Assembly: GCA_028280615.1 (NCBI GenBank)
Contig: JANQLK010000018.1
Location: 52,962-116,961 of the forward strand
Direction of reading: 5' to 3'
Length of the DNA stretch: 64,000 nucleotides
Source: Woeseiaceae bacterium
Lineage (GTDB): Bacteria > Pseudomonadota > Gammaproteobacteria > Steroidobacterales > Woeseiaceae
The position numbers were made by a program, and so were the translations under genes. The notes under the pieces were generated by a model. That model did no database searches and was not told the origin of the DNA. It saw only the letters and a program-made list of their open reading frames with translations. Positions within the stretch are counted from its first letter, which is position 1, and each line of letters begins with the position of its first letter. This document shows, in pieces, positions 1 to 64,000 of this stretch.

Positions 1-989
1 CCGAAGAGTCGATCGCCCGGATCGAGGGACTTGCCTACGACACGCCGACCGGGATTGCGCCCGGGCTCACGCTCAGGTTTCTCGACGCCGGCCACATCCT
101 GGGCTCGGCGATCGTCTGCCTCGACTACGACGACGGCTCAGGCTCGCGCGGTCTCGTGTTCAGCGGCGATCTCGGCTATCGCGAGTCGCCGGTCATGAAC
201 GACCCGGCCGTGCCCGGGCGAGCCGACACGGTGCTGCTCGAGAGCACCTACGGCGATCGCTGCCATCGGCCGTTCGCCGCTACGCTCGAGGAACTCAAGG
301 GCGTGTTCGAATCGGCCAGCGCTTCGAAGGGCAACATCCTGATCCCGGCGTTCACGGTCGGCCGGACCCAGGATCTCTTGTACCTGATGGCCCGGCACTT
401 CGACGAATGGGAGCTCGGTCGCTGGCAGATCTTTCTTGACAGCCCGATGGGGATCGAGGCCACCGAGGCCTACGCGCGGTTCCGCCACCTGTACGACGTG
501 CACCTGTTCGAATCCGACAGTCGCGCGCCGGACCTGCCGAATTTTCACGCGACGCTCACGACCGAGGAGTCGATGGGCATCAACGCGATCCACTCGGGCG
601 CCATCATCATCGCGGGCAGCGGCATGTGCAGCGGCGGGCGGATTCATCATCACCTGAAGAACAACATCTGGCGGCCCGAGTGCCACGTCGTCATCGTCGG
701 CTATCAGGCTCGCGGCACGCTCGGCCGGCGCATTGTCGACGGCGTGTCCGAGGTGCGGTTGTTCGGCGAGACCTATGACGTGCGCGCCGAAGTACATACG
801 ATCGGCGGCCTCTCGGCGCACGCGGACCAGGACGGGCTGGTCGACTGGTACGCGAGTATCGACGGCCGTCCGGACGTGTACCTCGTGCACGGTGAGCCGG
901 ATGCGCAACAGCCGCTGCTTACGCGCCTGAAGAGCGAGCTCGCGGCGCCCGCGCACATCGCGCGCCACCTCGAAACCGTCCGTCTCTAG
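1..989 (+). CDS. MBL-fold beta-CASP RNA-processing-type hydrolase (5' truncated)
   Basis: The reading frame is open from the first bases of the window, so the N-terminus with the HxHxDH metal site lies outside; the track start at 156 is internal. Visible motifs are DAGHILGSA, FSGDLG and LLESTYGDR (metallo-beta-lactamase motifs 3 and 4), then GSGMCSGGRIHHHLKNN and LSAHADQ, which define the beta-CASP and RNA-specificity segments. Family members are zinc-dependent ribonucleases or related hydrolases in the cytoplasm. The C-terminal VHGEP motif is typical. The ATPase gene follows after 9 bp, so the two may be cotranscribed. The family is secure; the substrate is unknown. Confidence 0.9.
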   Translation, partial: EESIARIEGLAYDTPTGIAPGLTLRFLDAGHILGSAIVCLDYDDGSGSRGLVFSGDLGYRESPVMNDPAVPGRADTVLLESTYGDRCHRPFAATLEELKGVFESASASKGNILIPAFTVGRTQDLLYLMARHFDEWELGRWQIFLDSPMGIEATEAYARFRHLYDVHLFESDSRAPDLPNFHATLTTEESMGINAIHSGAIIIAGSGMCSGGRIHHHLKNNIWRPECHVVIVGYQARGTLGRRIVDGVSEVRLFGETYDVRAEVHTIGGLSAHADQDGLVDWYASIDGRPDVYLVHGEPDAQQPLLTRLKSELAAPAHIARHLETVRL

Positions 990-998
990 CGTTCATTG

Positions 999-3574
<2,576 letters not shown>

Positions 3575-3578
<4 letters not shown>

Positions 3579-4003
3579 TCAGCCGAGTCCAGGAGCAGGT
3601 TGGTTTCCGTCGACTTGATGCCGTCGAGCTGCCGGACTTCGCCGACGATGGCGTTGAAACTCGCGAGCGTGTCGGTGCGGATCTCGGCGATCAGGTCCCA
3701 GCGACCGGTCGTGTGGTGCACGGCCACGACGCTGGGGATACCGCGAAGCTTCGCGATCACGGCTTTCTCCTCGCGGCTGCCGACCGCGATGCTCATGAGC
3801 GCCCGGACCGGGTGCGGCTGCACCTCGGGCCGAACCGAGACCGTATAGCCGAGCACGATCCCGCTCTTCTCGAGCCGTTTCATGCGGTTTTGCACCGTGG
3901 CGCGCGACACGCCGAGCCGGCGCGCGATATCGACGACGGGCAGGCGCGCGTTCTTGCGCAATACGGCCAGCAGGGCCTGGTCGGTGGCATCCAGTGTGAT
4001 CAC
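3575..4003 (-). CDS. Lrp/AsnC family transcriptional regulator
   Basis: A 142-aa protein with an N-terminal winged HTH (residues about 5-60, LGVSRATVQNRMKRLEKSGI) and a C-terminal RAM effector-binding domain of the alpha-beta sandwich type. Length and layout are standard for one-domain Lrp/AsnC proteins, which bind amino acids and form octamers. It is divergent from ornithine cyclodeaminase and arginase, with a 136-bp AT-rich spacer holding palindromes. The likely role is ligand-dependent control of arginine or ornithine catabolism. The function is inferred from position; the family is certain. Confidence 0.92.
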
Positions 4004-4027
4004 GTCCGGTCTTTACCAAATAGATAC

Positions 4028-4102
4028 ATAGATCTATCAAAATGAAAAATATGAGAACAATTCTGTACAGAACGTCATCTGTTTATTGGCCCAGATTGTA
4101 CA
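4028..4102. promoter_or_regulatory. Candidate Lrp-type operator region between regulator and ocd
   Basis: This AT-rich spacer holds a perfect 10-bp palindrome ATAGATCTAT (4028-4037), a perfect 12-bp palindrome TTCTGTACAGAA (4061-4072), and a second TGTACA core at 4097-4102. The two TGTACA cores are 33 bp apart, about three helical turns, as expected for multi-site Lrp binding. No other part of the neighbourhood is similarly AT-rich. Binding itself is an inference. Confidence 0.5.
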
Positions 4103-4139
4103 TAGACTACGCTCATCATTCATCTGCCAGGAACTGGTC

Positions 4140-5189
4140 ATGACCCGATTCATCGATACCCGCGCGCTCGCCGCGCTGCTCGCTCAGGTTGGCGTCCGGC
4201 GTTTCATGAGCGAACTCTCCGTAACCATGCGTGACGACTACCGCCGCTGGCACGAGTTCGACAAGTCGGCCCGGCTGGCGGCGCACAGCGACGTCGGCGT
4301 CATCGAGCTGATGCCGATTTCGGACGCCTCGCAGTACGCGTTCAAGTACGTCAACGGCCACCCGTCGAACGGCCGGTACGAGCTGCCGACCGTCATGGCC
4401 TTCGGCGCGCTGGCTGACGTCGAGACCGGATACCCGACGCTGTTGTCCGAGCTGACGCTCGCGACGGGTGTACGCACGGCCGTTGCGTCGGCGCTGGCCG
4501 CGAGCGTGCTCGCGCGTCCGGATTCCGCAACGATGGGGATGATCGGCTGCGGCGCGCAGAGCGAGTTCCAGGCGATTGCGTTCGAGTCTCTGCTCGGCGT
4601 TCGTCGCGTCCGCCTGTACGACATCGACGCAGCGGCCGTGGCGAAGCTCAGGCGCAACCTCGAGCGGCACACGGATCTCGTTGTCGAGGTCGTCGATTCC
4701 GCACGGGCCGCGGCCGAGGGCGTCGACATCCTGACGACGGCCACGGCCGACAAGGCGCTGGCCACGATCGTCGACACGAGCATGCTGTCCAACGGTCTGC
4801 ACATCAACGCCGTGGGCGGCGACTGCCCGGGCAAAACCGAACTTGCGGCGGGCGTCCTCGAGGCTTCGAGCGTGTTCGTCGAGTTCGAGCCGCAGACGCG
4901 CATCGAGGGCGATATCCAGCAGATGCCGGGGTCCTTCGCGGTCACGGAGCTGTGGCAGGTGCTGACGGGCGCGCATCCCGGCCGCGTCAGCGACTCGGAG
5001 ATCACGGTCTTCGACTCGGTCGGCTTCGCGCTCGAGGATTACTCGATGCTCAGGCAGGTCGGGCACTATGCCGAGTCGCTCGATATCGGCGAGCGGATCC
5101 ACCTCGTGCCCAATCTCGACGACAACAAGAACCTGTACGGCCTGGTCGACTCGGCGCTCGGCGAGCGGCCGGCGCGGGACGCCGCCTGA
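4140..5189 (+). CDS. ocd: Ornithine cyclodeaminase
   Basis: A 349-aa cytoplasmic NAD-dependent enzyme of the ornithine cyclodeaminase/mu-crystallin family, converting ornithine to proline and ammonia. A conserved substrate-side segment (KYVNGHPSNG) is followed by a Rossmann nucleotide-binding region (MGMIGCGAQSEFQ, then LYDID). The NAVGGDCPGKTEL segment is typical of true ornithine cyclodeaminases. I placed the start at ATG 4140, which has AGGA upstream, rather than the track's 4086 start, which would run through the likely operator. It overlaps the arginase gene by one base, so the two enzymes are probably translationally coupled. Confidence 0.92.
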   Translation: MTRFIDTRALAALLAQVGVRRFMSELSVTMRDDYRRWHEFDKSARLAAHSDVGVIELMPISDASQYAFKYVNGHPSNGRYELPTVMAFGALADVETGYPTLLSELTLATGVRTAVASALAASVLARPDSATMGMIGCGAQSEFQAIAFESLLGVRRVRLYDIDAAAVAKLRRNLERHTDLVVEVVDSARAAAEGVDILTTATADKALATIVDTSMLSNGLHINAVGGDCPGKTELAAGVLEASSVFVEFEPQTRIEGDIQQMPGSFAVTELWQVLTGAHPGRVSDSEITVFDSVGFALEDYSMLRQVGHYAESLDIGERIHLVPNLDDNKNLYGLVDSALGERPARDAA

Positions 5190-6136
5190 TGGCCGCGACA
5201 GAGACGCCCGTGGGTCCACAGCGCGGCTCGAAGTCGGTCCGCATCCTCGCGGTCCCGATCGATCTCGGCGCCTCGCGGCGCGGCACCGACGCCGGGCCGT
5301 CGGCCATGCGCGTCGCGGGCTTGAACGGCGCGATCGCGAGGCTCGGCCATACGGTGGCGGGCGACGTCGATATCGACGTGCCGGCGATGGAGACGCGCAA
5401 GGAGAAAAGCGACAGCGCGCGTTTTCTCGACGAGATTCTCGAAGTCTGCACGAATCTCGCCGTTCAGACGCGCGCCGCACTGGCCGCCGGCGACGTTCCG
5501 CTCATCATCGGTGGCGATCACTCGCTGGCGATGGGCTCGGTGGCGGGCGTGGCGGCGCACTACCGCGAGCGGGGCGAGGACATCGGCCTGCTGTGGATCG
5601 ACGCCCACGCTGACATGAACACGCCCGAGTCGTCGCCGAGCGGCAACGTCCACGGCATGCCGCTCGCGCATCTGCTCGGCTACGGCGACGATCGTCTGAA
5701 CAACATCGAGAACAGCCGTCCGGCCGTCAAGCCCGAGAACACGGTGTTGATCGGCGTGCGCGACATCGACGGCCGTGAGCGCGATTTCGTGCGCGAGTCG
5801 GGCCTGACGGTGTTTACGATGCGCGACATCGACGAACTCGGCATGACCGAGGTATGCCGACGTTCGATGCAGGTGCTTACCGCAGGCACGGCCGGCTTTC
5901 ACGTGAGCTTCGACGTCGACGGCTGCGACCCGTCCGTCATGCCGGGCTCGGGCACGCTCGTGCCGGGCGGGATCAACTACCGCGAGGCGCATCAGCTGCT
6001 GGAAAACTGTGCCGACACGGGCAAGATGCTTTCGATGGACGTCGTCGAGCTGAATCCGTTCCTGGACCAGGAAAACGTCTCGGCGGAGCGCGCCGTGACG
6101 CTCGTGCAGAGCGCCTTCGGGCGGAGCATTCTGTAG
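5189..6136 (+). CDS. rocF: Arginase
   Basis: A 315-aa manganese ureohydrolase splitting arginine to ornithine and urea. Metal-ligand motifs are all present: GGDHS, DAHADMNTP and SFDVDGCDPS. The NVHGMPLAHLLG segment is arginase-like rather than agmatinase-like. The longer track ORF (from 4952) runs back into ocd out of frame; the true start is the ATG overlapping the ocd stop as TGATG. With ocd it forms a two-step arginine to proline route that releases nitrogen. The gene ends just before an 18-bp palindrome shared with the convergent sigma factor gene. Confidence 0.94.
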   Translation: MAATETPVGPQRGSKSVRILAVPIDLGASRRGTDAGPSAMRVAGLNGAIARLGHTVAGDVDIDVPAMETRKEKSDSARFLDEILEVCTNLAVQTRAALAAGDVPLIIGGDHSLAMGSVAGVAAHYRERGEDIGLLWIDAHADMNTPESSPSGNVHGMPLAHLLGYGDDRLNNIENSRPAVKPENTVLIGVRDIDGRERDFVRESGLTVFTMRDIDELGMTEVCRRSMQVLTAGTAGFHVSFDVDGCDPSVMPGSGTLVPGGINYREAHQLLENCADTGKMLSMDVVELNPFLDQENVSAERAVTLVQSAFGRSIL

Positions 6137-6140
6137 CTGA

Positions 6141-6158
6141 TAGCCCGGATCCGGGCTA
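6141..6158. terminator. Perfect 18-bp palindrome between convergent genes
   Basis: TAGCCCGGATCCGGGCTA is a perfect inverted repeat lying 4 bp after the arginase stop. It includes the stop codon of the convergent sigma factor gene. It could fold as a GC-rich hairpin in either transcript and work as a bidirectional terminator or RNA end protector. There is no T-tract, so an intrinsic terminator role is uncertain. Confidence 0.4.
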
Positions 6159-7397
6159 GAGACAGGTCGCGAGCCGATCGCGAATGTGCGTTTCAACCGG
6201 CGACGCGAGCCCGCACTCGAGCGCGGCGTTGTAGCACTCGGCTGCCCGTCGCCGGTCGCCGAGCAGGCGGTATACCTCCGCGCGAGCGAGATGCAGCGGC
6301 GGGAAGGCACTCAGTGACTTGAGACTGGAGATCCGCTCGAGCCGTTCGAAAGCGATTTCGGGCTTGCCTCCCATCGCCTGCGCCACGCTCGCGTTGATCG
6401 TGACGACGGGCGAGCCGGTCAGCGTTTCGAGCTCGGCGTACAGCGCCTCGATGGCCGGCCAGTCGCAGCGGTCCCAGCTCTCGGCGGTCGCGTACAGCGA
6501 CGCGATGCCGGCCTCCAGGTGGTAGCGTGTCAGCGCGCTCGCGCGCTGCGAGGACTTGAGATAGCGGAGACCCAGATCGATCAGGTCCCGGTCCCAGAGC
6601 CCCATGTCCTGGTCCGCCAGAAGGACGAGCCTGCCGGACGCGTTCTCGCGGGCATCGAGCCGCGAAGACTGGAAACAGAGCAGCGCGGCCAGCGCCGCTG
6701 ACTGTGCCGTGTCGGTCGGTTCCCGGTCAGCCAGTTCACGGGCCAGGCGCAGCGACTCGCGGGTAACCTCGCGGTTCAGCAACCGATCGCCGCTGCGCGG
6801 GGCATAGCCCAGGCTGAACATCAGGTAAATCACCTTGTGCACGCTGCCGAGTCGTTCGGCGATGCCGAAACGTGACGGCGGATCGGCCAGTGCCGTACTC
6901 TCGGCACGCAGCCTTCGCTTCAGTCGCGCAATTCGCTGCCCGGTCGCCGCGGGTCTCTCGAGCAGCGCGTGCGCAATCTCCCTCGCAGTGAATCCGCTGA
7001 CCAGTTTGAGCGTCAGCGTCAGCCGTTCCAGCTCGTTCAGCGCATCGTTACAGCAGACCAGCATGAGCCTGAGCTCGGGGTCACCGACTGTCGCGCTGAA
7101 CAGGCCATCTGCTCCCGTCGGCGCCGGACCGGTCGAGTCCTTGTCATCCAAAGGTACTTCGCGGCGCTCGCGCTTCAGCCGGTCCCAGGCCCGATTGCGG
7201 GCCACGGTGGCCAGCCAGGCACCCGGGTTGTCCGGTACACCACGATACGGCCAGTGTTGCATTGCCGCGACCAGCGCGTCCTGCGCGACGTCTTCGGCGA
7301 GATCGACCCGGCCGGCGCCCAGGCGCTTCACGAGGTCGGCGACGAGCCGACCCCGTTCGCGCCGGACGATCCGGTCGAGATCGAGCCGCTCTATCAA
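6156..7397 (-). CDS. ECF sigma factor, ECF42-like with long C-terminal extension
   Basis: A 413-aa protein. Sigma region 2 is at residues about 10-80 (AEDVAQDALVAA, then GAWLATVARNRAWDRLKR). Region 4 is at about 115-170, with an HTH around GFTAREIAHALLERPAATGQR. The C-terminal ~230 residues are helical and TPR/DUF6596-like. This size and architecture match the ECF42 group, where the extension replaces a separate anti-sigma factor. Its start overlaps the stop of the upstream YCII/DGPF gene by 4 bp, the classic ECF42 partner. Signal and targets are unknown. Confidence 0.9.
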   Translation of the reverse strand: MIERLDLDRIVRRERGRLVADLVKRLGAGRVDLAEDVAQDALVAAMQHWPYRGVPDNPGAWLATVARNRAWDRLKRERREVPLDDKDSTGPAPTGADGLFSATVGDPELRLMLVCCNDALNELERLTLTLKLVSGFTAREIAHALLERPAATGQRIARLKRRLRAESTALADPPSRFGIAERLGSVHKVIYLMFSLGYAPRSGDRLLNREVTRESLRLARELADREPTDTAQSAALAALLCFQSSRLDARENASGRLVLLADQDMGLWDRDLIDLGLRYLKSSQRASALTRYHLEAGIASLYATAESWDRCDWPAIEALYAELETLTGSPVVTINASVAQAMGGKPEIAFERLERISSLKSLSAFPPLHLARAEVYRLLGDRRRAAECYNAALECGLASPVETHIRDRLATCL

Positions 7398-7759
7398 GCC
7401 TGGTCCTCGCCGGCCTCGTCAACCTGGCGGATTTCGATCCTGTCGTTGTAGGTCAGGTGTGGACAGCTCTTGGCGATCTCGACGGCGGCTTCGTAGCTTT
7501 TCGCGTTGACGAGAATCAGCCCGCCGAGAATCTCGGCCGATTCGGCCGACGGCGTATCGTGGACTTCGATGGTTTCGCCCTTGCTCGACAGGGTGACGCC
7601 AGGGTCATCGACGAGCTTGTGGCCGCCGGCGTAAAGTCCGCGAGCGCCGAGGTCCTGCGACCACGCGATGTAGTCCTTGATGATCTCCATGTATTCCTCC
7701 TGGTCCATTCCCTCGTACCGATCGGCCGCATGTGGCAGCAAAAGTGCGTAGGTATTCAT
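7394..7759 (-). CDS. YCII-related (DGPF) domain protein
   Basis: A 121-aa ferredoxin-fold protein of the YCII family. It starts MNTYALLLPHAADRYEG and has the central GGLILVNAKSYEAAVEIAKSCPHL stretch typical of DGPF proteins. The track ORF starts 135 bp earlier; ATG 7759 is preferred because the protein similarity begins there. It overlaps the downstream sigma gene by 4 bp (ATGA), so the pair is coupled. Family members accompany ECF42 sigma factors and are often their targets; their biochemical role is not settled. Confidence 0.88.
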   Translation of the reverse strand: MNTYALLLPHAADRYEGMDQEEYMEIIKDYIAWSQDLGARGLYAGGHKLVDDPGVTLSSKGETIEVHDTPSAESAEILGGLILVNAKSYEAAVEIAKSCPHLTYNDRIEIRQVDEAGEDQA

Positions 7760-7818
7760 CGTGTCGTTCTCCGCTTGAGTGGTTCTTGCGGCGCCGAACG
7801 GCCCCGCTTTCCTGATAA

Positions 7819-7846
7819 CGACGATTGACAAACGTCGATTTTGACA
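7819..7846 (-). promoter_or_regulatory. Candidate ECF promoter of the DGPF-sigma operon
   Basis: On the minus strand TGTCAA (7846-7841) is followed after 17 bp by CGTCG (7823-7819), about 60 bp upstream of the DGPF start codon. Spacing and the CGTC-type -10 fit an ECF promoter, so autoregulation is plausible. A second TGTCAA lies inside the spacer. The assignment rests on pattern only. Confidence 0.35.
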
Positions 7847-7941
7847 GCGGGGCGAGATTTTTGTGACCGGACACCAGATTGAATATAAAGGCAAAGAGGC
7901 CGGCGCCTGAGTATTGTCGTCGCCTGAGGTAGACTCGCGCG

Positions 7942-8550
7942 ATGGCCAGGCTACTCGTCTACTACGCCCATCCGGGCCACCGCTACTCGAGCGCGAACAA
8001 GGCCATGTGGCGGCGCGCGCGGGCCGTCGACGGCATCACCCACGTCGACCTGTACGCGGAGTACCCGCGCTTCGAGATCGATATCGACGTCGAGCAGGAG
8101 CGGCTCGTGGAACACGACGTGATCGTGTTCCAGTTCCCGATGTTCTGGTACTCGACGCCGTCGCTGATCAAGGAGTGGGAGGACCTCGTTCTGGAACACG
8201 GATTCGCTTACGGCAGCGGCGGTACGGCGCTCAAGGGCAAGACGATGATGCTCGCGGTCACGGCCGCGGGTCCGAAAGACGCTTACGCGCGCGCCGGCTA
8301 CCAGCACTACGACATCCGCACCTTCCTGACGCCGCTCGAACAGACGGCGCATCTCTGCGACATGACCTTCCCGGCGCCGTACGTCCTGTTTTCGTCGCTC
8401 AGGGCGCCGGCGGACGGTCTCATCCAACCGCACGCGGAGGGCTACGGCCGGCTGCTCGCGGCCCTGCGCGACGACCGCTACGACTTCGATGCGGTGGCGG
8501 ACTTCGACGTCGTGCACCACGACAACCTGCCGATCCGGGAGACGAGCTGA
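7942..8550 (+). CDS. KefF/KefG-like NAD(P)H:quinone oxidoreductase
   Basis: A 202-aa flavodoxin-fold protein. The N-terminal LLVYYAHPGH and the later FQFPMFWYSTPSLIKEW are signatures of the Kef ancillary and DT-diaphorase-like family. It binds FMN or FAD and sits on the cytoplasmic face of Kef antiporters as an activating subunit. The antiporter gene begins 2 bp after the stop, confirming the pairing. Together they form a thiol- or electrophile-gated potassium efflux system that acidifies the cytoplasm during electrophile stress. Confidence 0.9.
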   Translation: MARLLVYYAHPGHRYSSANKAMWRRARAVDGITHVDLYAEYPRFEIDIDVEQERLVEHDVIVFQFPMFWYSTPSLIKEWEDLVLEHGFAYGSGGTALKGKTMMLAVTAAGPKDAYARAGYQHYDIRTFLTPLEQTAHLCDMTFPAPYVLFSSLRAPADGLIQPHAEGYGRLLAALRDDRYDFDAVADFDVVHHDNLPIRETS

Positions 8551-8552
8551 TC

Positions 8553-10529
8553 ATGGACGGATTCCTGCTGCTTGCGTTCCTGTTCCTCGTGGGCGGCGTC
8601 ATCGCCGTGCCGCTCGCATCGCGTTTCGGGCTGGGCTCGGTGCTCGGCTACCTGCTCGCGGGCATTGCGCTGAGCCCGATCCTCGCAAGCCTCGAGGTGG
8701 ACGTCGTCAGCATCCAGCACTTCGCCGAGTTCGGCGTCGTCATGATGCTGTTCCTGGTCGGTCTCGAACTCGAGCCGAAAATGCTCTGGCAGATGCGCAA
8801 CAAGCTGCTGGGACTCGGTGGCCTGCAGGTCGGCATCACGATGCTCGCCGTCATGGGTATTGCCATGCTGCTCGGCCAGCGCTGGTCGGTGGCGCTGGCC
8901 GTCGGCTGCATACTGGCGCTGTCATCGACCGCCATCGTGCTGCAGACCCTGAACGAGAAGGGCCTCATGAAGAGTACCGGTGGCCAGTCGAGCTTCTCGG
9001 TGCTGCTGTTCCAGGACATCGTGGTCATCCCGATGCTGGCGTTCATCCCGCTCCTGGCGCTGCCGGAGCTCGCCGACCTCGCGGCGTGGTTCTCGGACGG
9101 CGACGTCGGCGCCGAAGCCGCGGGCGGCGATGGCGGCGATTCGATGAGCCTGGTCGAACGCCTTCCGGGCTGGCAGCGCGGGCTCGTGACCCTGGCCGCG
9201 ATCGCCTTCGTCGTCGTGGGCGGTAGCGTGCTGACCCGGCCCGTGTTCCGCTACATCGCGCTCGCGCGTCTCCGCGAACTGTTCGTCGCATTCGCATTGC
9301 TCATGGTCATTGGCATCGCACTCCTGATGATCGTCGTCGGCCTGTCGCCCGCCCTCGGCACGTTCCTCGCAGGCGTCGTGCTGGCCAACAGCGAGTACCG
9401 GCATGAGCTCGAGAGCAACATCGATCCGTTCAAGGGGCTGCTGCTCGGCCTGTTCTTCATCACGGTCGGCGCGGTCATCAATTTCGATCTGCTGTTTGCC
9501 AACGTCGGGTTGTTCACGGGGCTGACGCTCGGCCTCATGCTGCTCAAGGCCGCGATTCTCTACGCCCTTGCCCGCGCCTTCGGCATCGCCGGCGCCGATC
9601 GCTGGCTGTTCACACTGGGGCTCGCGCAGGCTGGTGAGTTCGGCTTCGTGCTCCTGTCGTTCACGGTCGCAAGCAATGTAATTCCGCCCGCGCTCGCGGA
9701 GCAGCTGCTGCTAGTCGTCGCGCTGTCGATGCTGCTCACGCCGCTGCTGTTCATCGTCTACGAGAAGCTGGTCGCGCCGCGGTTCACAACCGCGCAGGAG
9801 CGGGAGGCGGACGAGATCGACTCCGACGGCGACATCATCATCGCCGGGCACGGCCGTTTCGGCGGCATCATCAACCGCATATTGACCTCGTCGGGGTACA
9901 AGACGACCGTACTCGACTACAAGTCGGAGCAACTCGACGTGATTCGGGCGTTCGGCATCAAGGTGTTCTTCGGCGATGCAACCCGGCCGGACCTGCTGCA
10001 CGCGGCCGGCATCGAGCACGCACGCATGCTGATCATCGCGATCGACGACAAGGAGAACATCACCGAGATGGTGCGCTACGTCGTCGCCAACTATCCGAAC
10101 GTCCACGTCGTCGCGCGCGCCTACGACCGTCTGCACGTCTACGAGCTCTGGGCCGCGGGTTGCCGGGACATCATTCGTGAGAGCTTCGACAGCGCCGTGC
10201 GCGCCGGGCGCTCGGCACTCGAAGCACTCGGCCTGCATCCCTACGACGCGGAACGCCAGGTACGGGGCTTCGTCGCCAACGACAAGGCGCAGCTCCGCGA
10301 TGTCGCCGATCTGTTCGACCCCAGTATCCCCGTCCACGAGAACCAGCCCTACGTCGAGCGCACCAAGGAATACATCGCGCGCACCGAGGACGTCATGCGC
10401 GGCCACAGCGCCTCGTTCGCGAGCCGCGTCGAGCGCGGCTGGGTGCCGCCGACGCTCGAGGACGTCGAGGCCGAGGTGAGCCAGGCGGAAGCGGAAAGAG
10501 ACGGCCGGGAAGCGGCCAGGAACCGTTAA
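8553..10529 (+). CDS. Kef-type K+/H+ antiporter with TrkA-N (RCK) domain
   Basis: A 658-aa protein. The N-terminal ~400 residues form a CPA2 exchanger with many hydrophobic helices, starting MDGFLLLAFLFLVGG. A C-terminal NAD-binding TrkA-N domain follows (IIIAGHGRFGGIINRIL, then VFFGDATRPDLLHAAGIE). The track ORF begins out of context inside the kefF-like gene; ATG 8553 gives the full transporter. A cytoplasmic loop of acidic and glycine-rich residues (GDVGAEAAGGDGGDS) lies between helices. The stop overlaps the convergent GNAT gene by 3 bp. Potassium as substrate is inferred from family and from the adjacent ancillary gene. Confidence 0.93.
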   Translation: MDGFLLLAFLFLVGGVIAVPLASRFGLGSVLGYLLAGIALSPILASLEVDVVSIQHFAEFGVVMMLFLVGLELEPKMLWQMRNKLLGLGGLQVGITMLAVMGIAMLLGQRWSVALAVGCILALSSTAIVLQTLNEKGLMKSTGGQSSFSVLLFQDIVVIPMLAFIPLLALPELADLAAWFSDGDVGAEAAGGDGGDSMSLVERLPGWQRGLVTLAAIAFVVVGGSVLTRPVFRYIALARLRELFVAFALLMVIGIALLMIVVGLSPALGTFLAGVVLANSEYRHELESNIDPFKGLLLGLFFITVGAVINFDLLFANVGLFTGLTLGLMLLKAAILYALARAFGIAGADRWLFTLGLAQAGEFGFVLLSFTVASNVIPPALAEQLLLVVALSMLLTPLLFIVYEKLVAPRFTTAQEREADEIDSDGDIIIAGHGRFGGIINRILTSSGYKTTVLDYKSEQLDVIRAFGIKVFFGDATRPDLLHAAGIEHARMLIIAIDDKENITEMVRYVVANYPNVHVVARAYDRLHVYELWAAGCRDIIRESFDSAVRAGRSALEALGLHPYDAERQVRGFVANDKAQLRDVADLFDPSIPVHENQPYVERTKEYIARTEDVMRGHSASFASRVERGWVPPTLEDVEAEVSQAEAERDGREAARNR

Positions 10530-10816
10530 ACCGCCTGCATCACGTCCGACCATGCCGGGTGACGGCTGTACTGCGCCCGGACGAACGGGCAGAGCGGCAC
10601 GATTTTTACACCGGTCTCGCGTGCGTCGGCGACCAGCCGTTCGACCAAAGCCTGGCCGACGCCCTGCCCACGCAGGCTCTCCGGTACGCCGGTGTGATCC
10701 GCGATGATCGTCGTCTCGTTGAGCTTCGAGAAGGTGAGCTCGGCGGCTTCGTCGTGCCCGTCGACGCGCGCCTCGTAGCGACCGCGGCTGGCCTCGTCGT
10801 GTCGCGTGATCTTCAT
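10526..10816 (-). CDS. Small YjdJ-like GNAT acetyltransferase
   Basis: A 96-aa single-domain GCN5-like protein. The acetyl-CoA loop is VPESLRGQGVGQALVERL, and the C-terminal KIVPLCPFVRAQYSRHPAW stretch is diagnostic for the short YjdJ/NATD1-type family. It is the genuine 3' part of a 690-aa track ORF whose rest is an antisense shadow. It converges on the kef gene with a 3-bp overlap. The substrate is unknown; members acetylate small molecules or protein amines. Confidence 0.87.
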   Translation of the reverse strand: MKITRHDEASRGRYEARVDGHDEAAELTFSKLNETTIIADHTGVPESLRGQGVGQALVERLVADARETGVKIVPLCPFVRAQYSRHPAWSDVMQAV

Positions 10817-10848
10817 TGTCCGAAGGGTAGCAGCAATCGCGGCAGCGG

Positions 10849-10868
10849 GACGTCGGATTTTTTTACAG
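10849..10868 (+). promoter_or_regulatory. Upstream block shared with the second PEP-CTERM gene
   Basis: GACGTCGGATTTTTTTACAG matches GACGCCGAATTTTTTTACAG at 57152-57171 in 18 of 20 positions. It lies 64 bp before the -24 element at 10932 and is intergenic. The repeated occurrence before two PEP-CTERM genes suggests an activator-binding site for a sigma-54 system. Confidence 0.6.
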
Positions 10869-10931
10869 ATCAAGGACCGGCAGACCGGGCTCAGCCCGCG
10901 ATGAGCCGCCCGGATGCCGAGCGCGGCGGGT

Positions 10932-10947
10932 TGGCATGAGTTTTGCA
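10932..10947 (+). promoter_or_regulatory. Sigma-54 (-24/-12) promoter of PEP-CTERM gene
   Basis: TGGCATGAGTTTTGCA matches the sigma-54 consensus TGGCACG-N4-TTGCW at 11 of 12 defined positions, with exact GG-N10-GC spacing. It lies 50 bp before the ATG at 10998, giving a leader of about 40 nt. Confidence 0.75.
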
Positions 10948-10997
10948 GCCGTTCAAGCAACCCACCGTCGATCTCGCCTGCGCCACGGGAGGCCGCA

Positions 10998-12029
10998 ATG
11001 AAAAGCTCGCTCACGATCTTACTGGCCGGACTTCTGTTGCATCCGCTCACGGCTCTCGCAGACTTGCTCGTACTGACCGACACGGTCGACGATGCCACGT
11101 TGACCTTGTCGATCGACGATACGGCCGAACTCGGTTCGACGGCTTCCGCATCGATCAACATACAGGTCGTTGACGACGACGTTCCACTGAGCGCGGGTGA
11201 TTCGATATTCGTCGAATTCTTCGAAGACGATCTGCTCAACGACGATGAGATCTTCAGCACGAGCTTTCTGGTCACCGCTGCAGAAGTCGCGGCAGGTATA
11301 GTGGACCGGACGTTCGATGTGTTGTTCGACGTCTCGCCGCTCGTCGAGGGAATCGGCAACACGCTGGAGTTCTTCGCCCGGGCGCTCGTCGACAAAGATG
11401 CATGCGGATTCACCTGCCTCAACGACAACCCTGAAACGGATCTCGCAATCGTCTCGGTCGTCGATCCGGCTAACCCGCCGCCCGAGCCGCCGGACGGACC
11501 AACGCCGACCGCCGATCTCGTTACGGTCAGGGACAGCGTCGATGACGCAACGCTCACGCTCTCGATGTTCGACGAGGCGTTGATCGGCTCGTCCCCGCCG
11601 ACGTCCATCCGAATCGAGGTCGACAGCCTTTTCGTTCCGCTCACACTAGGCGATTCTGTCCTCATCGAGCTCTTCGAGGATGACCTCTTGGACGACGATC
11701 TGCTGTTCAGCACCTTCTTCGAAGTCACCGCGGACGAAGTGCTCGACGGCTTCGTCGACCGCACGTTCGATGTGCTTTTCGATCCGTCGCCCTTCTTCCC
11801 GGAATCCGCGTCCGACACCGTGCTGGAAATTTTCGCCCGGGCATCGGTAGACAAGTCAGGGTGCAGGTTTTTTTGCTTCGACGACACACCGGTGACGGAC
11901 AGCATTTCTGTCAACCTGGTCGCTGACGACAGCGAACCACCCGCCGCGATTGCCGAGCCGGCCACGTTCGCACTCCTCTGTGTCGGATTCGCGGCCATCG
12001 GAACGGCGAGGCGCAGACGGAAGGCCTGA
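10998..12029 (+). CDS. PEP-CTERM sorting domain protein with two tandem repeats
   Basis: A 343-aa secreted protein. It has a signal peptide (residues 1-21, LTILLAGLLLHPLTALA) and two similar ~140-residue domains offset by 151 residues. The C-terminal sorting signal is EPATFALLCVGFAAIGTARRRRKA: PEP-type motif, hydrophobic helix and Arg-rich tail. Each repeat contains VDRTFDVLFD and a paired-cysteine motif VDKxxCxFxC. The protein is strongly acidic. PEP-CTERM proteins are cut and anchored by an exosortase and often act with exopolysaccharide. The start at 10998 (GGAG upstream) replaces the track's 10914, which would precede the sigma-54 promoter. No exosortase gene is in the window. Confidence 0.88.
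   Translation: MKSSLTILLAGLLLHPLTALADLLVLTDTVDDATLTLSIDDTAELGSTASASINIQVVDDDVPLSAGDSIFVEFFEDDLLNDDEIFSTSFLVTAAEVAAGIVDRTFDVLFDVSPLVEGIGNTLEFFARALVDKDACGFTCLNDNPETDLAIVSVVDPANPPPEPPDGPTPTADLVTVRDSVDDATLTLSMFDEALIGSSPPTSIRIEVDSLFVPLTLGDSVLIELFEDDLLDDDLLFSTFFEVTADEVLDGFVDRTFDVLFDPSPFFPESASDTVLEIFARASVDKSGCRFFCFDDTPVTDSISVNLVADDSEPPAAIAEPATFALLCVGFAAIGTARRRRKA
11058..11930 (+). repeat. Internal tandem duplication within the PEP-CTERM gene
   Basis: Two coding units, roughly 11058-11470 and 11511-11930, encode domains that align across their length from ADLxxxxDxVDDATLTLS to the DKxxCxFxC motif, offset by 453 nt. About half the residues look identical by eye. They are joined by a Pro-rich linker (NPPPEPPDGPTPT). 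The divergence indicates an old duplication rather than an assembly artefact. Confidence 0.75.
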
Positions 12030-12157
12030 CTCCGCAAGCGTCGTGCCTGCGAGCGCCATCGCGCCCTGCGTAGCAGCAACAGGCGGAACCCCGCTCCGGG
12101 TCGCGCGGTCGGAATAAAGTCGTACAATCGACCGCCGTTTGCCGCACAGCCGACTTC

Positions 12158-12622
12158 ATGATCAGAAAACTCCTGGAACAGGTGACGAGTGCCGTCACCG
12201 CGACGTCGCCCGAAGACCCTGCTCGGGAGCGCCAGCATGCCCTCGATCTCGCCACGGCCTGCCTGATGGTCGAGGTGGCACGCGCCGACCACAGTTTCGA
12301 GGAGAGCGAATTCGAGAGCCTGCTGAACCTGCTCGAGCGCCATCTCGAACTCACGCCCGACGAGGCGAACGAACTCGCCAACACAGCCTCCGAACACGCC
12401 GAGGAAGCCGTGGACGTGCACCAGTTCACGAAGAAACTGCACGAACATCTGAGCGAGACGGAGAAAGCGCGCGTCGTGGCGATGCTGTGGCGCGTAGCCT
12501 ACGCGGACGGCCGCCTCGACAAGTTCGAGGACTCGCTGGTGCTCAAAATCAGCGACCTGCTGTACGTAAGCCGTGGCCTCGTGATGCGGCTCAAGCACGA
12601 CGCCGAGGTCGGCGCCCGCTAG
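12158..12622 (+). CDS. TerB-like (tellurite resistance TerB) family protein
   Basis: A 154-aa all-helical cytoplasmic protein. Two paired acidic helical motifs, VEVARADHSFEESEFE and WRVAYADGRLDKFED, are the metal-binding helices of the TerB/DjlA-like fold. Length and motif spacing fit the stand-alone TerB family in proteobacteria. It stands alone between the PEP-CTERM gene and a convergent cytochrome gene, with no ter operon, so a tellurite role is not supported. A TACAAT hexamer 30 bp before the ATG could be a -10 box, but no good -35 is seen. Confidence 0.85.
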   Translation: MIRKLLEQVTSAVTATSPEDPARERQHALDLATACLMVEVARADHSFEESEFESLLNLLERHLELTPDEANELANTASEHAEEAVDVHQFTKKLHEHLSETEKARVVAMLWRVAYADGRLDKFEDSLVLKISDLLYVSRGLVMRLKHDAEVGAR

Positions 12623-12626
12623 CGGG

Positions 12627-13067
12627 CTAGGGATATATCGGGTACGAGTAGGTCGGTATCACGACGTCATAGTGCGGCTGCAGGAACATGACGAGGTCGG
12701 TCAATTCCTGCACCGTCATGTAGCGGTTGTAGACGTACATTTTCGACTCGCCGTCTTCCGACACCTGGTCCTCGGCGTAGCCTTCGGCGAGCTTATGGGA
12801 CGGGTTGATGATCGCGGTCACGAGTTCGCCGTAGGTCGTCACGCGCGTCTTCAGGCCGCCGAGTTCAACGAACGCCTCGTAGCCGGGCACGGGCGGCAGG
12901 TCCTCGCCCGCGATCGTATGGCACTGGTTGCACTGCATGTACAGGAAGGCCTGCCGTCCCGCCTCGGGGTCGCCCTCTGGCAGCACGAAGCCGCGCTCCG
13001 ACATCATGTCGCGTTCGCAGGCCGCGGAAAGGGTCGCCAGCAGGGCCACCAGTGCCATTCGTTTCAT
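12627..13067 (-). CDS. Mono-heme cytochrome c lipoprotein
   Basis: A 146-aa exported protein. A hydrophobic signal ends in a lipobox (LSAAC at about 15-19). One heme-binding motif follows (CNQCH in YMQCNQCHTIAG), with Met residues in the C-terminal half (RYMTVQELTDLVMFLQ) as possible sixth ligand. It would be anchored in a membrane facing the periplasm. It converges with the TerB-like gene, leaving 4 bp between stops. The redox partner is not evident from neighbours; it may be a sulfur-oxidation- or respiration-related electron carrier. Confidence 0.88.
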   Translation of the reverse strand: MKRMALVALLATLSAACERDMMSERGFVLPEGDPEAGRQAFLYMQCNQCHTIAGEDLPPVPGYEAFVELGGLKTRVTTYGELVTAIINPSHKLAEGYAEDQVSEDGESKMYVYNRYMTVQELTDLVMFLQPHYDVVIPTYSYPIYP

Positions 13068-13243
13068 TGCGCGTCACCCGTCGAAGGTCCTGATCGATGC
13101 GCAAGAATTATCATAGGTATCGGGCGCTTGCATCAGGGAAAACCGCAGATCCCGGGGTGGACGCGGCGCCGGCTTCCCCCGGCCGGACCACGGCTGCTAT
13201 TCTCGTCCGCGGCGCTACCCGGGAAACGCAAGGAGGCTTAGCG

Positions 13244-13768
13244 ATGCGTCTGTTCTTCCGCCTGTTATTCGCCTTGGCCGCGGCGTGGATGGCCGCCGGT
13301 TGCAGCGACCGTACCGGTGATGCGGGCCCGGCCGGCAACTCGAACGAAGCAGGGACGGCACGGGATGCGGCCGATTCCACGCCATGGCAGGCCGGCCAGG
13401 CGCTCGCCGCCGCCGTCGACGTCGAATGGCGCCTCCTGTCACTGGGCGACAATGTGCTCCTGCCCGGCGACGTCGAGGTTACGATCCGCTTCGAGGGCGA
13501 CGGGTTCAGCGGTCAGGGGCCCTGCAACCGGTACTTCGGCGCGCGCAACACGAACCCGAACCTGCCATCCCTGTTCGGTCCCGTCGGCGCGACGCGGATG
13601 GCTTGCCCGGACACGCAGATGCGGTATGAGGCGCAGTACTTCGAGGCGCTGGGCGGCGTCCGCGCTGCGCGAATCGACGGCGAGCGACTGGTTCTCGACT
13701 GGCAGACCGAAGACGAGCAGGGCGAACTCGTGTTCGTGCGTGTCCTGGCCCCACCCGAGGGGGTCTGA
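13244..13768 (+). CDS. META domain (HslJ-like) lipoprotein
   Basis: A 174-aa protein. The start at ATG 13244 has AGGAGG upstream and is preferred over the track's 13097. A signal peptide ends in a lipobox (AAGCSD). After a low-complexity linker, the META domain includes WRLLSLGDN, the FSGQGPCNRYFGA signature and a MACPD segment. META domains occur in HslJ and in lipoproteins tied to envelope or antibiotic stress; their function is unclear. It is divergent from the cytochrome c lipoprotein gene. Confidence 0.85.
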   Translation: MRLFFRLLFALAAAWMAAGCSDRTGDAGPAGNSNEAGTARDAADSTPWQAGQALAAAVDVEWRLLSLGDNVLLPGDVEVTIRFEGDGFSGQGPCNRYFGARNTNPNLPSLFGPVGATRMACPDTQMRYEAQYFEALGGVRAARIDGERLVLDWQTEDEQGELVFVRVLAPPEGV

Positions 13769-13792
13769 CCGGCCGCGACCGGCCGAGCGGCG

Positions 13793-14341
13793 TCAAAAGC
13801 GCAGCTCGGCGCCCAGGGAAAACACCGTGCCGGTCGTGCCGTCCAGGTCGTAGCGCGAGCCGTCGCCCGTGATCGAGAAGCGCTCCGAGAGACCGAAGCG
13901 CACGCCGAGCCCGAAGTACAGGTTGCCGTCCTCGGGCGTTGCGCGAGTCACGCCGTTCAGGTCGGCGTCGCCGTCCCAGAAGAATGCGCCGGCGCGGCCG
14001 AAGATGTCGACGCGCTCGCCCACCGGCAAGCTGCCGACCCCGCCGAGCATGAAGCCGTCGGCCTTGAGCGATACGCGGACCGGCGCGCCGTCGATGTCGA
14101 ACTCCTCTTCGAAACGGCCGAAGTTGTGATAGCCGCCTTCGAGCGCGAAGTAGTCGCTGAATCGCCAGCCCGCGGACAGCCGCCAGGCCGTCGAGTCGTC
14201 GTCGACGTCGAAACCGTCGAAACTCTCACTGAGTTCGGACTGTCCCACGCTCGCGCTGACGAAGAAGCCCGGGTCGGCGCAAGCCATGGCCGGGAAGAGG
14301 GCGCCCAGGATGAGCCCCGGTGCGAGGAGTTTGCAGTGCAT
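13793..14341 (-). CDS. Outer-membrane beta-barrel protein (8-strand, OmpW/OmpA-like size)
   Basis: A 182-aa protein with a signal peptide (MHCKLLAPGLILGALFPAMACA) and alternating aromatic or hydrophobic strands, ending in LGAELRF with a C-terminal Phe, the BAM recognition signature. The start at 14341 is chosen over 14368 because it begins the signal peptide. Strands such as WRLSAGWRFSDYFALEGGYHNFG are typical of opacity-protein-like barrels. The function is unknown. It is divergent from the TPR regulator gene, sharing a spacer of about 75 bp. Confidence 0.83.
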   Translation of the reverse strand: MHCKLLAPGLILGALFPAMACADPGFFVSASVGQSELSESFDGFDVDDDSTAWRLSAGWRFSDYFALEGGYHNFGRFEEEFDIDGAPVRVSLKADGFMLGGVGSLPVGERVDIFGRAGAFFWDGDADLNGVTRATPEDGNLYFGLGVRFGLSERFSITGDGSRYDLDGTTGTVFSLGAELRF

Positions 14342-14415
14342 GGTCGGTACCTCACGGTCGCTAATCATAGAGTCGGCAGTGTCCCGGCGATGCCGCTAAA
14401 CTCGCTGAAGCCTTG

Positions 14416-16248
14416 ATGAAGAACGCTGAAAACCCGGTGAAATCGACGTCCGCGAGCCGATTGCGCATCCGCGACCTCGAAATCGACGTCGCGTCGGGCA
14501 CGCTGTGGCGCGACGGGGCGGTCGTCGATCTGCCCGAGCTGTCGTTTCGCTTGCTTCTGACGCTCGCCGAGCGCGCGCCCGGGCTCGTCAGCAAGGACGA
14601 GCTGATCGAGGCGGTCTGGGGCGATGTCGTCGTGAGCGACGAGACCCTGGCGCAGCGCGCCCGGCTGCTGCGCCAGGCCCTTGGCGACGACGGCAGCGAT
14701 TCGCGCTATTTCACGGCCGTGCGCGGCCGCGGCTACCGGCTTACCGCGCCCGTCGAGGCGATCGATCCGGACCCGCTGGACGTTCGTCACACGCCGGATT
14801 CGCGACGCGGCCCGGCCGCGCTGCTCGCATTCGTCGCGGCGCTCGCGCTCGGAGCGCTCGTGTTCTGGCAGGGCTCGGACAATTTGCGGGACATCGAGCG
14901 CCTCGCCGTCCTACCTTTCAAGGACCTGAGCCGGGACCGGGACTACGGCTTTTTCGCCGATGGCATGCAGGAGGAACTGCTCACCCGGCTCGCGGGAATA
15001 GAGGCCGTCGACGTGCTTTCCCGCAGCTCGGTCGAGCGGTTCCGCGGCACCGAAATCGGCATACCCGATATCGCCGCCGCACTCGACGCCGATGCCGTAA
15101 TCGAAGGCAGCATACGGGTCACGGGCGACGACCTTAGAATCACGGTGCAGCTCATCGACGGTCGCAGCGACCGTCACCTTTGGGCGGACTCGTTCGACGA
15201 CGTGCTGTCGGTAGAGAACATCTTCGACATCCAGCGCCGCGTCGCCGGCGAAATCGCGGCGGCGCTCGCTCTCGAGCGCCCCGCGGAGCCCATGCTGCCG
15301 ACGCAGAGCCTCGACGCCTACAATCGCTACCTGCTCGGCCGCTACCACACGTTCCGGCAGACACCCCGGGATCTCGAACGTGCGGTCCGGAATCTCGAGG
15401 CGGCCATCGACATCGATCCCGAGTTTGCCGAGGCCTACGCGGCGCTGGGCCTGGCGCTGGCGTTCCAGGGCACGAATTACGGCGGAAAGCGGCCGCGCGA
15501 CGTCTATCCGCTCGCGCGTGAGGCGGCGCTCAAGGCGCTGTCGCTCGACGATACGCTGGCCGACGCGCGTTCGTTGTACGCCGAAATTCTTACCTGGTAC
15601 GACTGGTCCTTCGAGCTCGCCGAAAGCGAGTACCGGCGAACGCTCGAGCTGAATCCGCTCAACGTGCTGGGCTATGCGCTGTTCCTGTCATCGCAGGCGC
15701 GACACGATGAGGCCGTCGCGATGGTCGAGCGAGCGCTCGCGGCGACGCCCGGCGACGCTTACGTAAACGTCAACGCGGCCTGGCGCTACCTGCGCGCGGG
15801 CCGGCTGGACGACGCGCTCAAGACGGCCAGGGCGGCCGCGGGACACCCGGACGCCGCCAGCGTATTCGGCCACGTGCTGCTGGAGCGAGGCAATACGGCT
15901 GCCGCAATCGACGTCTTCGAGCGCGACCTTGCCGAGAACGGCCGGAATCCGACCCAGATCGCGAATCTCGCGCACGCGTTGTATGCCGCCGACCGCCGCC
16001 TGGAAGCCGACGCGCTGCTCGAGGAGCTGGTCGCGATGTCCAGGCGGCAATACGTGCCCGCCGTGCAGGTCGCGGCCGTGTACGCTGCGGCCGGAAGAAC
16101 CGACGACACGTTCCAACAGCTCGCCCTGGCGCTCGCGAACCGCGAGCGCGGTCTGATCTTTCTCGGCGTGAACCCGGTTTTTCGCCGCCTGGCCGGCGAC
16201 CCGCGCTACGGTCAACTGCTCGAGCACGTCGGCTTGCCGGTCGAGTGA
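14416..16248 (+). CDS. CadC-like membrane regulator: OmpR-type wHTH, TolB-like domain and TPRs
   Basis: A 610-aa protein. The cytoplasmic OmpR/PhoB-type winged helix spans residues about 15-112 (SFRLLLTLAERAPGLVSKDELIEAVWGD and the RGRGYRL end). One TM helix lies at about 135-155 (LLAFVAALALGALVF). A periplasmic FlgO/TolB-like domain follows (LAVLPFKDLS, FADGMQEELLTRL, then GSIRVTGDDLRITVQLID), and TPR repeats run from about 290 to the end. There is no phosphoacceptor domain, so signal passes across the membrane as in CadC or ToxR. TTG precedes the chosen ATG at 14416. It lies directly upstream of, and codirectional with, the SLBB export gene, which it may control. Confidence 0.9.
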   Translation: MKNAENPVKSTSASRLRIRDLEIDVASGTLWRDGAVVDLPELSFRLLLTLAERAPGLVSKDELIEAVWGDVVVSDETLAQRARLLRQALGDDGSDSRYFTAVRGRGYRLTAPVEAIDPDPLDVRHTPDSRRGPAALLAFVAALALGALVFWQGSDNLRDIERLAVLPFKDLSRDRDYGFFADGMQEELLTRLAGIEAVDVLSRSSVERFRGTEIGIPDIAAALDADAVIEGSIRVTGDDLRITVQLIDGRSDRHLWADSFDDVLSVENIFDIQRRVAGEIAAALALERPAEPMLPTQSLDAYNRYLLGRYHTFRQTPRDLERAVRNLEAAIDIDPEFAEAYAALGLALAFQGTNYGGKRPRDVYPLAREAALKALSLDDTLADARSLYAEILTWYDWSFELAESEYRRTLELNPLNVLGYALFLSSQARHDEAVAMVERALAATPGDAYVNVNAAWRYLRAGRLDDALKTARAAAGHPDAASVFGHVLLERGNTAAAIDVFERDLAENGRNPTQIANLAHALYAADRRLEADALLEELVAMSRRQYVPAVQVAAVYAAAGRTDDTFQQLALALANRERGLIFLGVNPVFRRLAGDPRYGQLLEHVGLPVE

Positions 16249-16297
16249 TCCGCGGGATAGCGCATTGGGCTTCACGTCTGGCCTGCAGGGCGAGTGC

Positions 16298-16306
16298 TGC
16301 TACAAT
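16298..16306 (+). promoter_or_regulatory. Candidate extended -10 promoter of the SLBB export gene
   Basis: TGCTACAAT is an extended -10 box (TGn plus TACAAT) 61 bp before the chosen ATG at 16368. The -35 position (CTGGCC) is poor, as allowed for extended -10 promoters. If used, it rules out the earlier in-frame starts at 16245 and 16305. Confidence 0.4.
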
Positions 16307-16367
16307 GAGCCGCGACTTCGGACCAGAACGTCGATTGCAGCACTGGACTGGCAGGACTCGGGCATTC

Positions 16368-19145
16368 ATGGGACTCAGGACTAGCCACCGCGCATCTCGC
16401 GGTGGCGGCGGAACATTGCGATGCGTGACCGCTCTCATTCTTCTGGCATTCGGCCTTCTCTCGGCGCCGCTTTCGGCTAACGCCCAATCGGTCCGGCTCT
16501 CCGCCGAGCAGCAGCGCATGCTCGAGCAGCTGCCGCCCGCGCAGCGCGAGCAGGCGTTACGGGCGCTGGAACAGTACGAGACTTCCCGGCCGCAGACGGC
16601 CCCAAGGCCCGTCAGAGAAACGCCATCGACGCAGACGCCGGCCCTGTCCCCCATTCCAGAGATCGCCGAGGAAGAAGAGCTGCGTGCATCGCCCAACAGC
16701 AGCCTCGTCATCCGGATGACGCCGAGGAACGACCTGACCGCACAGCAGCGCGAGGCGCTTGAGCAAAACCAGGTCAAGAGCAGCCTGGTCGGCAACCGCA
16801 GCTACACGCTGGACGACGTCGGCGTGTTGTCCTTGTTCAACGTTCGATTCATTCCGCTGTTGGGCTTGAACGAGGCTGACATCGAAAGACGGCTGCAGGC
16901 AGAGCCGTTGTTGACCGAATTCAACATCGATGTGCGGATTCTAAGCGTCGCCGAGACAGGCGTCGATGCACTCGACTACTTCGGGTACGAGCTGTTCGAA
17001 CCGCACGAGGTCAGCTTCGATCCGCCGATGTCGGGACCCGTGCCCCCCGACTATGTTCTCGGCACGGGCGACACGGTTCGCATTCAGCTCTACGGAAAAG
17101 ACAACCAGGTCCATGAACTGGACGTCACGCGCGACGGCCATTTGAACTTGCCCGAGGTGGGGCCGGTCATCGTCGCCGGGCTGCCGTTCTCGGAGGTTCG
17201 TGAAGAGATCAGGCAGCGTGTAGGCCAAATACTGCTCGGGACGGAAGTCAGTGTAACAATGGGTCAGTTGCGCAACATTCGCGTGTTCGTCGTCGGCGAC
17301 GCGAACCGTCCAGGATCCTATATCGTCAGCAGTCTCGCGACGATGAGCAGCGCGCTGTACCGGAGCGGCGGCATCAGCCGGGTCGGCTCGTTGCGGGACA
17401 TCGAGCTGAAGCGGGACGGCAGGACGGTCGCGACGCTCGATTTGTACGATCTCCTGTTGAAAGGCGACAGTTCCGGCGATGAGCGCCTGATGCCCGGCGA
17501 CGCCGTATTCGTGAACCCGGTCGGCCCGCGGATCAGTATCGGCGGCGCCGTGAACCGGCCGGCGATTTACGAGATGCGAGGCAAGGAATCCCTCGCCGAG
17601 GCCCTGGAGCTTGCCGGCGGTTTGACCGACGACGCCTATGCAAACGGCGCCCGCATCGAGCGGATTTCGGAAGCGCAGCGCCGTGTCGTCGTCTCCATCG
17701 ACGCTGACGGTGATGAAGCGAAGACATCTTCGGTGCGGCCCGGCGACGTGGTTGTTGTCCCCAGAGTCCTGCCGGAAATGGACAATGTGATCACGCTCAT
17801 CGGCCAGGTCGAACGGCCCGGCCCCTACGAGTGGCGCCCCGGCCTCAGGCTGACCGACCTGATCGGTTCTCGTCGCGACCTGAAACCGGCGGCCGACGCT
17901 GGCTACGTGCTCGTTCGGCGTGAAGATGCGGAAACCCGCGAGATCTCCGCTTTGTCTGCCGATCTCGGGCGGGCGCTCGACGCTCCTCAGTCCGAGGCGA
18001 ACATACCACTGAAGCCTCGGGATACAGTCTACGTGTTCAACCAGCAGTTTGACCGCCAGCTGGTCATCGAACCGATTCTCGACGAGCTCACGGCACAATC
18101 CCGTTTCGGCAAGCCGCTCAGGGAGGCCAGCGTCACCGGCAGAGTCAAGGCGCCGGGCGCCTACCCGCTGGAGCCCCGCATGCGCGTCAGTGACCTGCTG
18201 CGAGCCGGGGGCAGCTTGTCCGAAGACGCGTTCACACTGAGCGCCGAGATAGCCCGCTACGAGATCGTCGACGACTCGTACCGGGAGACGGAAATCATCG
18301 ACGTCGATCTTGCCGCGGTCATGGCCGGCGACGCCGCCGCCGACATCGAAATCAGGGAATACGACAATCTGCGCATCAGCCGCCTGCCGCAGTGGGCGGA
18401 AACCTGGTCGGTCACGCTCGAAGGCGAGGTGACCTATCCCGGCGTGTACAGGATAAGGAACGGCGAGACGCTTAGTCAGATCATCGAGCGGGCAGGGGGA
18501 TTGACCGAGGATGCTTTTCCGGCGGGTGCGGTCTTCCTGAGAGAACATCTGAGGCAGCGCGAGCAGGAGCAGATCGAGGTTCTCGCACAGCGCATGGAAG
18601 CCGATCTGACAGCGCTCTCGCTCGAGGATCGCGGTATCGATTCCGCGGATACCCTGTCGACCGGGCAATCGTTGCTGGCACAACTCCGGTCCACGCGGGC
18701 CGTCGGCCGCCTCGTCATCGACCTGGACCCGGATCAGAGTCCGCGGGATAGTGACAGCAGTGACATCGAACTCCGGGACGGCGATCGCCTGCTCGTACCC
18801 AAGAGTCCGGACGAAGTGACCGTGATCGGCGAGACCCAGCAAAATACCTCGCACCTGTACCAGCAAGGGCTTTCGAGGGACGACTACATCGGCCTGAGCG
18901 GCGGACTGACGCGCCGCGCAGACAAGAAGCTGATCTACGTGGTCCGGGCGAGCGGCGCCGTCGCGCACGGCAATCGGTCCAGATGGATCGGAAGGTCGTC
19001 GGGGCTGGAGATTCGCCCCGGCGATACGATCGTCGTTCCGGCAGATACCGACCGCGTCAGGCCGCTGACGCTGTGGACGAACGTTTCCCAGATTCTGTAT
19101 CAGGCGGCGATTGCGGTGGCGGCTGTTCGGACGTTTGATAACTAG
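16368..19145 (+). CDS. Multi-SLBB polysaccharide export protein (Wza-like, enlarged)
   Basis: A 925-aa envelope protein. A signal peptide (ALILLAFGLLSAPLSANAQS) is followed by a Gln-rich segment, then a Poly_export domain (DYVLGTGDTVRIQLYG) and about six SLBB domains; each carries a GxVxxPGxY-type strand and an AGGL-type helix (for example GAVNRPAIYEM, GQVERPGPYEW, GRVKAPGAYPL, GEVTYPGVYRI). Wza itself is about 380 aa with two SLBBs, so this is a long variant. The C-terminus has a hydrophobic helix (ILYQAAIAVAAVRTF). The likely role is the outer-membrane or periplasmic channel for the adjacent polysaccharide. No lipobox cysteine is seen. Confidence 0.9.
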   Translation: MGLRTSHRASRGGGGTLRCVTALILLAFGLLSAPLSANAQSVRLSAEQQRMLEQLPPAQREQALRALEQYETSRPQTAPRPVRETPSTQTPALSPIPEIAEEEELRASPNSSLVIRMTPRNDLTAQQREALEQNQVKSSLVGNRSYTLDDVGVLSLFNVRFIPLLGLNEADIERRLQAEPLLTEFNIDVRILSVAETGVDALDYFGYELFEPHEVSFDPPMSGPVPPDYVLGTGDTVRIQLYGKDNQVHELDVTRDGHLNLPEVGPVIVAGLPFSEVREEIRQRVGQILLGTEVSVTMGQLRNIRVFVVGDANRPGSYIVSSLATMSSALYRSGGISRVGSLRDIELKRDGRTVATLDLYDLLLKGDSSGDERLMPGDAVFVNPVGPRISIGGAVNRPAIYEMRGKESLAEALELAGGLTDDAYANGARIERISEAQRRVVVSIDADGDEAKTSSVRPGDVVVVPRVLPEMDNVITLIGQVERPGPYEWRPGLRLTDLIGSRRDLKPAADAGYVLVRREDAETREISALSADLGRALDAPQSEANIPLKPRDTVYVFNQQFDRQLVIEPILDELTAQSRFGKPLREASVTGRVKAPGAYPLEPRMRVSDLLRAGGSLSEDAFTLSAEIARYEIVDDSYRETEIIDVDLAAVMAGDAAADIEIREYDNLRISRLPQWAETWSVTLEGEVTYPGVYRIRNGETLSQIIERAGGLTEDAFPAGAVFLREHLRQREQEQIEVLAQRMEADLTALSLEDRGIDSADTLSTGQSLLAQLRSTRAVGRLVIDLDPDQSPRDSDSSDIELRDGDRLLVPKSPDEVTVIGETQQNTSHLYQQGLSRDDYIGLSGGLTRRADKKLIYVVRASGAVAHGNRSRWIGRSSGLEIRPGDTIVVPADTDRVRPLTLWTNVSQILYQAAIAVAAVRTFDN

Positions 19146-19203
19146 ACGGAATGCGATCTTGCTGTAGCCCCTCGGCATAGCGGGCCCGTTCTGACAGCGC
19201 TCT

Positions 19204-20478
19204 CTACTCGTCTTCACGCGGATCAGGTTCAGCTTGGCGGCGTCCGGTTGCCAGAGCATTGAGTAGATCCAACATCGTATTCGCGAGGGCATCCCTGTTG
19301 TTGCGCTCAGCTGTCTCGGCCGATTTCCTACCAAATCGCTCGACAAGCTCCGGGCTGTCACGCCACTTCAATACGGTATCGGCAAGCGCCCGCGGTTCCT
19401 CGGGTCGCACCCACTCGCCTGATTCGGTGGATCTCACCATATCGACTGCTTCACCATCCGGCATCGCGATCAGGATGGGCTTGCCCATACCGAACGACTC
19501 GAAGACTTTCGACGGGATCACTTTGGAGAAAACCGGGTCGTTGCGAAGATGGACCAGAGAAACGTCGCAGACGCTCCAGACGTCAGGCATCAACGACTTG
19601 CTCACCGAATCGTGAAACATGACGTTGCGGACTCCTTCGTGCTCGGCTCGCTCTACGAGGCCGGGCTTCTCCGCCCCGTCTCCGACGAGAAGAAAAACGA
19701 TGCCGTTTTCGGATTCGAGTAGTTTTGCTGCATCAATTATGTTGCCGAGCGCATGGGCCATTCCGTGCGTACCGAGATAGCCAACAACGAATGAACCTTG
19801 CACGCCGAGCGCATCTGCCATTGATTCGGACTTCGGCTTCGGACGAAAGCGTGAGAGATCGACGCCGTTGCGCACGACCCGGATTTTTTCCCTATCGACA
19901 CCCCGGCCTACAAGGTCCTCCACAAACGACTGGGTTACCGAGATGATCAAGTCTGCACGCCGGTAAAGGAACAGTTCAAGGTCTTCGATGCGCCGAATCA
20001 GGAACCCTTTCTTCATCACACCGACGGTTACGATCGATGCAGGCCATAGATCTCGTAGCTCGAAAACAAAAGGACGCCGTTTGGCGACGCTGAGCAACCA
20101 TGCGCCCAGGGCCGCGAAGAACTGGGGTGACGTTCCCACGACCACCGAAGGACGAGTCTCGAACAGGCCGAAAACGACGGCAGAAACCATAAAGGACAAG
20201 TAGTCCAGGATCCGCTTTGCGAAGCCGGCGTTGCCGGTAATGTATGTTTTGACACGAACGACCCTGATGCCATCGATGTTCTCGACGAATCGCCAGGCAT
20301 TCGAATATCCGTCGTGGACGATGCCTTTCGGAAAATTTGGAGCGCAGGTAATCACCGTGACTTCAGCGCCAGCCTCTGTCCAGCGCTTCGCGTGCTCGTA
20401 GGTTCTTGACGCCGGCGCATTCACCTCGGGCGGGAAATTGTCTGAGATGAAAAGGATCTTCACGTCGAGGTCGGCCAA
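19204..20478 (-). CDS. GT4 glycosyltransferase, WbuB-like
   Basis: A 424-aa GT-B fold enzyme. The N-terminal KILFISDNFPPEVNAPASRTYEHAKRW is characteristic of WbuB-type N-acetylfucosamine or amino-sugar transferases. The C-terminal donor-binding half has GYLGTHGMAHAL and the SKVFESFGMGKPILIA segment (EX7E-type region). It is the last gene of the leftward operon and starts immediately at the heparinase stop. It would act on the cytoplasmic face, extending the undecaprenyl-linked repeat unit. Sugar specificity is inferred. Confidence 0.88.
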   Translation of the reverse strand: MADLDVKILFISDNFPPEVNAPASRTYEHAKRWTEAGAEVTVITCAPNFPKGIVHDGYSNAWRFVENIDGIRVVRVKTYITGNAGFAKRILDYLSFMVSAVVFGLFETRPSVVVGTSPQFFAALGAWLLSVAKRRPFVFELRDLWPASIVTVGVMKKGFLIRRIEDLELFLYRRADLIISVTQSFVEDLVGRGVDREKIRVVRNGVDLSRFRPKPKSESMADALGVQGSFVVGYLGTHGMAHALGNIIDAAKLLESENGIVFLLVGDGAEKPGLVERAEHEGVRNVMFHDSVSKSLMPDVWSVCDVSLVHLRNDPVFSKVIPSKVFESFGMGKPILIAMPDGEAVDMVRSTESGEWVRPEEPRALADTVLKWRDSPELVERFGRKSAETAERNNRDALANTMLDLLNALATGRRQAEPDPREDE

Positions 20479-22098
20479 CTACCAGGCAAGAGTCAGTTTC
20501 GAGTGGCCGTTCTCGATAGGAACTCTGATTTGTCGGGTGGGTATTGAACGGCCGAACTCGGGGTGCCACGTGGAGTCGACGACACATGGTCGGGAATCTG
20601 CAGTTAGTCGAGCAGATCTATCCTCGCGGGTAAGCACCAACGACTGGTCTACCTCTTCCACTCGAATATCCGGGTGCAGCAGGAGCCTGGATTCTGCTTG
20701 CCGATATGTTCCCGAAATCGAGTCGCTTATCTGTATGGATCGAGTGCCGAGCCGCCAGATTCGTGTGTGACTGACTCTGCCGGGCAGCCGCATGTACCCG
20801 TCATGACTTCCGGAGATCCTCACCTCGTTGGATTCTTGCTTCACCGATTGAGCACAGGGTCTCGCCCTCCGCGCCACGCGGAAGCTTGACCAAACCTCGG
20901 ATGAATCCGAATCGTCCACAATCACTGTGTTGTGAGCACCGGTGCCGCGCTGCCGAAGCCGCTCCGAATTGGCTTCATATGTCGAGCAGCCGGTGTCAAC
21001 GATCCAACGGTCGCCGAACAGCGACAGCTCAAATGACAAAGTATCGGCATGAGCATGGCCCGGAAGATAGTCAGGACCTATCTGGCCGATATCGGCGATG
21101 ATGAATGCTTCCCCCGTGCGGGCACTCACATAGCCGCTGTTTTCGAGGTAGACGCAGGATTTCCCACCTCCGCTGGCCAATCCGAATCGCAAAGCGTAGT
21201 CCCAGAGTTCCTCGGCGCAGGGAGCAATGCCGAATGCGCTGTCGTTTAGAAGGGCGATTTCCCCATCAGGGTGACACATCGACTGGAGCCAATCGAGCAT
21301 CCGAGTCACGGTGGACACGAGGTCTCGGTGAGTTTCAGTCGTGAGCAAGCTATCGAAGGCATTGCCGATATTGAGAATGTCGAGAATGTCTTCGAGCGCA
21401 ATGCAGTGATACATAGGACTTAGTTCGAAGTGTCCGCCATCCTGAAGAATTTGCTCCTGAATCTCCTCGCAGATAATTCGAAGTCCCGTCCCGCGCCATG
21501 TATCCGGTCTGCCCCCTGCGTAAAAACAGCCAGCGAAGTACAGTGCCTTGGCATTCGCGAAAAGGTGATTACCGAGCAGGTGGTATTCGATGTTGCGACT
21601 AAGCCATTCGGCTTGTAATGCCAAGGATCTCAACTGGTTACTAGTAAGGTCACCAGCACCCAAGTGCCACTTGATCCAGTTCACGATTCGAAGCGAAGTC
21701 GGATAGGGCTCCCAGCCAGGTGCGGAGCCAGGTGCGTTTTCCTGAATCCATCGATCAACTATCTCTCTGTGCCATTCAACTCTCTCGACGCTGCCGCGCG
21801 CCGAGAGATCGTCGAAATAGTGCAAGTTGTATTGCAGCAGTCGAAGAGCGGACGGATCAATCCACGCACTCGCGTCGTTAACAGAAACGTTCTGGTTCAG
21901 GAAACGAAACTCGCTCGGCCCCCACATTGACTGCAGACGAGCGGCCGGTTTCTGCCAATTCCCGATCGGTGGTCGCGGAGAGAAACTCGGGAGCTGCGGA
22001 ACCCCTACAGGTCGGATTCGCCGTTTCAGGCGGGACGTGATCTGACGCGGCTTTAGGTGCCGAATCGTATGAAAGTATCGGGACAGCGTGTTGATCAT
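20479..22098 (-). CDS. Heparinase II/III family protein
   Basis: A 539-aa protein. The N-terminal alpha-barrel part has NHLFANAKALYFAGCFY. The C-terminal heparinase II/III-like beta-sheet domain begins near DIGQIGPDYLPGHAHADTLSFELSLFG, where PGHAHAD carries the conserved catalytic-type histidine, and continues to the RGTGAHNTVIVDDSDSSEVW region. No signal peptide is evident. Family members in polysaccharide operons are thought to be uronate-polymer lyases or epimerases. It overlaps the methyltransferase gene by 4 bp. This hints at an acidic (uronate-containing) polymer, but the actual reaction is unknown. Confidence 0.85.
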   Translation of the reverse strand: MINTLSRYFHTIRHLKPRQITSRLKRRIRPVGVPQLPSFSPRPPIGNWQKPAARLQSMWGPSEFRFLNQNVSVNDASAWIDPSALRLLQYNLHYFDDLSARGSVERVEWHREIVDRWIQENAPGSAPGWEPYPTSLRIVNWIKWHLGAGDLTSNQLRSLALQAEWLSRNIEYHLLGNHLFANAKALYFAGCFYAGGRPDTWRGTGLRIICEEIQEQILQDGGHFELSPMYHCIALEDILDILNIGNAFDSLLTTETHRDLVSTVTRMLDWLQSMCHPDGEIALLNDSAFGIAPCAEELWDYALRFGLASGGGKSCVYLENSGYVSARTGEAFIIADIGQIGPDYLPGHAHADTLSFELSLFGDRWIVDTGCSTYEANSERLRQRGTGAHNTVIVDDSDSSEVWSSFRVARRARPCAQSVKQESNEVRISGSHDGYMRLPGRVSHTRIWRLGTRSIQISDSISGTYRQAESRLLLHPDIRVEEVDQSLVLTREDRSARLTADSRPCVVDSTWHPEFGRSIPTRQIRVPIENGHSKLTLAW

Positions 22099-22817
22099 TC
22101 CGCTACCGGCTTGCGAAGCACTCCCATCAATAGAATTCGAAAAGCAGCAAACAAACTCGACGAGTTGACGATACGCTCGTAAGCTATGCCGAACACGTAG
22201 GAGATAGCAGATATTCTCAAATACTCCGGCCTGCTTTCGACGGTTTCGAGGTGCACCACCTCAAGGCCCGAACGCGATGCGATATCGGCAACTTGCGCCC
22301 GGCTGTTGGCGCGGTATCGTGTGGGAAACGTATCAACTTCCCGCCGTCCCCGGATCCGGTTGACAAATCGGTGAAAGGCTAGCGGAGTCAGCCGCGCGAT
22401 TATGGGCATGTAATGCCACTTGTTCGGAGTCTTGAACAAGAACAGGCCGCCCGGTCTCAATACTCGGGCAACTTCTCGAAAAACCGCCTCCGGGTCGTCA
22501 AGGTGCTCCAGAACGTTGTCGCTGATTACCAGGTCGAAGCTGGCTGCGTCATAGGGGATTCGTTCACCGGATCCTACTTTTGCCTCGTCGAGCGCCGAAT
22601 TGCTCAGTACTCGCTCATCAAGATCGACGCCACACACTCGATCGACAATACCGCGAAAATTCATGCTCTCGACGATACCCGCGCCGGCACCCAGATCGAG
22701 AACCACGGAACCAGCCGTGACAGACTCGAGTATCCTGTAGCGGAAAAGCTCGTCATCCCAGTTATTCAGGACCGTCGGATAGAATTTTCGATCCAGATAT
22801 CTTGTTGCGCGAGACAT
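22095..22817 (-). CDS. Class I SAM-dependent methyltransferase
   Basis: A 240-aa Rossmann-fold protein with motif I VLDLGAGAGIV, an acidic motif (GVDLDER), FDLVISDNVLEHLDDP as motif IV, and VLRPGGLFLFKTPN as the post-motif strand. It is the methyltransferase_11/UbiE-like type. It overlaps neighbours on both sides (1 bp and 4 bp), so it is an integral operon member. It probably methylates a sugar or the growing chain end; no target can be read from sequence. Confidence 0.88.
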   Translation of the reverse strand: MSRATRYLDRKFYPTVLNNWDDELFRYRILESVTAGSVVLDLGAGAGIVESMNFRGIVDRVCGVDLDERVLSNSALDEAKVGSGERIPYDAASFDLVISDNVLEHLDDPEAVFREVARVLRPGGLFLFKTPNKWHYMPIIARLTPLAFHRFVNRIRGRREVDTFPTRYRANSRAQVADIASRSGLEVVHLETVESRPEYLRISAISYVFGIAYERIVNSSSLFAAFRILLMGVLRKPVAE

Positions 22818-24952
22818 CAGTTCGCTTCAGCGATTTCCAGCGTCAATCGACTCACTTCAAGAATCTCATCCAATGGGATGCAGGCCTCGCCGGTGGCAAG
22901 CGACTCGACAAAGGCTTGCACGCACGCATTCTGCCCTTTGTCCTGGCGCCACAGTTTCTGGCGCGAAACGCCTTTCCATCCGTACGATCTAAGCTCGCGA
23001 AAGTTGTTGAGCTGCAGGACTTTGCCAGAGCCGAATACCTCGATGCGCTCCTTTGGCAAACTCTTGTTGCCGTTGGCGAAGTAGTGCACCGCGGCAATCG
23101 ACCCATTTTCGAACTTCAGCGATATGCTGGCGGTGTCACGCGTCTTGTAATCAGCGAACGAAACATCCCACGACCGGACTGGGGAGCCTGCCAGGAATCG
23201 CGCCAGATCGATGTAATGGCAGGCTTCGCCAACAATTCGTCCTCCGCCAACTACGGGGTCCTGCGCCCAGTGATCGGCCGGAATCTTTCCGGCGTTCATT
23301 GTCAGAACCATAGATACGGGTTCGGCGTTACTCTCTATGGCGCGACGAATGGTCTGAATCTGTGGTGAAAAACGACGATTGAAGCCAACCATCAGACTTC
23401 TCGGAGACTCGATAGAGTTGTGTTCTCCGATAATCGATGCAATGCGATCAATGTCCGGAATTGTCAGAGCCAGCGGCTTCTCGACGAATACGTGCTTTCC
23501 GGCTGTCAACGCCATCGACGCCAGATCTGCGTGTGTGTCGTGACGCGTCGCGACGACGACCGCATGGACATCCTTCTGGTTGATCAGCTCCTCTGCGTCA
23601 GTCGTCGTCGAAGCGATCCCGAATTTCCTGGCCGCGTTGATGCCACTTACGCCATTGGCCGATGCGACACTCGACAACTTGCAGCCTGCAGACAAGAATG
23701 CCGGCATCAATACGCCCATCCCGTAATTGCCAGCGCCAATGAACCCTATGTTTGGCTGGGAAGGCGTACGCCCCGAATCGTTCGAGACCCCGAATGAAGT
23801 GTCCAACTCTACTGTGCGGGTACTTACGGTTTTCACAGATTCGGAATCAGGATAGTCCAAGAGTATCCCGAGGCTTTCAGGCGAGTCGGTCATCAGCTTG
23901 TAGGCCGCGGCGGCCTCGCTTATATCAAATCTGTGTCCAAGAAGATCGTCGACTACGAGTCTCCCCGTGTCCAGAAGATCGAGAACCGCCTCGAAATTCC
24001 GCTGCTCGGTCCAGCGAACAAATCCGATCGGATAGTCTACGCCCGCTTCTTCATAGCTAGGGTCGTACCGTCCGGGGCCGTACGAGCACGAAACCTGGAA
24101 TGACAGTTCTTTCTCGTAGAAATCGGCGCGCGATAGCTCAAGTCCGCATACGCCTACAAGCACTATGCGGCCACGCTTGCGGCACATCTGCGCTGCCTGG
24201 CGGACGGGATCGGTCGAGTCGGTCGCAGCCGCAATAATCACAGCGTCGACCCCTCGTCCGCGTGAGTAGGCCACAGCGCCGGCAACCGGGTCTTCGCCGG
24301 CGGAGAGATCAATTGTCTCGGCACCATATTTCCTGGCCAGCTCGAGCCGGCTCGAGTCATAGTCAATACCGATAACTCGGCAACCGTTGGCCCGCAGCAG
24401 CTGAACCGTTAGCAAGCCTATGAGCCCCAGCCCTGTGACTACAACGGTCTCGCCAAGTGTGGGTTCGGCAAGGCGAACGCCTTGAAGACCGATGGATGCG
24501 ATCACGGTAAAAGCTGCGTGCTCTGCAGATACACCCTCGGGCACCTTGGCGCAAAGATTGGTCGGAACCGAAACGATCTCGGCGTGTTTGCCATTCGATA
24601 CGACAAGGTCGCCGGCTCGGAATTCGGACGCGCCTCTGCCAGCTTCGACCACTCGGCCAACATTGCAATACCCCAACGCTACCGGTTGGTCCAACTTGTG
24701 CCGAACCGCTTCAATCGTCGCCGCGAGCCCGTCCGTCTTGACCTTGTCGATAGCAGCCTTCACTTTGTCGGGCTGCTGTCGGGCCTTTCCGATCAACCCC
24801 GCTTTGCCGAACTCGACAAGCATTCGCTCCGTCCCTGCAGAGATCAGTGTATGTGACGTTGCGATTAACAGCTCGCCAGCACGTGCCTTTGGAGCCGGGA
24901 CATCCTCCACGATCGTCGAACCGTTTTTCAATGACTGCAAGAGCTGTTTCAA
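22817..24952 (-). CDS. Fused alcohol dehydrogenase - Gfo/Idh/MocA oxidoreductase
   Basis: A 711-aa bidomain enzyme. Residues about 1-365 are an MDR alcohol-dehydrogenase-like unit (VVVTGLGLIGLLTVQLLRANG Rossmann motif). Residues about 395-711 form a Gfo/Idh/MocA unit (NIGFIGAGNYGMGVLMPAF Rossmann motif, HVFVEKPLALT catalytic Lys-Pro segment, GEACHYIDLARFLAG). Each half binds NAD(P). Such fusions occur in polysaccharide loci next to heparinase-like genes. They may oxidise and re-reduce a nucleotide sugar, but the substrate is not established. Confidence 0.87.
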   Translation of the reverse strand: MKQLLQSLKNGSTIVEDVPAPKARAGELLIATSHTLISAGTERMLVEFGKAGLIGKARQQPDKVKAAIDKVKTDGLAATIEAVRHKLDQPVALGYCNVGRVVEAGRGASEFRAGDLVVSNGKHAEIVSVPTNLCAKVPEGVSAEHAAFTVIASIGLQGVRLAEPTLGETVVVTGLGLIGLLTVQLLRANGCRVIGIDYDSSRLELARKYGAETIDLSAGEDPVAGAVAYSRGRGVDAVIIAAATDSTDPVRQAAQMCRKRGRIVLVGVCGLELSRADFYEKELSFQVSCSYGPGRYDPSYEEAGVDYPIGFVRWTEQRNFEAVLDLLDTGRLVVDDLLGHRFDISEAAAAYKLMTDSPESLGILLDYPDSESVKTVSTRTVELDTSFGVSNDSGRTPSQPNIGFIGAGNYGMGVLMPAFLSAGCKLSSVASANGVSGINAARKFGIASTTTDAEELINQKDVHAVVVATRHDTHADLASMALTAGKHVFVEKPLALTIPDIDRIASIIGEHNSIESPRSLMVGFNRRFSPQIQTIRRAIESNAEPVSMVLTMNAGKIPADHWAQDPVVGGGRIVGEACHYIDLARFLAGSPVRSWDVSFADYKTRDTASISLKFENGSIAAVHYFANGNKSLPKERIEVFGSGKVLQLNNFRELRSYGWKGVSRQKLWRQDKGQNACVQAFVESLATGEACIPLDEILEVSRLTLEIAEAN

Positions 24953-25196
24953 TGTCTGATTCCGCCAACCGTTTCAACAAGAGACCATCATCTGAGGCGC
25001 GTGAACGCTCAAATCACTATTTCGCGAGCCGACACGAATCCGAACGCCATCACCTGCTGTCATGCTCGTCTGCGCAGGCACTCTACCGAAGTCTCCTCGA
25101 CATTTCTGCCTGATCTGAATCGAATTGAGACGACACAGATACTGAACCAGCCATTTGAAGTAGTCGTGGCAGCTCTCGTCCGAGAAAACAGGGGTT
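24953..25196. other. Intergenic spacer inside the leftward operon
   Basis: These 244 bp separate two oxidoreductase genes in an otherwise tightly packed operon. No ORF with recognisable similarity, hairpin-plus-T-tract or repeat was found. The short minus-strand ORF at 24974-25213 has no family features. It may hold an internal promoter or be a remnant of a lost gene. Confidence 0.4.
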
Positions 25197-26576
25197 CTAG
25201 AGCGATGCTTCAAGATCGAGGATTGCTCGCGCGGATCTTAGCGAGCTAAGTGAATCGCCCGGCAGCCCCTGCACGATTCGTCTACAGATCTCGCCGTACA
25301 TAGCGTCGTACGATTCAGAAGGTTTGACGATCCTGCGGCGCAAGACTCGCGCAGAAGTCTCTGCGTGGTAGTTTGCCTGGTCGGAGATTCTGACCGTGCG
25401 GTTGCCAGCTCGAATTTCAACATGGTCACGCACGCCAAGAAACTCGCTTCCGCAGTCCGTCAGAATCATCGTAAATTCCGCTCTGTTCGCCAGCACCGCC
25501 GTAACGAGGTAGTCTCCGGATTGCCGCCGTTCGGCCGTCAGTAATTCCGGTTTCGCGTAGTCGTTCAGCGACATGAAGTGATCGAGCCAGTGGCACCCAT
25601 TCGACACGAGTCGTGAGCCGGAATTGGGCCACCGGTACCAGTGGAGGTCGGGGAGCGGTGTTTCATAGACAATACAGTGGTAGTGTCGAGGGCATTCCAT
25701 CAAGCGCGGAAGGTCCGCGGAGATCCAACGATTCATCACCGAGTAGCGACGCTGATAGCAGGCGAAGAGTTTACTCATTGGCGCTGATGCAATTGTCCGT
25801 TCGAGCGCGTTCAGATCATGCATTGTCGTTGCCAACGGTTTCTCGACCACTGCGTAGGAATAGGCCTTTAGCGCATGCAAGGCAATTCCCGCGTGAGTGT
25901 GGTGATAGCCGGCAACAAACCACGCATCGTAGCTTTCGAATTCTCTGGGTTGGGGTGACGTGTCCTTTGTAGTGCGCTTTACCAGTGGCCAATCGAACTG
26001 ATCAGCATCAATTTCATGAACCGCCTCTAGGCTCAGAAACTTGCGCACAATGGGGACTATCTGCGTCTTCGAGTAATTGCCAAGGCCGAATATTGTCGCC
26101 GTCGGCCGGCCGCAATTACTGCTGTCTGCCTCAACTCTTGATACTCGATCAGAAACAGTCTTTGTTTCCATAGTCGTGGCCTTCAGTCTTGCTATCTCGT
26201 CGATATGGCACGACATCTGAAACGCAAGAAACTCTCTGACCGCCTGCGCATCAATCGGTATGCCGCTGTAAGGGGACCAGCCAATGTAGGGCAGCTGAAT
26301 CTGCGCGGATGCCTGACCGTGCTTGAGTGCAGTAGTGTCACTATCCGACGCGTTTTCGGCGGACGCGACGAATGTGTCGTCTACCACAACAACGGAATAC
26401 GCGCGAGAGTGATTGGTGGCCAAAAACAACACCAGCTCCCCTTTGCGAGTTTTGCTCGAATTCGCCGCAGCGAGTACCCGGCCGACACCGGTGTAGGCAA
26501 ACTTGGAGTTTCTCGAACGCTCGGAGAGTCGGGAGACGATCTTTCGAATTACGCTGCGAAAACCAAGCCGCCTCAT
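25197..26576 (-). CDS. Gfo/Idh/MocA family oxidoreductase with extra N-terminal domain
   Basis: A 459-aa protein from the chosen ATG; the track starts 81 bp earlier and either start is possible. About 150 N-terminal residues (VGRVLAAANSSKTRKGELVLFLATNHSRAY) precede the Rossmann fold (TATIFGLGNYSKTQIVPIV). Then come the catalytic-type YAVVEKPLATTMHDL motif and GCHWLDHFMSLNDY. It resembles the C-terminal half of the neighbouring 711-aa fusion, so the two probably act on the same pathway intermediate. The N-terminal region is not a family I can name. Start confidence is low; family confidence is good. Confidence 0.75.
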   Translation of the reverse strand: MRRLGFRSVIRKIVSRLSERSRNSKFAYTGVGRVLAAANSSKTRKGELVLFLATNHSRAYSVVVVDDTFVASAENASDSDTTALKHGQASAQIQLPYIGWSPYSGIPIDAQAVREFLAFQMSCHIDEIARLKATTMETKTVSDRVSRVEADSSNCGRPTATIFGLGNYSKTQIVPIVRKFLSLEAVHEIDADQFDWPLVKRTTKDTSPQPREFESYDAWFVAGYHHTHAGIALHALKAYSYAVVEKPLATTMHDLNALERTIASAPMSKLFACYQRRYSVMNRWISADLPRLMECPRHYHCIVYETPLPDLHWYRWPNSGSRLVSNGCHWLDHFMSLNDYAKPELLTAERRQSGDYLVTAVLANRAEFTMILTDCGSEFLGVRDHVEIRAGNRTVRISDQANYHAETSARVLRRRIVKPSESYDAMYGEICRRIVQGLPGDSLSSLRSARAILDLEASL

Positions 26577-26785
26577 ATACGCGAAAAGCGAGCCGATCCT
26601 CGCCGTTCTCTGGTAGAACTGGTTCCGAACCGGTTCGCAGCGTAATACGACTAGCACTTCGAGAGTGCAATCTAGACCAGGGCGCGCCCACGCGATTAGG
26701 TGTTGTGTTCTGATTGCTTTCTCTCCTCAGGGGAATGCAATGCGCAGATTGCTTCCGACATCTGCCGTCCGGTCGCCCATCGCGA

Positions 26786-27946
26786 TTAGGTCTCCGAGCG
26801 AGCATTGGCAGACATAAGGTCGAGAGCAGTAGCGGTTAGTTTCGAGTACCGCTCGGGATAGGAACCGAACTTGGAGAGCATCAGTCTCTGCTGCTCGCGC
26901 AGTCGATCAATGCCATCCGTCCGCCCTGTTGCCAACGAAATGGCATCGGCTGCAGCTTGAGAATCCCTTGCAGGGAAGTAGTCGGCGGCGTCGCCGCACA
27001 CCTCTCGTGCGAACGGAGCGTCCGTGGTTACAATAGGCTTTCCGCAGGACATCGCTTCCAAGTACGACGTTGAGAACACCTCGAGAATAGTCGGAATGAA
27101 CACTAGATCGGAGTTGGCAAAGAGAACCGGCGCGTCGGTATATGAGAAGGGACCGAGGTTTTCCACATACTCCGTGACAGAGTACTTCGCAGAGAGCTTC
27201 GATACGTTCCGCCAAGTTGCTCCGTTTTCCGGGATTGTCATTTGAAATTTGAAATCTCCTCCACCCCTGGACCGCAACAGGTCGGCTACTATCGGGATCA
27301 TATCCAGACTTTTGTGCGGGTAGTCGGCCGCCGGGCAGAGGATTCGAAGCGTCCTGTTGGTTCGGTTGGCTACATCGGAGATACCGACATCAACCGTCTC
27401 AGAGAATCCTTGTCCAATCGAGTTGCCGATTACCGTGGTTCTCGACGGAGAGATTCCGAGCCTGCTGCAGAATCCGTCTCGTGATGCGCCGGTCTGGAAG
27501 ATCCAGTGATTGGCTCTCCTTGCGAAGCGCATCTGGAGCAGTGTCTTAAGGTAGAGTGACGCGGCGGCCCAGGCAGACCTGTTCGTCGCAAATGCCATGT
27601 ACGATGGATTCGTTATATACGGGTTGCTGATACCCAGCATGTGGAGTTGGCGAAACGTCGTGTATGCGGGGCCGGCCATTGTGTAGACGAGGTCGGGGTC
27701 AGCGTGGTCAACGTATGCGCGTAGCGAACGACCAGCGCGAATGCTCTTGCCGGGGCTCGCGAAAGCGGCCGATTTCGATCGATCGAGATTCCAGGAGCCG
27801 AGAATCTCGTCGACTTCTGACGATACCGCGAATACCCAGTCAATAGTCTCATCAGCTAGGGCAACAGCGATAAAGTTCGCTGCATTCTGAACGGCTCCGC
27901 CCATAATGTTTGTTGTGCAGTTAAAAAGAATCTTCGGTTTCCGCAT
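26786..27946 (-). CDS. GT4 family glycosyltransferase
   Basis: A 386-aa GT-B enzyme. It has an N-terminal acceptor domain (KILFNCTTNIMGGAVQNAANF) and a C-terminal donor domain with the SDLVFIPTILEVFSTSYLEAMSCGKPIVTTD stretch typical of group 1 transferases. ATG 27946 has AGG nine bases upstream; the track start (GTG 27964) is less likely. It is first after a 367-bp gap, so it probably begins a second transcription unit in the locus. Donor and acceptor sugars are unknown. Confidence 0.87.
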   Translation of the reverse strand: MRKPKILFNCTTNIMGGAVQNAANFIAVALADETIDWVFAVSSEVDEILGSWNLDRSKSAAFASPGKSIRAGRSLRAYVDHADPDLVYTMAGPAYTTFRQLHMLGISNPYITNPSYMAFATNRSAWAAASLYLKTLLQMRFARRANHWIFQTGASRDGFCSRLGISPSRTTVIGNSIGQGFSETVDVGISDVANRTNRTLRILCPAADYPHKSLDMIPIVADLLRSRGGGDFKFQMTIPENGATWRNVSKLSAKYSVTEYVENLGPFSYTDAPVLFANSDLVFIPTILEVFSTSYLEAMSCGKPIVTTDAPFAREVCGDAADYFPARDSQAAADAISLATGRTDGIDRLREQQRLMLSKFGSYPERYSKLTATALDLMSANARSET

Positions 27947-28313
27947 TGTTAGCCTGAGCTCCACTAACCTAGGACTGAGGGAGAAAGCAATTCAAATGAA
28001 ATCACTTGGAGAAAAAGATCTGCTGCGCGATATTTGCCGTCCGCAGTTGATGTAGTGACTATCGGAGCTGTCGCAATTAATCAAGCTGAGGCTGCACCCG
28101 TGACTGCTTCGCAAAGCGAAGGTCAAATCTTTAGCCATTTTTGACCAGGATCGCCGCCTCAACAGGCTCGCAGAGCCGAATGACTACTGGCATGAAGGAG
28201 GTGGAAAATACTGGCGTTAGTCTATAGATCTGAATTTGAACCAAGTGGAGAATGTAACGCGCGGCGTTCCTGACTCTGTACGCGCCCGCAAAAGGAAGAG
28301 ACATGTCTCAGGC
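27947..28313. other. Intergenic region splitting the polysaccharide operon
   Basis: No coding sequence is supported here. On the minus strand the region begins with a 12-bp palindrome and T-rich run after the preceding GT4 gene. It ends with a weak sigma-70-like pair (TTGAAT, then TAGGTT after 18 bp) shortly before the next start. It is the most likely site of termination and re-initiation within the locus. Confidence 0.4.
28298..28309 (-). terminator. Weak candidate terminator after GT4 gene
   Basis: GAGACATGTCTC is a perfect 12-bp palindrome a few bases after the GT4 stop. On the minus strand it is followed by TTCCTTTT. The stem is short (four to five pairs with a CATG loop), so termination would be inefficient. 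Confidence 0.3.
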
Positions 28314-29414
28314 CTATGCATCCTGTCCCGAGGCAATCTCCTCATATAGCTTCATGTATTCGAGAGCCCTATCTCGGAAATCAAAAGACCCTTCCACTCG
28401 GCTACGAGCCGCAGCTGCTCGACTGCGTACGACAGCCGTTTCAAACAGGTAGTCCTTAACGAGATCGGCAATCTTGCTCGGATTGTCGGTGTCGATGAAC
28501 AGTGCGGATTCGTCGTCGAAAAGATCTCTGTGTTCACGAATGTCCGAGAGTATGAGCGGGCAACCAATGGCGGCGGCCTCGAGCACGACGTTTGGCTGTC
28601 CCTCGTTCTTACTAAGGGAAATGAGGGCAGAGGCCCGACCCATCCAGTTCCACAATGATCTCGTATATGGTCTCACACGAATGCGGTGAGATAGTCTCGC
28701 GTCAAAGGCCAGTCTACGAACGGAAGATTCAAGTGGTCCATTGCCAAACAATGCAGCATTGAATGACGCGTCATTCTCTACGAGGTACTTGAGGCTTTCC
28801 GCTATGAGCATGATGTTCTTGGCCGGCACGAATCGCCCCGCGTACAATACAAGCTTCTTGTCAACCGGACCGATTTTCTCAAGACTGCTCGCGTCTCTTA
28901 TTCTAGTGAGTTCGTGGACCGGTATGCCGTTTCCGATTACTCTACAATCAGGGGCCACCAGTTCAGACGTCCAGAATGCGGCGCCTGCAGCAGAGTTGGC
29001 GACAATCGTTCTCGCTCGGCGCGCGACCGCCACTCTAAGGGGACCCTTCCAACCAGAACTGTACGCCAACGCCGAGTTTCTCTCGGATACGACGTATGGC
29101 TTTCGGCAGACCAATGCGCCTATGCCTGCGATTATGTCCATCTGGGGAAGCCAAGTCTGTACAACCGACGGGTTCACGTTCCGGATTATGCCTCGTATCC
29201 TCATTAAGAGCCGAGGGTCAAAGTTGCCTACAGCCGGCATGGGATGCAGATTGCATCCGGACTCAAGTACCCTTCGATAGTTCGGTCCTTCGGAAACATG
29301 CGCAATATGTACATCGACGCCAAGATCACATAACGCGGGCGCGAGGTAAGAAAGCTGCCGTTCGGCTCCGCCGCCGCCGAAGCCATGAATCGCGTGCAAC
29401 ACCGTCAAGGTCAT
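28314..29414 (-). CDS. GT4 family glycosyltransferase
   Basis: A 366-aa enzyme. The N-terminal VLHAIHGFGGGGAERQLSYLAPAL carries the glycine-rich loop common to GT4 enzymes. The donor-side segments are LVLYAGRFVPAKNIMLIAESL and LISLSKNEGQPNVVLEAAAIGCPLILSD, with EX7E (NEGQPNVVLEA). It starts 6 bp after the Wzy stop, so the two are cotranscribed. It would add one sugar of the repeat unit on the cytoplasmic face; specificity is unknown. Confidence 0.89.
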   Translation of the reverse strand: MTLTVLHAIHGFGGGGAERQLSYLAPALCDLGVDVHIAHVSEGPNYRRVLESGCNLHPMPAVGNFDPRLLMRIRGIIRNVNPSVVQTWLPQMDIIAGIGALVCRKPYVVSERNSALAYSSGWKGPLRVAVARRARTIVANSAAGAAFWTSELVAPDCRVIGNGIPVHELTRIRDASSLEKIGPVDKKLVLYAGRFVPAKNIMLIAESLKYLVENDASFNAALFGNGPLESSVRRLAFDARLSHRIRVRPYTRSLWNWMGRASALISLSKNEGQPNVVLEAAAIGCPLILSDIREHRDLFDDESALFIDTDNPSKIADLVKDYLFETAVVRSRAAAARSRVEGSFDFRDRALEYMKLYEEIASGQDA

Positions 29415-29420
29415 TTTCGA

Positions 29421-30683
29421 CTACTTTCCTTCCCCGTGTCGCACTGGGTGGTTTTGGACCGAGAAGTACGTCAAACCAAGGATAAATCCAAGTGCAGCGA
29501 AGAAAACCCGGGAATTGAGAACGTCAGTTGAAAATATGCATGCGACAGCTGTAGCCACAGCGAGCATCGCCGCCGGATCGAATGGATAGATTTCTGGAGG
29601 AAATCTCCGCCCGAATCGATAAAGGCGAATTAGCAAGAGTGCAAATATGACCGGGGCAGCCACGCCATAGTCGAATGCAATCTGCAAGTATTGGTTGTGC
29701 GCAGTGTTCGATAGGCTCCCTGCTTCAACGAGATTTGATGAGCCCGCAAGACCGAACCCAAATAGCGGACGACTGCGAATGCCCTCCAAGTGTTCGAAGA
29801 AGACAACAAGTCGAGCCGCAACCGAGCCAGTTCCTCTCTCACCGATGTCTAGCTTTTGAATTGACTGCAAGCGGTCATAGAGCCCGAAATCTGCTCGAGA
29901 TGACGCGTTGTTCTCCAGTCTGCGGGACACGTCATCCGCCGCAACGAACACGGCAACTATCATCGTCACCGCAGTGACCGTCTTAAGAAATCCTCTCTTA
30001 GCGAAGAAGCCGGATTTGCGTGTTTGAACGCTGAGGACGTAAATGACCAAAGTCATGCCGACAGCAACTCCGCTCCGAGACCCTGTTAGCAATAGGCTCA
30101 AGACAAACACTGCGGTGGCGATCTGTTGACTAGCATTGTGTTGGGCCAATGATATCGAAACTACAACCACGTAAAGGAAGCTTAAGTTGTTCGCCGCAGA
30201 ATTTGGCTGCAAAAAGAAGCCATAGGCACGTCCAAGGTAGTCACTTTTTGCATCCGCAACTTCTGCGACAGTCCGAAAAAAGTCGGCGTGCAAAATGCTC
30301 AGCAGCAGTCCCGCTACCGTGATACATGCAGACGCAAGAAATACACGGGCGGACTTCTGAGCGCCGACTTTCGTGACGAATATCGCTGTCGCGAACGCCA
30401 AGGCGACAAGGTATGTGTTTACCGCGAGAGCTCGAAGATCCAAGAAATCCGAATAGACCAGCGTTGCCATAGGCCAAAGGATCATAAAGCAAGACCAGTA
30501 AAAAAAGTCTTTCTTCCGGAGTGTGAGCAGCGCGCGTTTGTAGTTGCGGATGAGATACAGGCCAATGACACAGAGCATCGAGGCGGTCGCTAGCGCAATT
30601 GGGATGCCTAGACCAGCGGCCACGAAGGAAAACAGGCCCGTGAGATTCAGCATCAGTACAAGTGCGAAAATCCGGTCAGTCAC
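29421..30683 (-). CDS. wzy: O-antigen ligase/polymerase (Wzy-like)
   Basis: A 420-aa polytopic inner-membrane protein with about 10-12 hydrophobic helices. The large periplasmic loop region contains GFGLAGSSNLVEAGSLSNTAHNQYLQ, in which the H-N-x-Y/F pattern is the Wzy_C/O-antigen ligase signature. It overlaps the asnB gene end by 8 bp. Position next to Wzx and Wzz makes polymerase more likely than WaaL ligase. It would join flipped undecaprenyl-linked repeat units in the periplasm. Confidence 0.87.
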   Translation of the reverse strand: MTDRIFALVLMLNLTGLFSFVAAGLGIPIALATASMLCVIGLYLIRNYKRALLTLRKKDFFYWSCFMILWPMATLVYSDFLDLRALAVNTYLVALAFATAIFVTKVGAQKSARVFLASACITVAGLLLSILHADFFRTVAEVADAKSDYLGRAYGFFLQPNSAANNLSFLYVVVVSISLAQHNASQQIATAVFVLSLLLTGSRSGVAVGMTLVIYVLSVQTRKSGFFAKRGFLKTVTAVTMIVAVFVAADDVSRRLENNASSRADFGLYDRLQSIQKLDIGERGTGSVAARLVVFFEHLEGIRSRPLFGFGLAGSSNLVEAGSLSNTAHNQYLQIAFDYGVAAPVIFALLLIRLYRFGRRFPPEIYPFDPAAMLAVATAVACIFSTDVLNSRVFFAALGFILGLTYFSVQNHPVRHGEGK

Positions 30684-32556
30684 ACCACCTACTCTTCCAG
30701 GACAGGTACATCAGGATATTCCACACAGGTCGTGCCGCGTTATCACGGCCGGAGACGAATTGACGCCAACACTTGGTAACAGCTTCAGAACGGAGATGCG
30801 GGCACTGTCCAGCGGTCGCTATCAGCGCTTCGGCTCTCGGCTGGAAAGGGCCTCTTAGCCAGTCGACAATCGGTATTGAAAAACCGGACTTCGGACGTTC
30901 GAATAGCGTCGGGTGAACAAACCGCTTCAAAACTTGCTTCAGCGCCTGTTTGGAGTTGCCAAGCTCGTGGCCGATCGGCAATGACCATGCATGCTGAACT
31001 ACCGTGTGATCAAGGAGTGGAGTCCGCCCCTCCAAACCAACGCTCATTGTAGCTCGGTCTACCTTAGTCAGAATGTCCCCGACAAGGTAGGTTCTGAAGT
31101 CCGCAAATTGCATCTCGCTCTGCAGCGCCATAGCATCTGTTGCCGAAGCATGCAGCGAGAACGGGTTGTACTGCTCTGAAGCATTGGGTACGAAATCACG
31201 TACGCTCATTACAGAGGCGATACCATTTTTGTAGTAATCTGCGGGACCAGCGGCTGTGGTGAGGGCTGCCGCACGGTCGGCCTTGCCCCGGAGGTCGGAG
31301 CTTTCGGGTAGCAATCGGGAGGCCAACCGAATACTCGTCCCAGTCCAGGCTGGGAGTCTGCGTAGCGCACGCCAAGCTGCTAGGAGCTTTGTATAGTGGT
31401 TGTATCCGCCATAGAGTTCATCGCCCCCGTCTCCAGACAGTATGACCTTCACGCTGCCAACCGCAAACTTGGAGACAAGGTACGTGGGAATGATCGACGA
31501 ATCCGCGAACGGTTCGTCGCAAAGATCCGGGATTTCGTCGAAGATCGACAGCGCATTCATCGGATCCAGCACAAGGCTATGGTTATTGACCCCCAACGCG
31601 CGTGCAACTTCGCTTGCGTGGTGGGTCTCATCGAAGTGGCTGTCGTCGAAACCGATTGTGAAGGTATCGATATTGGCGGATCGTCTCTCCTTCATCAATG
31701 CAACAACTAGGCTGGAATCTATGCCGCCAGACAAGAATGCGCCGACAGGGACGTCTGCGATCAGGCGTCTCTCTACCGCGTCCCCCAGTAGTTCGTGGAG
31801 CTGATCGATGTATTCGTCGCTGTTCGGAAGGTGCCCCTGCGGGCGGGTTTCGTCATGGAGGGATCTAGCGTCCCAAAAAACCGTCCTGTCACAGTGTTGC
31901 CTGTCCAACCGGATCGCAACGAAAGTGCCGGGCTCGACTTTCTGTACACCTTCAAAGATGCACTGCTGACCCGGGACGTAGCCGAACTGCACGAAGCTGC
32001 CGAGAGCCACCGGATCGATATCGTTCGGTCGATTTGGGAGCGACATCAGAGCTTTCAGCTCAGAGGCAAATGCCCAGCCTTGTCCCCAATTTCCGAAATA
32101 TAGAGGCTTAATTCCTACCCTATCGCGGGCAAGAAACAGCCGACGATCCCGCCTGTCCCAGAGCGCAAGGGCAAACATACCATTGGTGTCTCGCAGTGCT
32201 CTTTCGACTCCATATTGGGCAACGTACTCTAGGAGGACCTCGGTATCCGAGTGACCCCTCATCGCAACTCCGCGCAACTCGAGGTCACTTCGGAGATCGG
32301 GGTAATTGTAAATCTCTCCGTTGTATGTGAGCGCCCATCGACCATCCTGAGAGATCATCGGTTGATGACCGAATTGGCTCAGATCCAGAATCGATAGTCG
32401 AGTGTGAGCCAACACAACGCCGCAGGATTCGTCGATCCAAAAGCCGTCATCATCCGGGCCTCGATGCCTTAGGGAGGCGATCGCAGAGCGAGCGCACGCA
32501 GCTAATGCTTCCTCACTCGCGCGCTTCCCAATCAACAGACCCGCAATTCCACACAT
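30676..32556 (-). CDS. asnB: Glutamine-hydrolysing asparagine synthase-like amidotransferase
   Basis: A 626-aa two-domain enzyme. MCGIAG has the catalytic Cys2 of a class II glutaminase. The synthase half carries the PP-loop SGGIDSS (GAFLSGGIDSSLVVALM) and SGDGGDELYGGYNHY. Full length for AsnB. In polysaccharide loci such paralogs often amidate sugars (for example uronic acid to uronamide) rather than make asparagine. Next to a heparinase-like gene, sugar amidation is a reasonable inference. It starts 12 bp after the sulfotransferase stop. Confidence 0.9.
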   Translation of the reverse strand: MCGIAGLLIGKRASEEALAACARSAIASLRHRGPDDDGFWIDESCGVVLAHTRLSILDLSQFGHQPMISQDGRWALTYNGEIYNYPDLRSDLELRGVAMRGHSDTEVLLEYVAQYGVERALRDTNGMFALALWDRRDRRLFLARDRVGIKPLYFGNWGQGWAFASELKALMSLPNRPNDIDPVALGSFVQFGYVPGQQCIFEGVQKVEPGTFVAIRLDRQHCDRTVFWDARSLHDETRPQGHLPNSDEYIDQLHELLGDAVERRLIADVPVGAFLSGGIDSSLVVALMKERRSANIDTFTIGFDDSHFDETHHASEVARALGVNNHSLVLDPMNALSIFDEIPDLCDEPFADSSIIPTYLVSKFAVGSVKVILSGDGGDELYGGYNHYTKLLAAWRALRRLPAWTGTSIRLASRLLPESSDLRGKADRAAALTTAAGPADYYKNGIASVMSVRDFVPNASEQYNPFSLHASATDAMALQSEMQFADFRTYLVGDILTKVDRATMSVGLEGRTPLLDHTVVQHAWSLPIGHELGNSKQALKQVLKRFVHPTLFERPKSGFSIPIVDWLRGPFQPRAEALIATAGQCPHLRSEAVTKCWRQFVSGRDNAARPVWNILMYLSWKSRWCD

Positions 32557-32568
32557 CGGGTTATAGCC

Positions 32569-33474
32569 TTAACTGTCCAGCCATGCGCCAAGGTCCCGAT
32601 CGAGCAGCTTGGCGAGCGAACTGACTTCATCACGGTAGGCGTCCCTGATCTCCGCTAGAACCTCTTCGGCGATCGAGGCCTCCGAGGCCTTCGACATATT
32701 CAAACGGCGCAAGAAATCTCTTACGAACAGATGTTGAAGACCAAAGCTACGTTTGATGGAACGGGAAACTCGGAGTAGTACCTTGGGTGGTCTTTGTACG
32801 AAATTGGCAAGCTGCTCGCTCTTGAAACTCTTCTTGGCATTGATGACCGGAAAACGGGTGCGCCCGTCGTCCTCCAGCTCCAGAAATGAAACCACGTCGA
32901 CGTACACTTCGCGATGAGCCTTCTTGAAGTCGTCGAACAGAATAATCTTCACTTGCGACGGGTCGAATCGTTCCAAGAAGCGTTTCACCTGCGTCGCGTA
33001 GCCTGCTATCGCACGGTAGTACAGAATCTCGGGTACCCTGCAGGTCGACGGGATCTCGGAGCCGCGACGTCGAACTTCCTCCAGATTCCAGGCCGTGCAG
33101 AAGTCTTCGACTGATTCATCCCGCGAGTAGTACGCTTGTCGATGCATGGACGGAACCATTTCATCAGGGCGTCGCAGCATGATCAGGATCTTTGCGCCTG
33201 GGTTTGCGGAGTGTATCGCGTCCGCGGCGACGCTAGAATAGAGATACCAGACCGAAGCTTCGCCAATCACCGTGTCGGTTGGCTTTCTGGCGTCGAAGAG
33301 GCCGAGGTAGTCGGTCTCCGTTTCCACGGCCCGCAGCCCAGGAAAATCGGTCGAGAAATAATGCGGTTCCTTGGGCTTGCACATGAAAACGCTCGGGTGC
33401 TCATGCAGGTAGTTCGCCATTGCGGTTGTGCCGCACTTGGGCGCCCCGACGATAAAAAAATTTGGATAAGTCAA
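32569..33474 (-). CDS. PAPS-dependent sulfotransferase
   Basis: A 301-aa cytoplasmic enzyme. The N-terminal YPNFFIVGAPKCGTTAMANYL holds the 5'-phosphosulfate loop (PKCGTT). ILIMLRRPDEMVPSMHRQAY supplies the Arg/Ser 3'-phosphate-binding motif. The track's 427-aa ORF extends far upstream inside wzx in another frame. The true start is probably TTG at 33474, overlapping the wzx stop as TTGA, since homology begins there. It implies a sulfated sugar or glycan in the product. PAPS-synthesis genes are not in the window. Confidence 0.85.
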   Translation of the reverse strand: MTYPNFFIVGAPKCGTTAMANYLHEHPSVFMCKPKEPHYFSTDFPGLRAVETETDYLGLFDARKPTDTVIGEASVWYLYSSVAADAIHSANPGAKILIMLRRPDEMVPSMHRQAYYSRDESVEDFCTAWNLEEVRRRGSEIPSTCRVPEILYYRAIAGYATQVKRFLERFDPSQVKIILFDDFKKAHREVYVDVVSFLELEDDGRTRFPVINAKKSFKSEQLANFVQRPPKVLLRVSRSIKRSFGLQHLFVRDFLRRLNMSKASEASIAEEVLAEIRDAYRDEVSSLAKLLDRDLGAWLDS

Positions 33475-34790
33475 TTCTTGAAGACCGACGCTACAGAAGG
33501 GTTCAGGCGCAAGTACTTTACGGCAAACAGAACCAGAACGACATTCCAGGCCAGCTTGGTTACGGCCGTTGAAGCGGCGGCGCCTGCGATGCCGATCCGA
33601 GGGATGAGGATAGCGTTGAGCGCGATGTTCAAAGGCACGAACAGCAAGAAGGCCTTCGTCGCCTGAGTATGGTACCCGGTCATCGCCAACACGTAGCCAA
33701 CGGAGCCTCCGGTCGCGTTTAATATCTGACCGAGAACGAGCAGTCGAAGCGCGTTCGTTCCCGGTATGAACTCGGGCCCAAACACAGACAAAGCCAGAGT
33801 CGCACCCACAACAAGGGGAACAGAAAGCCCGACTGCCAATACCGTGCTCCACAGCGCTGCGGTCGTGAGCAAACGCTGGACCTTCTGATGATCTCCTCGT
33901 GCATGCAGTGCGGCAATCGAAGGTGCAACGATAATGTTGGCCACCATCAGGCCGAACCCGGCAAGGCTCGATAGTTTAACGGCCGCGCCGTATATTCCTG
34001 CTGCGTCGGCACCTTCGAATGCACCGACCATCAGGATGTCGGTTTCTCGTAGTAGAATTTGCGAGCCGGACAAGAACATGAGAGACAACGAGATTGCGGT
34101 CCATTCGCGCAAACGCATTTCCGGCGTATGCGACATAGTCTCTATTGGCCGCTTTTTCCAGAGCCAATACGTGGTGAATGCCAAGGCTATCAATCCCGCG
34201 ATAGCGTTTGCGGCAATAGCGTGCCACGCCTGAAACGTGCCGCGGGTGTATACGAAGACAAGTAGCGCGAGCGAAATGACAATAATGTGTCGGATATTGA
34301 CTTCAGCAAACTGCGAGATTGTTGGGTAACCCAGCGCCCGGAGCGCCGCAGTTTCGGTTACAAGTACGGCCGTTATCGCCAGGAGCACCAAGCCGGCAGC
34401 AAGAAGCCTTGTGAAACCACCATCCAGATACGTATCGCCGAACAACACAGTCAGTGCGGCGGCGAGGAAAAGACATAGACTGCTTGCCAATCCCACGATT
34501 CCAATGAACTTGAAGAGTCCGTTGAGTAGCCCCCACTCGTTCTTAGCAGTGTATTCTGATACGAGCTTTAAGACAGAGCTGTTCAGTCCGATCAAGACAG
34601 CAGGTGCAATCAATGCGACCAGTGTCAGCGTGTATATGTAGTAGCCATAGCTTTGCACACCTAGGATTCTCGCCAATAAGACATTTGACAGAAACGCGAG
34701 AACGGTCCCAAGAACGTTGACAAGAAGAACGCGGGTTGCGTCGCGGAGAAATCCCGGCCTCCGAGTTTTTTCTAGAAGCTTCCTGAGCAA
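33471..34790 (-). CDS. wzx: Polysaccharide flippase (Wzx/MATE-like)
   Basis: A 439-aa polytopic protein with about 12-14 hydrophobic segments. The start MLRKLLEKTRRPGFLRDATRVLLVNVLGTVLAFLSNVLLARILG is the classic RfbX/Wzx amphipathic entry and first helix. A mid-protein segment YGAAVKLSSLAGFGLMVANIIVAPSIAAL is common to this superfamily. It transfers undecaprenyl-diphosphate-linked repeat units across the inner membrane. Its stop overlaps the TTG start of the sulfotransferase, indicating translational coupling. Confidence 0.9.
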   Translation of the reverse strand: MLRKLLEKTRRPGFLRDATRVLLVNVLGTVLAFLSNVLLARILGVQSYGYYIYTLTLVALIAPAVLIGLNSSVLKLVSEYTAKNEWGLLNGLFKFIGIVGLASSLCLFLAAALTVLFGDTYLDGGFTRLLAAGLVLLAITAVLVTETAALRALGYPTISQFAEVNIRHIIVISLALLVFVYTRGTFQAWHAIAANAIAGLIALAFTTYWLWKKRPIETMSHTPEMRLREWTAISLSLMFLSGSQILLRETDILMVGAFEGADAAGIYGAAVKLSSLAGFGLMVANIIVAPSIAALHARGDHQKVQRLLTTAALWSTVLAVGLSVPLVVGATLALSVFGPEFIPGTNALRLLVLGQILNATGGSVGYVLAMTGYHTQATKAFLLFVPLNIALNAILIPRIGIAGAAASTAVTKLAWNVVLVLFAVKYLRLNPSVASVFKN

Positions 34791-34921
34791 CGTTCAGGCC
34801 TCATGCGAAGGTCCAGAGTTCAATACACTTCCCCAACGGGCGTCACGGTGATGGTCAGCGTGCCGCAACCATAGTGAATGGCGAAATTCTTCGTTCGTGC
34901 GTGGGAGGCGTTTTGCGCGAT

Positions 34922-35842
34922 CTAGCCTCGCCGAACTCCGTCTGCGATCAGCAGTCCCGCCAGCGTGGCGAGTCCAGACAAGAACACTGCGGCGAGAACA
35001 ATCAACGATCGGAAAGGGCGCGCCTTCAAATCCGGGACAACCGCCGGGTCGATCGTCTGAAACACGTAGTCTGGTGACGCCTGTGCGAGCATGATCGTCT
35101 TGGTCTGCTCTTGAATCAGGTTGAAGAAGACCGTTCGCAGTTCCGCCAACGAAGTTGATTCGATCTGATCTTGAAGGTAAGAAATGGCTTGTTCGGCTCG
35201 CCCTACATCTCGCTCCATAATAGTCTTGTTGATGTCGTCAATGAGCCAATCTACCCATAGTTTCGCGAGGTCGGGCGAGTAGTGTTCGATCGCAACTGTA
35301 ATGAAGCCTGTGTCACGATTGACTGAGACGCTCATGACTTCTTGAGCGAAGTGTTCATATGCTTCCTGTTGGGACGGAACCACACCCCGTGGAGGACTTG
35401 CTTTGCGAACCCACGTTTCTGAACCCGTGTCGTAAACATCTTTGTCGATCTCAAGCAACTCAGTCTCCGCGTTCCATCGAGACGCCGCCATCAGCGGGAC
35501 AAGAATTCCGCGGCGTTCTATGAATTCCGCAACGAATCCGCGAGACCTCAGCATAGCGATCGCGAGTTCCGTATCGTCGGCCTCACCGCCGGGAAGAGAG
35601 ACTCCAGCTAGTCTCGCCAGGCCAGCGTACTGACTAGCAAGGGCTGCGAGATTGCTGCCCGAATCCATCTTCCTCGGAGCAAGTAACGCCTCCGATCGAT
35701 AGATGTTCGGCAGCATCAGGCTAACAATGACAGCAATAACGCTTGCCGCAGCCGGTATCCCAATGACATACCAACGGCCAGCCCAGATCACGCTGAAGAG
35801 TCGGCGAAAATCTATATCGTCTTTGTTGGAGGGGTGCGACAT
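34922..35842 (-). CDS. wzz: Wzz-type chain-length determinant
   Basis: A 306-aa protein. An N-terminal TM helix (GIPAAASVIAVIVSLML) precedes PNIYRSEALLAPRK, the Wzz strand. A long periplasmic coiled region follows (AEQAISYLQDQIESTSLAELRTVFFNLIQEQTKT). Then come the Pro-rich VVPDLKARPFRSLIVLAAVFLSGLATLAGLL second TM. No C-terminal tyrosine kinase domain or Tyr tail is present, so it is a Wzz (O-antigen or enterobacterial type) rather than a Wzc. It is the first gene of the leftward polysaccharide operon. Confidence 0.88.
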   Translation of the reverse strand: MSHPSNKDDIDFRRLFSVIWAGRWYVIGIPAAASVIAVIVSLMLPNIYRSEALLAPRKMDSGSNLAALASQYAGLARLAGVSLPGGEADDTELAIAMLRSRGFVAEFIERRGILVPLMAASRWNAETELLEIDKDVYDTGSETWVRKASPPRGVVPSQQEAYEHFAQEVMSVSVNRDTGFITVAIEHYSPDLAKLWVDWLIDDINKTIMERDVGRAEQAISYLQDQIESTSLAELRTVFFNLIQEQTKTIMLAQASPDYVFQTIDPAVVPDLKARPFRSLIVLAAVFLSGLATLAGLLIADGVRRG

Positions 35843-36606
35843 CGAGAATTGCTTGGCTTCAGTCGAGATTGCGGTATAGGCGTCTTGAGTAGGTCGCTAC
35901 AGATTTTGGCCTGGCGTAGAAGATCGCTCTCTGCTTAACAAAGGAACTTGGTTAGCTGCGATATGACCATGGTCGGCACTGAGGAGCGACTCCAGATTTC
36001 TCAACGTGCAGAGTTTTCACTCTGAACGAATACACTTGCCTCTTCGATCGGAGACAGAGAGCACTAGCGTGCGAAAAACGCATTCTCAGCCGCCCTGTCA
36101 ATTGCTGGCCGACCAGACATTTGCATGGCCAACTTGCTGCACACGGAATTGTAATACACGATTCGTAGACTTAGCACACCACTTCTTTGGCGATTTGGAT
36201 TACTCTAGCGTTGTGCGTCTCAACACTACCCAAAAAATTTCGGAAGCACTCCCATGCTCCATCGACGAATCATCCAAGAATCGCGGAAGTCGGCTCCTCC
36301 GCTTGGCCGAAGCTCCGGCGACTTCGCATACGCGTTCGACAACTGACCCGGCCGTCTGACGGTTGACTCGACGATGGCGGACAGGTTCGAGACGTCGCGT
36401 GATCGAGTAGCCTGCGACGGAACAGACAGGGGTCAGTCTCTCTACGAATTGCAACGTCAGCGTGGTCGATACGGGATCAGGGCGGGTCAGTGGCCTAGGA
36501 CGCTGTCTCAGAAACGTTTAATTTCCGCCCGTCATCTGTTAAAACAGCACCAAAATCGGATATTTTAAACCATATCTGCTGGTATTTGAGGGACCATTTA
36601 CACGCA
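35843..36606. other. Long low-GC divergent control region between wzz and wecA-like genes
   Basis: About 760 bp without a supportable gene; the short ORFs at 36006-36359 and 36200-36454 lack features. It separates the leftward operon from the rightward initiating transferase. It includes an inverted repeat CTGTTAAAACAG (36536-36547) and an AT-rich stretch (36545-36580). It probably holds promoters for both directions. No JUMPstart/ops element (GGCGGTAG) was found. Confidence 0.5.
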
Positions 36607-37665
36607 ATGAGCGCGGCCGCGGCACTAGTATCACCTATCGTTACCGTCGGCTTGCTGGCGGCCCTTCGCCCGTTCGCGTTCCAGGCGGGCTTTCTCGACC
36701 GGCCGGGCGGCCGCAAAGCGCACCGTGGCGACATTCCCTTGCTGGGCGGAATCGCGATGTTCGGCGGCATGTTCGCGGGCATGGCCGTCATGCCCGGCGG
36801 CGATTACGCATTGCTGCCGCTGTTCGTTGCCTCGTGCATCCTGGTCGGCGCCGGCGCAATCGACGATCGTTTTTCGATCGCTGCGCCGTGGCGCTTCGGG
36901 GCGCAAATCGTCGCGACGCTGCTGATGATCCACGCGGCTGATCTTCCGCTGACCGGCATCGGCGATCCGTTCGGCTCGGGCGAGATTCGCATGGGCCGAT
37001 TCACGTTGATATTCACGATGCTCGTGTCGCTGACGATGATCAACGCCTACAACCTGGTCGACGGCGTGGACGGGCTCGCCGGGTCACTTGCCGTCGTTGC
37101 GCTGCTGGCCGTCGCGATCGCGGCCGGGCCCGGTCACGCCGCAGCGGCCTACGCGTGCATTGCCGCCGCTGCGGTCGTCGGTTTTCTGCTGTTCAATTTT
37201 CCGTCGCCGTGGAACCATCGAGTGCGCACGTTCATGGGCGATGCCGGCAGTACGCTGCTCGGTTTCACGATCGTCTGGATCACGCTCGGGATGAGCCAGG
37301 AGCCGGGTCGAATTGCGTCGCCGGTAATCTGCCTCTGGTTCGCTTCCATTCCGATCTACGACACGCTGACCTGCTTCGTACGACGCGCATTGAAGCGCCG
37401 CTCTCCGCTGTCGCCCGGCAGGGACCACTTCCACCATCTGCTGCTGGACAACGGTTTCGGCGTGCGCGGGACGCTTGCGGTACTGGTAGGAATTCAGGCC
37501 GTCTATGCGACAACGGCCCTCGTCGCGCTCGCGGCGGGCGTGCCGGATGTGATCATGTTCAGCGCCTGGGCAGTCCTGTTTGTGACGCAGCGCGCCGTGA
37601 TCAGCCTGATCGCGGGTTTCCGCCGGTCGCATGTACTGGCGGAGGAATACGCGGCCAGCGACTGA
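36607..37665 (+). CDS. WecA/TagO-like undecaprenyl-phosphate sugar-1-phosphate transferase
   Basis: A 352-aa polytopic enzyme of the MraY/WecA/WbpL family. Signatures are RKAHRGDIPLLGG, NAYNLVDGVDGLAGSLA (Asp-rich catalytic loop), FMGDAGSTLLGF, and the histidine motif SPGRDHFHHLLLDNG. It transfers a sugar-1-phosphate, usually an N-acetylhexosamine, to undecaprenyl phosphate, starting repeat-unit synthesis. The ATG at 36607 is chosen over the TTG at 36586. GC content returns to the background level here. It is probably the initiating step for the polysaccharide locus. Confidence 0.9.
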   Translation: MSAAAALVSPIVTVGLLAALRPFAFQAGFLDRPGGRKAHRGDIPLLGGIAMFGGMFAGMAVMPGGDYALLPLFVASCILVGAGAIDDRFSIAAPWRFGAQIVATLLMIHAADLPLTGIGDPFGSGEIRMGRFTLIFTMLVSLTMINAYNLVDGVDGLAGSLAVVALLAVAIAAGPGHAAAAYACIAAAAVVGFLLFNFPSPWNHRVRTFMGDAGSTLLGFTIVWITLGMSQEPGRIASPVICLWFASIPIYDTLTCFVRRALKRRSPLSPGRDHFHHLLLDNGFGVRGTLAVLVGIQAVYATTALVALAAGVPDVIMFSAWAVLFVTQRAVISLIAGFRRSHVLAEEYAASD

Positions 37666-37675
37666 CGCGCGGCGC

Positions 37676-39094
37676 CTACAGCGCGGCCGATTTCAGCACC
37701 AGCATCTTGTCGACCTGCATGTCGTGCATCGTGTACGGGATGCCGCCGACGCCCAGGCCCGATTCCCGGAGTCCCGCGAACGGCATGACATCGTCGCGGA
37801 ACGCCGAATGATCGTTGACCATAACGGCCGATGCGTCCAGCGCCTTGTAAAGTCGCATCGCCGTGTCGATTTCGGCCGTGAACACGGCGGCCTGGAAGGC
37901 GACGGGCAGGGCATTCGCATGCCGGCAGGCCTCGTCGAGTGACTCGCAACCGTACACGCAGACGACGGGACCGAAGATCTCGAGCGTGCTGACCTTCGCG
38001 TCGGCCGGCGGATTCAAGAGCACGGTCGGTGCGTAGCAGTTGTTCGATAGCTTCTTGCCGCCCGTCACGAGCGTCGCACCCGCGGCCACGGCCTCGTCCA
38101 CCCATTCGGCCACGCGGTCGACCTCGCCTGAGCGGATCAGCGGGCCCACCTCGGTGCCGGCGTCCTCTGGCGGGCCGACCACGAGCTTGGAGGCCAGCGC
38201 CGCAAGCCGCTCGGCCACATCGCCGGCGTCGGCAGCCGGCGCGAACACGCGCTGTACGGACACGCACACCTGCCCGGCATGGTAGTAGCCGCCCTTGGCG
38301 ATTGCGGGCAGTGCGACGTCGGCATCGTACGGCGCGGCCAGCACGACCGGCGCCGCGCCGCCGTGCTCGAGGGCGGCGCGCGTGCCCGGCGCGAGTCTGG
38401 AACGCAGCATCCAGCCGACCCGGGCGCTGCCGATGAAGCTCATGAAAGCGACCCTCGGGTCCGTGACGAGCGCCTCGGCCGTCGCGTTGTCGGCCGTGAT
38501 GAGTACCTGGCACCAGGCCTCCGGCAGCCCGGCCTCGCGCAGGATCTTGACGAAGCGCACGCAGGACAGCGGCGTGTCGGCTGCGGGTTTGACGATGACC
38601 GGGCAGCCCGACGCGACCGCCGGACCGACCTGATGCACGATCAGGTTCAGCGGGTGGTTGAACGCGCTGACGGCCGCAACGACGCCAATCGGCTCCTTTT
38701 GCGTGAACGCCGTGCGATTGAGCGTCGCGGGTGTCGTGCCGATCGGGATGACCGAGCCCGGATCGCCGCGCAGCGTCTCGATGCAGAGTTTCACGCCGTC
38801 GATCGCGCGAATGACCTCGACCTTCGAATCGGTGTACGGCTTGCCGCCTTCGCCGGCCGCGAGCAGCGTCAGCTCCTCGACCTGGCCCTGCATGATCTCG
38901 GCGGCCCGGGCGAGGATTTCGACGCGCTCGGGAATCGTAAGCCAGCCGGCGCGGTCCCTGAACAGCGCGTACGCCGCCGCGAGCGCATCCTCGACGTGAC
39001 CCTGATCGGCCGTCGCCAGCCGCCCGAGCTCGCGGCCATCGTAGGGCGATGCGACGACGAGTTCGCCGGCCGCCGCGCGCTCGCTCTCGAGCAT
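37676..39094 (-). CDS. Aldehyde dehydrogenase family protein
   Basis: A 472-aa NAD(P)-dependent enzyme. It has the nucleotide-binding VIVKPAADTPLSCVRFV, the cysteine nucleophile in GGYYHAGQVCVSVQRVF, and the ThrLeuGluIlePheGlyPro-type EIFGPVVCVYG. The usual glutamate motif LELGGKSP reads LEHGGAAP here, a deviation that may affect specificity. The much longer track ORF continues out of frame into the next gene; the ATG at 39094 overlaps the upstream stop as TGATG. It is coupled to the ThDP enzyme, whose aldehyde product it may oxidise. Confidence 0.88.
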   Translation of the reverse strand: MLESERAAAGELVVASPYDGRELGRLATADQGHVEDALAAAYALFRDRAGWLTIPERVEILARAAEIMQGQVEELTLLAAGEGGKPYTDSKVEVIRAIDGVKLCIETLRGDPGSVIPIGTTPATLNRTAFTQKEPIGVVAAVSAFNHPLNLIVHQVGPAVASGCPVIVKPAADTPLSCVRFVKILREAGLPEAWCQVLITADNATAEALVTDPRVAFMSFIGSARVGWMLRSRLAPGTRAALEHGGAAPVVLAAPYDADVALPAIAKGGYYHAGQVCVSVQRVFAPAADAGDVAERLAALASKLVVGPPEDAGTEVGPLIRSGEVDRVAEWVDEAVAAGATLVTGGKKLSNNCYAPTVLLNPPADAKVSTLEIFGPVVCVYGCESLDEACRHANALPVAFQAAVFTAEIDTAMRLYKALDASAVMVNDHSAFRDDVMPFAGLRESGLGVGGIPYTMHDMQVDKMLVLKSAAL

Positions 39095-40746
39095 CAGATC
39101 GTGCACGTGATCTCTCCGAGTCTCTTCGTGAGCTTCGGGTTTTCGCGGTAATCGATCGGCACGACGACGAGGCTCGGGCCCTTCTCGTTGAACGCCGCCT
39201 CGAGCGTGCCGGCGAGATCGACGGCGTTGGCGACGTAGTGGCCGTGCCAGCCGAACGACTCGGCCAGCTTGAGCCAGTCGGGGTTTCCGAAGCTCAAGTC
39301 GGTGTGGCGGCCGAACTCCGAGTCCTGTTTCCAGGCGATCAGCCCGTAGCCGCCGTCCTCCCAGACCATGACGACGATGTCGCTCTCGAGGCGCCTGGCG
39401 GTCTCCATCTCCTGCACGTTCATCAGGAAGCCCGCGTCGCCGCAAATCGACAGGATGCGCCGCTCGGGGAACACGATGCTGGCCGCGACCGCGCCCGGCA
39501 GCGCGAAGCCCATCGAGCAGAAGCCGTTCGGGATCAGGCAGGTGTTGGGTTCGTGGCACTGGTAGTGGCGCGCGATCCACATCTTGTGCGCGCCAACGTC
39601 CGACAGCAGCACGTCGTGCGGCCCCATGACCTCGCGGGCGTCCCACAGCACCTTCTGCGGCCGGATCGAGCCCTCGGTGGCGTCGTCCTTGTGCTCGGCG
39701 AAGTCGGCCGCCATCTGTTCGCGGACCTTGCGCTGGAAAGAGAAGTCGTAGTCCGGTACGCCGTGCCGGTCAAAGCGCTCGTTCAGCATCCACAGCGCGT
39801 GCGCGAGGTCGCCGATCAGCTCCGCCTCGGGATGATAGTGTGCATCGATCTCGGCCGGCAGGAAGTCGGCGTGAACGATGCGCTTGTTGCGGTTCGCGTT
39901 CCAGAGCTGCGGGTGGTATTCGACCATGTCGAAGCCCAGTGTCAACACGAGGTCGGCGTCGTCGATCGCGAGCGCGACGCGGTCCTTGCTGCCGAGGCCG
40001 ATCGTGTACAGGCAGTAGTCGGCGTCCATGTCGACCGAACCCTTGGCCATGAACGTCGAGATGACGCCGATGCCGGTCTTTTCGCACAGCAGGCGAAGCT
40101 GCTTGCTCGCGCGCCGCCGGATCGTGCCGTTGCCCGCGAGGATCACGGGCCGCCTGGCGTCCTTCAGCATCTCGAACGCGCGATCGACGATCTTGTCGTC
40201 GGGCACCGAGCGGCGGAAGCGGCGCGGCGTCATGGGCATGCCGTCGATTTCCATGCCCGCGATGTCTTCGGGCAGTTCGATGTGCACGGCGCCGGGCTTC
40301 TCGGTGCGCGCGAGCCTGACGGCCTTGCGCACGATCTCGGGAATCGTCTTCGGGTTCAGGATCGTCGTTGCCCACTTCGTCACCGGCTTGAACATCTCGA
40401 CGACGTCCATGATCTGGTGCGACTCCTTGTGCAGCCGGTCGGTCGAGCCCTGGCCGGTCAGCACCAGCATCGGCGCGCGATCCATGTTCGAGTCAGCCAC
40501 GCCCGTGATCAGGTTGGTCGAGCCGGGCCCGAGCGTGCCGAGCGCGCCGGCGGGGTTGCCGGTCAGGCGGCCGTAGATCTCGGCCATGAACGCCGCGCCC
40601 TGCTCGTGGCGCGTCAGCACGAAGCGAATCTTGTCGGATTTCTCGAGCGCCATCATGAAGTCGGCGTTCTCTTCTCCGGGGACCCCGAAGATGTATTCGA
40701 TGCCTTCTTCCTCGAGGCACTGGACGAGCAGGTCGGATGCGTTCAT
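39094..40746 (-). CDS. Acetolactate synthase-like ThDP-dependent enzyme
   Basis: A 550-aa enzyme of the acetolactate synthase/pyruvate decarboxylase superfamily. The catalytic Glu lies in RHEQGAAFMAE, followed by GTLGPGSTNL. The ThDP-binding region reads CGDAGFLMNVQEMETARR then VVMVWEDGGYGLI. Compared with AlsS (GDGGFLMNVQDMETA and NDNAYG), GDG has become GDA and the Asn pair is replaced. It lacks a regulatory-subunit neighbour and is paired with an aldehyde dehydrogenase. It is therefore probably a catabolic 2-oxoacid enzyme, not the branched-chain biosynthetic synthase. The substrate is unknown. Confidence 0.85.
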   Translation of the reverse strand: MNASDLLVQCLEEEGIEYIFGVPGEENADFMMALEKSDKIRFVLTRHEQGAAFMAEIYGRLTGNPAGALGTLGPGSTNLITGVADSNMDRAPMLVLTGQGSTDRLHKESHQIMDVVEMFKPVTKWATTILNPKTIPEIVRKAVRLARTEKPGAVHIELPEDIAGMEIDGMPMTPRRFRRSVPDDKIVDRAFEMLKDARRPVILAGNGTIRRRASKQLRLLCEKTGIGVISTFMAKGSVDMDADYCLYTIGLGSKDRVALAIDDADLVLTLGFDMVEYHPQLWNANRNKRIVHADFLPAEIDAHYHPEAELIGDLAHALWMLNERFDRHGVPDYDFSFQRKVREQMAADFAEHKDDATEGSIRPQKVLWDAREVMGPHDVLLSDVGAHKMWIARHYQCHEPNTCLIPNGFCSMGFALPGAVAASIVFPERRILSICGDAGFLMNVQEMETARRLESDIVVMVWEDGGYGLIAWKQDSEFGRHTDLSFGNPDWLKLAESFGWHGHYVANAVDLAGTLEAAFNEKGPSLVVVPIDYRENPKLTKRLGEITCTI

Positions 40747-40937
40747 TTAGGGCAGGACTCCGTGGCTGGCGGTGTACGGGGCTCGGTACATCGGGACCCT
40801 GCGGCGGCCCCGAATATTTCCCGATCCTACCGGAATCGCGCGAACCTGATTGTCGTCGGGACCGCCTCTATGTGTTTTCCGGTATTCAGCCGCGGTCCGC
40901 GACGATCCACAATGGTGGGCCCCGAGGACACATCGCC

Positions 40938-41540
40938 ATGCGCCAAAGATTCCTGTTGCCGGCCGTCCTGCTGTTCGCGGCCTGTGCGAGCGAGACGCCC
41001 TACGACCCGCTGGACGACTACGAGGAGGTCGATGCCGTTACGATACTCGACGCGCCGAGCCCCTCGCCCGGCCGCTTCGCGCCGGGTGAGCGCGATGCCG
41101 TGGTGCGCGGCGAGTACCTGGTCGAACTGCTCGGCTGCGGAGCCTGCCACACACCGGGGGCGCTCGATGGCCAGCCGGACATGAGCCGATCGCTCGCCGG
41201 CTCCGGAACCGGAATAGCGTGGTCCAACCCGCTGGGCACCGAGCGGCCGGGCATCGTCTATCCACCGAACATTACGCCCGACGAAGACACCGGCATTGGC
41301 GGCTGGACCGACCGTCAGATCGCGGAAGCTATCCGCGCAGGTCTGGGGCGCCACGGCGGCCGCCGCATCATGACGATGCCGTGGCAGGGCTATGCGCGGC
41401 TGTCGGACGACGACGTCACCGCGATGGTCGCTTACCTGCGCACGCTCGATCCGGTTCGGCATCGGGTCCCGGCCCCCGTCGAGCCCGGTCAGGTGGCTCG
41501 CGATCCTTTCGTCTATTTCGGCGTCTACCGCCGACGCTGA
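40938..41540 (+). CDS. Cytochrome c lipoprotein
   Basis: A 200-aa protein. The start is ATG 40938, not the track's 40737. A lipobox signal (LLPAVLLFAACAS) and a single CGACH heme site (LLGCGACHTPGALDGQ) are followed by NITPDEDTGIGGWTDRQIAEAIR and later MTMPWQGYARLSDDDVTAMVAYL, with Met as likely axial ligand. This layout matches mono-heme cytochromes in alcohol-dehydrogenase-associated chains. It is divergent from the ThDP enzyme gene. It probably accepts electrons from a periplasmic dehydrogenase that is not in the window. Confidence 0.88.
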   Translation: MRQRFLLPAVLLFAACASETPYDPLDDYEEVDAVTILDAPSPSPGRFAPGERDAVVRGEYLVELLGCGACHTPGALDGQPDMSRSLAGSGTGIAWSNPLGTERPGIVYPPNITPDEDTGIGGWTDRQIAEAIRAGLGRHGGRRIMTMPWQGYARLSDDDVTAMVAYLRTLDPVRHRVPAPVEPGQVARDPFVYFGVYRRR

Positions 41541-41549
41541 TACAGGACA

Positions 41550-42170
41550 CTAGCGCCGGGTCAGGAGACGGTCGACATAGGCTAACGCGTCGTCCGAACC
41601 CGACTGTACGAGCCAGAAAAGCGCCTGTTTGCGGAGCTCCATCGTCCGGCGGCGATCCTCGAGCAGGGAGGTGAGCGCGTCGAACGCGGCGTCGCCGCCG
41701 TGCATCGGGATTGCCGCCAGGATCTCGGCGTTGTCGTGCCTGTCCCTGGAGATCCGCGCGCTGAGCCAGCGAACGCTGGCCTCGGATTCGACGCGACCGA
41801 GGTCGGCGATTTCGCTCGACGTGCTGACCGGGCATTCGGCGTTGAGGGCCCGGACGCGATCCGGCTTGCCGTCCCGCATGCGCACGTACACGCGTATCTC
41901 GTCGGAGTCCAGCACGCAGTCGCCGCCGATCGTATGGCCGCCGCGCTTGCCGTCCAGGTCACAGACGCGCCGGGTGACGGCCCGGCCGCCATGCCAGCCG
42001 TAGCAGCAGGTCCTGGCGCCCGTCGAGCTCGCGGCGGCCGTCCAGCTGTACCAGCCATCGATCCGCGGCACGTCCAGCGTACCGACCGGCCGGGCAGCCT
42101 CCTCTGCGACGGCAGGCCGCGCGATCGCGAGCAGCGCGGCCGCGAGCCACACGATCCGCCGCCGGCTCAC
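41550..42170 (-). CDS. Secreted protein with C-terminal HEAT-like region
   Basis: A 206-aa exported protein with signal peptide (WLAAALLAIARPAVAEE). A Cys-containing middle part (TCCYGW, CDLDG, DCVLDSDEIRVYVRM) is followed by ~80 helical residues ending RRTMELRKQALFWLVQSGSDDALAYVDRLL, a HEAT-like repeat. The GTG start at 42170 overlaps the stop of the upstream HEAT gene (GTGA). It is the last gene of a sigma/anti-sigma/HEAT operon. No family name can be assigned with confidence. Confidence 0.7.
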   Translation of the reverse strand: MSRRRIVWLAAALLAIARPAVAEEAARPVGTLDVPRIDGWYSWTAAASSTGARTCCYGWHGGRAVTRRVCDLDGKRGGHTIGGDCVLDSDEIRVYVRMRDGKPDRVRALNAECPVSTSSEIADLGRVESEASVRWLSARISRDRHDNAEILAAIPMHGGDAAFDALTSLLEDRRRTMELRKQALFWLVQSGSDDALAYVDRLLTRR

Positions 42171-43060
42171 CGCGTGCCGTCCAGCGCCGAGTCGATCAGG
42201 TCCCATACGGCCTCGGAGTCCATCATGACGAGGTACTCGAGGAGCTCGCGTTTCTCGGCGTCACTGTCCGAGGCCCGGTACAGCTCGAGCACGCCTTCGT
42301 CGTAGCCCGAGATCAACATGCCCTGCAGGGCCGCTTCGCGAATGTCGTCGGATGCGGCATTGCTGTAGATCTCCTTGAGCAGCGCATCGACTTCGGCGCC
42401 GCCGACGACACCGAGTGCCTCGATGGCCTGCTCCTGCAGCTCGGGGTTGCCCGTGTCCAGCGCAATCTCGCGCAGGCTGCCCGCGTCGCCCGAAATGATG
42501 TACGCCTCGATCAGGCTTTCGGACATGCCGCGCTGCTCGCGCAGCCGCCGGAGTTCGTCGTGCGCACCCATCGCAGCCAGCATCTCGACGGCGTCGCCGA
42601 ACGCATCCTCGGTCTCCGCGGCAACGGCGAGGTCGAACACGGATGCGGAATCGCCCGCGATCAGGTAGGCCTCGAGCACGGCGTTCTGAATCTCATCGTC
42701 GCCGTCGCCGTAGATCGGCTTGAGCCGGGCCAGCGCGTCCGGATTGCCGCCGATGCCGATCATGCGGATGGCCTCCTCGCGCAGCTCGCCCCGGCCCTCG
42801 ACGGCGACGCCCAGGACCAGCTCGGTCGCTTCGGGACTGTCCATCTGGCTCAACACGAACAGCGCGCGCTCCTTGACCTCGTCGGAGTGATTGCCCTTGA
42901 GAGCCTTCTCGGCAAGCGGTAGTGCGCGCGCCTCGGGCGCCGAGATCAGCGCCTCGAGCGCGGCGATCTTGAGCCGCTCGGCGTCGTTGTCCTGGCCGGC
43001 CGCGGGTGCGCCTTGCGCCAGTAGAATCGCGGTAATCGCGATAGTCATCAAGCGTTTCAT
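42167..43060 (-). CDS. Periplasmic HEAT-repeat protein
   Basis: A 297-aa exported protein. The signal peptide MKRLMTIAITAILLAQGAPAAGQ is followed by helical repeats of about 30-35 residues (SDEVKERALFVLSQMDSPEATELVLGVAV, ELREEAIRMIGIGGNPDALARL, ELQEQAIEALGVVGGAEVDALL). The track ORF of 503 aa includes 600 bp of antisense shadow; ATG 43060 overlaps the upstream stop as ATGA. HEAT proteins bind partners, so this could be the periplasmic sensor for the anti-sigma factor in the same operon. Confidence 0.85.
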   Translation of the reverse strand: MKRLMTIAITAILLAQGAPAAGQDNDAERLKIAALEALISAPEARALPLAEKALKGNHSDEVKERALFVLSQMDSPEATELVLGVAVEGRGELREEAIRMIGIGGNPDALARLKPIYGDGDDEIQNAVLEAYLIAGDSASVFDLAVAAETEDAFGDAVEMLAAMGAHDELRRLREQRGMSESLIEAYIISGDAGSLREIALDTGNPELQEQAIEALGVVGGAEVDALLKEIYSNAASDDIREAALQGMLISGYDEGVLELYRASDSDAEKRELLEYLVMMDSEAVWDLIDSALDGTR

Positions 43061-43818
43061 GTTCGTGTTTCCTCGAGCGACGTGCCTGCTTCGATAGATG
43101 GCGCCCGTGCGAGTTTGGTTAGCATGACGTCGAGTTCGAAGCTCAACTTGGCGAGCAGCGCCTCGGCTTCGTCGACGCCGAGTTCCTCGTCCGCAAGGCG
43201 GGCGAGGACCGGCTCGAATGCGCGCAGTACGCGCGCAAGCTCCGCCGCGCCGGCTCGTTCCGCGGCTTTCTCGTAAAGACGGTTTTGCGCGATCAGTTCG
43301 GCCACGAGCAGTATCCGGTCGGCGTCGGAGGCCACGTCGAGGCGGTCGAGTTCGCGCCGGCTGTCGCTGAAGTGGACGCGCACGCTGCGCGTGAAGCTCG
43401 ACGAGTCCGCGGCCGCGGTGACGTCGGTTGTTTCGGCGGGCGGGGCGACGGCCGAATCGTTGCCGCCCATCAGGACGCCAAGGCCCACGCCCACGGCGAG
43501 CGCCGCCGTGATCGCGGCGCCCCAGAAAAACGACGGCAGGTGCGTTCGTGTGCGGGCCGGCGGCTCCCGACCGGCCTCTCGAGCGGCAGCCCGGTCGATC
43601 GTGTCCACGAACCGGGCGCGCATGTCGGCCGGAATCGGCCTGGCGGGCTCGACGGCGATGGCATCGAGTTCGCCGCACAGCCGCCGGTAGCGCGCGGCGA
43701 GGTCCGGATCCGCGGCCAGGGCACCGGCCACCGTTTCGCGTTCCGCGGGCGTCAGGCCGTCATTGTAGAAATACAGCGTCAGTACGTCGTCGTCGATGTC
43801 TTTGCTGGGATGAATCAC
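43057..43818 (-). CDS. Membrane anti-sigma-factor-like protein
   Basis: A 253-aa protein. The N-terminal cytoplasmic part (DDVLTLYFYNDGLTPAERETVAGALAADPDLAARYRRLCGELD) has the layout of the anti-sigma region without a zinc-binding HxxxCxxC motif. One TM helix (WGAAITAALAVGVGLGVLM, about 98-118) is followed by a periplasmic helical C-terminus. It lies between an ECF sigma and HEAT genes, overlapping both by 4 bp. Function is inferred from operon order and topology. Confidence 0.75.
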   Translation of the reverse strand: MIHPSKDIDDDVLTLYFYNDGLTPAERETVAGALAADPDLAARYRRLCGELDAIAVEPARPIPADMRARFVDTIDRAAAREAGREPPARTRTHLPSFFWGAAITAALAVGVGLGVLMGGNDSAVAPPAETTDVTAAADSSSFTRSVRVHFSDSRRELDRLDVASDADRILLVAELIAQNRLYEKAAERAGAAELARVLRAFEPVLARLADEELGVDEAEALLAKLSFELDVMLTKLARAPSIEAGTSLEETRT

Positions 43819-44351
43819 TGGGCAATGCTCCTGAGCGCCGGCATGCGCTGCCTGAGTTTGCGGACCCCGCGGAACAGCGCCTGCTTCACGGTACCCACGG
43901 TGAGGTCGAGTTCATCGGCGATTTCCTTGAGCCGCCACTGCTCGATGTGCTTCAACACAAAGCAGCTGCGCTCGATGTCGCTCAGGCTCGCGAGCGAGGT
44001 GGCGAGGTCGGTTTCGAGTTCGTCTGCGAGGCGCTCGTCCTCCTGCGCCGCGGCCTCGTCGGTCACGTCGAAGTCGAGCGTATCGAACGCGCCGGGCCGC
44101 TGCTTGCGCAAAAGCTGCAGGGCGGCATTCACGGCGATGCGGTGAATCCAGGTATCCAGGCGCGATCCGCCCTTGAACTGGTCGCGTTTTTTCCAGGCCG
44201 AGAGCAGCGCCTCCTGAACGGCGTCCTCGGCCAGCGTGCGGTCGCGGGTGATGCGAACACACGCCGCCATCCAGCGGTCGGCCCGCGCCTCGATCGCCGC
44301 GCGAAAATCCGTCCGGGTCGGTACCCCGCCGCTGTGCATTTCCGCCGCCAT
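43815..44351 (-). CDS. ECF-type RNA polymerase sigma factor
   Basis: A 178-aa protein. Region 2 (LAEDAVQEALLSAWKKRDQFKGGSRLDTWIHRIAVNAALQLLRKQ) and region 4 (LSDIERSCFVLKHIEQWRLKEIADELDLTVGTVKQALFRGVRKLRQ) are complete. It is the size of a canonical group IV sigma factor. It heads an overlapping four-gene unit with an anti-sigma-like protein and two exported HEAT proteins. It probably responds to an envelope signal. Divergently, 99 bp away, lies a Tat-exported amidohydrolase. Confidence 0.92.
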   Translation of the reverse strand: MAAEMHSGGVPTRTDFRAAIEARADRWMAACVRITRDRTLAEDAVQEALLSAWKKRDQFKGGSRLDTWIHRIAVNAALQLLRKQRPGAFDTLDFDVTDEAAAQEDERLADELETDLATSLASLSDIERSCFVLKHIEQWRLKEIADELDLTVGTVKQALFRGVRKLRQRMPALRSIAQ

Positions 44352-44450
44352 CGTTACTTCGATGCCGCGAGCGCGGATTTGGTTGGCCCGCTCCCGGACG
44401 CCCTGTATCGTTGGCCGAGGTTCCCGGCGGCCCGAGGAGAGGAGAGTGAG

Positions 44451-45377
44451 ATGAAAACCCGTAGAGATTTCCTGAAACAGGGCGGCGCCGCCCTTGCAGG
44501 CAGCGGTTTGGGCGCCGGGGCCGCAAATGCGGCCGCGCAGGGGGCCGGCGACTCAGCCGGTTACAAGCGCTCCGGCCAGCTGGTCGTCGATTTCCGGATT
44601 CGTCCACCTTTCAAGGGTTTCCTGACGACGGCCAACTACAAGGGCGCTGATCCCCCTTCGATCGAGGCGTTCATGCGGGAGATGGACCAGGCCGGAATCG
44701 ACCGCGCCGTCATACTCGGGCGGCAGACGCCGCCGTCAATGCGCTACCGCGGCTCATGGGGACTGCCTTACGGTTCGGTGCCGAATGACGACATCGCCGA
44801 ACTCGTCGAACGCTACCCGGACCGCCTGCTTGCGTTCGCAGGCATCGACGGGGCCACGGGCGATGCCGCGCTGCTCGAGATCGAACGTTGCCGCAAGCTC
44901 GGATTCTCAGGCATCGCGCTCGACAACGGCTGGGGAGACCCGCCGCTCAACGACGACGACCCCTCGCTGTTTCCGATCTATGAAAAATGCCAGGCGGACA
45001 AGCTCGTCGTCGCCCTGACCAACAGCATCGCGGTCGGGCCGGACATGGACTACTGCAAGCCGATTCACGTTCAGCGACTGGGCAACCGGTTCCGCGAGCT
45101 CAAGATCGTCGTGCCCCACGCGTTCTGGCCCTGGGTGTCGCTGGCCTGCGCTGCCGCACTTCGGAACCCCAACCTGTTCCTGATTCCGGACTACTACATC
45201 GGCATGCCGGGCGCCACAGAGTACGTGGACTGGGCCAACGGCAGACTCTCGAAGCAGATACTCTTCGCCAGCAGCTATCCGGGCAGCGGCCTGGTAGAGG
45301 CCATCGAGACCTATGCAAAGCTCGGTTTCGCTTCCGACGACATACGCGGGCAGGTGATGGGCGCGAACGCGGCCGGA

Positions 45378-45392
<15 letters not shown>
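44451..45392 (+). CDS. Tat-exported amidohydrolase (PF04909-like)
   Basis: A 313-aa protein. A Tat signal (MKTRRDFLKQGGAAL, with RRDFLK) precedes an amidohydrolase-2-like TIM barrel (LVVDFRIRPP, then VILGRQTPPSMRYRG, FAGIDGATGDAALLEIERC, VVPHAFWPWV, ILFASSYPGSG). The N-terminal HxH pair of metal-dependent members is not seen (VVDFRIRPP instead of IDxHxH), so catalysis may be altered. The start at 44451 with a strong GGAGAGGAGAG region replaces the track's 43548. The 3' end overlaps the convergent large amidohydrolase by 15 bp. Confidence 0.83.
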
Positions 45393-48572
<3,180 letters not shown>

Positions 48573-48631
48573 GGCGGCCTCGTTGTTGTCGATGTTGTGA
48601 GGGGACCGTAGAGACAGAGGCCCGCGACCGA

Positions 48632-49525
48632 TCAGGTGTTCGATGCCTCGAAGATCGACGCGATCGATGCGTCTAGCGTCGCATTGAACTCGTCGTCCGA
48701 CTGCTGGGCGGACAGGCCCTCGGACAGCGCGCGCGAAAAGCTCGCCACCATGCCGTTGTTGCGGGCGAGGCGCGTATTCGCTTCCTCGCGCGTGTAGCCG
48801 CCCGACAGCGCAACCACGCGGGCGACGTTGCCGTGTGCAATGCAGTCCGCGTAGCGGTTGTCTTTCTCGGGAAGCGTGAGCTTCAGCATGACGGTCTCGC
48901 CGGTACCGAGCTCGTTCAGGTGCTGCATCAGGTGCGAGTACAGGATGTCCTCACACTCGGCCTTGGCCGGGCAGTGGATGTCGACTTCGGGCTCGATGAT
49001 CGGCACGAAACCGGCGTGGCAAATCTGCCGGCCGATATCGAACTGCTGCTTGACGTTGGCCTCGATGCCGGCCGGGTTGGCGTGCTTGATCACCGAGCGC
49101 ATCTTGGTGCCGAAGACGCCGGCCGCCTTGGCCTTGCCGAGCAGTTCGGCGAGGTCGGGCATGGGCTTCATGAGCTGCACGCCGAGCTCCTCGTTCGCGA
49201 GCCCCTTGTCGACCTTGAGAAACGGCACGATATTCTTCTGCTCCCAAAGGTAGGTCGCGGTCGGCGTGCCCTCGATCTCCCGGTCCATCGTGTTCTCGAA
49301 CAGGATGGCGCCGAGGATTCGATCGCCCGTGAAGGCCGGGCTCGTGATGATGCGGGTGCGCATGGCGTGCACGACGTCGAACATTTCGTCGTCGTTCGAC
49401 CAGGCGTCGTCCGAGACGCCGTACAGTGCCAGTGCCTTCGGCGTGCTGCCGCCGCTCTGGTCGAGCGCGGCGATGAAACCGGGGGCGTTCTTGATCTTCT
49501 CGAGCTGCTTATCGAATTGAGTCAC
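48632..49525 (-). CDS. Class I fructose-bisphosphate aldolase
   Basis: A 297-aa Schiff-base aldolase. The N-terminal FIAALDQSGGSTPKALALYGV, the substrate loop EGTPTATYLWEQKNIVPFLKVDKGLA, with the catalytic Lys in the LKLTLPEKDNRYAD region and VVALSGGYTREEAN, match the bacterial ~296-aa FdaB-type class I family. The GTG at 49525 with AGGA upstream fits family length better than the track's ATG-like start at 49576, which adds 17 residues. It acts in glycolysis and gluconeogenesis and stands alone between unrelated genes. Confidence 0.92.
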   Translation of the reverse strand: MTQFDKQLEKIKNAPGFIAALDQSGGSTPKALALYGVSDDAWSNDDEMFDVVHAMRTRIITSPAFTGDRILGAILFENTMDREIEGTPTATYLWEQKNIVPFLKVDKGLANEELGVQLMKPMPDLAELLGKAKAAGVFGTKMRSVIKHANPAGIEANVKQQFDIGRQICHAGFVPIIEPEVDIHCPAKAECEDILYSHLMQHLNELGTGETVMLKLTLPEKDNRYADCIAHGNVARVVALSGGYTREEANTRLARNNGMVASFSRALSEGLSAQQSDDEFNATLDASIASIFEASNT

Positions 49526-49621
49526 GTTCCTACTCGCTGTCTTTGGCCAGAATCCGGGAACCGGATTGTACAGCAAGCGGGAACCGGCGCGCGTGCCGGA
49601 GACTACCTATTTCGACTGGGA

Positions 49622-50587
49622 TTACCGGGCTTCAGCCGAGAGCTGCAGCAGCGCCGGCACGTCCTCGGGTTTGTACAGCGAGATCTGCGACAGCGTGACG
49701 GGCTCGTTCGGCTTTGCCGTGACCACGAAGGTCTTGCCGCCGGCCAGGAACTCGTCGAACGGGCCCATCACGTATTCGTCGAACTCGATGCCGTTGTCCT
49801 GGCCCATGAATACGAAGGAGTCGATCATCGCGGTTCGGATCTCGTCATCGGACAGGCCGAGCTGCCTGCAATACCGGGTCATGCGTTCGTTGATCGAGCG
49901 GTCCACATACTCGATGCGCATCGTGCTCATCTTTGGCCGGTAGAGCCTGCCCTTGGCCAACTCCGTGAGCATGTCGCCGACCATCACGAGTTCGGCGTCG
50001 GCCTGCCACATGTCTTCGCTGGCCGTCTTCACCTCGATCGCATAGCCGTTGTCGCGCTGCCGGAATCGTGCCGAAAGCGACAACACGTAGTCGTCGTAGC
50101 CCATCGCCTTGAGCGATGCCGGCGACAGGCCGTACTTGCCCGTGCAGCGCGCGCCGGCAGGGACGGGCGTCTCCACGCCGAGCTGCTCGAGCCGCTCGGC
50201 ATGCAGCTTGTGGCCGAAGTCGGCGTCCACGGGCATGCGCAGGCCTTCGACGATCATGCCGAAGTATTTCGGCAGCAAGTCCTTGCCTGCGTTGGCGAAA
50301 TTCTGCACGTCGCCGAGCTTCATAAGCGTTAAGAAGCTCGGCGTGTCGATGCCGAGCCGGTCGATGCGGAACTCGTCGTCGAATCCTTTGACGCGGGCGC
50401 GTATGCCGTTGACCGTCAGTTCGCCGGTCAGCGTGGCGCTGACTCCCTCGTATTGGATGACGGCGTAGGGCGACAGGCCCATAACGACCAGGTCGACTCC
50501 GTCGGCCACGTCGCGCTGGATCTTCCAGGACGTGAACAGGAAGGCGCCGACTGCGATGAGCACTATCGTGATGAGCAGATTTCGCAA
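49622..50587 (-). CDS. Membrane-anchored periplasmic protein of unknown function
   Basis: A 321-aa protein. An N-terminal hydrophobic helix (LLITIVLIAVGAFLFTSW) is followed by a soluble, presumably periplasmic, domain with a beta-rich start (VIQYEGVSATLTGELTVNGIRARV) resembling AsmA- or DUF945-like strand patterns. A helical part follows (MTRYCRQLGLSDDEIRTAMIDSFVFMG) and then a final strand pair. No catalytic motif is recognised. Codon use is like its neighbours, so it is a genuine gene. It is divergent from the NDUFA9-like gene. Confidence 0.8.
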   Translation of the reverse strand: MRNLLITIVLIAVGAFLFTSWKIQRDVADGVDLVVMGLSPYAVIQYEGVSATLTGELTVNGIRARVKGFDDEFRIDRLGIDTPSFLTLMKLGDVQNFANAGKDLLPKYFGMIVEGLRMPVDADFGHKLHAERLEQLGVETPVPAGARCTGKYGLSPASLKAMGYDDYVLSLSARFRQRDNGYAIEVKTASEDMWQADAELVMVGDMLTELAKGRLYRPKMSTMRIEYVDRSINERMTRYCRQLGLSDDEIRTAMIDSFVFMGQDNGIEFDEYVMGPFDEFLAGGKTFVVTAKPNEPVTLSQISLYKPEDVPALLQLSAEAR

Positions 50588-50798
50588 GGTCGTCGCCAGG
50601 TCAATGAGTACAGGCCGATATTAACGCCGTGCGCGACGACCGGGCATCGACTGCGTCATGTTTTAACGCCTTGGTCACGTAATCCGGGGCGCTCGACCGG
50701 TCGCCAGCTCATCTATTTCCCGTTCCAAAACTACCCCGAGTTATGCTACGACAACGTGCACACGATGCTGACCCATCCGGAGGAGTGATCGTAGAGAC

Positions 50799-51719
50799 AT
50801 GAAAGTCGCAATCATCGGCGGAACCGGTTTCATCGGCAGCTACGTGATCGATGCGATGCGTTCGGCCGGTCACGAGCTCCGCGCGCTCGTCCGGCCCGGG
50901 AGCGAGGGCAAGCTTAGAGACGGCGACGGCATCGAGGCCGTTGCCGGCGACATCGATTCGGGTGAGGCGATACGAGAGACGCTCGAGGGCGCCGAGGCCG
51001 TCGTCTACCTGGTCGGCATCCTGCGCGAGGCGCCTCGGCAGGGCATAACGTTCGAGCGGACCCAGTACCAGGGCGTCGTCGATGTCGCCGACGCCGCTCA
51101 TTCGTTCGGCATCCGGCGCTTTTTGTTGATGAGCGCCAATGGCGTCGATGCCGAGGCCACGCCGTACCAGCGCAGCAAGCGCAACGCGGAGCGCTATGTC
51201 ATGGACGGCGACTTCGACGCAACCGTGCTCCGGCCGTCGGTGGTGTTCGGCGATCCGCGAGGGCGCATGGAGTTCGCCACGCAGCTCTACGAAGACATCG
51301 TCCGCCCGCCGCTGCCGGCGATCGGCTTGCATAGCGGATGGTCGCCTTCCAGGGGCGCCGTGATGATGTCGCCCGTGTCGGCCAATGACGTCGCGGCGGC
51401 GTTCACGGCCGCGCTCGACGATCCGGCCACGATCGGCCGGACCTATCACCTGGGCGGCCCCGACGCCTTGTCCTGGGTCGAGATGATTCGTCGCGTCGCC
51501 AGAGCCGCTGGCAAGCGCAAGATCATTTTGCCGATGCCAATCCCGGTCATGCGGCTGGCGGCTACCGTGCTCGACTGGCTGCCGCTCTTCCCCGTGACGC
51601 GCGATCAGCTGACGATGCTCGAACAGGGCAACGTCTGCGGCGACGGTGATTTGCGATCGCTTACGGGCCGGGATCCCGAGGCGTTTACGGCCGAGCGTTT
51701 GACCTACCTGGCGCAGTGA
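50799..51719 (+). CDS. NAD(P)-binding SDR, complex I NDUFA9-like
   Basis: A 306-aa extended/atypical short-chain dehydrogenase. The Rossmann loop is VAIIGGTGFIGSYV. YxxxK is replaced by YQRSKRNAERYV, as in the NmrA/NDUFA9 group. VLRPSVVFGDPRGRMEFA and the late TYHLGGPDALSWVEMIRRVARAAGK fit NDUFA9-like proteins. These bind NAD(P) and are found with quinone or membrane redox functions, but no complex I genes are nearby. Its reaction is therefore unassigned. GGAGGAGTG upstream supports the start. Confidence 0.85.
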   Translation: MKVAIIGGTGFIGSYVIDAMRSAGHELRALVRPGSEGKLRDGDGIEAVAGDIDSGEAIRETLEGAEAVVYLVGILREAPRQGITFERTQYQGVVDVADAAHSFGIRRFLLMSANGVDAEATPYQRSKRNAERYVMDGDFDATVLRPSVVFGDPRGRMEFATQLYEDIVRPPLPAIGLHSGWSPSRGAVMMSPVSANDVAAAFTAALDDPATIGRTYHLGGPDALSWVEMIRRVARAAGKRKIILPMPIPVMRLAATVLDWLPLFPVTRDQLTMLEQGNVCGDGDLRSLTGRDPEAFTAERLTYLAQ

Positions 51720-51828
51720 TCGAAACGAGCTGATACAAACTCACACACTCCTGTCACCGTTCGGTCGCCGCGCACTGCTAACGTCCGTCTCGTCACACCT
51801 TCCCCCACACAACACGAAGGAATCGTAA

Positions 51829-52344
51829 ATGAGAAACGGAATTGCAATCGCGCTCAGGTTTGTCGTCACGGCGCAGCTCGCCCTGGTTGCCTCACTTGCC
51901 ATCGCGGGCCATCACGAAGAAAACAAGGAGGCGTCCGACATTGTCGACACGGCCGTTGCCGCCGGCCAGTTCAACACGCTCGCCGCCGCTCTCGACGCCG
52001 CGGGGCTCGTCGAAACGCTCAAGGGCGACGGTCCGTTCACGGTCTTCGCGCCGACCGACGAGGCGTTCGCCAAGCTGCCGGCAGGCACGGTCGAGGAGCT
52101 TCTGAGGCCCGAGAACAAGGACAAGCTCGTCGCGGTCCTCACCTACCACGTCGTCCCGGGCAAGGTTGCGGCGAAAGACGTCGTCAAGCTCAGCGAAGCC
52201 ACGACGGTCAACGGCGCCGACGTCGCGATCGAAGTCAGGGGCGACGCCGTGATGGTCGACGATGCCAACGTCATCATGACCGACATCGAGACCAGCAACG
52301 GCATCATCCATGTCATCGACACGGTGATCCTGCCGGCCTCGTAA
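51829..52344 (+). CDS. Fasciclin (FAS1) domain secreted protein
   Basis: A 171-aa exported protein. The signal peptide ([20 protein letters not shown]) is followed by one FAS1 domain: [27 protein letters not shown] (H1), [33 protein letters not shown] (H2) and [12 protein letters not shown]. Single FAS1 proteins in bacteria are cell-surface or periplasmic adhesins. GAAGGAATCG before the ATG is an acceptable RBS. It stands alone; no link to neighbours is evident. Confidence 0.93.
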
Positions 52345-52440
52345 GACCTCGGAACGCCACGAACATGAACGGAGGAGATTCACCTCGGCACAGGGACGTG
52401 CCATCCTTCATCGAGGCGTTCTGCAGGCGCCCTCCGGACG

Positions 52441-53934
52441 CTACCAGGTAATGTTGAAGCCCAGGCTCAACATCAGGCCCTGGGGCAGGTTTCGTCCGTC
52501 GATGCTGACCGTGTCGAGCGCGGACGCGACGTCGAAATTGACGAACTTGAAGGCCGTAATCCCGGCGCTCAGGTAGCCGAGCTCCGTCCCCGCCAGGTTC
52601 TGGCGAATGCCGAAGCGCGCTGACGGGACCCACGCACTGTCGCTCGCGTATCCGAGGCTCAGCGTCGTCCACTGGTAGCGATCGCCGAGCGCGTCCGAGA
52701 CCGGGTCGACGTCGTATCCCAAATGCATGGACCACCGGCGGCTCCTGCTGAACCAGGAGCCTTCGAGTTTGAGCTGGCGGTCCATCCTGAACACCTGGTC
52801 CTGCCGAAGTCTCCGTATCGCGACAGGAGAGCTGTAAGGCTCGAGGTTGACGTCGGGAAACTCGAACTCGGGTTCGTTGACGTTGATGAGCTGCGCGCCG
52901 AGCTGGTAGTTTTCGCCGACCCATAGCGCCCCGACGTCGACGCCGAAGCCCTCGTCGCTGCGGAAATCGGCGTTGCGGATTTCGTCGAACAGTTCCTCGC
53001 TGTCGGTGATGTCGCCGAAGCGCGCCGTGTATCGGGACAGCTGCTGGAGATACAGATGGCCCTCGACGCCCAGGTACAGCGTTCCCGACGCCGCGTTCAT
53101 CGCCGGGCGGCTGTAGCCGAAACTCAGGTCGGTCGTGCGCGTCGCCTTGGCGACCAGCGAGCTGTCGTTCCTGAGCGAAAACAGCACCGCATTCGTATCC
53201 GGGTCGACGTCGAGCTGGACGTCGTCGCTGAGCGCCACCCTGGGCTCACGGAATGCCGGCAGCTGGTCGAACCAATCCTGCAGTCGTTGCTCGGCCTCTT
53301 CCCGATCGAACTCGATCGGGTCGACGATTCCGAAGGCCTTGGAGCTGCCTGACCAGTTGACGCCGAAGGTCCAGGTGCCGCCCGCCAGCGGCTGGCCGAT
53401 CATGATCGGCGCGTCGCCCGCCAGCCAGGCGCGTGCGTAGCCCTCCTGCGAGATGACGGCGAGCAACGCCGCCTGGGTAACCACCTCGTCGGCGACCGCC
53501 TGGATTGCGGCCTGCGTATCGGGATCGAGCCGATCCCAGATCTGGCCGAGGTCGATGCCGCCGGGTTCTTCGGGAAGCTGCGTGGGCAGGTCGACGCCCG
53601 AGTCGGGCGGACTCGGTTCATAGCCGTTCGCGATATCGTCGTAGAGATCGAAAATATCCTGGACGTTGCCGTACTCGATGCCCCCGGCCAGCGACAGCAC
53701 CGTGCCGCGCGCGGGCCTGCCCGCGCTGCGCGCGTTGTCCGCGGCGCCCGCGGCGGGATTGCCCGATGCTGACTGCACGCGCTGACCGTGAGTGACGTCG
53801 CCGAGCGTCAGGTTGGTACCGGGCGGCTGGTAGGGCTGCCCGGCCGTAGCCGGACCTGCGGCGACGAGCGCCGCGACCGCGGAGACCAGGAAGCCAGCGC
53901 GACGCGCATCGCTCGATTTGCGGGTCAGGGGCAT
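52441..53934 (-). CDS. TraF-like outer-membrane beta-barrel (conjugal transfer TraF_2 family)
   Basis: A 497-aa exported protein with signal peptide (SAVAALVAAGPATAGQ). A helical plug-like N-terminal part (IWDRLDPDTQAAIQAVADEVVTQAALLAV) precedes long beta-strands (TTDLSFGYSRPAMNAASGTLYLGVEGHLY, VGENYQLGAQLINVNEPEFEF) and ends in SLGFNITW, a C-terminal aromatic barrel signature. This is the TraF_2 family named after conjugation proteins; no other transfer gene is here, so the name should not imply conjugation. It may follow the P-loop gene in one transcript (29-bp gap). Confidence 0.85.
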   Translation of the reverse strand: MPLTRKSSDARRAGFLVSAVAALVAAGPATAGQPYQPPGTNLTLGDVTHGQRVQSASGNPAAGAADNARSAGRPARGTVLSLAGGIEYGNVQDIFDLYDDIANGYEPSPPDSGVDLPTQLPEEPGGIDLGQIWDRLDPDTQAAIQAVADEVVTQAALLAVISQEGYARAWLAGDAPIMIGQPLAGGTWTFGVNWSGSSKAFGIVDPIEFDREEAEQRLQDWFDQLPAFREPRVALSDDVQLDVDPDTNAVLFSLRNDSSLVAKATRTTDLSFGYSRPAMNAASGTLYLGVEGHLYLQQLSRYTARFGDITDSEELFDEIRNADFRSDEGFGVDVGALWVGENYQLGAQLINVNEPEFEFPDVNLEPYSSPVAIRRLRQDQVFRMDRQLKLEGSWFSRSRRWSMHLGYDVDPVSDALGDRYQWTTLSLGYASDSAWVPSARFGIRQNLAGTELGYLSAGITAFKFVNFDVASALDTVSIDGRNLPQGLMLSLGFNITW

Positions 53935-53963
53935 GCTTTCTTCGATCGACGGAAATGAGGATT

Positions 53964-54974
53964 CTAGCGTCCAAATCGCTCGATGAGGAACCGCCGCATG
54001 TCCGCCCTCGCGGCCGGATCAATGGCGTTGATGCAGGGTACCTGGGCGAGCTTGCCGACCAGGTCGATCGCGGCTGTCGTATTCGTTGCCGGCCCCGTTA
54101 CGAGGTCCGGCTCGAGACCGAAGGCCTGCATGACACCGACGACCGCGTAGGGGTCCGATGCGCATAGCACCGTCAGGACGACGTTGTCGCCGAGCTCGTC
54201 GATCGCGGCCGCGCCGTTGTAGGGCTCGAGCGGAGATGCGCCGGCCTCGGCGACGAGGATGTCGGGGCGATGCGCGTCGATGTGCGCAAGCAGCGGCCGG
54301 ATTGCCGCGCGGAAATCGGCTTCGGACACGATCGTCGAGGGCAGGCCGGCATCGACGAAGTCGTAGATCTCGGCCGCGCCCGCGTCGCGAAACGCGAGGA
54401 TGTCGCGATAGCGCCCGGCGCCGGTGAGCTTGGCACCGACTACGTGCCGCCCGGCCTCGGCGAGCAGGCCGCATATCAGGCGCCCGGTCACAGTCTTGCC
54501 GGCGGACATGGACGTACCGACTATCGTGACCGTCGGCGTCGAGAACGCGCGTTCAGCGTGCCGGATCGAATAGTCGCGCATAACGAGTTTGCTGCCGCCG
54601 CGCACGGCGTGTCCCTCGTAGACGAGATTCATCGCGCCGGGCAGCAGGGTCGACAGCGACGTGAACCGGCCCAGCAGGCCGGCGCTCGTCAGCGCGTGCA
54701 TGCGGCCGTCATCGCCGATTTCCTCGAAGCTGCCGGCGCCTTCGAGCGTGGCCGCGCGGACGCCGAATGCCCCGACGACCCGGTCGCCGGCGGTCGCGGG
54801 CTTCATGCTGCCGTCGGGGGTTTCGACCTGGTACAGCCGCGTTGCTTCGCCCACCACCGTGCCGATCACATAGTCGCCGGTTTCCCAGCGGTCACGAGGC
54901 AAGGCCTCAACGGCAAAGTCCCGCTCACCGAGGTCGGCGATCCGCGTGAGCGACCCGAACAGCGTGGCGGTCAC
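53964..54974 (-). CDS. P-loop NTPase of DUF1611/dethiobiotin-synthetase-like type
   Basis: A 336-aa protein. The N-terminal ~140 residues are beta-rich (VIGTVVGEATRLYQVETPDGS). A P-loop domain follows: Walker A-like VTIVGTSMSAGKTVTGRLICGLL, a KLTGAGRYRDI segment, then DILVAEAGASPLEPYNGAAAIDEL and VVLTVLCASDPYAVVGVMQAFGLEPDLVTGPATNT. The order resembles DUF1611 and dethiobiotin or cobyrinate synthetase folds. It overlaps the M20 peptidase gene by 4 bp. The reaction is unknown; the context suggests metabolism of an acylated amino acid. Confidence 0.75.
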   Translation of the reverse strand: MTATLFGSLTRIADLGERDFAVEALPRDRWETGDYVIGTVVGEATRLYQVETPDGSMKPATAGDRVVGAFGVRAATLEGAGSFEEIGDDGRMHALTSAGLLGRFTSLSTLLPGAMNLVYEGHAVRGGSKLVMRDYSIRHAERAFSTPTVTIVGTSMSAGKTVTGRLICGLLAEAGRHVVGAKLTGAGRYRDILAFRDAGAAEIYDFVDAGLPSTIVSEADFRAAIRPLLAHIDAHRPDILVAEAGASPLEPYNGAAAIDELGDNVVLTVLCASDPYAVVGVMQAFGLEPDLVTGPATNTTAAIDLVGKLAQVPCINAIDPAARADMRRFLIERFGR

Positions 54975-56143
54975 TGGCCCGCCTCCGACTCAGCCGGCAA
55001 CAGCAGCAGCAACACGAGCAGCGCCGTTCGTTCGAGCGTCCGGTCGATGTCCAGGTGCTCGTGCTCCGCGTGCGCGCCATCGCCGACCGGGCCGAGACCG
55101 TCCAGCGTCGCCGTGAACTGGCTGGTCGTGTTGCCGTCCGAACCGCCGCCGGCGCGAGCCGCCACGAGTTCGAGGCCGAGCCGCGCTCCGGCCTCGCGCG
55201 CCTGCTCCCAGAGTGCGCGATTCGCGGGCGTCGCCTCCATCGACGGCCGCCCGATCGCGCCCTCGACGTGCAGCCTGACGCCGCGCGTGCTGGGCTTGAG
55301 CCCGTGTATCGCCCGTTCGATTGCATGACCGTCCTCGACGGTCGGTACGCGGACATCCACGACGGCCATGCTGTGCGGCGCGATGACGTTCGGCTGTATG
55401 CCGCCGTCGATCGTGCCGACGTTCACCGTGATGCCTTTCGCGGCGTCGTTCAGCGCAAACAGCTGCTGGATGACGTGCGACAGCTCGAGAATTGCGCTGG
55501 CTCCGCCCTCGGGGTCCAGGCCTGCATGCGCCGCTTTGCCGAACACGGTCACGGTGAACCGGCCGATGCCCTTGCGCTCGGTCTTGATGGCCCCGGCTGC
55601 GCCCATCGCGGGCTCGAGGACGTAGGCGCGCACGGCGCGTCGCGCGAGCATGCGGATGTAGCGCGTCGACGACCGGCTGCCGATCTCCTCGTCGGCGTTG
55701 ACGAAAACCACGGGCGTTGCCTCGGGCTCGAGCCCGAGCGTATCGAGCGTGCGCAGCGCGAGCACCATCTGCGCGAGACCGCCCTTCATATCGAACACGC
55801 CGGGTCCGCGCACGATGTTGCCCTCCACCGAAAACGGCCTCTCGGCCAGCGTGCCGACCGGCCACACCGTGTCGTAGTGACCGATCAGGAGCTGCAGGGG
55901 CGCGTGCCGCCGCCGCGTCCCGGGCCGCGCGTAAACGTGTCGCGGCCCGCCCTCGAGGCCTGCATCGCGCACCCGGAAGCCAAGATCGTTGAGCGCGACG
56001 TCGAACACGCGCCGGGTCGTGATGTGCACGTCGGGGTGCGACGACGGCGACTCGGCCTCGACGAGCGCCCTCAGAAGTTCGAGCAGCTCCGCGCGCCGGC
56101 TCTGCGTGTGGGCGAGTACGTCTGCGGCGATGTCCACGAGCAT
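54971..56143 (-). CDS. M20 metallopeptidase (carboxypeptidase G2-like)
   Basis: A 390-aa zinc peptidase. The metal site HYDTVW (residues about 83-88), GPGVFDMKGGLAQM, and NADEEIGSRSS (catalytic Glu-Glu) match the CPG2/glutamate carboxypeptidase group. A dimerisation domain lies in the middle (GRFTVTVFGKAAHAGLDPEGGASAI), with a C-terminal AARAGGGSDGN segment bearing further metal ligands. No signal peptide is seen, so it is cytoplasmic. Its AGGA ribosome site, 6 nt before the ATG, lies within the end of the adjacent inverted-repeat element. It likely releases an acyl or peptidyl glutamate-type product. Confidence 0.9.
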   Translation of the reverse strand: MLVDIAADVLAHTQSRRAELLELLRALVEAESPSSHPDVHITTRRVFDVALNDLGFRVRDAGLEGGPRHVYARPGTRRRHAPLQLLIGHYDTVWPVGTLAERPFSVEGNIVRGPGVFDMKGGLAQMVLALRTLDTLGLEPEATPVVFVNADEEIGSRSSTRYIRMLARRAVRAYVLEPAMGAAGAIKTERKGIGRFTVTVFGKAAHAGLDPEGGASAILELSHVIQQLFALNDAAKGITVNVGTIDGGIQPNVIAPHSMAVVDVRVPTVEDGHAIERAIHGLKPSTRGVRLHVEGAIGRPSMEATPANRALWEQAREAGARLGLELVAARAGGGSDGNTTSQFTATLDGLGPVGDGAHAEHEHLDIDRTLERTALLVLLLLLPAESEAGQ

Positions 56144-56146
56144 CTA

Positions 56147-56286
56147 GTGTCCTGAGTCATGAGTTCGCATCATTTCAGCGCGATCTGCCTCGCGTGTGGC
56201 AAGGTCTCGACCTTGCCGGCGGAATGCGCCTTGTCACGGCGAAAATCAGTGGCTCTGAAATCATGCGAACTCATGACTCAGGACAC
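56147..56286. repeat. 140-bp inverted-repeat element (MITE-like)
   Basis: GTGTCCTGAGTCATGAGTTC at the left begins a 32-bp arm (56147-56178) repeated in inverted orientation at 56255-56286 with one mismatch. The 76-bp centre contains a second inverted repeat, GGCAAGGTC/GACCTTGCC (56198-56217). It has no ORF and fills nearly the whole gap between the flavin reductase stop and the M20 start. No target-site duplication is evident. Such a structure fits a miniature transposable element or REP-like palindromic unit. The RNA would fold into a long hairpin. Confidence 0.8.
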
Positions 56287-56292
56287 AAGCCA

Positions 56293-56904
56293 TCACTTCT
56301 TCATTTCGGCCGGGAACGGGAACGCGTTCGTGTCACCGATCGTCGCGAACCGGCCCGGCGCCAGGTACGCGAACAGCGGCGACTGCCGGATCAGGTCCTG
56401 GTCGTCGAATTCGGAGGCGCGCAGAAAACGCGAATCGCCGTAGGCCGACACGATCGTGCCCGCGATCAGGCAGTTGTCGCCGAACCCGTCGACGGTCTTG
56501 AGGTGACGGCACTCGAGGTACAGGTAGGCGCCGTCGATGACGACGCCGTCCACCTCGCGCGCCTTCTGCGTCGGCAGATAGTCGACGATCGGCTTGTCGC
56601 CGTCGACCTGCCGCGGTGACGCCGACAGGCTGGTCTCGAGCACCTGCGCCGGCCGAGGGTAGCTGACCGTGAATACGCCGCTTCGCTCGACGTTGGCACA
56701 GGTCGCATGCCGCGGCGTGCAGACGAAACCGAAGTAGTTCTGCCAGCCCATCGGCATGACCATGTGCTTCGGCGCGAGATCCGCTTTGCCGTTCTCGTCG
56801 AGCGTCCCGACGAGCACGAGCGGGGCCACGTGAAAGAAGCGGTCCCAGATGGGCTGGCCGACGTCGATGTCGACCGGCTTGGAGTCGTCAGTGTTGCCTG
56901 ACAC
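56293..56904 (-). CDS. Flavin reductase-like FMN-binding split-barrel protein
   Basis: A 203-aa protein. VAPLVLVGTLDENGKADLAPKHMVMPMGW, then FVCTPRHATCANVERSGVFTVSYP is the flavin reductase domain fold. The AYLYLECRHLKTVDGFGDNCLIAGTIV region is the barrel's later strand. It probably binds FMN and reduces or transfers it, or is an uncharacterised oxidoreductase. It is upstream of the M20 peptidase, separated by the inverted-repeat element, so cotranscription is uncertain. Confidence 0.85.
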   Translation of the reverse strand: MSGNTDDSKPVDIDVGQPIWDRFFHVAPLVLVGTLDENGKADLAPKHMVMPMGWQNYFGFVCTPRHATCANVERSGVFTVSYPRPAQVLETSLSASPRQVDGDKPIVDYLPTQKAREVDGVVIDGAYLYLECRHLKTVDGFGDNCLIAGTIVSAYGDSRFLRASEFDDQDLIRQSPLFAYLAPGRFATIGDTNAFPFPAEMKK

Positions 56905-57151
56905 GATCGCTCCGCAGCAAAAAAAACGTATGGTTTCAACGTAATAAGACTTGGACGTCGTGAGAATAGGTAGTTGCCACGCGTGCTCGCGAGTGCGCTC
57001 GGGGCCATCGTCGATGGCTGTGACGCAAGGTCGGACCGGCGAGGACCGGGAGCATCAATTCTCATTTGCATGGGGTACTTCGAGCGAATTCGAGAAACGT
57101 TACAGCGGTAACGCGACCGGCTGGTTTCTCAGAGGAGCGGGACGCCGAGAC
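56905..57151. other. Intergenic region upstream of the second PEP-CTERM gene
   Basis: No gene is supported. It contains an inverted repeat CGTTAC-AGCG-GTAACG (57098-57113) about 100 bp before the -24 element, within the range for an enhancer-bound activator. The remaining sequence shows no hairpin-plus-T-tract or tRNA-like fold. Confidence 0.45.
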
Positions 57152-57171
57152 GACGCCGAATTTTTTTACAG
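57152..57171 (+). promoter_or_regulatory. Upstream block shared with the first PEP-CTERM gene
   Basis: GACGCCGAATTTTTTTACAG matches the block at 10849-10868 in 18 of 20 positions and has the same orientation. It lies 43 bp before the -24 element, versus 64 bp in the first gene; the 21-bp difference equals two helical turns. It may be the binding site of the regulon's activator. Confidence 0.6.
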
Positions 57172-57213
57172 TATGCGGTTTGCCCTCGACATAAGTGCTT
57201 GTATTGACACGGT

Positions 57214-57229
57214 TGGTCCGAATCTTGCT
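57214..57229 (+). promoter_or_regulatory. Sigma-54 (-24/-12) promoter of second PEP-CTERM gene
   Basis: TGGTCCGAATCTTGCT matches the consensus TGGCACG-N4-TTGCW at 10 of 12 defined positions with exact GG-N10-GC spacing. It precedes the ATG at 57270 by 40 bp. The first PEP-CTERM gene has the same arrangement. Confidence 0.65.
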
Positions 57230-57269
57230 TGTGTTCCACCACGGTTCCGCCAAGAGCAGAGGCAGACTG

Positions 57270-57767
57270 ATGAAACGAACGAAAATACTCCTTGCGGCGA
57301 TTTTTCTGACCGGCCTGGCAGCGGAGGCCGGCGCTGTGCCGATTGTCATCCTGGACAGTCCGCGAGTCGCCACCGAGATCCAGAACCTGCAGGTCGGTGG
57401 ATTCATTTATGACGTGTTCTTCAACAACGTAGGCAGCAGCACGTTCGTCGGTGACACCGCCGGCGCGACGCTCGCGCGGGACGCAATCAACACCGCATTG
57501 AATGCGACAACAGCCGAGTTCGTGCGAATCCGGAATACCGGCGTTACCGTAAACAACTTCGGGGTTCAGACCGGCGCCTCCACGGTCCGCGGGGTGAGCT
57601 TTTCTGTTGCGGGCAATTGGCAGACGTCCGGCAACACCGCGCTTCTGGCTCCGATAGTGCAGTTCCGCAACCAGCGCGAAGTACCCGTGCCTGAGCCGGC
57701 AACCCTTGCCCTGCTGGGTATCGGCCTCGCCGGCCTCGGTGTGGCGCGTCGGCGCAAACAGGGCTGA
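57270..57767 (+). CDS. PEP-CTERM sorting domain protein (small)
   Basis: A 165-aa exported protein. The signal peptide (MKRTKILLAAIFLTGLAAEAGA) is followed by ~110 residues with no recognised domain (DVFFNNVGSSTFVGDTAGATLARDAINTALNAT). The C-terminal signal is VPEPATLALLGIGLAGLGVARRRKQG, a textbook PEP motif with hydrophobic helix and basic tail. The start at 57270 (GCAGAGGCAGACTG upstream) is preferred over 57195, which lies before the promoter. An exosortase would cleave and attach it. Function is unknown; a role in biofilm or floc matrix is inferred. Confidence 0.88.
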   Translation: MKRTKILLAAIFLTGLAAEAGAVPIVILDSPRVATEIQNLQVGGFIYDVFFNNVGSSTFVGDTAGATLARDAINTALNATTAEFVRIRNTGVTVNNFGVQTGASTVRGVSFSVAGNWQTSGNTALLAPIVQFRNQREVPVPEPATLALLGIGLAGLGVARRRKQG

Positions 57768-58011
57768 AGCAGGCCGAAAAACCAAGCCGAAAAGCCAATC
57801 GCTGAGTATCTGATGTCCCCGTCCATGGCGGGGATCCTGGCTTGCAGCCAGCCGCCCACGCACGTCTCAACCCGTCGGCGCTAACCCTCCCACATCGCAA
57901 GCTGCACATCATCGACATCAGCCACGCCGCGAACATCAAGCGGAACAACGGCCACAGCTATCTTCGCACGAGTCCCTTTGTACGCGGCGCTCGCTACGCG
58001 ATTCGATCAAC
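57768..58011. other. Intergenic region between convergent genes
   Basis: About 240 bp between the PEP-CTERM gene and the large surface protein gene. It has no recognised ORF, and no clear hairpin with T-tract was seen. Nothing else can be supported here. Confidence 0.4.
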
Positions 58012-61000
58012 TCATTGACGTGAGGCCAAGCCACCGCGGGCCCGCCTCCGCAGGCCCGCGATTCCGATGATCCACAATGCGACGAAGCCGAACGCCCCAC
58101 CGCCACCGCCCCCACCGCCGGGCGTTGGCTCCGGCCCTGGCGGCGGCGGTGGCGGCGGCGATGGGGGCGGTGCCATCGTCGATTCCGCGGTCAGCACGCG
58201 GAGGTTGCCGCCGTCCGCGGCGCGCAGCTCGAGGCTGACGTCTCCGCCTGCCGTCGACGCGAGCGCTCCGACATCTGCCGGCCCCGCAGTCATGGCCCGC
58301 GGCAGGTCGGCGGCCGTGTGATGGGACATACGCCCAATCTCTCTGCCGTCGAGTTTGCCGACCACGCGGATCTGTATCTCACCGCTGCCGTCGACGGCCA
58401 TCACCGCAGTTGTCGTTGTCCGCCCGACGGCATCGATCAGCGTCCAGTCCGTATCGAACAGCGCGTAGCTCGTCAGTGGCACGTCGGACAGCGGCGAGAA
58501 CACGGTGACATCGATGGTTCCGGTGACACTTTGCGTGACGACGGCATAGTCGTCGCCATCGCCTGCAAGGCGTGCCGCAAGCCACTCGTTGCCGGCAATC
58601 TGCCAGCGACGGATTTCGCTGTCCCCAGCCGTGTCGTAGGTGACGAGTTCCAGTGCGCCGGTTTCGAGATCGTAGGCCAGCACACCGTACCCGCCGGCGC
58701 TGCCGGCGGATGCCAGCGCATGGTGATCAGGCAGCGGCGTCGCGGCGCTGATCAGCGATCCATCGGCCGCGCGCCGACGTTCGATGCCGACGCCGTTTGC
58801 GGCTGAGTTGGCCACAACCAGCAACTCGGCGTTTGCCAGAGCTTCCACGGCAACCGGACTCCACGAGTCGTCGAAGACCGCGGGCTCGCCAACCGATGTG
58901 CCGCTCACGGCATCGACGATGCGCAGCACCGGGTTGCCGTCGGCGTCCGTTGCGAACGCAGCAATGCGCGCGAGTGACGTTTCCGCAGTCACGTCGCGCA
59001 ACGTCTCTGTCGTTGCGTCGCCGATCACGATACGACCGGCACCGGTCGACACGTTTGTCGCCGAGTCTTTGGGGTAGGCCTCGACGTTGCCATTTGCAGT
59101 TTCGACCAGCACATAGTCAACCGCGCCGCCGGCATCGAGATCGCCGATTTGCGCAACGGCCGCATAGGCCTGTGCGTCGCATGCGTCGCCGACACCGTCG
59201 GTATCGAGATCGAGCTGATTACGATCGAAAACGGTTGGACAGATGTCGCTGGCGTCGTCCCGACCGTCCCGGTCGGAATCGGCAACGTCCGGCCGCGTCC
59301 CGGCCAGGTATTCGTCTTCGTTCAGCAGGCCGTCGCCGTCACCGTCCAGTGTGCCCTCGCCCGCGTTGAACGGGTCGAAGCCGAAACGCCGCTCCCAATG
59401 ATCCGGCATGCGGTCGTTATCGTCGTCCGGGTCGCCGTTGTCGCCGATGCCGTCGCCGTCGTTATCGCGAGACTCGTTAGGATCTCCGGGAAACGCGTCT
59501 TCGCCGTTCGGCACGCCGTCACCGTCGACGTCGCCTTCCGGATCGAGAAGGATTTGTGTCTGTCTCGCGATCGGGTTGCGACCGCTCGGATCGGCGAACT
59601 CCTCGGGTTCCGTGACCTCACCGTCGACGACGAGGACGCGCCGGACCTTGCCGTTGACGTCGACGCGCCGGTCCTCGATGAGGTTGCCCGGCGTGTTCGT
59701 CAGCACCGAGACGGTGGCCGTTGCCTCGACGGCAAGTGACGGAATCGTCGCCGTCACGATCTGACCGTCGATGACGCTTTCGGTCGGCTCGCCTCCCGGA
59801 GCCGCGATCTGCACGGCAATCGGCGTCAACTCCGGCGGAAACTCGAAACTCGCCTCGATGTTCGTGGCGGGTTGCGTGTTGTCGCCGAGCTGGCGGTTTT
59901 CGATCGTCGCGATGTAGGTCACCGGGTTGCCATCGATGACCGGCTCGGAACGCAGCGGACAGTCGTCGTTGGCACGCGCTTCGGCGGGGCAGTCGGGCTC
60001 CTCGAACTTCGGCAGACTGTCGTCGGTCGTGACGACGAGATCGATAAGCTCATCGACGACGACCGTCTGTTCGACCAGGGTTTTGACATCAGGCTCGTCG
60101 CAGGTGGACAGCGATGCCCCGTTGACGCTGTCGCTGATGCAAACGCGCAGTGTATACGTCCCGGGATTGTTGTAAGTGTGGGTACCCTCGATTCGCGCCT
60201 CGAAGCTCGAGTCGTCGTAGATTACCGGCCAGATGCCGATCGCCTGCGGATTGCGGGTCGCGGCCTGCACGTCGCCGTCACCCCATTCGATCGTCACACT
60301 GGCGATATCGCCGACGTCCGGATCGAAGCTGTAGGCGGCAAAGTCGGTGTCGTAGGCTACGCCGGTGCGCGCAGCAAACTCGACTTCGAGCGTCGGGTCG
60401 TCAGGAGCGGGCAGCACATCGATCGTCACGACCGCGGGTTCCGAGGTCGCCGCGGGCGACGAGGTCAGCCCGTCGTCGACGACGAACGTGAACAGGTCCC
60501 GACCCTGGAAGTTCTCGTTTGGCAGGTAGCGCAGGATCGGTGGCCGTCCTTCCAGCCTGCCGTTGGCCGGCTCATCGACGATCGCGAATCGCAGCGTGTC
60601 GGCATCCGGGTCGGCACCGGTCAGCGTGATGTCCACGCCAATGTCTTCGGGCGTCTCGACGGACGCGGCTATCGCCTCCGGGGGCCGGCGGTTACGCCGG
60701 ACATCGATGGTCATCGTGGCCGGTGCGCTGTCGGCAAGGCCGTCACCAACGACGAACTCGAACGTGTCCAGACCGCGGAAGTTGTTGTCGGACCGATACG
60801 TGACAAACGCGTTCTGCGTGAGGTTCAGATTGGCATCCTGCACATTCGTGATTGGCGTCGTCTCGAATACATGCAGCAGATCGAACTCGCGGTCGAGCAC
60901 GTAGAAGTGTTTCAGGTTGACCGACACGTCGATCGGTTTGCCGAAGTCGCCAAGCACGAAGCAGGTGCCATCACACTCGGACACGGCCTCGCCACCGAGC

Positions 61001-63723
61001 ATGCCGTCGGTGTTGAAACGCTGAATGCGGAAGTTGTTGAAGTCGGCAACGTAGAGAATATCGTCGGCGTTGATGGCAATGCCGCGCGGTCGGTCGAACT
61101 GGCCCGCACCGCAGCCGGCGCGATTCCTGAACGTTGCCGAGCCGGGCGGAAGACCACAGGCGGCACGTTCGGCATCGACGTCACGTAGCGAGGTGTCGAC
61201 GTTGCACAGTGCATCCGTGCACTCGAAGCCGAAACTGCGCTGATGCAGCGTGTCGCAGGCGGCAACTTCGGTCCGGTTGCCGGAGCAGCGGCCCAGCCAG
61301 CCGATCTGCCGGCCGGCCACGAATGTGCTGGTCGCAGGTTCGTAGCTTGATGCCGCGTACTTCCAGACGCGTTGCAGCTCCTCGTCCGAGAAGTACACGT
61401 TGTTGTCGGAGTCGATCGTGATGTCCATCTCGCCGTTGGTCGAGGCGTCCGGCGAGAACGCGCCGCGCGGCACGAGGTCGCCGACGAATCTCGCGCTCTC
61501 GGAGCCGCGTCCTGGCTCGTTCTGATTCATGTCGAAGACGTAGGCGGCGGCCCCGTCCGTGACGTACAGGAGCCCGCGCGCATCGGTGGCCACGGAGCGA
61601 ATTTCCGAGAGGTTGCGCACGAAGCCGCTTTCGTCGTTTGGCGGCTGCAGCACGATCGACTGCGTCATCATGCGATCCGGTTCGCCCGGATTGAACGGAA
61701 CCGGGGTGGGATCGACTTTGGTGACGCGCGGCTCGCCCGGCACCTTGAAATACAGGAACCCATCCGGCCCGATCCAGAAGCTGCGCAGCGTGCCGGAGCC
61801 CGACGGAAGCAGCAGCTCGGCAACGAGATTCTCCGCGTCGTCGAATTGCGCAATCCGCACCTGAGAGCGCACCTCGCCGGACGGCGTGTTACAGCTCAGC
61901 ACCGTGTCCCGTACGAACGTCGTGCCGTCGTCGGTGACGGCAATGTACTCGGGCATCGTAACGAGGTCGCGCGGCAGCGGCTCGAAACGGCGCACCGGGT
62001 CCTCACACCAGGCTTTGAAGTACTCGTTGCGTTCGATGGCGTCGACGAGGCCGTCCGGCGGGCCGCCCAGTCCGTCACCGGTGTCGGCCTCGACCTGGTC
62101 TTCCGCGGACAGGTTCGCTTCGACGCGATAATCCTCGATGAAGAACGGAAACAGCGGGGCAACGAACTCGCCGTTCGCCGGCGGCCGTGCGATCGAAAAC
62201 GCGAGTTGATCGTAGCGTCCGCCAATCGGTGGATCGGTGTCGCGGCCGAGCAGCTCGATCTGCGTTTCTTCGAACGACACGGCCGACTCGTTGCCGGCGA
62301 GCGCCTCGGGCGCGTTGTTGGTACCGGTCGGCTTGACGGTGATCCACTGGGACTTTTCGGACTGGTTGGTGGAACGGTCTGTCGCACGCCAGACCACTTC
62401 GGTTCGGCTCAGCGAAGAGACGGTTATCTCGTCGCCTTGAACGGCGACACCGTCGATGAACGCCTCGACCCGCGCATTGGGATCGACGAGGTCGAAGACC
62501 GCGGGGCGGCCAAGCGTCACCGTCTCTTCGAGCCCATCGGATTCGATGACGCGGCCCTCGGGCGGCTCGATGATCGGCGGCCGCTTGTCGACGATGCGCC
62601 AGATCTGCTCGATGCGAATCTCGTTGCGCGTATCGTCGAAGCCGATATCGGGAAAGTCGGGATCGGGTCGGGGTGGGTTCGTCGGCAACGACGAAGGGCC
62701 CGGATCGAGCACGCGCCATTGCACCGTCACGTCGCGATCGACCGGCATGAAGCGTGGCGCAACCAGACGGACTTCCAGTTCGTCCGAGCCGCGGCATCGG
62801 TCGCTGACGTCAAGCGTTTCCAGCCGCACCTGGCGTTCGAGGGCCGGCGTCAACAGGCGACCGCCGACATCGATCGCGTCGACCTCGTAGACCGGTTCCG
62901 ACACGCCACCCCGCGGATGCACGGTATCGAGCACGAACAGGCTTTGCACTCGCTCCGTACGTGCATTGGTGTCGCGGACCGTCGCGTCTTTGGCGATCTT
63001 GTTGAAGATCGGCGAGCCCAGATTGGTTGCAGTGCCGAGCACCGCGGCTTCGAGCAGCTCCCTGCCCAGTGACTTCCGGGCACCGTCCAGGGCCGGCAGC
63101 ATGCCGAGCGCATACCAGGGCGGGATATCGAAGAGATCGGAAATCTGCGTGGTTGCCGTAAACCTGACCAGGTGACGGCCGATCGGCAGCTCGAAGGTGT
63201 CCACACCGTCTTCGTTGCCCGGCAGACCGAACGGCAGGCCGTTGAGCCGGGTCTCGACCCGCACATCGCTGTTGCCGTGATAGACGTACGGCTTGCCGAG
63301 AATCCCCCAGTCGGCGTCCAGCCGCTCGCCGCCCGGATCGAAGCCGGGCCCCAAACCGAGATAATCGGTGTACACCTCGTTGACGTTGTGCGTGTAGCGC
63401 AGACCATAGCTGCAGCCGTCTGCGGAGTCCGGGAGCACGCTCCTGCCGGCCTGTGGCTGCAGCACCGGCCGGGTGACCTTGAGGATGTTGTTGTAGGTGT
63501 AGGCTGCCGCGCCGGCAGGGATACTGACCAGCGCCGCCGGCGACCACGAGGCGCCCCATGCCGCATTGTGCTGAGCGAGCAGGTCGTTGATCTTGTCCTG
63601 CTGTGCCCGGTTTTCCTCGTCGAGCGACTGGGCGCCGGCGGCGGCGCAGACGATCGTGCCGGCAATGGCGGCCAGCGTGTGGCGCAAGGCGGTTGCCGTT
63701 CTGGCGATGAAGGCGGTGAACAT
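58012..63723 (-). CDS. Giant multidomain surface protein with GlyGly-CTERM-like sorting signal
   Basis: A 1903-aa exported protein. A signal peptide (ALRHTLAAIAGTIVCAAAGAQS) precedes a ~550-residue N-terminal region. Then come cadherin/Ig-like segments (NNAPEALAGNE, PPEAIAASVETPEDI), an NHL-repeat part (GQFDRPRGIAINADDILYVADFNNFRIQRF), a PKD-like domain (WGDGDVQAATRN, GTHTYNNPGTYTLRV) and thrombospondin type 3 calcium repeats (DVDGDGVPNGEDAFPGDPNES). A Pro-rich tract, a Gly8 run, a hydrophobic helix (FGFVALWIIGIAGL) and RRRARGG close it. This C-terminus is GlyGly-CTERM-like (rhombosortase) rather than PEP-CTERM. ATG 63723 replaces the track start. Adhesion or surface display is inferred. Confidence 0.85.
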   Translation of the reverse strand: MFTAFIARTATALRHTLAAIAGTIVCAAAGAQSLDEENRAQQDKINDLLAQHNAAWGASWSPAALVSIPAGAAAYTYNNILKVTRPVLQPQAGRSVLPDSADGCSYGLRYTHNVNEVYTDYLGLGPGFDPGGERLDADWGILGKPYVYHGNSDVRVETRLNGLPFGLPGNEDGVDTFELPIGRHLVRFTATTQISDLFDIPPWYALGMLPALDGARKSLGRELLEAAVLGTATNLGSPIFNKIAKDATVRDTNARTERVQSLFVLDTVHPRGGVSEPVYEVDAIDVGGRLLTPALERQVRLETLDVSDRCRGSDELEVRLVAPRFMPVDRDVTVQWRVLDPGPSSLPTNPPRPDPDFPDIGFDDTRNEIRIEQIWRIVDKRPPIIEPPEGRVIESDGLEETVTLGRPAVFDLVDPNARVEAFIDGVAVQGDEITVSSLSRTEVVWRATDRSTNQSEKSQWITVKPTGTNNAPEALAGNESAVSFEETQIELLGRDTDPPIGGRYDQLAFSIARPPANGEFVAPLFPFFIEDYRVEANLSAEDQVEADTGDGLGGPPDGLVDAIERNEYFKAWCEDPVRRFEPLPRDLVTMPEYIAVTDDGTTFVRDTVLSCNTPSGEVRSQVRIAQFDDAENLVAELLLPSGSGTLRSFWIGPDGFLYFKVPGEPRVTKVDPTPVPFNPGEPDRMMTQSIVLQPPNDESGFVRNLSEIRSVATDARGLLYVTDGAAAYVFDMNQNEPGRGSESARFVGDLVPRGAFSPDASTNGEMDITIDSDNNVYFSDEELQRVWKYAASSYEPATSTFVAGRQIGWLGRCSGNRTEVAACDTLHQRSFGFECTDALCNVDTSLRDVDAERAACGLPPGSATFRNRAGCGAGQFDRPRGIAINADDILYVADFNNFRIQRFNTDGMLGGEAVSECDGTCFVLGDFGKPIDVSVNLKHFYVLDREFDLLHVFETTPITNVQDANLNLTQNAFVTYRSDNNFRGLDTFEFVVGDGLADSAPATMTIDVRRNRRPPEAIAASVETPEDIGVDITLTGADPDADTLRFAIVDEPANGRLEGRPPILRYLPNENFQGRDLFTFVVDDGLTSSPAATSEPAVVTIDVLPAPDDPTLEVEFAARTGVAYDTDFAAYSFDPDVGDIASVTIEWGDGDVQAATRNPQAIGIWPVIYDDSSFEARIEGTHTYNNPGTYTLRVCISDSVNGASLSTCDEPDVKTLVEQTVVVDELIDLVVTTDDSLPKFEEPDCPAEARANDDCPLRSEPVIDGNPVTYIATIENRQLGDNTQPATNIEASFEFPPELTPIAVQIAAPGGEPTESVIDGQIVTATIPSLAVEATATVSVLTNTPGNLIEDRRVDVNGKVRRVLVVDGEVTEPEEFADPSGRNPIARQTQILLDPEGDVDGDGVPNGEDAFPGDPNESRDNDGDGIGDNGDPDDDNDRMPDHWERRFGFDPFNAGEGTLDGDGDGLLNEDEYLAGTRPDVADSDRDGRDDASDICPTVFDRNQLDLDTDGVGDACDAQAYAAVAQIGDLDAGGAVDYVLVETANGNVEAYPKDSATNVSTGAGRIVIGDATTETLRDVTAETSLARIAAFATDADGNPVLRIVDAVSGTSVGEPAVFDDSWSPVAVEALANAELLVVANSAANGVGIERRRAADGSLISAATPLPDHHALASAGSAGGYGVLAYDLETGALELVTYDTAGDSEIRRWQIAGNEWLAARLAGDGDDYAVVTQSVTGTIDVTVFSPLSDVPLTSYALFDTDWTLIDAVGRTTTTAVMAVDGSGEIQIRVVGKLDGREIGRMSHHTAADLPRAMTAGPADVGALASTAGGDVSLELRAADGGNLRVLTAESTMAPPPSPPPPPPPGPEPTPGGGGGGGGAFGFVALWIIGIAGLRRRARGGLASRQ

Positions 63724-63841
63724 GGCTCCTCTCCGGGATTGCGTGTGTCGGTATCGGAGAAGGCGCCATTGCGGGAAGGCTGTCCCAATATTGATTCGGT
63801 TGGAAAATTTTTCGCCGGCCCGGGGCGCCGACGGCGCTGGA

Positions 63842-64000
63842 TCAGCGCATCGACGTGAGCTCGAGCCGGAGCTCGACGACCCGTGGATCGTCGGCGCCGA
63901 ACGTCGCTTCAAGGTCGCCGATGGCCTGGTCGAGGATCGGGGCGGCGCCCGCCTCGTCGCCAGTGGCCTTAAGGGCCAACGCGTATTCGGCGCTGGCGAG
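63842..64000 (-). CDS. C-terminal fragment of a TPR-containing protein (5' part beyond window)
   Basis: An open minus-strand frame runs from the window edge to TGA at 63844-63842, encoding 52 residues ending LEATFGADDPRVVELRLELTSMR. The pattern ALALKATGDEAGAAPILDQAIGDLEATFGADDPRV is a tetratricopeptide repeat of the type ending TPR arrays in Ser/Thr kinases and regulators. It is too short to be in the ORF track. Only the tail is present, so the full domain content is unknown. Confidence 0.65.
   Translation of the reverse strand, partial: LASAEYALALKATGDEAGAAPILDQAIGDLEATFGADDPRVVELRLELTSMR

Follow-up and report, generated by a model that had tools for sequence, protein, structure and literature searches.

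MITEs as such are already known, and REP/REPIN sequences are hairpin modules that occur in inverted doublets and in many copies. The element described here, which lies in a window of 64,000 nucleotides (the whole stretch of Woeseiaceae bacterium DNA that was analysed), resembles REP/REPIN in its hairpin modules, inverted doublets and high copy number, but differs in having IS630-type ends and a CTAG target. It resembles the IS630 family (IS630, ISY100; Tc1/mariner-like) in its CTAG/TA target, in duplicating the TA and in having the terminal sequence of intact IS630-family elements, but it has no transposase and measures 146 bp, where those elements reach about 1.15 kb; the preference of IS630 for the TA in CTAG, and the duplication of this TA on insertion, have been published (PMC2170065 and the Tenzen papers cited in it). 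RUP of Streptococcus pneumoniae, a MITE for which IS630-Spn1 has been proposed as the source of mobility (PMC2229807), is likewise short, non-coding, intergenic and TA-flanked, with ends in common with an IS630 element; here, however, the stems of the 268-nt double-hairpin parent covary and its terminal repeats are of several types. Correia/NEMIS of Neisseria, for which RNase III processing has been proposed (PMC2229807), is a TA-flanked MITE forming a hairpin in mRNA, and in these descriptive features it is like our element.

According to the comparative analyses presented below, the feature is very probably an internally deleted, non-autonomous IS630-type MITE inserted at a CTAG between two genes. 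Taken on its own it is an ordinary MITE of this type, and it is the family of its 268-bp parent that holds the value.

Insertion site and the M20 start

The element corresponds exactly to positions 56147-56286, that is, 140 bp lying between the TA target duplications, with the flanking TA excluded. The features of the locus are as follows:

54971..56143, minus strand: M20 family metallopeptidase/deacylase gene, its ATG directly abutting CTAG (PF01546 and PF07687 above cut-off)
56144..56289, unstranded: MITE insertion including what is left of the target (CTAG ... CAAG), 146 bp; multicopy, absent from 24 orthologous loci
56145..56146, unstranded: left TA target duplication, inside CTAG; CTAG stands at most copies' ends
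56147..56178, plus strand: left terminal inverted repeat, starting GTGTCCTGAGTC; this end also bounds IS630-family IS in other genomes
56150..56153, minus strand: AGGA, spaced 6 nt from the M20 ATG; every base paired in the predicted fold of read-through RNA
56197..56204, plus strand: TGGCAAGG, junction left by the loss of 122 internal bp of the 268-bp parent; found at both parent breakpoints, the junction falling at element positions 53-61
56198..56217, unstranded: inner palindrome GGCAAGGTC-TC-GACCTTGCC, a product of the deletion
56255..56286, minus strand: right terminal inverted repeat, 31/32 match to the left repeat
56287..56288, unstranded: right TA target duplication, mutated to AA; CTAG here in other copies
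56293..56904, minus strand: flavin-reductase-like gene, upstream of M20 (PF01613 above cut-off; conserved pair)

The nested architecture reported in the earlier note, with 32-bp arms matching at 31/32 positions around a second, inner palindrome, was recovered in full; the arms extend to 35/38, with 70 nt separating the 38-nt arms, and a simple arm scan of the 64-kb window returned this as the sole inverted repeat of such size. No chance matches to the 20-bp end motif were obtained in 100 shuffles of the window, and the element folded as RNA reaches -88.6 kcal/mol against -42.3 +/- 4.0 in shuffles (z = -11.6). This copy encodes no transposase, and the ORFs crossing it run out beyond its ends. 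Elsewhere in the window, a weak match to the element end (CTAGTGTCCTGTATC, two mismatches) was observed on the minus strand at 41539-41553, perhaps the relic of a solo end and perhaps a coincidence.

Orthologs of the M20 gene were found in 25 of the 60 genomes searched, its own genome included. At the 24 loci where both genes were readable the element is absent, and the last flavin-reductase codon stands 1-19 nt from the equivalent of the M20 start; thus, the comparison with relatives lacking the element, as proposed earlier, revealed a clean insertion into CTAG in the window. On the minus strand the order reads flavin reductase ...AAGAAG-TGA-TGG-CTTG-(element)-CTAG-ATG, and the M20 frame, whose inferred ATG is located at 56143-56141, is still open after the insertion (390 aa, ATG intact). 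The window copy is thus a transposase-less element that splits a tight gene pair with neither gene broken.

The earlier note was also right in placing the element end at the M20 start region with a well-spaced AGGA, 6 nt before the ATG on the minus strand, a spacing that fits because CTAG happens to directly precede the ATG here. The further claim that the element supplies the M20 ribosome site is true only literally. By single-sequence folding without ribosomes, all four AGGA bases show a probability of being unpaired of 0.00 in the read-through transcript, which stands against any useful supply, whereas in a model of the empty site the flavin-reductase gene ends in a purine-rich AAGAAG whose GAA is about 0.99 unpaired. 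For an RNA that starts within the element, single-sequence folding frees the GA of AGGA but leaves the AG mostly paired. The two genes were nearly contiguous; the insertion parts the stop from the start by about 150 nt and would lock the incoming AGGA in a stem, so that M20 translation from read-through mRNA would be expected to fall unless something opens or cuts the hairpin (e.g., RNase III) or transcription starts inside the element. According to these folding models, loss of coupling between M20 and its native signal is a likelier effect of the element than provision of a working ribosome site, and the most likely outcome would be weaker or uncoupled M20 translation. Of the related claim that the element sets translation or transcript folding of the gene, the ability to alter transcript folding holds, and useful ribosome-site supply does not.

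The best-surviving alternative is that the element has been co-opted as an M20 leader, with its end serving as ribosome site and its hairpin regulating translation. The AGGA at spacing 6, the intact ATG, the open 390-aa frame and the unpaired GA half of AGGA in folds missing the 5' part of the hairpin agree with such a role. We nonetheless consider it improbable, given the complete pairing of AGGA in folded read-through RNA, the lack of a promoter consensus inside the element (neither a sigma-70-like promoter nor a terminator was found in it), the finding that start codons are not enriched beside the ends of other copies, and the absence of the element from every relative that could be read. 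A portable ribosome site as a general property was likewise rejected: start codons stand beside element ends at about the expected rate, with 33 at six offsets over 132 ends of outside loci against an estimated 6 x 3/64 x 132 = 37.

Copies, autonomous relatives and solo ends

The 15-bp element end CTAGTGTCCTGAGTC was used for copy counts. The whole-genome search yielded 17 exact sites and 46 sites within two mismatches, against 2 for a reversed control pattern, so that the count proposed in the earlier note supports a mobile repeat. The other copies in the window genome comprise two 268-bp copies (96% identical to each other), one diverged 268-bp copy and one 91-bp copy, together with numerous isolated ends and with palindromes of 35-42 bp made up solely of arms. 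Ends are TA-flanked, and those of most copies carry CTAG. The window element is short and noncoding, bears terminal inverted repeats, belongs to a repeat present at multiple sites and faces an empty site in relatives, as in MITEs; the IS630 type is indicated by ends common to an autonomous IS630-family element and by TA duplication with CTAG preference, the right TA of the window copy reading AA. No real relatives of the element were found in plasmid and phage collections.

In a scan of bacterial and archaeal genomes, the CTAGTGTCCTGAGTC 15-mer was found at both ends of 1.13-1.19-kb elements at nine loci, in Streptomyces, Amycolatopsis, Frankia, Acidobacteria and Chloroflexi. In most of these a long frame (365-389 aa) resembles a transposase gene, and one scanned product matched the NCBIfam IS630 model NF033545 at 276.6 bits (cut-off 100) and has DDE_3 and HTH_32 domains. 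Within the order, two members (G247 and G286) hold an intact 1170-bp IS with CTAGTGTCCTGAGTT ends. A matching-type IS630 transposase was not found in the window genome, a 58-contig draft from which a collapsed repeat copy could escape; only a weak, partial IS630 transposase match (42.9 bits, in a 316-aa frame) was present in it. We propose that a CTAG lay between the stop of the flavin-reductase gene and the start of M20, and that an IS630-family transposase, acting in trans via the GTGTCCTGAGTC terminal repeats, would have cut and pasted the element into its TA, which would have been duplicated.

Two side observations concern related ends. In several of the 1.13-1.19-kb elements the frame closes with (N/S/P)DSGH-stop, codons that come from the terminal repeat and the TAG flanking it; IS630 transposase genes ending in this manner (DSGH, stop) were noted at L080, L086, L103, L106, L109, L118 and L155. 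The genome G056 (L068, L071, L073, L277-L300) contains a separate family of closely similar MITEs of ~165 bp with CTAGTGTCCTGAGTT ends, 76 ends in all.

After setting aside three with longer arms, the window genome holds 32 short solo ends (loci including L028, L030, L037, L041, L042, L046, L267 and L270). Eight of these carry TAG exactly 17 nt from their start (P about 1e-11 versus the local TAG rate), and 11/32 a CTAG-like word at 16; three 17-bp units CTAGTGTCCTGAGTCAT were found head to tail at C17:2743-2793 of G000 (L031:1484-1534). Because some intact arms also carry TAG at offset 17 (ATTAG beside ATGAG), we put forward only as a hypothesis that solo ends are scars of imprecise excision, each left by a deletion between the arm TAG and the right-flank TAG, with tandem scars arising by repeated insertion into the regenerated CTAG. 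A wealth of solo ends seems to characterise the window genome: in G056 a single candidate was found (L278), and most G056 ends belong to the elements of about 165 bp. One solo end (L036:1501-1540) lies between nrdR-like and ribD-like genes, its TAG forming the upstream stop. A role of solo ends as conserved regulatory sites was unsupported, the nrdR-ribD gap of relatives having no solo end.

The 268-bp parent family

The 146-bp form corresponds to the joined left and right parts of a 268-bp copy, with six mismatches and the junction in TGGCAAGG. The window copy has lost 122 bp between 8-bp direct repeats of TGGCAAGG, a deletion that also made the inner palindrome. Full copies of 268-269 nt were identified in G000 (3), G005 (2), G036 (2), G009, G015 and G016 (2), with parent copies at L002:1326-1593, L003:1326-1593, L271:1224-1491, L375-L380, L383 and L385; the parent occurs across the genus.

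The parent fold is of fixed length, with an outer stem formed by the terminal repeats closing two hairpins. Among 11 copies, 95.7% of cells were paired, a figure inflated by the structure having been derived from the same sequences. Changes on both sides were found in 72/98 pairs against 36.5 in shuffles (none of 500 shuffles reached it), and covariation among the 11 copies was 0.609 against 0.176 +/- 0.012 in shuffles, a control that ignores relatedness of the copies, and at or below 0.098 in slid controls, which account for relatedness. A structure drawn from the same sequences hardly explains this sixfold covariation gap. The hairpin tips are sequence-conserved and reverse complements of each other, and transposition alone does not explain this conservation.

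An apparent excess of G.U pairs, considered as RNA evidence, was rejected as an artefact of a one-strand structure: G.T and A.C numbered 61 versus 24 with the plus-strand structure, 28 versus 66 with the minus-strand one, and 28 versus 24 on the common pairs predicted from both strands. Since the two are about equal on common pairs, one transcribed strand is not what is kept; the symmetry of the parent, which shows no strand bias, is probably kept at the DNA level rather than as RNA. Given this lack of bias, the stem pairing of the family may be kept on DNA by template-switch correction of hairpins or by selection on the DNA fold.

An RNA-selected structured RNA or attenuator, of which the window copy would be a remnant, is suggested by the very strong covariation and the conserved tip sequences. 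This reading is nevertheless very unlikely, as pairing is kept equally on both strands and favoured on neither, each tip is the reverse complement of the other, the ends and target are of transposable-element type, and no Rfam family corresponds to the parent, the window copy and full copies yielding just weak, chance-like matches below the gathering score. Least credible of all, and close to dismissal, is a host REP/REPIN-type repeat moved by a REP-associated tyrosine transposase, since the inverted doublets of the hairpin module across many genomes are outweighed by the 15-bp identity to IS630 ends, which would have to be due to chance, by the CTAG/TA target and by core copies with matching IS630 ends in G094.

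Spread of the core, possible exchange of ends, and stop codons

Of 246 genomes in the order, 35 were matched by a one-hairpin covariance model, and the matches often formed inverted doublets with about 6 bp in between. The model also picked up the double hairpin in L115, a MITE of a gammaproteobacterium that is bounded by CTAGTGTCCTGAGTC, and a single hairpin in L132; the window copy scored only 16 bits, as expected given its deletion. The double-hairpin superfamily did not turn up in Rfam or in the literature searched, where element-end and core-motif sequences gave unrelated matches only.

The terminal-repeat types around the core comprise CTAGTGTCCTGAGTC or CTAGTGTCCTGTCCGG; CTAGTGTGCTGTCCC; CTAGTGCTCCATCAACC; CTAGTGGGYCGCTTGG; CTAGTACTCCGTCAA or CTAGTAGTCCGTCAAGG; and CTAGGGAAGCTCTGATC. 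The core was observed joined to several unrelated CTAG-type terminal repeats at L390, L396, L399, L400, L401, L404, L405, L408, L410 and L415. In G094, the only genome in which a resident IS630 end was seen to match the core, the resident IS630 elements and the core copies both end in CTAGTGTGCTGTCCC, and AGTGTGCTGTCCCATAA is common to the core copies and one IS630. The end CTAGTGTGCTGAGTTAGAAGTTCG of a degenerate IS630 in G056, by contrast, matches the resident 165-bp elements and not the core copy of that genome, and resident IS630 ends in G230 and G243 do not match the core copy examined. With a match in G094 and mismatches in G056, G230 and G243, end-swapping between IS630 types is therefore only suggested. 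We tentatively propose, as a possibility that falls somewhat short of even, that a 268-nt DNA double-hairpin core, modular and palindromic at the DNA level with conserved tips, has spread through the order by taking different IS630-type terminal repeats, its stems being rewritten pairwise on both strands.

Regarding the target, frames with at least 100 open codons at element ends were counted, comparing the frame stopped by the TAG of CTAG with the other two. This frame was open in 59/132 cases against 34 and 14 at outside loci, counts that are not independent as these loci include repeat-ending transposase genes and several copies of one element; the corresponding values were 13/25 against 9 and 4 in G000, and 8/32 against 3 and 0 in G056. 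The target CTAG is often a stop codon, which the insertion restores.

The fixed-length double hairpin, changing in matched pairs throughout the order, is the part deserving follow-up. The parent family offers a natural case for weighing template-switch correction against selection on the DNA fold in long bacterial palindromes, its strand-symmetric covariation making the question of palindrome maintenance testable, and it bears on whether non-autonomous elements change transposase by changing ends. Covariation this strong commonly passes for proof that an RNA is functional; the family calls for caution, as mobile palindromes can give it too.
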